Notes under the pieces: model-generated
What the model was told of the DNA's origin: nothing
Databases searched by the model: none
What the model saw: the letters and a program-made list of their open reading frames with translations, nothing else
Translations under genes and position numbers: made by a program
Part shown: piece after piece, positions 1 to 23,402 of the stretch
Numbering within the stretch: position 1 is the first letter of the stretch
Layout: the number at the start of each line of letters is the position of its first letter
IMG/VR virus record: IMGVR_UViG_3300009285_008581
Location: 1-23,402 of that record
Length of the DNA stretch: 23,402 nucleotides
Origin: a virus
Direction: 5' to 3' (one strand)

Positions 1-437
1 ACCAGGACGGCGCCGGCCACCGCGCCGCGCGCCGTCGCCGTCACGCCGGGCGTGGTCTCGGCCACGGCCAGCGTCGGCGCCGTGCCAGTCAGGGCGTTGG
101 TGTCCACGGTGATGAGGCCCAATGCCTCCCGGGCCCGATTGCCGCCGAACGTCAGTGTGACAGTGCCGATGCCCGACGAGAGTGTGCCGGCCGCGACGGT
201 CATGCCGTCGCTCCCAATGCTGGCAAGCGCCCGCAGCGCCGTCTGGATGCTGGCGACGAGGGTGTTGTCCACCGACGTCCAGGTAATGGCCGACGTGATG
301 AAGCCCTCGAACGCGAGCTTGAACGTACCACCGGTGGGCGTGCCGCCGATGGTCAGCGTCTGCACCTCATTGGTGCCGTTGCTCGGCGCGGACGCGCTCG
401 CGATCGGCGCGCCCACGCCCTGACCTGTGAGACTCAT
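1..437 (-). CDS. Phage structural protein, partial (runs off left edge)
   Basis: The reading frame starts at an ATG (437-435) and stays open to the left edge, so at least 145 residues are present and the C-terminus is missing. A G-rich stretch (GGGGGGA) just upstream can serve as ribosome site. The product is rich in Gly, Thr, Ala and Ser. It shows a beta-type pattern with an LTIGG motif followed by TFKLAFEGF and later VTLTFGG, as seen in phage head-decoration or tail-associated structural proteins. It lies directly after the major capsid gene, where decoration, head-completion or tail genes normally sit. The exact role is not recognisable. The plus-strand ORF in the same place (52-423) is its shadow. 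Confidence 0.7.
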   Translation of the reverse strand, partial: MSLTGQGVGAPIASASAPSNGTNEVQTLTIGGTPTGGTFKLAFEGFITSAITWTSVDNTLVASIQTALRALASIGSDGMTVAAGTLSSGIGTVTLTFGGNRAREALGLITVDTNALTGTAPTLAVAETTPGVTATARGAVAGAVL

Positions 438-519
438 CTCTTTCCCCCCAGGGCGCGGCGCGAGGAAGCACGAACGCTCCCCCGCCGGCGCCCAGAACCG
501 AACTCAGCCACGAGAAGGC

Positions 520-1848
520 TCACAGGCCGGTCACGGTGCAGACGGCCGCTGCCCGGTAGATCACGAGGCAGCCCCTTTTGGCGATACGGATCGCCAACTT
601 GAAGCTGGGGAACCAGTCGCTGTGGGTGTTCGTGCTCTCGATGACCACGCCGGCCCGCTCGAACGCCTGGCAGTAGAGCTGGAAGTCGGCGGTCAGGCCG
701 GTGTTCTCCGCGATCACGTTGGTAATCACGACCGGCTTCCCCCAGATCCGCTCCGGGCCGGCGTCCGCCGGGCTGCCGAAGATGTAATTCCCGTTGGCGT
801 CCTTGAGGAGCCGCACGTCCTGCCAGTCGTTGGGGTGGAGAATGACCCCCGAAGGCTCAGCGTAGCCCGTCCACCGCACCTTGGTAAACGCCTTGTAGAT
901 GGCGTCGGGGATCGTATCCGTCCCCTTAGCCTGCGTCTGGATGGAGGGCTTGTTCAGCAGCCCGATGAGCTGCGGGGTCGTTCCCGAGCCGTTTACGAGC
1001 TGATTCTCCTCCGCCATCGCGAGCATCACCCGCAGGCGGTTGTCGATCAGGTCGCGGAGCTGGGGCACGTCCGCCAACTGCTCGTCGGTGATCGGCAGCC
1101 AGGTGCCGATCTTCTCAATCGGCGTGCTCCGCTCCGTGTAGGCCAGCGCCGCCTCACCAACAGCCGCGCCCTCAGCCGCCGGGGCCGCGTTGTTGGTGAA
1201 CGTCGTCTCCTCCATGTACCGGATGGTATCAATGGAGGTCGTGGTCGTGGGGATCAGGTCCGGCACCCGCACCGGGCGCTGTGCCGAGAGCACGATCCGA
1301 TCCTGGCGTGTGGTCTCCGGGTCGAAGCCTGTAGCGCGCTCCATCAGCGTCTTCATCTCGACGGCCGGCAATTCGATGACGAACTGCTTCGCCGCGTCGG
1401 CGCCGGCCCGGATCGCCTCGATGCGCGAGGTGAACTCCTTGTGCTCCACAACGAGCTCGCCCAGGCTCTTCCGCGCCCTGGCGTCGTGGCCCGGCTGGCG
1501 CACCGCCACTTCGGGCAGTGTGAGCGCCGGCTCGTTGAGGTACTTCAGGTGTCTCTCGATGGCGGCCGGCACCTCGGCCACGGCACGCAGCGCGTCGAAC
1601 GTCTTGCCGATCTCGGTGAGCTCATCGTTGCGCTTGTTGAACTCGACGATCTCGTCGGCGGTGAAGTCGGGCAAGATCTGCCCTTTGTCGTCCTTCACCG
1701 GGTTGCCATCCGGCCCCTTGGCCTGGTGATCCGAGATGTACTTGCGCAGCTCCTCGCTCTTCGCTCGAAGCTGCGCCCCGGCCTCCTGCAGCGTCGTGGC
1801 GAGGCACAGCGCCGCACACAGCAGGCCGACAATCAGCATAGTCTCCAT
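520..1848 (-). CDS. Major capsid protein, HK97 fold
   Basis: A 442-residue protein of the size and layout of HK97-type major capsid proteins. Residues ~20-95 are charged and helical, like the cleavable N-terminal delta (scaffold) domain. From ~145 onwards come the capsid-like segments, including a TTTTSIDTIRYMEET-type stretch, ITDEQLAD..LRDLIDNRL (spine helix region), EENQLVNGSGT, and GKPVVITN near the C-terminus. It follows the prohead protease, which is the usual order. The start is well supported: GAGGAG lies 8 nt before the ATG at 1848. Odd feature: the first ~18 residues are strongly hydrophobic (LIVGLLCAALCLA), like a signal or membrane segment, which is unusual for a capsid protein. 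That part would be lost if the delta domain is cleaved. Confidence 0.85.
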   Translation of the reverse strand: METMLIVGLLCAALCLATTLQEAGAQLRAKSEELRKYISDHQAKGPDGNPVKDDKGQILPDFTADEIVEFNKRNDELTEIGKTFDALRAVAEVPAAIERHLKYLNEPALTLPEVAVRQPGHDARARKSLGELVVEHKEFTSRIEAIRAGADAAKQFVIELPAVEMKTLMERATGFDPETTRQDRIVLSAQRPVRVPDLIPTTTTSIDTIRYMEETTFTNNAAPAAEGAAVGEAALAYTERSTPIEKIGTWLPITDEQLADVPQLRDLIDNRLRVMLAMAEENQLVNGSGTTPQLIGLLNKPSIQTQAKGTDTIPDAIYKAFTKVRWTGYAEPSGVILHPNDWQDVRLLKDANGNYIFGSPADAGPERIWGKPVVITNVIAENTGLTADFQLYCQAFERAGVVIESTNTHSDWFPSFKLAIRIAKRGCLVIYRAAAVCTVTGL

Positions 1849-1865
1849 GATCGTTCTCCTCGTGG

Positions 1866-3026
1866 TCAGGCAGGCACGCCAACGAGGCGTGCCTCGACAT
1901 CGCGGAAGCGGGCCAGCGCGGCCTCCACCGCCGCCGGGTCGGCCTTCACCGGCTCCGGCGCGGGGAGGAGCGCTGTGAGCGTCTCGCCCCCGCTGGCCAG
2001 GGTGGCCGCCAGCGCCGACACGGCGTCAGCATGGCTGATCGGCCGGCCCTTCTCCTGCCGCCGCTCGCGGTCCCACGAGGCTCGCTGCAGGTATGTGGAG
2101 AGCGCCGTTCCCAGCGCCCTCGTGTGCTCTCCGAACGGGAGGCCGACGAGCGCCTTGACGCTCATCTCCTCCATCGCTTCATCCGACACGGGCCGGATGG
2201 TCGGCGCCATCGCCATCATGCCGGTGGCGATCTGCACGCACAGATCGCCGAACTCCTCCAGGCCGGCCTTCATGCGCTCCATGCGCTCGTCGGCCGGTAT
2301 CTCGCTGTCGAAGAGCGCCGGCTCGATCAGGCGCCACTGGAGCGACCAGATGAGGTCGTTGATCGCGGCGTAGCAGGCTTCGGCCTCCGCCATAGCGCCG
2401 AGGTACTGAGATTTGAACTGCTCGAATGCATCCACGGTGCCCCCCTCTCCGGCCGCTTTCACGGCCACTACCTCAGCGGTGGCCAGCATCGGCACGGTGA
2501 CGACCGAGTACTCGTACAGCTTCACGCGGGGTAGCAAGCGGATCTTGGAGAACTGCCGGCTCTTCGCCATACTCTCCTCCAGCGCCTCCGGCTTGAGCAC
2601 CTTCGGCAGCTCCTCGGCGTACTGATCAGGCATCAGCACGCGGATGCTCCATGCGAGATAACCGATGGAGAGGAAGACGCCCAGCTTCCGCTCATGCCGC
2701 TCGCGCATCTTCTGGCGAATGCGCTGCACGTCGGAGGTGCCATGGAAGACGAACTCGGAGTAGAGGCCGAAATCATCCTCCCGTGCGACAGTGGGCATGC
2801 CGATGGCGCCCTCCATGGACCAGTCGTGGTCGCGCGCAATGAAGCCACGGGTGAGGAACTGCGCCAGGTCGTCGCCCTGCGTGAAGGCACCCTTGAGCAC
2901 GACGTCGCCGCCGTCGTCCAGGCGTCCGGTCTCCGAGGGATACCCGGTCGCCCCGCCGTCGCCCTCCTCAAGCATCTTGAGCTGCCGAAACGGCAAAATC
3001 TTAGGTTCCAGGCGTATCGCCTTCAT
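1866..3026 (-). CDS. Prohead protease (HK97 gp4-like, U35) with C-terminal extension
   Basis: Serine protease that matures the capsid by removing scaffold segments. The N-terminal ~165 residues carry the family marks: a GRLDDGGDVV..GAF turn near residues 34-48, the candidate catalytic His67 in ARDHDW, the candidate catalytic Ser120 in FLSIGY, and the YEYSVVTVPM strand that normally closes the domain. Positions agree with the His and Ser spacing known for the HK97 enzyme. Residues ~195-386 form a mostly helical, acidic and basic extension ending in an Ala/Pro-rich tail. Its size suits a fused internal scaffold, but that is inference. The start ATG at 3026 has GAGGTG 5 nt upstream. It lies between the portal operon segment and the major capsid gene. 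Confidence 0.82.
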   Translation of the reverse strand: MKAIRLEPKILPFRQLKMLEEGDGGATGYPSETGRLDDGGDVVLKGAFTQGDDLAQFLTRGFIARDHDWSMEGAIGMPTVAREDDFGLYSEFVFHGTSDVQRIRQKMRERHERKLGVFLSIGYLAWSIRVLMPDQYAEELPKVLKPEALEESMAKSRQFSKIRLLPRVKLYEYSVVTVPMLATAEVVAVKAAGEGGTVDAFEQFKSQYLGAMAEAEACYAAINDLIWSLQWRLIEPALFDSEIPADERMERMKAGLEEFGDLCVQIATGMMAMAPTIRPVSDEAMEEMSVKALVGLPFGEHTRALGTALSTYLQRASWDRERRQEKGRPISHADAVSALAATLASGGETLTALLPAPEPVKADPAAVEAALARFRDVEARLVGVPA

Positions 3027-3078
3027 GCTTCACCTCACCCCGTCGCCCCTCCCGGCCCCGCCGGGCAACCAATGGAAA

Positions 3079-3098
3079 GGGCCGGCACCTGCCGGCCC
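3079..3098 (-). terminator. Hairpin between portal block and protease gene
   Basis: An 8-bp perfect stem (3079-3086 with 3091-3098) with a 4-nt loop, followed on the minus strand by TTTCC. It sits in the only sizeable gap inside the head operon. It could be a weak or leaky terminator, or a processing or stability element. The short U run makes a strong terminator unlikely. Confidence 0.4.
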
Positions 3099-3124
3099 CA
3101 TACACCCGATGTAAGCGCCGCGTC

Positions 3125-3346
3125 CTACCCACTGCCATCCGGCCGCTTCGCGGACTCGCGGCCGCCCGTCTCTACCCTCGGCGGTACTTCCGGCCTGGAT
3201 CTCGCCTTCTGCTCGCGACGGTCTTTTGCCGCCTCCTTGGCACGCTCCAGCCCCCAGCTGATAAGCCCGTTCACCAACCCCGCCAGCGCCGCAATGACCA
3301 CTGCCTCCCGGATTTGCTTGGCTCCCTGCGTCTGAACCTGGTTCAT
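3125..3346 (-). CDS. Small membrane protein (73 aa)
   Basis: The ATG at 3346 overlaps the TGA of the portal-MuF gene as ATGA, and GGGAG lies 5 nt upstream, so translation is probably coupled. The product has one hydrophobic segment (about residues 14-33, AVVIAALAGLVNGLISW) followed by a highly charged Arg/Lys/Glu tail. This looks like a single-span membrane protein with a cytosolic tail. Its place in the head operon is unusual for a holin, so no function is assigned. A longer frame starting further upstream (3454) would run into the portal gene and lacks a better ribosome site. Confidence 0.65.
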   Translation of the reverse strand: MNQVQTQGAKQIREAVVIAALAGLVNGLISWGLERAKEAAKDRREQKARSRPEVPPRVETGGRESAKRPDGSG

Positions 3347-5766
3347 TGTGCTCCCGTCGCCTCCGCAATGGTCGCGGCCCGGCGCATGGTGCCCCAACGC
3401 GGGTCGTCCACCTGCACGCTCAGCCGCGCAAACGGCACTTCGCCGGCCGCCCACCGCTCGTACATCCCGTCGCCCAGGATCTCCCGCTGCTGGCCCGCCG
3501 CCAGGCGCCCGAAGATCGCCTCGCCCGGCTCAATCGCCGGCCGGGTGTCCGGCAGCGTCGGGTCGCCGACGACCTCCCGCCAGCTCTTCGTCGCGGGCAC
3601 CCCGACGCAGCGGCCGTTGGGATGGTCATCAATGACGCTGCCTGGCGGCAGCAGCGTGCCGTGCAGGGCCCAGCAGCTCGGACAGGTCCGGGTATCGAGC
3701 GTTGCTACCCAGTGGATGCCGATCACCACGTCGTTGGCGGCATAGTTCTGACGCGCCGCCTCGCGGTAGGCGCGCATGGTCTCCGTGCGCATGATGGTGA
3801 GCACGCGGCGACGGAAGCCGTCTACTCCCGGCGCCACCCGCCGCGCCACTTCGCGGGGGCTGATGCCGAGGCCGATCCCCTCCATCAGGCCCTCGCGGAG
3901 CGTCTCGCGGAACGGTACGGCGAGCTCGGCGATCAGGTCGGCCAGGGGGGAGCCGTCGCTGGCAAACCCAACAAGCGACTCGATGGCCGACGACGGTACC
4001 CGGTGCCAGATCACGCTGACGCCAGCCGGCCCATCGCCCATGGCGGCGTGTGTGAGCGTCTCGGCATGACCGAGCGCCGCCTCGGCGTAGCCGGCCTGGT
4101 GCGCGGTGAGGACAGGCACTCCGTCGCGGGAGAGATCGGTCATGCTGCGCTCGGCCTGCGTCAACAGCGCCTGATAGCGCTCCTGCCGCCACAGCCAGCC
4201 CTCCGTGATCTCCTCGCCTGCCGCTGCCGCCTCGACCATGCGCGCCTCCAGCAGGTCGAGGCGCTGCTGCACAGCATCAGCGACGACCTGGTAAGCCGCC
4301 TCCATGTCGGCGATGGCCGACGCTTCGCGCGCGGCCAGTGCGGCCCGAAACTCGTCAAGGGTAGCAAACAGGTCCGGCGCCGGGCCGGAGATCTGCTTCG
4401 TCTGAAAAGGGCGGCGCGCCTTACCGCCGCCCTCCTCCCCGGTGGCGCCCGTAGCGCCCGGCGCAGCGGCCGGCGCCCGGCTTCGCAGCTCGTCGCCCCC
4501 AGGCAACGGCGGCAGTCCGACCTGGGCCCGGGCTTCATTCGCCGCCAGCCACGGCCCTCCTACGGCATCCGTCAGGCGCTTGTACTGCTCGGCCTCTTTC
4601 TCTTGCAGCGCCTCGATGCCCGCGTAGTCTCGCCCGAACTCGTCACCTTCCTCGGCGCCGTAGGGGTAGAACTGCGGCATGAGCTGCAGCGTCATCCCCT
4701 CGTCTATCATGCCGCATCTTGGCATAATGCCGTGTTGCCACGCCCAGCGCTCGAGGGCGTCGGCGGTGGCCCGGTTCGTCGTCTGTGCCAAGCCCGCGCC
4801 AAGGCCGACGATGGCAGCGGGGTACCCCATGGCCGCCGTGATGCGCTCTTCGGGGATGTCACGCAGCCGGCCTAGGTCCACGCCGGGGGAGATCGCGGGG
4901 AACGTCACCTCGAACGGCACGGAGAGCACAATGGCCCCGCCCCGGTTCGCCCCTGTCGTGTTCTCGCGGTAGAGCCGCTTCACGGTCTCCGCGAACTCGG
5001 GCGGCACGAGATGGTTCGGGTCCATCCCCTCCGGGATCATTCGCGGCGAGAAGACCGCACCCGGCACTCCCATGTTCTCCAGGAGGGTGGCTGCCGCCGC
5101 CGCCCCCTCCTCATCGGTGAACGCCTCACGAAAGATCGCCGAAAGCGGCCCGAGCCCCTTCAGGCGGTTTCGGGGGTCCACCCCGTGACGCAAACACACG
5201 ATCTCGGGCAGACCCCCCGGCTGGCCTATCGGAGCCATGCGCACCCGGATGGCACCCACCTGGTACTCGTAATGCGACACGGGCGCGGCGACGTCACCAC
5301 TCTCCTTCGGCTGGACGGCGAAGTGGGGCAGGTAATGCAGGCCCATGATGGCGCCGGCCCCGTCGCGCTCAGCCCACAGGTAGGCGATGCCCTCACAGTT
5401 GAGCGACAAAAGCACGGCCGCCCACAGGTTGCGCGGCGTCATGTAGTTGTTCGGCCGCCGCAGGAGCGGCAGCGCGGGATGGTCCGGCAGGATCACGGGC
5501 TGGCCTTCGGGGCCGGGCCGGTAGACCACTTGCCGGGCGCGTGGGAACTGGCGCGCCTCCCAGTTGAGGCACGACAGGACGATATTCGTACCCCACAGAT
5601 CGCCGAGCTCAATCTTCCACTCTCGCTCCTCGCGCCGCCTCCTGGTGAGCAGGTCGGCACGGATGAAGCTGTCGCCGGCGTTGAACCCCGCGCCGGTGCC
5701 GCCCAGCCGGATCGTGCGCTTGGCGCCATCGGCGAGAAGCTCGCGCACCTTCGTCAATATGCTCAC
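3343..5766 (-). CDS. Portal protein fused to MuF/SPP1 gp7-like head morphogenesis domain
   Basis: An 807-residue fusion. Residues ~1-430 resemble HK97-type portal proteins, the dodecameric DNA gate of the procapsid: a conserved helix with SCLNWEAR, the LLRRPN segment, GPLSAIF, and the ..ITAAMGYPAAIVG..LAQTTNRATAD region near the clip/crown. Residues ~600-770 carry the MuF/gp7 pattern: MRTETMRAYREAA, WVATLDTRTCPSCWALHG and HPNGRCVG, a Cys/His-containing motif typical of that family. An Ala/Gly/Pro-rich linker (~430-460) joins the two. The start is a GTG at 5766 that overlaps the TGA of the small upstream ORF as GTGA. In most phages portal and MuF proteins are separate genes. The joined form has been seen before but is a minority arrangement. 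Confidence 0.85.
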   Translation of the reverse strand: MSILTKVRELLADGAKRTIRLGGTGAGFNAGDSFIRADLLTRRRREEREWKIELGDLWGTNIVLSCLNWEARQFPRARQVVYRPGPEGQPVILPDHPALPLLRRPNNYMTPRNLWAAVLLSLNCEGIAYLWAERDGAGAIMGLHYLPHFAVQPKESGDVAAPVSHYEYQVGAIRVRMAPIGQPGGLPEIVCLRHGVDPRNRLKGLGPLSAIFREAFTDEEGAAAAATLLENMGVPGAVFSPRMIPEGMDPNHLVPPEFAETVKRLYRENTTGANRGGAIVLSVPFEVTFPAISPGVDLGRLRDIPEERITAAMGYPAAIVGLGAGLAQTTNRATADALERWAWQHGIMPRCGMIDEGMTLQLMPQFYPYGAEEGDEFGRDYAGIEALQEKEAEQYKRLTDAVGGPWLAANEARAQVGLPPLPGGDELRSRAPAAAPGATGATGEEGGGKARRPFQTKQISGPAPDLFATLDEFRAALAAREASAIADMEAAYQVVADAVQQRLDLLEARMVEAAAAGEEITEGWLWRQERYQALLTQAERSMTDLSRDGVPVLTAHQAGYAEAALGHAETLTHAAMGDGPAGVSVIWHRVPSSAIESLVGFASDGSPLADLIAELAVPFRETLREGLMEGIGLGISPREVARRVAPGVDGFRRRVLTIMRTETMRAYREAARQNYAANDVVIGIHWVATLDTRTCPSCWALHGTLLPPGSVIDDHPNGRCVGVPATKSWREVVGDPTLPDTRPAIEPGEAIFGRLAAGQQREILGDGMYERWAAGEVPFARLSVQVDDPRWGTMRRAATIAEATGAQ

Positions 5767-5900
5767 TTCCGAAGCCTCCGCACCGCCCCGGCCAGGAGCA
5801 GGTAAAGGAACAGAGAGGGGCCGGCCAGAATGAGCAGGGCCGCGCCGATGCTGAGGACGATCAGGCCGACCGTCAGCGCAAGTGTAAGGGGTGCGCCCAT
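5763..5900 (-). CDS. Small hydrophobic protein (45 aa)
   Basis: A short ORF between large terminase and portal, linked to both: its ATG (5900-5898) shares one base with the terminase TGA (TGATG), and its TGA overlaps the portal GTG (GTGA). The product is almost wholly hydrophobic (two stretches, about residues 5-27 and 29-38) and ends in RRLRK, so it would be a small inner-membrane protein with a positive C-terminus. The tight coupling on both sides argues that it is a real gene. Function is not recognisable. Confidence 0.6.
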   Translation of the reverse strand: MGAPLTLALTVGLIVLSIGAALLILAGPSLFLYLLLAGAVRRLRK

Positions 5901-7411
5901 CAGTAGGCCCTCGCTATCCACGACGGCTTGATCGGGGCAAAGTGGAGGGCAACCGCGTCTCCGCAGTCGGTGCTGCGGTGGAGACGCTCTGCGATGTCCT
6001 CTTTGCTCTCCACGACAATTCGCCCCCCGCGCGGCTCCCAGTGCAGCGCACAGAGGTCAGAGCGCAGTTCTGGGTCGGGTGGCAAGGCGATCTCCATTCC
6101 ACTGGCAGGATCCAACGCTTCGCGCAGCCGCCAAAAGCAGGCAGCCCGCACGTTCGCGAAGCCGAGCGTTCCGCTCTTGTCTCTCGCGTCGGTCCCCTCG
6201 CCGAAGTTCACGCCGCGCGTGGCAGGATACGTCTTGCGCAGGCTGTCATACGCCGAAGCGCCCACGCCGATCACGTCAATGTGGATGGACGCGTTGCCGG
6301 GATTCGCCCGTATGACCAGGCCGGCCACGCTGTCACCATCGGGCGTTGACTTGCCCGGGTACTTCTGGAGGGGAGCAAACCACGATCCGTAGCACAAGGC
6401 CAACACCGTCTGATCCTTGCCGCCGCGCGCCACATCCACCCCGATGCACGAAAGAGGCACGTTGCCCTGCCCAGCACTTTCCCACCGCGCCTGTGCAGCC
6501 TCCACCCAGGCGGTCGGGCATACCTGCCACGGGTCCTCCTGACGCGCAGCGTCGAAGCTCCCCCGAAGAATGCTCCGCAGCGGCTCCGGCAGCGAATCAA
6601 TGGTGGCACCGTAACCGGCATCCGCCAGGTAGGGGTTGTCGGCAAGCGTGGCGTGAAAGAATGTGCGGCTCTTCGCCTCAAGTCCGGCCGGCACGTCCTG
6701 CCGTGTGAGGTACTCTCGCTCCTCGCCGTCGACCATGGCATACCAACGGAGCTCGCCGTCCCTGGCCGGGTGGGCGTGGTCACGATCGACCCAGGGTCCA
6801 AAAAAGCGAATGACCCATTTCCCCGATTCCTCGGTGGGAGGGTTGAACGTCATCACGATCCGGCAGTGCTGCCCAGGCAGCGTGGTCCGGTTCCAGCCGG
6901 ACAGGAAGCGCACGAAGCGCTCCGGGAACTCGGTCGCCTCATCAATGGCAACCAGATCGTGCGGCTGGCCCTGGAACTTGCGCAGGTCCGTTTCGAGCTG
7001 CACGCTGGCAAACTCTACGGTGCGTCTGCCGGATAGCCGCCACCGATGCTGCCCCTCGTTGTAGGCGCCCGCCTGCCCGAAGAGCTCCTTGCTGCGATCG
7101 ATCACTGCCGCCAAGGATGGGAAGACGCGCCGGAAGAGGATGCTGCGCTGGTGCTGTGTGCCGGCGATACCCAGCAGCAGATCCGTCTTGCCGCCACCGG
7201 CCGCGCCGCCATAGCCAGTGACGTCAGCCTGGCTGTGATAGGCCGCCGTCTGCGGACCGGGGAGCGCTCGCCAGACATCACTCGCCGGACGCGAGGCAGC
7301 CCTCTTCACCACCGCCTTCGTCTCGCGGATCTTCAGGAGGATCGCCAGCCGCCGCGAGTCTTCGCGCGAGAAGGACCTCGATCTCGGTGTCGATTGTGTC
7401 TGCATCGGCAC
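5900..7411 (-). CDS. Terminase large subunit
   Basis: DNA packaging motor. The N-terminal ATPase shows a Walker A at residues ~68-76 (GGAAGGGKT) and a Walker B with catalytic acid at ~153-158 (LVAIDE), followed by a coupling-type MTFNPP stretch. The C-terminal RNase H-like nuclease shows GVDVARGGKD (Asp near 326), IDVIGVG near 384-390 and a final Asp near 482 (DCGDAVAL). Length (up to 503 aa) is normal. The start is uncertain: the frame opens at a GTG (7411), with an ATG at 7405 and GTG codons near 7310. The first choice overlaps the small terminase gene by 134 nt, so a start closer to 7310 may be the real one. Its TGA is fused to the ATG of the next small gene. Confidence 0.9.
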   Translation of the reverse strand: MPMQTQSTPRSRSFSREDSRRLAILLKIRETKAVVKRAASRPASDVWRALPGPQTAAYHSQADVTGYGGAAGGGKTDLLLGIAGTQHQRSILFRRVFPSLAAVIDRSKELFGQAGAYNEGQHRWRLSGRRTVEFASVQLETDLRKFQGQPHDLVAIDEATEFPERFVRFLSGWNRTTLPGQHCRIVMTFNPPTEESGKWVIRFFGPWVDRDHAHPARDGELRWYAMVDGEEREYLTRQDVPAGLEAKSRTFFHATLADNPYLADAGYGATIDSLPEPLRSILRGSFDAARQEDPWQVCPTAWVEAAQARWESAGQGNVPLSCIGVDVARGGKDQTVLALCYGSWFAPLQKYPGKSTPDGDSVAGLVIRANPGNASIHIDVIGVGASAYDSLRKTYPATRGVNFGEGTDARDKSGTLGFANVRAACFWRLREALDPASGMEIALPPDPELRSDLCALHWEPRGGRIVVESKEDIAERLHRSTDCGDAVALHFAPIKPSWIARAY

Positions 7412-7793
7412 TCATCATTGCCAGGATGTCGGTGGGCAGGCCCTCAGCGGTTCGCTCGATGTCCACACCGGCCTTCACGGCGGCGATGGCGTCACGCGCA
7501 GAAGCGATCTTGTTATGCACCAGGTGCTCGACGCCGCGCTGCCGCAAAGCCTCGCCAGCTTCACGGTGCTTCTGCTGCATCCGCAGGCGTCGGCCCACCG
7601 CGTCGCGGTCGGCCTTCGCCTTGACGGCGGCGTCACGGGCGTCGGCACGGGCGTGCCAACCGAACCACTCAATCCAGCGGCAGACGGTATCCTGTGAGAC
7701 GCCGCACAATCTCCGCACAGGCTCCGCAGCCCTGTCAGCGCCCCACCACACCTCGAAGGCATCGCGGTGCCGGGCTGTCTCTCGGTGTGCCAT
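7278..7793 (-). CDS. Terminase small subunit (probable)
   Basis: A 171-residue protein immediately before the large terminase. An N-terminal helix-turn-helix is visible (about residues 25-45, VRRLCGVSQDTVCRWIEWFG), followed by a long Arg/Ala-rich helical region and an acidic Gly-rich tail. This matches small terminases, which recognise the packaging site and pass DNA to the large subunit. The assignment rests on gene order and the HTH rather than on a family signature. The ATG at 7793 follows the TAG of the upstream gene by 2 nt and has only a weak ribosome site, which suggests translational coupling. Its 3' end overlaps the annotated large-terminase start. Confidence 0.7.
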   Translation of the reverse strand: MAHRETARHRDAFEVWWGADRAAEPVRRLCGVSQDTVCRWIEWFGWHARADARDAAVKAKADRDAVGRRLRMQQKHREAGEALRQRGVEHLVHNKIASARDAIAAVKAGVDIERTAEGLPTDILAMMSADADTIDTEIEVLLARRLAAAGDPPEDPRDEGGGEEGCLASGE

Positions 7794-7795
7794 GG

Positions 7796-8035
7796 CTACT
7801 CTTGGAGGATGTGCTGCCGGACGTGCAGCGCGATGGCGCGCAGGATGTCGATCTGCCCAAACTGCCCCTTCGTCAGACCGACGAGACGCATGCCCGGCTC
7901 GATGGTGCCGATCGCTTCGCGCGCCGAGGCGATGCAGGCCCGGACCTTCGGTGCCGTGGGGGCGAAACGCTTCACGGCCGGGCCGGACGCCGGCATGGAC
8001 AAGAGGATAGCTTGCGTGGTAGAATCAGATCGCAT
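7796..8035 (-). CDS. Hypothetical protein, first gene of the late operon (79 aa)
   Basis: The ATG at 8035 has GGAGG 6 nt upstream and lies about 63 nt after the predicted start of transcription from the promoter at 8105-8134. A longer version starting at 8104 is excluded because that codon would lie at or before the transcription start. The product contains a GLTKGQFGQIDILRAI segment. It resembles, from memory, the front part of a larger phage/plasmid protein family that begins with a TKGQFS.IDL motif. If so, this copy is only a short remnant. Otherwise it is an unassigned small protein co-transcribed with the terminase genes. Confidence 0.6.
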   Translation of the reverse strand: MRSDSTTQAILLSMPASGPAVKRFAPTAPKVRACIASAREAIGTIEPGMRLVGLTKGQFGQIDILRAIALHVRQHILQE

Positions 8036-8104
8036 TCGAGACCTCCATCTCGGTGCCGCGCCCCGGGCTGTTTGCCGCAGCGCCGGGGTCAACTCTGCCC
8101 TCAT

Positions 8105-8134
8105 ATTTTACCACGAAACTACCGAAAAAGTCAA
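8105..8134 (-). promoter_or_regulatory. Promoter of the head/packaging operon
   Basis: On the minus strand, TTGACT (8134-8129) and TAAAAT (8110-8105) are separated by 18 bp, with TGG just before the -10 (extended -10). Transcription would start near 8098 and give a ~62-nt leader to the ATG at 8035. The surrounding 30 bp are clearly more AT-rich than the rest of this intergenic region. Confidence 0.65.
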
Positions 8135-8139
8135 GCGCC

Positions 8140-8383
8140 GTGCGGGTTCTCTGGCACCCGCACCGCCCCCAGAATCACCGGGGGCCAGCGCTGAGGGGTG
8201 CCGGCGCGCTGCCCGGATGCTCGCCTGCCGGGGAACAGAGCACCCCGGAGATCGGGCCGCCGCCACGACCCGATCTCCGGGGCTGTGGGCCGGGAGGATG
8301 CGGCCCAGGGGATCGCTTTCAGCCGCGATCCCCGAAATGCACGAGGGCCTGCGCCTACCGTGCAGAGAGACGCAAGCCCTCCT
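8140..8383 (-). ncRNA. Predicted structured RNA: chain of perfect hairpins behind a strong promoter
   Basis: Downstream of the promoter at 8390-8419 there is no plausible gene but a row of inverted repeats placed almost end to end. In minus-strand order the stems are: 8381-8371 with 8353-8343 (6+4 bp, one mismatch), 8333-8325/8316-8308 (9 bp), 8307-8301/8292-8286 (7 bp), 8282-8269/8256-8243 (14 bp, 12-nt loop), 8185-8180/8170-8165 (6 bp) and 8163-8156/8147-8140 (8 bp). The first stem begins at the predicted transcription start. The last stem is followed by ACTTTTTC and could end the transcript just as the second promoter begins. It could be a regulatory or packaging-related RNA, a long structured leader, or DNA structure tied to the terminase cut site. 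Transcription is inferred, not shown. Confidence 0.45.
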
Positions 8384-8389
8384 ACTGCC

Positions 8390-8419
8390 ATTGTAAACCG
8401 AGACCGCCCGTGTTGTCAA
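8390..8419 (-). promoter_or_regulatory. Strong sigma70-type promoter upstream of the hairpin chain
   Basis: On the minus strand, TTGACA (8419-8414) and TACAAT (8395-8390) are separated by 18 bp, a near-consensus promoter. The predicted start is near 8383, exactly where the first hairpin begins. It lies just past the end of the sigma-region-4-like gene and points toward the late operon. Confidence 0.7.
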
Positions 8420-8452
8420 GCCCCGCCCCGGCAACTGCCACCCGGCGCGCGG

Positions 8453-8821
8453 TCAGTGCCCCAGGGTTGCCGGCCGCCAGAACTCCAGCACGGTATAGCT
8501 CTCCTCGTCACCGCGCTGGAGGCAGCGCACCACGATCTCCTCGACATCCTCGCGCACAGCATGCGCCAGCCAGCGACGGAACTCCTCCACGCTGCCGAAC
8601 CCACCAGCGGCTTCCCCCCGCTCGAGGCGGGCGACAAGCCGGCTGCGGGCGCGCGTGACGAGCTGCCAGGCCCAGGTATGAGAGCACTGCAGCGCCTGGC
8701 CCATCATGCGTGCGCTGCATCCGAGCAGGTAGAGCTCCATCGCCTGCAGCTCCGTCGTCGGACACCCGGCCGCCTCGCACTCAGCCAGGATGGTCTCCAG
8801 CCCGCTCTGCGTGATCGCCAA
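8453..8821 (-). CDS. Sigma70 region 4-like HTH protein, candidate late-gene activator
   Basis: A 122-residue protein with a helix-turn-helix resembling sigma factor region 4 or ArpU/RinA-type phage activators (about residues 22-66: ELQAMELYLLGCSARMMGQ, then the recognition helix). It starts with TTG at 8821, supported by GGAGG 7 nt upstream. It is the last gene of the early/replication operon and sits immediately before the promoters of the late operon, the classical position of phage late-transcription activators. A role in switching on 8390-8419 or 8105-8134 is therefore inferred from place and fold. Sequence similarity to a named family is only moderate. Confidence 0.6.
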   Translation of the reverse strand: MAITQSGLETILAECEAAGCPTTELQAMELYLLGCSARMMGQALQCSHTWAWQLVTRARSRLVARLERGEAAGGFGSVEEFRRWLAHAVREDVEEIVVRCLQRGDEESYTVLEFWRPATLGH

Positions 8822-8822
8822 G

Positions 8823-9371
8823 CTACAGCCTCCGCCCCGCCGGGTCGGCAGTCGCTGCCAAACGAATGTGCATGAGGGTGCTCAGGTCGTCTGGCAGATC
8901 CCAATCCCACAGGCCCTGAGCGCCGCGTGCAGGGATCGGCTCCCGGAGAACCATGAGCATCGTGGTTCTCCACGCCCAACGGCCCGGGGAGTAGTCACCC
9001 AGGGGGCGCTCCTCGTCGCGCCAGGCGGGGCAGCTCTCGATGTGCGTGGTGGGGCAAGCGCCCTCATAGCGCACGATGCACAGCACGGCGCCCACCGGCA
9101 ACTGGTAGCCCAGGTCGGTGAGGCAGACGTCCCGGCCGTGGCGGCGCTCGCGGACCATCGGCCTGTAGCCAGCGGCTTCCAGGTAGTCGCAGATGGGCTC
9201 GCGGCAGCAGGCGTGCATGCCCTCCCGGCTCTTGGCGGCATGAATGCCCAGGAGGTCGCCGGGGCGCAACAGACTTGCCGGTGGCTTCCACGAGTGCGTC
9301 TCGAACCGCTTGTACCCCAGTGACATCAAGCTAGCCCACGGTTGCCAGCGTGAAATCGCCTTGATCCTCAT
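8823..9371 (-). CDS. ASCH-domain protein
   Basis: A 182-residue protein that begins MRIKAISRWQPWASL and continues GYKRFETHSW, the hallmark start of ASCH (PUA-like) domains. The G-x-K-x-x-E-x-R/H motif is at about residues 19-26. A second conserved strand GDLLGIHAAK follows, and later LGDYSPGRWAW. ASCH proteins bind RNA or nucleotides, and some have ribonuclease or amidohydrolase activity. In phages they are common in early operons but mostly unassigned. The TAG stop lies 1 nt before the TTG of the next gene. A second, unrelated-length ASCH gene lies at 22106-22792. Confidence 0.75.
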   Translation of the reverse strand: MRIKAISRWQPWASLMSLGYKRFETHSWKPPASLLRPGDLLGIHAAKSREGMHACCREPICDYLEAAGYRPMVRERRHGRDVCLTDLGYQLPVGAVLCIVRYEGACPTTHIESCPAWRDEERPLGDYSPGRWAWRTTMLMVLREPIPARGAQGLWDWDLPDDLSTLMHIRLAATADPAGRRL

Positions 9372-9394
9372 CGAGTCACTCCTCCCGAGCGCGC

Positions 9395-9865
9395 TCAGCT
9401 ATGGCACATCTCTGCACGCACCTTGGCATGGTCTTCCTGCTGCCAACGCAGCTCCATCTCTTGCTGCTCGAGCAAGGCACGCAACGCCGCCTTTCGATTG
9501 GCGTAGAGCTGCCCGACACGAAAGACGACCTTCATCTTGTCAGCGTCGCCCGGTCTTCGGATGCAGACGTGACCGCACAAGTCTAGCTCGACGCGCGAGT
9601 CGTAGTAGAACCGGACTGTCCCCAGGGTAGACAGGCCAAGACACGGAGCCGCAAGCCACCAGTACTCGTCGTGGCGCCAACTGAATGGCTGTCCGTCAGC
9701 GGTGAGTTGCTCATTCGCCAGCGCAATCTCCCACGCCCGCTGCGCCTCCTGTAACTGGCCCATGGCATCGAGCACGGCCTGGTGCCGAGTAGCAGCACCG
9801 ATGTCAGCGAACCCCAGCCCGTCCGAAGTTTTGAAATTGACCGGCACTTCCTCGATCTTGCTCAT
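9395..9865 (-). CDS. Hypothetical protein (156 aa)
   Basis: Starts MSKIEEVPVNFKTSDGL at the ATG 9865, with GGGAG 7 nt upstream. An alternative in-frame GTG at 9913 overlaps the TGA of the preceding zinc-ribbon frame as GTGA and would add 16 residues. The middle is a charged helix, followed by a compact part with WWLAAPCLGL and CGHVCIRRPGDADKMKVVFRVG, and the C-terminus is a coiled-coil-like Gln/Glu/Arg helix. The family is not recognised. It belongs to the replication operon. The same frame is open up to 10321, but the upstream part is not read naturally in this frame (see the RuvC remnant). Confidence 0.65.
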   Translation of the reverse strand: MSKIEEVPVNFKTSDGLGFADIGAATRHQAVLDAMGQLQEAQRAWEIALANEQLTADGQPFSWRHDEYWWLAAPCLGLSTLGTVRFYYDSRVELDLCGHVCIRRPGDADKMKVVFRVGQLYANRKAALRALLEQQEMELRWQQEDHAKVRAEMCHS

Positions 9866-9909
9866 TTCGTCACTCCCGTCGTCGTCTGGCACGCGAACCA
9901 CGGTGCGCC

Positions 9910-10089
9910 TCACGCCGCCACCTCGACGCTCTCCGTGCCGACGCCGGCTTGCCAGGAGAGCACCTCCGCGAGCCGGTCGAAGTCGGCCCAGATCGTGTGC
10001 TGAACCACCTTGCGGCAGCGTGGGCACCACTGGCGAAATCGTACCTGCAGGCGGCCATCCACCTCGCCCCCGAGAATGCGCAGCGCCAC
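9910..10089 (-). CDS. Zinc-ribbon-like small protein, 5' end unclear
   Basis: This frame has strong high-GC codon use and encodes LRILGGEVDGRLQVRF..WCPRCRKVV followed by an acidic C-terminus. A CPRC knuckle pairs plausibly with a CPHTGW segment just upstream in the same frame. The frame is open only back to a TAG at 10164-10162 and has no ATG; the only usable start is a GTG at 10089, which would cut off the first knuckle. The preceding coding signal is in another frame (that of the RuvC-like N-terminus). A frameshift or a deletion fusion near 10095-10120 is therefore likely. The annotated start is a placeholder. Confidence 0.5.
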   Translation of the reverse strand: MALRILGGEVDGRLQVRFRQWCPRCRKVVQHTIWADFDRLAEVLSWQAGVGTESVEVAA

Positions 10090-10099
10090 CCGCCACCCC

Positions 10100-10321
10100 G
10101 TATGTGGACAGGTGGGCCGCGCCGAGCAGCACGCGCAGGCTGGCGCAGGCGTCGGGGTGGGCTAGGGTGCCCCGGCTGCCCGGCACTGTCCGGCCCTCAC
10201 GCCGCCGCGTCGTCTGGATCGTCACCACGGGCATGACCGACCGCTCGAGGATGCGCCCCTCCGCCGACAGTAGTACCAGCGCGCCTGAGAGCCCGGGGTC
10301 TATGCCCAGAAAGGTGCTCAT
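10100..10321 (-). pseudogene. Truncated RuvC-like Holliday junction resolvase
   Basis: The ATG at 10321 overlaps the upstream TGA as ATGA. The first ~50 residues read like the N-terminus of a phage RuvC-type resolvase: FLGIDPGLSGALVLL with the first catalytic Asp, then MPVVTIQTTRRREGRTVPGSR. The expected middle and C-terminal parts, with the other acidic residues (E, D, D) and a total of ~150-170 residues, are missing. After about residue 50 the frame continues into sequence whose coding signal soon moves to another frame encoding a zinc ribbon. A deletion and/or frameshift explains this best. The fragment should be inactive as a resolvase. The nuclease at 15961-16467 may supply a comparable function. 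Confidence 0.6.
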
Positions 10322-10614
10322 TCCACCGACCCCACCGCAGGCGCCGGCGCCACCAGCTCAGCGACCGACGCGGCCGGCCCTGCGTCTTCGCCCAACCGCC
10401 GCTGCAGCACCAGCCAATCCTCCACCCACCCACCGAGCACCGGCGGGCTGCCGGGCGGCGTGAGCGCCAGGTAGGCACTCGTCACCATCTCTCCGTACGA
10501 CGAGCCGCCCCGCCACCAGCGTGGCGTCCAGAGACGATCCCCCACCTCGAGCACGTCTCGCGATCGCCGGCCGTCCAGGGCCGTCCAGTTCGGCGGGATC
10601 TCCAGGTCAGGCAT
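10318..10614 (-). CDS. Hypothetical protein (98 aa)
   Basis: Begins MPDLEIPPNW at the ATG 10614, overlapping the end of the DnaC-like gene by 8 nt, with a G-rich ribosome site. A GTG at 10632 is an alternative start. The product has a Trp/Arg-rich centre (DRLWTPRWWRGG), then a helical GWVEDWLVLQRRLG segment and an Ala/Val-rich tail. No family is recognised. It is coupled to the RuvC-like remnant through an ATGA overlap. Confidence 0.55.
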   Translation of the reverse strand: MPDLEIPPNWTALDGRRSRDVLEVGDRLWTPRWWRGGSSYGEMVTSAYLALTPPGSPPVLGGWVEDWLVLQRRLGEDAGPAASVAELVAPAPAVGSVE

Positions 10615-11614
10615 GGGGCCCCCATCCCTCACGCAAGTCCGGGCCGGTGAAGGCGATCCACCCCCCGGACGGGCGCCGCTGCGTCATCCCGAACACGCGC
10701 GACCACACGTCGCTGCCGTAGCGCGCGTCGAACTCGTCCGGGCACAGGTTCGTGGTGATCATCACAGCCAGGTCCTGCTCCTCACGGGTCGCCAGGATGT
10801 CCAGGAGCTGGCCGCGCACGAACTCACTCTCCGTCTCGCCGCCGCGTCGGGAGAAGCCGGCGTCGATGCCCATGTTGTCGAGGATCAGCAATCGCACCCC
10901 GCACAGTTCCTCGACCAGGCCAGCCAGCCCGCCGTCGCCGTGGTGGGACAGCCGCCGGAACATCTCCCGGCGTAGCGCCCCCTCCGTCCAATAGCGCACG
11001 CTCCCCTGCGCCCGGCACACGTCCGTGCCGGCCGCAAGCGCGATCTTGGTCTTGCCGATGCCGTTGCCGCCCGGATTGGCGCCTGTACGTTCGCCCTGCA
11101 GCACCAGCCACCACAGGCACTTCCCAGCCGCCACGGCGGCGGCGAAGTCCCGCGCCGCGGTGATTGCATCGTCCTGATGCGTCCGGTAATCCAGTTGCTC
11201 CAGGCCCACCTGGTGCTTTGCCGGGATGCGGCTTTGCTCCAGCATCAGCGCGCGCTGCTGCGCCAGGCGCTCCTGCGCCCTGGCGGCTTCCGCCAACACG
11301 CGAGCCTGCTCTTCGCGCAGCTCCGCCTCAAGCTGCGCCCCTGTCTTCTCAACCGGCGCCTGCCCGGCCAGGAAGCGCTGCACGCGTTGATCGAGTTCAG
11401 CCTCCCTCTCCAGGGGCGGCAGGTGTTGGATGTCCGGCGGGCAGCGCCCCAGGATCCGCCTCACCGCCTCCTCCCAGTTCGGCGCGGCGCCGTGCCTGCT
11501 CAGCAACCTTCCCGGCCCGAAGTGTTCGAGCCGGCCCTCCGCCATCACGTGCTCCGCCTCCTGGTCCAGGCGGCGGATGCCCGCCACGTCCACTCGCATC
11601 TCCATCAGCGTCAT
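10607..11614 (-). CDS. DnaC/IstB-like replication ATPase (helicase loader)
   Basis: A 335-residue protein with an AAA+ domain in its second half: Walker A at ~182-189 (GGNGIGKT), Walker B at ~242-247 (LLILDN, with Asn where Glu is usual in DnaC), and a sensor-1-like ITTN near the C-terminus. The N-terminal half is a long charged helical region. Such proteins load the replicative helicase at the phage origin, and the gene follows the replication initiator as in many phages. Start codons cluster at 11614, 11605 and 11599. Its first 218 nt overlap, in another frame, the annotated 3' end of the initiator gene. The Walker B change could weaken ATP hydrolysis and should be noted. Confidence 0.75.
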   Translation of the reverse strand: MTLMEMRVDVAGIRRLDQEAEHVMAEGRLEHFGPGRLLSRHGAAPNWEEAVRRILGRCPPDIQHLPPLEREAELDQRVQRFLAGQAPVEKTGAQLEAELREEQARVLAEAARAQERLAQQRALMLEQSRIPAKHQVGLEQLDYRTHQDDAITAARDFAAAVAAGKCLWWLVLQGERTGANPGGNGIGKTKIALAAGTDVCRAQGSVRYWTEGALRREMFRRLSHHGDGGLAGLVEELCGVRLLILDNMGIDAGFSRRGGETESEFVRGQLLDILATREEQDLAVMITTNLCPDEFDARYGSDVWSRVFGMTQRRPSGGWIAFTGPDLREGWGPHA

Positions 11615-12368
11615 CCCTCATCACTCGCCGGACGATCCCGCGGAACCACCCGAGGATGTCTCGCACTGGCCTGCCCTCGCACAGTCCGCACGTCGAGGCG
11701 AACTCCAGGGCGGCGTCTCGGAGCAGAGCAGGGGTGCGCGGGTCCTGCTCATATCGCTTGGCCAGCGTGTTCACGCACAGCATCCACTCGCCTTCCGGCA
11801 CCGTGCTCCAGGTCGGCACCTGCGCAAGGGCGTCGAGGATCTCGGTGCGCTGTTCCGGGGTCAGGCAGCCGACGTGCGGAGCCGTTCGCTCCCGCCGCCC
11901 GCCGCCCGGCGAAGCCGGTGCGGATGGTTTTACCATCCGCTTATGTACATCTGCTTCTGCCTCTGTACGCTTGACAAACGTTGGACAAACGTTGGATCCA
12001 ACGTTGGATCCAACGTTTTGCTGGCGATCGCGCCAGCGGCGCCAGCGTTGAGTCGGCGGGGAAACCTGGCGGTGGCAGAAGTTGCGAACGACCAGGGCAT
12101 CGCCGTCGAGCACCAGCATACGGAGGGAGAGCAGGGCATCACGTGCCCCTGCCCACTCGGGCAGCGGCACGTCCAAGAACTTGGCAATGGCCTCATCGGT
12201 CATCACCTGGCCGGGTACGATTTCGAGCCGGCCGGACGCCCGCCCATCGTCGTCGCACTCACCAGCCAACGCCAGGAGGCCGACCCAACACCAGCGCTGT
12301 GCTGGCGTGAGCGTGCGGATCTTGCGATCCGCCGCAATGTCCACCCACAGTTTGACCCAGTGACCCAC
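11397..12368 (-). CDS. Replication initiator (phage replisome organizer type)
   Basis: Starts at a GTG (12368) with GGAG 8 nt upstream. The N-terminus (GHWVKLWVDIAADRKIRTLTPAQRWCWVGLLALA.. then a DDDG turn and VPLPEW) matches the winged-helix N-terminal domain of phage replisome organizer proteins, which bind the origin. Residues ~117-130 (NVGSNVGSNV) are encoded by a run of 11-12-bp repeats, probably the binding sites (see 11977-12017). A helical domain follows (LTPEQRTEILDALAQ.. to WFRGIVRRVM), compatible with a DnaD-like or helicase-loader-contacting region. The last ~70 residues (Gly/Pro/Arg-rich) lie over the DnaC-like gene in another frame and look like shadow sequence. The functional protein may end near 11610. 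Confidence 0.7.
   Translation of the reverse strand: MGHWVKLWVDIAADRKIRTLTPAQRWCWVGLLALAGECDDDGRASGRLEIVPGQVMTDEAIAKFLDVPLPEWAGARDALLSLRMLVLDGDALVVRNFCHRQVSPPTQRWRRWRDRQQNVGSNVGSNVCPTFVKRTEAEADVHKRMVKPSAPASPGGGRRERTAPHVGCLTPEQRTEILDALAQVPTWSTVPEGEWMLCVNTLAKRYEQDPRTPALLRDAALEFASTCGLCEGRPVRDILGWFRGIVRRVMRDDADGDASGRGGHPPPGPGGGARDGGGPARTLRAGKVAEQARRRAELGGGGEADPGALPAGHPTPAAPGEGG
11977..12017. other. Iteron-like repeats inside the initiator gene: candidate replication origin
   Basis: Four AACGTT cores at 11977-11982, 11988-11993, 12000-12005 and 12012-12017, spaced 11, 12 and 12 bp. The two junctions between cores 2 to 4 form overlapping copies of the perfect palindrome TCCAACGTTGGA. They lie within the replication initiator gene, next to a comparatively AT-rich stretch (about 11925-11975). 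In lambda-type phages the initiator binds iterons inside its own gene to open the origin, so the same arrangement is inferred here. Confidence 0.55.
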
Positions 12369-12391
12369 GCGGGATTCTCCAGGGGTCGAGT

Positions 12392-12423
12392 GCCCGGCGG
12401 CCTAGAGAGGGCGGCCGCCGGGC
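12392..12423. repeat. Perfect 11-bp hairpin upstream of the initiator gene
   Basis: 12392-12402 pairs exactly with 12413-12423 around a 10-nt loop. It lies in the 92-nt gap between the Bet gene and the initiator start, a few bases before the ribosome site of the initiator on the minus strand. No U run follows on either strand, so a simple intrinsic terminator is unlikely. A role in mRNA processing or translational control is possible. Confidence 0.5.
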
Positions 12424-12460
12424 CGTGCTTGCTGTCAAGCGCGTGGTGCGAACCTCCTCC

Positions 12461-13321
12461 CTATCCTTCCGCGCCCGGCTCGTAGTCGGGTGCCGGCGTG
12501 AGTTCCAGGTTTTCGGCCGGCGGTGGTTCGGGTTGCCTGGCAGCCTGGATCCGCTTCCGCTGGCAGGCCGGGCACAGGGGCACGGCGAACTCCTTCAAGC
12601 TTACCAACTGCTGCCCCGGCGTGAGCTCCTTCTTGCAGTCCGCACAGGCTAGCGGCTTCTCACCGTTGTTGCCGGCCGGCCCGCGCTCCGTAATCTCCCC
12701 CGTCGCGTCGTCGACCATGCGGAACACCGCATCCTGGACCCTGTCGGCATCCTCCACCTGCTGCAGCTCCTGCGGAAACGCCTTGCGGATCGCCTGGCTC
12801 TCCGCGCGCACCGCGAGCTGGTTGTCCGGCGAAGAGGACCACGGGCCCAAGGGCTGCCCGTCCTTGCCAGTGCGCACGAACGAGCGGTAGGTCACCACGC
12901 CCCACACGGCCTCGCGGAAGCCCCGCCGGTACACGCCAACCTTGCACGCGGCGGGCGGCGCGGCGGCCAGCCACACCTCCTGCCAGGTGCCGTCCTGGCC
13001 GCACCAGAACGGCCCGGTCTGCCCCTCGTACTCGCCGGTGCGCTCCGCGATCAGGCGCAGCCCGTCGATGCCGACCATGGTCTGCCACTTGGTGCCCCAT
13101 CCCCCGCCAGGCAGCTGGGCACGCAGCGAAATGGCGTAGATCTGCCGCGCAAAGGGGTCCAGGCCCGTGCGTTGGCAGTGGTGCAGGAAGAGCGCCAGCT
13201 CGTCGTTGCTGGCGCCGGGGCAGATCGAGCGCTTGATCAGCTCCACCTGCTCCCCAGTGAACTCGACACGCGCCACACCGCTCTGCGGCAGGGGCGCCAA
13301 CGCCTTCTCGGTCACACTCAT
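12461..13321 (-). CDS. bet: Phage recombination protein Bet (RecT family) with C-terminal zinc ribbon
   Basis: Single-strand annealing protein of 286 residues. The Bet signature is clear: [64 protein letters not shown], and [16 protein letters not shown]. The chosen start (ATG 13321) has AAGGAG 8 nt upstream and overlaps the preceding gene's TGA as ATGA; the longer frame upstream is shadow. Residues 226-253 add a zinc-ribbon-like unit (CADC ... CPAC), then a Pro-rich tail. Bet proteins work with a 5'-3' exonuclease on phage DNA ends. No lambda Exo or YqaJ-type gene is visible, but a PD-(D/E)XK nuclease lies in the same operon (15961-16467). Confidence 0.88.
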
Positions 13322-13677
13322 CGCTGCTTCTCCTTGGCCGCGCGCTCCGCGTCCTCGTGAGAGCGCGCCAGCACAGTATGCTCGCACCGGAACGTGTCGC
13401 ACCCGATTTTGGGATCCGGCGGCACTGCAAGGCGCAGCACGTCCTCCGGCACCCATACCTCGGGGGCACCGAGGCTGTGCACGCCCGCAAAGAGCACCCC
13501 CTGGTAGAACCGGATCTCCTTGGACAGGCTGGCCCACGTGTTGAAAAGGAGGTCAGCGCCCTCGCGGTTGTCGTGTACCTGAGTGATCCTCAGCACCGCG
13601 CCCTTCGGCACCGCCTGCCCCTCTGCGAGCACCCGTACGAAATCGCCGATGCGAAACTGGTAGGGCCATCTCGGCAT
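13318..13677 (-). CDS. Hypothetical protein (119 aa)
   Basis: ATG at 13677 with GGAG 6 nt upstream; the upstream gene's TGA lies 3 nt before it. The N-terminal part ([29 protein letters not shown]) has the pattern of a small SH3-like beta barrel. A middle segment with [10 protein letters not shown] and [10 protein letters not shown] follows, and the C-terminus contains a Cys pair (CDTFRCEH) before a charged tail. The function is unknown. It is translationally coupled to Bet by an ATGA overlap. Confidence 0.65.
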
Positions 13678-13680
13678 CAC

Positions 13681-14319
13681 TCACTCCTCGCCGGCCAGGG
13701 TCGCCAGCCGGCTGCCCGCCTCCTCCGTCACCTGCGCGTGCATCTCGGCCGCCATGCGCAGCAGCTCCCGGGCGCAGCGCTGCGAGGCCGAAACCAGGTA
13801 GACGCTCTCCGGGTGCCGCGACGAGACACAGCGCAAGCCGGAGTCCACCCACCGGTACAGGCTGCGTTTGCCGGCCGGCAGGCTCCAGGGCATGACGACC
13901 CGGAACCTGCGCCCAGCAAGGGCAATCGCCGGCACCTCGATCCGGGCGAAGCCTGTCGGCGTGCCTTCGACGGCGCCCGGCACTCCCGTGCCGTGCTCGC
14001 GGTAGCCGACTGCCACCCGCACCTCGTGGCCGCTCGCGGCCCGCAGTCTCAGGAACTCCGTGAGCCCACTCCACTTCGCGCCCTGCTCCGCCTCGACGCG
14101 CTGCTCGCGGCACCAACGGCACTCCCGCCCCTCGAGGCGACAGTGAGGGCACTCGGGGTTCGGCGCGCGCTGTGGCTCGCCGAACGCACACTCCCGGCAC
14201 GTGCTTCCCGTGCCGGCCCGGCCCGGCCGCGTGCGGCAGATCGGGCAGCACGTTGACGTTTGCGCCGGAGACGTGCTATCATACTGCCCGGCGCTCGTCG
14301 GGTGTCCGTTAGGATCCAT
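13681..14319 (-). CDS. Cys-rich zinc-ribbon protein (212 aa)
   Basis: The N-terminal 74 residues contain four CxxC knuckles (about C25/C28, C41/C44, C57/C60, C67/C70), enough for two zinc ribbons. Residues ~85-212 form a separate domain with RFRVVMPWSLPAG, LYRWVDSGLRCV and a C-terminal helix. The ATG at 14319 is preceded by GGAGG at 8 nt and follows the previous TGA by one base. Nucleic-acid binding is a fair guess from the knuckles. No named family is recognised. A 299-aa plus-strand frame over the same region is rejected as a shadow. Confidence 0.65.
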   Translation of the reverse strand: MDPNGHPTSAGQYDSTSPAQTSTCCPICRTRPGRAGTGSTCRECAFGEPQRAPNPECPHCRLEGRECRWCREQRVEAEQGAKWSGLTEFLRLRAASGHEVRVAVGYREHGTGVPGAVEGTPTGFARIEVPAIALAGRRFRVVMPWSLPAGKRSLYRWVDSGLRCVSSRHPESVYLVSASQRCARELLRMAAEMHAQVTEEAGSRLATLAGEE

Positions 14320-14320
14320 G

Positions 14321-14725
14321 TCAGTTTCCTCCCCGGCGGGCGCCCTCTCTCAGGCGCCCGTCCACATCCACGGGCCGGGGTGCTCCCGGCCCTCCCGCGT
14401 CCGATACCAGTAGCACCTCCTCTTGGGCCGGACAGTCGAAGCGCCGCCGGCACCAGGCCAGAAGCCCAGCGTCCTGGATGTCGGCCGCGTAGCCGGCAAG
14501 GTGACGTGCCAGCCACAGTGGCCGCCCCTGCGCCTCCCACGTCAGCCAATCGGCGCGCTCCTCGGAAGTCAGTGGCACGCAGAAGAAGGATGAGCGCATC
14601 TCTTCGTCCCACTGTTTGTACGACCAGGACAGCTCCTGGCGCGCGGTGACCCGGTCAGGCGCTTTCCAGGTGCGCAGGCCGCGCAGAAGCGCGCCCTCTT
14701 CGATTACGGCGACGTAGAGTGGCAT
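14321..14725 (-). CDS. Hypothetical protein (134 aa)
   Basis: Starts MPLYVAVIEEGALLRG at the ATG 14725, with GAGGAG 7 nt upstream; the longer frame to 14800 lies inside the neighbouring gene and is not supported. The product has RVTARQELSWSYKQWDEEM, then WLTWEAQGRPLWLARHLAGYA, suggesting a small alpha/beta protein, and a Gly/Arg-rich end. The last codons form a perfect 8-bp hairpin (14337-14344 with 14353-14360) that lies just before the ribosome site of the next gene. The family is not recognised. Confidence 0.6.
   Translation of the reverse strand: MPLYVAVIEEGALLRGLRTWKAPDRVTARQELSWSYKQWDEEMRSSFFCVPLTSEERADWLTWEAQGRPLWLARHLAGYAADIQDAGLLAWCRRRFDCPAQEEVLLVSDAGGPGAPRPVDVDGRLREGARRGGN
14337..14360. 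repeat. Perfect 8-bp hairpin just upstream of a ribosome site
   Basis: 14337-14344 pairs with 14353-14360 around an 8-nt loop. On the minus strand it is followed at once by the GGAGG of the Cys-rich gene at 14319. It lies within the coding 3' end of the gene at 14321-14725. It resembles in placement the hairpins at 12392-12423 and 19875-19897. Confidence 0.45.
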
Positions 14726-14736
14726 GGGTAGGCTCC

Positions 14737-15033
14737 TCAGTACGCCGGCACCACGACTCGCATCTCGACTCCGTCCGGGCTCATCATCCGATGCACCCAC
14801 CCGCCCGGAATCGGGATGCGGTCGAACAGGCAGGGCACGCCGGCCCGCTGCGCCCGCAGCCGGGCCCGCGCCTCAGCCGGCAGTGCGTTCTCGACCCGGT
14901 CCCGCTGCGCCAGTCGACGCGAACGACACCGGGGGCAGAGCCGCGTGCGGTTGGCGGACTCGAACGCCCTGTCGCAATCGCGGCAGCAGCAGGCGACGCG
15001 TCGACGGGTCGCCGTGAGCGCAACCGCGCTCAC
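14737..15033 (-). CDS. Small zinc-ribbon protein (98 aa)
   Basis: GTG start at 15033 overlapping the upstream TGA as GTGA, with AAGGAG 8 nt upstream. The longer frame to 15288 is an Arg-rich shadow of the repeat gene. The product has two knuckles, C17xxC20 and C33xxC36 (CRDC ... CPRC), then a basic helical stretch, and ends with GGWVHRMMSPDGVEMRVVVPAY. It is likely a small zinc-binding protein. No function is known. Confidence 0.65.
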   Translation of the reverse strand: MSAVALTATRRRVACCCRDCDRAFESANRTRLCPRCRSRRLAQRDRVENALPAEARARLRAQRAGVPCLFDRIPIPGGWVHRMMSPDGVEMRVVVPAY

Positions 15034-15410
15034 CGGCGCAGCTCCTTGAGCAAGTCGGCCTCGACCATGCCGGGCAGGTCTCGCACCGGCACGGTAATCG
15101 GCAGCCCCACTGGCAGCCGGCCAAGCGCGGCGCGGATCGCCGCCTCGTCGTACAGGCGCCCCTCCGCTGCCGGCAGCACCGGCAGCGTGGCGTGCGCCAC
15201 CACTACCCCAGGTCCCATCACAGCGTACCCGCAACCGTAGCCGTCGCCGTCGCCGTAGCCGTCGCCGCAACCGTAGCCGTCGCCGCAACCGTAGCCGTCG
15301 CCGTCGCCGGAGCCGTAGGCGTCACCATCACCGTCGCCATAGCCATCGCCGCAGCCGTAGGTGTGGTCGTAGCCGTCGGTATTGACATCGGTGTACCCGT
15401 CGATCTGCAT
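15030..15410 (-). CDS. Low-complexity Gly/Asp/Tyr/Cys repeat protein (126 aa)
   Basis: Begins MQIDGYTDVNTDGY at the ATG 15410 (GGAGG 10 nt upstream). Residues ~10-60 are a repeat of GDGYG, GCGDGYG and GDGDG units, encoded by tandem 18-nt DNA repeats. The C-terminal half is ordinary sequence (VVVAHATLPVLPAAEGRLYDEAAIRAAL ... LLKELRR). From memory, phage and plasmid genomes often carry such (Y/D/S)-G repeat proteins beside a protein with a WGTT..GLG motif, and exactly that neighbour is present here (15418-15744). The function is unknown. The Asp/Tyr/Cys pattern suggests metal binding or a disordered, phase-separating segment, which is speculation. Confidence 0.65.
   Translation of the reverse strand: MQIDGYTDVNTDGYDHTYGCGDGYGDGDGDAYGSGDGDGYGCGDGYGCGDGYGDGDGYGCGYAVMGPGVVVAHATLPVLPAAEGRLYDEAAIRAALGRLPVGLPITVPVRDLPGMVEADLLKELRR
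15235..15306. repeat. Four tandem 18-bp repeats
   Basis: Copies at 15235-15252, 15253-15270, 15271-15288 and 15289-15306 share CCGTAGCCGTCGCCG and differ only in the last three bases (TCG or CAA). They encode the GDGYG-type repeat of the minus-strand gene. Related, less regular units extend on both sides (about 15225-15365). Confidence 0.8.
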
Positions 15411-15417
15411 GGCCGGG

Positions 15418-15744
15418 CTACCTCCAGGCGTCGCTGCACGGGAACACGCACACGACGGATAGCTCGTGGAACCGCAGCCCCGCCGGCGCCGGGTCGAGCA
15501 CCGTGTTCTCCCTCGGGCCATCTGCCGCTAGCTGGCCCAGGCCCTGCGTCGTGCCCCAGCGACGGACTATCCGCGCTTCGCGCAGCTCCAGGTAGTAGCC
15601 GTTCCTGTACAGCTTACCAACGGCTACCCATCCACGCTGCAGCACCACGATCACCTGCTCGCCGTCCGGGGCTAACCGCCCCTGCCCGGCTGCTGGCAGA
15701 TTGCTCGCCAGCAATCCCCTCAGCTCCTCTGCTGTAATCTGCAT
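15418..15744 (-). CDS. Conserved phage hypothetical protein (WGTT-GLG motif, 108 aa)
   Basis: ATG at 15744, preceded by GAGGAGGAG a few bases upstream. The protein starts with MQITAEELRGLL and has a conserved-looking C-terminal half: IVRRWGTTQGLGQLAADGP, ENTVLDPAP, then RFHELSVVCVFPC. I recall this motif set from a widespread family of small phage/prophage proteins without assigned function, often next to a Gly-rich repeat protein as here. Its TAG lies 7 nt before the ATG of that repeat gene, so they are co-translated in one operon. Confidence 0.7.
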   Translation of the reverse strand: MQITAEELRGLLASNLPAAGQGRLAPDGEQVIVVLQRGWVAVGKLYRNGYYLELREARIVRRWGTTQGLGQLAADGPRENTVLDPAPAGLRFHELSVVCVFPCSDAWR

Positions 15745-15960
15745 AGTCTCCTCCTCCTCTGCATCTCTGGGCGGCTCCGCGTCCGCCTCCCTGCCGGCGC
15801 CTTCGGGGCTGCCCCGGTGGCGGCCAGCCCGCCGTGGCCCTCGGGCTTCGCCCGGCCCACGTGCGGCCTCGCTGCGTCCGTGCTGGCTGCGCTCCTACTC
15901 GCGCCGGAGAACTGAGGGCAACTATGACCCGCATGCTCTCGCAGGACTGTCCCTGCGGTT
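15745..15960. other. Intergenic GC-rich stretch with small inverted repeats
   Basis: A 216-nt gap in the minus-strand operon. Frames through it are Arg/Pro-rich with unnatural codon use. It contains compact hairpins such as CGGGC-TTC-GCCCG (15842-15854) and GGCGG-N5-CCGCC (15819-15833). I see no gene or promoter here. Confidence 0.5.
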
Positions 15961-16467
15961 TCAGTTCTGCTCCCCGAACAGTGACCACACCCGGAAGGCA
16001 TCACGCGGCCAAAACACCATCCCCGCGTTTCCCATGGCCTTGCCGCCATAGGTCCGCATGTGCGGCCGAAGATCGTCCAGCCTGGCATAGAGCACGGCAC
16101 CCGATGTTAACTCGTGGATGAAAATCCACACTTCACAGCCCGTGATTTGCTGCACCTTCTGATAGTGGTTGTAATGGCGCAGCGACATGCCGTGCTCCAG
16201 CTTGCCCGTGCTGCGTGTGAGCGTTGGCGCGCTCTTCGTCTTCACTTCTGCCCACAGCCGCTTGCCGTTGCGGGCAATGTCCAGATCCGGGATCACGTAC
16301 TCCGCGCGTGCCCCCTGCAGGCGAGGTGCCTTGTCCTTCTCCTCGCCTGCATAGTCGTAACTGGGCACGACGTACCAGCCGGCCCGCTGCAGAAGCCCTG
16401 CAACCAGCCGCTCTCCCTTCCGGCCCTTCGCCCACTCCTCAGTCTCCCGGAAACCGACTTGTCTCAT
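15961..16467 (-). CDS. PD-(D/E)XK nuclease, Hjc/VRR-like
   Basis: A 168-residue protein with the core of the PD-(D/E)XK fold: KGRKGERLVAGLLQRAGW (Glu19), then IPDLDIARNGKRLWAEVKTK, giving Asp61 and the E-x-K pair Glu74/Lys76. This is the arrangement of Holliday junction resolvases of the Hjc type and of related phage nucleases. A later HYQKVQQITGCEVWIFI segment fits the end of the domain. The start (ATG 16467) lies within the methyltransferase gene, overlapping it by 29 nt, with a weak ribosome site, so coupling is likely. It may process recombination intermediates with Bet, standing in for the truncated RuvC-like gene. Confidence 0.7.
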   Translation of the reverse strand: MRQVGFRETEEWAKGRKGERLVAGLLQRAGWYVVPSYDYAGEEKDKAPRLQGARAEYVIPDLDIARNGKRLWAEVKTKSAPTLTRSTGKLEHGMSLRHYNHYQKVQQITGCEVWIFIHELTSGAVLYARLDDLRPHMRTYGGKAMGNAGMVFWPRDAFRVWSLFGEQN

Positions 16468-17671
16468 TACCGTGCGACACCCAACCAGCCCGCTCGCGGC
16501 GGGCGAACAACTCCAGCTTTGAGCCGGGGCACAGGGCTTCTACGAGCGCGTAGAACTCCTCGGGCTTGCGCGAGTGCTCGCGCAGTGGCGAGGGCAGGAG
16601 CGTCGTCTGGTTCGTCAACTGTACCACGGGCCGGCCCTTCACGGCGAGGATGCAGTGTTCCGTCTGCCCGCGCAGCCAGTCGCCGGTTCCCATCCGGTCC
16701 TTCGCCCAGGTGAGGATCGTCTTGTGCGTGAAGCCCCAGGCATCCAGGATCCCGAAGGCGTCCGGCATGTGTGCGTTCGTCGTCCACAGCCAGAGGATGC
16801 AGTCCTCGCCGGCCAACGCCGGCACCGGCAGCGCCTTGATCTCGTCAGTGCTCATCATAGGGTAGGGGCAGCGTGCCCGGTGCGTGGGATCCTCGGCGCG
16901 CTTCTGGTACTGCCACGGCGGGTCGAGCACGATCACGCGGAAGGGGCCCGTAGGTAGGGGCGGGGGCTCCTGGCGGATCGCCTCAGCGGCAGCGTTGATG
17001 GTGATGTGCCGCTCGGCCGCCCTTACCGTCTCGCGCGGCCGGTCCGCAATCCGCATTGCCACCTGCCGTTGTTGCGCTTCGGGCATGCGCGCCAGCTTCA
17101 GAAGCTCCGTCTTGCTGTCCGCAAGTGGCGTCTCCCGAATCTGCTCCTTCACGTCCGGCGCCAGCTTCGTGGCGATCTGGACTTCATGCCGCACGGTGCG
17201 CGGGGTGACGCCGGTCTTGGCGGCGGTATCGTCGGCGAAAGCGGGGGTTGCGGTGAGTGCGGAAATCATTTCCGCACTCACGTTGAGGCCCTTCTTGCGT
17301 TGCTCCTCTGGCTTCGCCTCCGGGTGAAGCGTCTCATAGATGCGCTTGCGCTCCACAATCCGCTCGCTGTGCGCAAGCACCGTCAGCTCGTCGCGGATCA
17401 GGTTCTCATCGATCTCCACGAGCCGGGCGTGCAGATCGTCCAGGGCCGCCCGCCGGGCCGGAATCGTCGCCCACCCCAACGCTCGGCAGGACTCCAGGCG
17501 GTTGCGGCCGGCAAAGAGCGTGCCGTCCGGCCCGATGATAATTGGGTTCAGCAGGCCGATCTCGCGGATGCTCTCCATCAGGTGCCCCAGGTCGCCCGCA
17601 GCGCGCCGGCCCGGGCGCACCTTGACGTCAGCGATGGGGACCTGTTCGATTTGCTCGCTGGGCAGAAGCAT
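16439..17671 (-). CDS. ParB-like nuclease domain fused to MT-A70 adenine methyltransferase
   Basis: 410 residues, two domains. The N-terminal ParB/Srx-like part has GTLFAGRNRLESCRALGW (about 50-67) and a following helical HTH region (TAAKTGVTPRTVRHEVQIA, ~149-167). The C-terminal MT-A70 methyltransferase has the catalytic DPPW at 250-253, WLWTTNAHMPDA at ~294-305 and GFTHKTILTWAKDRMGTGDWLRGQTE. Such fusions are frequent in phages and plasmids and are expected to methylate adenine in DNA, which can protect phage DNA or mark its regulation. The ATG at 17671 has AGGAG 5 nt upstream. It is the first gene of the early minus-strand operon, ~170 nt downstream of its promoter. Confidence 0.88.
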   Translation of the reverse strand: MLLPSEQIEQVPIADVKVRPGRRAAGDLGHLMESIREIGLLNPIIIGPDGTLFAGRNRLESCRALGWATIPARRAALDDLHARLVEIDENLIRDELTVLAHSERIVERKRIYETLHPEAKPEEQRKKGLNVSAEMISALTATPAFADDTAAKTGVTPRTVRHEVQIATKLAPDVKEQIRETPLADSKTELLKLARMPEAQQRQVAMRIADRPRETVRAAERHITINAAAEAIRQEPPPLPTGPFRVIVLDPPWQYQKRAEDPTHRARCPYPMMSTDEIKALPVPALAGEDCILWLWTTNAHMPDAFGILDAWGFTHKTILTWAKDRMGTGDWLRGQTEHCILAVKGRPVVQLTNQTTLLPSPLREHSRKPEEFYALVEALCPGSKLELFARRERAGWVSHGNETSRFPGD

Positions 17672-17806
17672 CGGCTCTCCTGTGTGCCGGGTAGGGTAGG
17701 GCGTAAGGGTGGCGCCCGGCGGGTGTCACGGCCGGCCTGGGTCGGCTCAGAAATGCGGAGCGCTATGCGGCGCCCTCTTGAAATGCTCCCTCTGTATGGC
17801 TGCCGC

Positions 17807-17836
17807 TTGGTGTTATGCGCAGCCGTGTGGTATACT
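17807..17836 (+). promoter_or_regulatory. Plus-strand promoter for the HTH gene
   Basis: TTGGTG (17807-17812), an 18-bp spacer, then TATACT (17831-17836) with TGG before it (extended -10). The predicted start is near 17843, ~64 nt before the TTG start of the HTH gene. Its -10 faces the -10 of the opposing promoter 12 bp away. Confidence 0.5.
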
Positions 17837-17848
17837 GTAGCTACCGTG

Positions 17849-17878
17849 AGTATAGCATACGCCTAAACATCCTGTCAA
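17849..17878 (-). promoter_or_regulatory. Minus-strand promoter of the replication operon
   Basis: On the minus strand, TTGACA (17878-17873), an 18-bp spacer and TATACT (17854-17849) preceded by TGC: a consensus extended -10 promoter. The start is near 17842, giving a ~170-nt leader to the methyltransferase gene. It overlaps, face to face, the plus-strand promoter at 17807-17836. Confidence 0.75.
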
Positions 17879-17906
17879 GCCCCGTTATTCAGGGGAGGTA
17901 TAGCTG

Positions 17907-18209
17907 TTGACAAACATTAGCCAGATCGCTAAAATGCCATCCGAGCAAGGAATGGCGCGCATAACTGACGATCAATGGCGCGAGGACATGAAGACAACGC
18001 TCAAGGAACTCCACATCACCATGCAGGAGCTGGGCAGGGAACTGAAGCTCTCCAAAGGACGGATCTCCCAGATCTTGTCTGAAGGAGAGCCGATTCCGTT
18101 TGGGTTCCCGGAACGCGCACGGACGGCGTTCCAGCGCATCATGGCCCGCCGAGCGGAGAGCGTCGGCCTTCGGGTACGAATCCCCAGGGATGAGGAGCCT
18201 CGCGAATAG
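17907..18209 (+). CDS. Small HTH DNA-binding protein, putative repressor
   Basis: 100 residues. A helix-turn-helix of Cro/C1 type is visible at about 36-60 (ITMQELGRELKLSKGRISQI), preceded by a helical N-terminus and followed by a basic tail. It starts with TTG at 17907; the GGGGAGG 8 nt upstream supports this start. The gene lies immediately beside the face-to-face promoter pair, so binding there is the natural guess. It ends with TAG and is followed by a hairpin. It has no oligomerisation or protease domain, so it is closer to a Cro-like or antirepressor-type regulator than to a full CI. Confidence 0.65.
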   Translation: MTNISQIAKMPSEQGMARITDDQWREDMKTTLKELHITMQELGRELKLSKGRISQILSEGEPIPFGFPERARTAFQRIMARRAESVGLRVRIPRDEEPRE

Positions 18210-18217
18210 CCCCCTTC

Positions 18218-18238
18218 CCGGAAACGACTTGTTTCCGG
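18218..18238 (+). terminator. Hairpin after the HTH gene
   Basis: CCGGAAAC (18218-18225) pairs with GTTTCCGG (18231-18238) around a 5-nt loop, 9 nt after the stop codon. No U run follows, so termination may be partial or the hairpin may act in RNA stability. Confidence 0.45.
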
Positions 18239-18265
18239 CGCCCCCCATAAATTCGCCCCTATGCC

Positions 18266-18295
18266 TTGACAAGAAGTTTACCTCCGTGCTATACT
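18266..18295 (+). promoter_or_regulatory. Plus-strand promoter leading into the structured intergenic tract
   Basis: TTGACA (18266-18271), an 18-bp spacer and TATACT (18290-18295) preceded by TGC: consensus -35 and extended -10. No gene with a good start follows for ~380 nt; the transcript would begin near 18302 with the inverted-repeat region. Confidence 0.75.
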
Positions 18296-18301
18296 AAGGG
18301 C

Positions 18302-18541
18302 CAGGCGCCACCTCTCCATCCGGGCGTTCCGTTCCGGCAATCGGGCCGGCGGTGCCACGGCAAGCTAGCAAGGTCACATCCCCCGGATGGGGCGGCCAGG
18401 CGCCAGCGCGGGCCGGCCGGGTCTACTCACCAGCGAATACCCGGCCGGCGCCGCGCTGATCGACCCATTGCGCCGGGGGGCTGTTCCACCTGCCCCTGCT
18501 CCAAGACGGGCCTGGGGAGCAGAGGCCGCCTAATACGAGTG
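18302..18541. ncRNA. GC-rich structured intergenic tract between inward-facing promoters
   Basis: No convincing gene. The largest hairpin pairs 18406-18422 with 18439-18456 (6+11 bp, one bulged base, 16-nt loop). A long-range pairing joins CCATCCGGG (~18316-18324) with CCCGGATGG (~18383-18391), flanked outside by two GGCGCC copies. A further stem near 18497-18524 pairs CTGCTCC with GGAGCAG. A plus-strand promoter (18266-18295) and a minus-strand promoter (18547-18575) both point into it, so RNA from either strand is possible. A minus-strand transcript would run antisense to the HTH gene. It could be a regulatory RNA or a long leader of the operon starting at 18681. Transcription is inferred. 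Confidence 0.4.
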
Positions 18542-18546
18542 GGAGG

Positions 18547-18575
18547 AGTATACACCCATCCCGAGCGCTTGTCAA
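18547..18575 (-). promoter_or_regulatory. Minus-strand promoter, divergent from the LexA-like gene promoter
   Basis: On the minus strand, TTGACA (18575-18570), a 17-bp spacer and TATACT (18552-18547). Both hexamers are consensus. It fires leftward into the structured tract and toward the HTH gene in antisense direction. Confidence 0.7.
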
Positions 18576-18578
18576 ACA

Positions 18579-18626
18579 AATACGTTCTTGCAAACGCACG
18601 TATTCTAATACGCTTGTATTGCAAAC
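18579..18626. promoter_or_regulatory. Operator-like repeats between divergent promoters
   Basis: AATACG (18579-18584), CGTATT (18599-18604) and AATACG (18607-18612) form a palindrome, CGTATT-CT-AATACG, plus a distal half site. TTGCAAAC occurs twice as a direct repeat (18588-18595 and 18619-18626), 31 bp apart. They fill the space between the two divergent promoters and overlap the -35 of the plus-strand one, as expected for regulator binding sites. Confidence 0.55.
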
Positions 18627-18642
18627 AGGAGTGTGCTATACT
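18614..18642 (+). promoter_or_regulatory. Promoter of the plus-strand early operon
   Basis: TTGTAT (18614-18619), a 17-bp spacer and TATACT (18637-18642) preceded by TGC. Transcription would start near 18649, ~32 nt before the LexA-like gene. This excludes the upstream GTG at 18633 as its start codon. Confidence 0.65.
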
Positions 18643-18680
18643 ACCGGCAGAAGAGCGAGCTCTTTGAGGAGGCTGCAGAG

Positions 18681-18983
18681 ATGGGCCGGAACCCCGCGAC
18701 GAAGTTGTCTGACGAGAACAGGGACGTGTTGCAGGCATTCGTAGACCTCTGGGAGCGCCATTGCAAGGCGCCGACCTACTCCCAGGTTGCCCTATGGGTG
18801 GGCCTCAAACGAGGGTCTAGTGTGTCGCCTCACGTACAGATCCTCCGGCGGCTGGGCTACATAGAGCGCGGCCCACATCGAGAGGTGCTCGTGAAGCTGC
18901 TGCCGGACGGCACTCCCTACCCACGCAACCGTGCCATCGCCGCAATGTCCAGTGCCGAGCCTGAAGGCAGCGATGCAACCTGA
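18681..18983 (+). CDS. LexA-type winged-helix regulator without protease domain
   Basis: 100 residues. The first 65 match the LexA DNA-binding domain layout: ENRDVLQAFVDLWERHCKAPTYSQVALWVGLKRGSSVSPHVQILRRLGYIER, with the wing region after it. The LexA autoprotease (Ser/Lys dyad) part is absent, so it cannot respond to RecA by self-cleavage. The ATG at 18681 has GAGGAGG 8 nt upstream. First gene of the plus-strand operon, directly behind a promoter with operator-like repeats, so autoregulation and control of the divergent promoter are likely. Confidence 0.7.
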   Translation: MGRNPATKLSDENRDVLQAFVDLWERHCKAPTYSQVALWVGLKRGSSVSPHVQILRRLGYIERGPHREVLVKLLPDGTPYPRNRAIAAMSSAEPEGSDAT

Positions 18984-19049
18984 CCGGACGCCGCGCGCGG
19001 CCTGAAACACTGGCCAACACGCGACCAGGCTCGGTGGCGAGGAGGAAAC

Positions 19050-19265
19050 ATGCTCCCTGAATGGACGAACGTGCATGGCAGCCTGAAGACCCATCTGGCG
19101 GTAGAGCGCCATGAAGACGGCACCGTGACAACCGCGTGCGGCCTGAAACGTCGCCGGGAGATGTGGACGAACTACGGCCGCACGTGCCACGAGCGTTGCC
19201 GGAACTGCACTCGCATTGAACACGCCTCGTGGTGGCAGCCAAGACGGCTAAGGAAGGGAGGCTAA
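19050..19265 (+). CDS. Small Cys/His protein (71 aa)
   Basis: ATG at 19050 with AGGAGG 4 nt upstream. The pattern VHGSLKTHLAVERHEDGTVTTACG ... TCHERCRNCTR suggests a small zinc-binding protein of the kind common in early phage operons, with a CG motif followed by a C-x3-C-x2-C cluster. The function is unknown. Its TAA is one base from the next ATG. Confidence 0.6.
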   Translation: MLPEWTNVHGSLKTHLAVERHEDGTVTTACGLKRRREMWTNYGRTCHERCRNCTRIEHASWWQPRRLRKGG

Positions 19266-19266
19266 C

Positions 19267-19629
19267 ATGTCGACACTCGACAGCACAATCCAGATCGAGA
19301 GCCTCGATCCCCTGGTCCTCTCGTTCCCGCCCGGCGCCACCGAGCTCGCCGGCACGCTCCTGCTGCAGCTGCCGCCCCTGCGCGTCAAGTGGGTGGATCT
19401 GGGCGGCGTCGTCCCGGGCGCCTGCCTGGCCTCCCAGGGCCGGTTGCTCGGCTGGGAGATCGCCCTGCCAGAGCCGGTGAGCATCGGCACGATCGCCGAT
19501 GTGATCGCCCGGTGCGCCCCGGACCTGGCGCGGGCCCACCGGGTTGCGCAAGAGGAGCTCGACAAGCGGTGCCTGCTCGACGAGCTGCCCGCCAACGATG
19601 ATCCCGACACCGCGAAGGAGACACCCTGA
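19267..19629 (+). CDS. Hypothetical protein (120 aa)
   Basis: ATG at 19267 with GGGAGG 5 nt upstream. The first half is beta-rich (LVLSFPPGATELAGTLLLQLPPLRVKWVDLGG), the second helical (IADVIARCAPDLARAHRVAQEELDKR) with an acidic end. The family is not recognised. The TGA shares its A with the ATG of the next gene (TGATG). Confidence 0.6.
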   Translation: MSTLDSTIQIESLDPLVLSFPPGATELAGTLLLQLPPLRVKWVDLGGVVPGACLASQGRLLGWEIALPEPVSIGTIADVIARCAPDLARAHRVAQEELDKRCLLDELPANDDPDTAKETP

Positions 19630-19865
19630 TGGACAGCACGCACTACGCCACCACCGCCCAGAAACTGGCGCGAATCATGGATGGCGCCCACGACTACGAG
19701 CCAGCCGAAACACAGGCCGTAGCGACGGCATGCGCCGGTCTACTGATTGCGGATCGCCTCTCCGTCCTTACGGACGCCGTTCGCCACCTCGCCGATCAGC
19801 AGGAGGCCATTGTCACTGACCTGGACCTCATCCAGAGGACCCTCGCCTTCATGGGGCCGCGCTGA
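19629..19865 (+). CDS. Hypothetical helical protein (78 aa)
   Basis: ATG at 19629 fused to the previous stop (TGATG). Wholly helical in appearance: TAQKLARIMDGAHDYEPAETQ, then a heptad-like stretch RLSVLTDAVRHLADQQEAIVTDLDLIQRTL. A coiled coil is possible. No family recognised. Confidence 0.6.
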   Translation: MDSTHYATTAQKLARIMDGAHDYEPAETQAVATACAGLLIADRLSVLTDAVRHLADQQEAIVTDLDLIQRTLAFMGPR

Positions 19866-19874
19866 TCGACTCAC

Positions 19875-19897
19875 GGGGCCGGGAACAGCCCGGCCCC
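19875..19897 (+). repeat. Perfect 9-bp hairpin before a ribosome site
   Basis: 19875-19883 pairs with 19889-19897 around a 5-nt loop, followed 2 nt later by the GGAGG of the next gene. No U run. It may insulate or modulate translation of the downstream gene, or partly terminate transcription. Confidence 0.5.
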
Positions 19898-19912
19898 CCG
19901 GAGGATCACTAC

Positions 19913-20299
19913 ATGCTGACAGAGAAATGCCCGATCTGTGGCGCCGCGCCCATCGATACATACTACTCCTGCGTTGATGGCATCCAGGAGCAGATGTTCC
20001 ACTGCGGCACCCGCACCCGACTCTGCGACGGGGAACTCGATGTGGTGCATAGAGGGATGGACTGCCACACGCCAACGGGTTTCGCTATGGCCACCATTCC
20101 GGCGCTCCAGCCGGCGATCGCCGGCCTGGAGCCAGACCCGGACCGCGAGAAGCTCCTCACCTTCGCCGGCACTGTCCGCGCGCTCGAGGTACCCGAACTG
20201 CAGTCGGAAGCGGCATGCGAGATTAGATACCAGATCGATCTCGAAATCGTTCGCCTGGCTGCACGGATCGAAGCTATGGCCAGCGCGCTTGGGGAGTAG
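19913..20299 (+). CDS. Zinc-ribbon protein (128 aa)
   Basis: ATG at 19913 with GGAGG 8 nt upstream. The N-terminus has CPICG (C6/C9) and further cysteines at ~20, 31 (FHCG) and 38, consistent with a zinc ribbon. From residue ~75 it becomes a helical region (DREKLLTFAGTVRALEVPELQ ... LEIVRLAARIEAMASAL). The stop is TAG, so amber is an ordinary stop codon in this operon. The function is unknown. Confidence 0.6.
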   Translation: MLTEKCPICGAAPIDTYYSCVDGIQEQMFHCGTRTRLCDGELDVVHRGMDCHTPTGFAMATIPALQPAIAGLEPDPDREKLLTFAGTVRALEVPELQSEAACEIRYQIDLEIVRLAARIEAMASALGE

Positions 20300-20301
20300 C
20301 C

Positions 20302-20556
20302 ATGTTTGCAGACTCGCCTCAGGCTGGCCAGTGTGTCCGCCAAAACGGGCGCACCTGCCTCGTCCTGGCCGCCTAGACGGACAGCGCCGGTGTGGAGATG
20401 CTGCGCATCCGGCCGGCCTGGGGGCAGCCCGAGGACGTGACAGTCGCAGAGTGCCGGCCCAGCACACTGCGCGTAGTCGGGCCTGATGATCCCGACGAGG
20501 ACGACTACTGGGCCGCGCGCGTCTGGCGGCGGGGCGGGGTAAACGAAAAAGGGTGA
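20302..20556 (+). pseudogene. Small gene interrupted by an in-frame amber codon
   Basis: The ATG at 20302 has GGGGAG 5 nt upstream and reads QCVRQNGRTCLVLAA before a TAG at 20374-20376. The same frame continues with typical codon use (TDSAGVEMLRIRPAWGQPEDVTV ... DDPDEDDYWAARVW) to a TGA at 20554-20556. The two parts read as one ~84-residue small beta-type protein. Either a single point mutation (for example CAG to TAG) has killed the gene, or the amber codon is read through, or it is a sequencing error. The next gene's GTG begins just after its stop. Confidence 0.65.
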
Positions 20557-20557
20557 T

Positions 20558-20878
20558 GTGTTGTTTGAGGTGTTGTGTGAAGCGGCAGAGCGCGACGAGC
20601 TGGTGTTGGTTGACGGTGGCATGTGCCGTTACCATCTGCGGCGTGATGGCCAGCTCACCATCCACGAAATCCTCGTGCTGCCGGCAAGGCGCGGACAGGG
20701 TATCGGCACAGGTTTGCTGCAGCGGCTGAAGCAGGTCGACGGTGCATCGAGTATCTACGCGCGTTGTCCAGCCGACCTGCTGGCCAATCGCTGGTATGCC
20801 CGGCAGGGGTTCGAGTATCGCGGCGCGGAACGCCTACCGTCCGGTCGAGTACTCAATGCATGGAGGCTTGTGCTGTGA
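20558..20878 (+). CDS. GNAT-family N-acetyltransferase (106 aa)
   Basis: A minimal GNAT domain: IHEILVLPARRGQGIGTGLLQRL gives the acetyl-CoA pyrophosphate loop (R44-x-G-Q-G-I-G50), and CPADLLANRWYARQGFEYRGAE is the usual C-terminal strand-helix-strand. The start is a GTG at 20558 just after the preceding stop; the ribosome site is weak, so coupling is likely. It overlaps the next gene by GTGA. GNAT proteins can modify proteins, small molecules or (as in phage Mu Mom) DNA bases. The substrate here is unknown, and its fixed pairing with the next gene is the best clue. Confidence 0.75.
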   Translation: MLFEVLCEAAERDELVLVDGGMCRYHLRRDGQLTIHEILVLPARRGQGIGTGLLQRLKQVDGASSIYARCPADLLANRWYARQGFEYRGAERLPSGRVLNAWRLVL

Positions 20879-21660
20879 TCCCTGAGTTGGTGTGGTGCCA
20901 GGCCGGTAATCCGCGCTTCGCCGCGATTGCTGTTGCCGCCGGGTTCAGGTACGGCGCACGGCTCCCTGGTACCACCTATGGTAAGGTGTGGTTCGCGGAT
21001 CAGGATTGGAAAAAGCCCAACAGGATCGCCTATATGCGCGCATTGTCAGGGCACCTGCCGACCATGGCGACGGTGTTGGACTGGGAGCGGGAGGAGCAAC
21101 TGGCGGAAGTGTTGTCGTGGGCCGAGGAGGCGGCGCAGTATGTTGCGCGAATCGTAATTGTGCCGAAGGTGCCTGGGCGTGTCGGATTGCTGCCCAGGCA
21201 GATCGGTGGCCGGCCGGTGATTCTCGGCATCAGTATCCCGTCTGCTTACGGCGGCACAAGGGTTCAAGCGTGGGAGTTTGCTGGGTGGCCTGTCCACCTG
21301 TTGGGTGGGCAGCCGCAGATGCAGATGCGCGTATGGGCCAGGCTGCGCCACATTTGCGAAACAGTCTCCTGTGATGGCAATGCACCATCGTTGATGGCAA
21401 CTCGACGGGCTGCATTTTGGGTGCCTGGCACGGGGCGCCCGAGTGATGATCGGTACTGGATGCCACTATCCGAGGCTGGCGATGACCGCAGACTGGGAGC
21501 GCCAGATGAAGCCGTCCGGAGATCCTGTGCGAATATCGTTGCTGCGTGGCGACGCATTTGTGGCCTGAGCGCCACAAAATCATCATGGCCCGCCCCGGGT
21601 GTTGGGTTCAACACTGTGTTCTTTGCCGACGAGGAGACAACCGATGCACCACAATCTTGA
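20875..21660 (+). CDS. Conserved phage protein paired with GNAT, possibly DUF6610-like (261 aa)
   Basis: The GTG start at 20875 overlaps the GNAT stop (GTGA) and has GGAGG 8 nt upstream; the longer frame from 20764 is a shadow. Conserved-looking blocks: LVWCQAGNPRFAAIAVAAGFRYGARLPG, VWFADQDWKKPNR, VLDWEREEQLAEVLSWAEEAAQYV, IVPKV, GISIPSAYGG, WEFAGWPVHLLGG and VSCDGN. I recall these from a phage family (I believe DUF6610). The order of strands with IVPKV, GISIPS, VHLLGG and a final VSCDGN suggests a TIM-barrel-like fold of the tRNA-guanine transglycosylase kind, which would allow a role in DNA or RNA base modification. That part is inference. Confidence 0.6.
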   Translation: MIPELVWCQAGNPRFAAIAVAAGFRYGARLPGTTYGKVWFADQDWKKPNRIAYMRALSGHLPTMATVLDWEREEQLAEVLSWAEEAAQYVARIVIVPKVPGRVGLLPRQIGGRPVILGISIPSAYGGTRVQAWEFAGWPVHLLGGQPQMQMRVWARLRHICETVSCDGNAPSLMATRRAAFWVPGTGRPSDDRYWMPLSEAGDDRRLGAPDEAVRRSCANIVAAWRRICGLSATKSSWPAPGVGFNTVFFADEETTDAPQS

Positions 21661-21892
21661 GCACCTCACAGCCAGGGAGCGCGCCCTGGCGTGGCTGTCA
21701 GACGCGGAAGCCTGCGCGGAGCGGGCCGACTACCAGGGCGCAGCGGCCGGTGCATCGCTTGCCCTGCGCCTCCTGGTTGCCTGCGACGACCCGGACATCA
21801 CTGCGCTGCACCGGCGCGCGCACAGCATCATGTACGACTGCCTGTATCACCTGCCCGGCACGCTCCTGGAGGTATCCAATGCCAGCACGTGA
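21644..21892 (+). CDS. Hypothetical helical protein (82 aa)
   Basis: ATG at 21644 with GAGGAG 7 nt upstream, overlapping the previous gene by 17 nt. The product is a tetratricopeptide-like helical hairpin in appearance (ARERALAWLSDAEACAERADYQGAAAGASLALRLL), with a second pair of helices after it. No family is assigned. It overlaps the next gene, whose ATG lies at 21879. Confidence 0.6.
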   Translation: MHHNLEHLTARERALAWLSDAEACAERADYQGAAAGASLALRLLVACDDPDITALHRRAHSIMYDCLYHLPGTLLEVSNAST

Positions 21893-22109
21893 CGAGATCC
21901 CCGTCCCGCCCGGCGCCCTGACGCCCGTACAGCAGATCACCCTGCGGTGGATCGCGGCCGCCGACGGAGCCTGGGCCACTGGCCCACCGAGTATGAAAGG
22001 CGCCACAACGGCGCTGGTGTCAGCCGGCCTGCTCGAGCGCAGTCGGATCTTCCCGCGCCACTGCCGCCTGACGGAGGCCGGCCGCCGGAAGCTGGAGGCC
22101 ACGCCATGA
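21879..22109 (+). CDS. Small winged-helix protein (76 aa)
   Basis: ATG at 21879 with GGAGG 6 nt upstream. The whole protein fits one winged-helix domain: LTPVQQITLRWIAAADG, SMKGATTALVSAGLLERSR, then the wing and LTEAGRRKLEA, as in MarR/PadR-like small regulators. It may regulate the operon or act as a DNA-binding accessory. Coupled to the next gene by ATGA. Confidence 0.65.
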   Translation: MPARDEIPVPPGALTPVQQITLRWIAAADGAWATGPPSMKGATTALVSAGLLERSRIFPRHCRLTEAGRRKLEATP

Positions 22110-22792
22110 AGGAGAGAGGCACCATCTTCTCCGCGCCGGAAATACGGGCCATCCTGCGCGACGAGAACCCCAAGGCGCAGATGCGGCGGGTAGTGGAGCC
22201 GCAGCCGGCCGGTAGGGACCTATTGGATTATCTCGACGGCGCATGGCTGCGCCTGGACTTCAACGGCCTGCTGCTGCCCCGCATCTGTGACCTGCCTATG
22301 CACTGCCTTTCCGGCCGGCCCGGCGATCGGCTGTGGGTGCTCGAGACCTGGGCAGTCATCTGGACGGAGTATGAGCCGGACCGGAGCGAAGGGCAGACGA
22401 TCCGCGACGTCCCCCACGTCGTACAGTACCGGGCTGACAGCAACGCCCGGTATCCGGGCGATTGGCCGGACGATGGGGGCGACGACCCCGCATGTCCGCG
22501 CTGGCGTCCATCCACCCAGATGCCGCGCTGGGCCTCACGCATCATCCTGGAGATCGCTGAGGTGCGCGTCCAGCGTCTGCAGGACATCACGGAGGAGGAC
22601 GCACGGGCGGAGGGCGTCGAGCGCGGCTGGTACGAGCGCGACACCCCTGACGGGCCGGAGGTTGTGCGCACAGATTACCGCGCCGGCTTCCGGGCGCTGT
22701 GGGACCGGGTCAGCGGCAAGGCATACCCTTGGGAGAGCGACCCCTGGGTATGGGCGATCACGTTCCGCCGGCTGGAGGAGGAAAACCGATGA
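22106..22792 (+). CDS. ASCH-like phage protein (228 aa)
   Basis: A familiar phage family: FSAPEIRAIL..NPKAQMRRVVEPQP at the start, RPGDRLWVLETWAV in the middle, STQMPRWASRIILEIAEVRVQRLQDITEEDARAEGV, and GFRALWDRVSG...W..DPWVWAITFRR at the end. It is usually annotated as an ASCH-domain-containing or morphogenetic-like phage protein, probably RNA- or nucleotide-binding. In this copy NPKAQMRR replaces the more usual GRKTQTRR. ATG at 22106 with GGAGG 7 nt upstream and ATGA overlaps at both ends. Confidence 0.8.
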   Translation: MKERGTIFSAPEIRAILRDENPKAQMRRVVEPQPAGRDLLDYLDGAWLRLDFNGLLLPRICDLPMHCLSGRPGDRLWVLETWAVIWTEYEPDRSEGQTIRDVPHVVQYRADSNARYPGDWPDDGGDDPACPRWRPSTQMPRWASRIILEIAEVRVQRLQDITEEDARAEGVERGWYERDTPDGPEVVRTDYRAGFRALWDRVSGKAYPWESDPWVWAITFRRLEEENR

Positions 22793-23100
22793 GCAACACC
22801 GCGAGCGGTGTAATGGAGTTGAGGCCCGTAGTGCTGCGGTTCGCGCAGCTGATGGAAGCCAGGCTGCGCGAGCATGATGCAGAGCGCGGCTGCGCGGGCT
22901 GGCTGGACTATGACATGGACTACCTCATACACCGCATGATAGGGGAAGTGGATGAGGTGACCTGCCTGTGGAGGGACAGGTGGCCGCCACCTAGCCTGGC
23001 TGAAATGGCTGCCGAGTGCGCAGACGTGGCAAATTACGCCATGATGATCGCAGACCTCGCCGGCACGCTCCTGGAAGATGTGCCAGCCCCGGAGGTGTAG
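22789..23100 (+). CDS. MazG-like nucleotide pyrophosphohydrolase (103 aa)
   Basis: An all-alpha NTP pyrophosphatase pattern: IHRMIGEVDEVTCLW gives the first acidic pair (E53, E56) and AECADVANYAMMIADLAG gives the second (E76, D79), the usual Mg2+-binding E-x2-E and E-x2-D arrangement. Such phage enzymes clear modified or non-canonical nucleotides or lower alarmone levels. The ATG at 22789 overlaps the previous TGA (ATGA). Confidence 0.7.
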   Translation: MSNTASGVMELRPVVLRFAQLMEARLREHDAERGCAGWLDYDMDYLIHRMIGEVDEVTCLWRDRWPPPSLAEMAAECADVANYAMMIADLAGTLLEDVPAPEV

Positions 23101-23101
23101 G

Positions 23102-23221
23102 ATGATCCGCTACCCCGCCTGCCTCGCCCTCGTCACCGCCCTCGTCGTCGCCCGGCCCGGCCTGCTGCCGCCGGTCCGGCGGCTCGAGGTGACGCTCGAG
23201 CTGACGTTCTCCGGCCACGAC
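23102..23221 (+). CDS. N-terminal fragment of a small phage protein, cut at a junction
   Basis: ATG at 23102 with GGAGG 6 nt upstream, one base after the previous TAG. It begins MIRYPACLALVTALVVARPGLLPP, a signal-like or membrane-anchor hydrophobic stretch, then RRLEVTLELTF. From about 23222 the sequence changes to what looks like a bacterial gene on the other strand, so the true C-terminus is not here. The function is unknown. Confidence 0.5.
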
Positions 23222-23402
23222 GCCCTGCGCCGCCACGCTCAACTCGTAGCTCATCACCTGAACCGCAGCCGCCAGGTTGAGCGAGGAAAAATCCGGGTTG
23301 GCGGGAATATTCACCAGCACCTGCGCCTTGCCCATTTCTTCATTGGTCAGGCCGGACATCTCGGTGCCAAACAGCAGCGCCACCGGCTGTTTCGTTGCCT
23401 GT
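23222..23402 (-). CDS. trmJ: Internal fragment of TrmJ-type tRNA methyltransferase (bacterial)
   Basis: Read from the right edge leftward the frame gives QATKQPVALLFGTEMSGLTN, then NEEMGKAQ, NIPANPDFSSLNLAAAVQVM and SYEL.VAAQG. These are the signature motifs of the SPOUT tRNA (cytidine/uridine-2'-O-)methyltransferase TrmJ of Beta/Gammaproteobacteria, with the GTE/GLTNEE loop and the SSLNL knot motif. Similarity stops at about 23222, where the upstream phage operon begins, and the gene's C-terminus is missing. Codon use and GC content are lower than in the phage genes. It is most simply a chimeric contig end, less likely a prophage-host boundary. Confidence 0.75.

Follow-up and report, generated by a model that had tools for sequence, protein, structure and literature searches.

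The window, by which we mean the whole stretch of DNA analysed, is a linear virus fragment from IMG/VR of 23,402 bases with a GC content of 67%. A pair of promoter-like elements, facing each other, sits in a 235-bp gap between a methyltransferase gene that reads leftward and a gene for an HTH protein that reads rightward, each with a good Shine-Dalgarno (SD) sequence and each starting in the right direction. From right to left, the leftward block comprises the ParB-N/MT-A70 methyltransferase, a small conserved ORF, a RecT-like annealing protein, a DnaC-like helicase loader, the terminase subunits and a portal that carries a Mu-F-like domain, followed by additional genes in the direction of the left end. 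The features referred to below are as follows.

15961-16467, leftward block: small conserved ORF
16439-17671, minus strand: ParB-N-like plus MT-A70 methyltransferase gene, opening the leftward operon; SD AGGAGA, ATG at 17671
17807-17836, plus strand: promoter-like element; TTGGTG at 17807-17812, 18-bp spacer, TGTGGTATACT at 17826-17836, predicted start A17843
17821-17864, no strand: imperfect dyad; arms 17821-17836 and 17849-17864, 13/16 matched, centre 17842.5
17837-17844, no strand: GTAGCTAC palindrome; centre 17840.5, not coaxial with the -10 dyad
17849-17878, minus strand: predicted promoter; TTGACA at 17878-17873, 18-bp spacer, TATGCTATACT at 17859-17849, predicted start A17842
17907-17935, plus strand: rival promoter-like match, TTGACA-17-TAAAAT, overlapping the HTH start codon; rank 11 in the matrix scan
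17907-18209, plus strand: HTH protein gene, 100 aa, opening the rightward block; TTG start, SD GGGGAGG 8 nt upstream, HTH at residues ~31-62
18681-18983, rightward block: short protein with a LexA-type DNA-binding domain

Read from the TTG at 17907, the HTH gene has a codon-position GC pattern resembling that of the other genes. Pfam, PHROGs and NCBIfam gave no Cox/Apl match for its product, and a structure prediction made without relatives reached a pLDDT of 54. No relatives of this protein were detected in viral contigs, species genomes or GenBank phages, the first two of these searches reaching close relatives only, and the LexA-like protein had none in viral contigs. Likewise, a relative carrying the control region was not found in the viral contigs, species genomes or GenBank phages searched; in the relatives examined for the methyltransferase, the gene lies within an operon and lacks such promoters, and a second contig of the phage (L022), 100% identical, ends at about position 13898 of the window, before the control region. 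In one E. coli genome, trmJ gives a 72% match over 134 bp to 23253-23386, the right end of the window; trmJ being a cellular gene, the contig may here be chimeric or run into a host junction.

Identical TATACT hexamers, inverted with respect to each other and separated by exactly 12 bp, were found at 17831-17836 on the plus strand and at 17854-17849 on the minus strand (AGTATA at 17849-17854), just where the sequence-only reading had placed them. With their extensions, the two boxes, TGGTATACT (plus) and TGCTATACT (minus), face each other across 17828-17857, and in both the hexamer, close to TATAAT, is directly preceded by TRTGN, as in TGTGGTATACT (plus) and TATGCTATACT (minus). The minus promoter is near consensus (TTGACA-18-TGCTATACT), with 11 of 12 positions matched and a TG preceding the -10 box. 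Compared with TTGACA, the -35 hexamer matches at 6/6 positions on the minus strand and at 3/6 on the plus strand, both at 18 bp, a match from which promoters of the extended -10 class benefit but which they can do without. The plus element, being this poor in its -35, was missed by a simple promoter scan, and a promoter of this kind would rely on its full extended -10. Both elements are best read, by their consensus, as candidate sigma-70-type promoters. The promoters look unequal, one near consensus and the other with a weak -35, and the minus promoter would be expected to dominate. Predicted starts, placed about 7 bp past the -10 boxes, fall on an A in both directions and at adjacent positions, 17843 (plus) and 17842 (minus). 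The predicted RNAs thus diverge without overlap, whereas the predicted melted regions overlap.

The sequence elements, their statistics and the gene layout are direct observations. The window has five copies of TATACT, where shuffles lead one to expect 0.77, and all five lie inside 17831-18642; because of this clustered excess, the two extended -10 boxes are unlikely to be a product of chance. Among intergenic-region shuffles, 0.05% had a facing TATACT pair at 40 bp or less and 0.65% had TGnTATACT on the plus strand; the facing pair was absent from all 200 shuffles of the whole window. We also built a position matrix from eight other promoter-like sites of the window, leaving the plus site out, and scored approximately 46,700 positions. 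These training sites were chosen by resemblance to the sigma-70 consensus, and the matrix therefore asks for likeness to the phage's promoter-like sites, not for activity. By its extended -10 alone the plus site came third, and when the -35 was added it came eighth (sum 20.8, compared with 13.9 for the best other untrained position); the scan had nine clear outliers, namely this site and the eight used for training. Under the same matrix the plus -35 scored above 98% of positions; two training sites have a 17-bp spacer, placing their -35 rows one base out of register, which affects the -35 part only.

These frequencies bear on the simplest alternative, that an AT-rich spot happens to lie beside a real minus promoter. 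Such a juxtaposition would fit the poor plus -35, and many dyads of the window have an equal symmetry score. The exact symmetric dyad was moreover searched for as a recurring element and rejected: its 25 viral matches, all in AT-rich records, mostly within reading frames and with poor -35s, were attributed to chance. The rarity in intergenic-region shuffles of both the plus-strand TGnTATACT and the facing pair argues in the other direction, and we regard a coincidence of this kind as highly improbable.

The -10 boxes had also been described as forming a dyad. The symmetry is the best of the intergenic region, but some 27 dyads of equal or better score occur within the window, and most of it follows of necessity from setting two good extended -10 boxes face to face. 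Beyond the promoter consensus the arms match at 4/5 further positions (AG-CG), a weak hint of an operator. The palindrome GTAGCTAC in the 12-bp centre, previously put forward as a possible operator, is present, but its centre lies 2 bp off the axis of the -10 dyad and an 8-bp palindrome inside a 12-bp centre has a chance probability of about 2%; we therefore rejected it in that role. AATACG is found at 18532, 18579 and 18607, with its complement at 18599, so that four of the five copies of the window fall within 81 bp. This group, about 700 bp from the promoter pair, is likely to be an operator cluster, and a likelier operator than GTAGCTAC.

In the viral collection, 78 matches, spread over 75 records, pair a strong extended -10 promoter with a second extended -10 that points at it across 2-30 bp. 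The spacings peak at 2-4 and 7 bp, peaks inflated by several identical or near-identical sequences, and because only 2 of the 78 lie at 12 bp, phages of the IMG/VR collection do not make repeated use of this spacing. The far-side -35 of the short-spaced class is usually poor, and by sequence the class looks more like operators than promoter pairs. Three records (L080, L122 and L097) carry two consensus promoters face to face, whose -10 boxes lie 29-30 bp apart and whose -35s are TTGACA on either side; in some of them a hairpin-like repeat separates the boxes. Judged by their far-side TTGACA, these look like real face-to-face pairs.

In another reading, only the minus promoter is real: the TGGTATACT arm on the plus strand would be one half of a dyad operator covering the minus start region, where a phage repressor would bind, the HTH gene being read from another promoter. 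The extra arm matches (AG-CG) are consistent with this, as is the frequent presence in the viral collection of an inverted -10-like arm, operator-like and with a poor far-side -35, 2-4 or 7 bp downstream of strong TTGACA-18-TGnTATAnT promoters. A candidate for the other promoter exists in the match at 17907-17935, which lies inside the HTH reading frame and was absent from the sequence-only account. However, the 12 bp seen here falls outside those operator-like spacings, and the plus arm has the complete extended -10 seen in other promoters of this phage, which places it among the top nine sites, as well as a -35 that beats most positions under the same matrix. Furthermore, a promoter internal to the gene would leave a well-placed SD and TTG start untranscribed, and the ATGs downstream of 17907-17935 are without a well-placed SD. 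We consider this minus-only arrangement unlikely.

Within the gap from 17671 to 17907, no good candidate other than the plus promoter was found for feeding the HTH gene upstream of its TTG start, which the plus promoter would reach through a 64-nt leader, and the minus promoter would reach the methyltransferase ATG after 171 nt. The gene layout and the SD sites thus bear out the earlier assignment of the two directions to the HTH gene and to the methyltransferase/replication operon. Neither leader showed unusual RNA structure compared with shuffles (z of 0.02 and 0.20).

Several observations were made elsewhere in the window. A promoter-like site with TTGACA and TACAAT (-10 at 8395-8390, minus strand) is followed downstream by 284 nt, 8100-8383 on the minus strand, that fold far beyond shuffles (-170 kcal/mol, z -6.3, 0/200 shuffles) and form a series of strong hairpins before the terminase operon; without an Rfam match, this stretch is a candidate structured leader or non-coding RNA. 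Also ahead of the terminase operon is a facing promoter-like pair at 8020-8110, TAGAAT (plus, 8020) and TAAAAT (minus, 8110), both extended -10, with 79 bp between the boxes. Iteron-like repeats, AACGTTGGA and TCCAACGTT, occupy 11960-12020 within an ORF upstream of the DnaC-like gene, in a region that also holds the best dyad of the window (centre 12002.5), and are a candidate replication origin. Near-consensus promoters at 18266-18295 (plus) and 18575-18547 (minus) converge on a GC-rich stretch, 18302-18540, which has no convincing gene and whose two strands both fold somewhat better than shuffles (z -2.0 and -2.8).

It had been claimed that two polymerases exclude each other at the promoter pair and that one direction of transcription would thereby shut off the other. 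With the predicted starts adjacent and the predicted melting regions overlapping, mutually exclusive opening of the two promoters is a sound inference; that one direction shuts off the other does not follow. In E. coli, the basal activity of all five bidirectional promoters tested was too low for polymerases to compete, and competition emerged upon strong activation of one direction (PMC12825309). In addition, pR of phage 186 interferes with pL and not vice versa (PMC7498355). Exclusive binding, in the light of these systems, is not in itself a switch.

The further suggestion of a bistable switch, in which the HTH protein and an opposing regulator would lock transcription one way, is not supported, as it needs a regulated feedback of which the sequence gives no sign. 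The geometry does imply exclusive binding, and one of the two targets is the HTH gene. However, the leftward operon opens with a methyltransferase, not an opposing regulator; no integrase or full-length repressor was recognised among the scanned proteins of the window, itself a fragment; the promoters look unequal; no shared operator was found; and exclusive binding alone gives no competition at basal activity (PMC12825309). A bistable switch is accordingly very unlikely here. An HTH-binding motif common to the promoter-pair site and other sites was likewise not found. More speculative still is a minimal exclusive pair sharing one melted region, at which the 100-aa orphan HTH protein would tip the orientation of the polymerase and so favour either its own gene or the methyltransferase/replication operon, a switch without the classical repressor pair; we give this only the slimmest of chances. 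If the phage has a decision point, 18532-18642 is a stronger candidate than the promoter pair, because back-to-back promoters (18575-18547, minus, and 18613-18642, plus), just upstream of the LexA-like gene, coincide there with four of the window's five AATACG sites.

Our preferred reading, to which we assign a probability of about 0.62, is that the locus is a divergent control point of the phage early region, with overlapping face-to-face sigma-70-type promoters that would open exclusively, the minus promoter being the stronger. Promoter activity, start sites, mutual exclusion and relative strength are here predictions from sequence. The transcripts would run apart, yet the recognition sequences of the two promoters overlap face to face. 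The minus promoter, with a consensus -35 and an extended -10, would drive the ParB/MT-A70 methyltransferase and the replication operon leftward, and the plus promoter, an extended -10 with a poor -35, the HTH gene rightward. One polymerase at a time would open the site, so that strong activity of the minus promoter would reduce that of the plus; as a guess, the HTH protein may bind nearby and shift the balance. If both promoters work, the site would be a compact natural template for polymerase competition, with starts adjacent and closer than in P2-like phages; if not, this is an ordinary phage control region. In either case, the clear promoter consensus of an uncultured phage (TTGACA-18-TRTGNTATACT) allows transcription units to be proposed from sequence.

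The early RNAs of P2-like phages overlap. As in these phages and 186 (pR/pL, Pe/Pc), two phage promoters face each other at a control point, and the gene of an HTH protein is one of the first targets. The lytic and lysogenic promoters of P2-like phages are face to face and 40-60 bp apart (PMC7498355), whereas the predicted starts here are adjacent. Furthermore, the leftward gene here is a methyltransferase and not a repressor, so that a pairing of immunity-repressor and Cox/Apl genes is lacking, and neither Cox/Apl direct repeats nor immunity repressor operators were seen.

The bidirectional promoters described by Warman and Grainger use a single -10 region for both directions, and the starts are separated by 7-25 bp, most often 18 (PMC10268837). 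Pseudo-symmetric -10 sequences, divergent RNAs and a polymerase that may bind in either orientation are common to these and to our pair. In contrast to their reciprocally overlapping -10 elements and starts at 7-25 bp (Warman et al.), the boxes here are separate, 12 bp apart, and the predicted starts are 1 bp apart, although measured starts could shift by a few bp.

The promoter pair is best read as a known kind of arrangement, that of overlapping divergent promoters. In E. coli, bioA/bioBFCD and argE/argCBH have overlapping divergent promoters with a central operator and a repressor, both proven. Although the elements here are only candidates by sequence where operator and repressor are proven in those systems, the layout is the same, with overlapping face-to-face promoters of divergent genes and a symmetric element between them.
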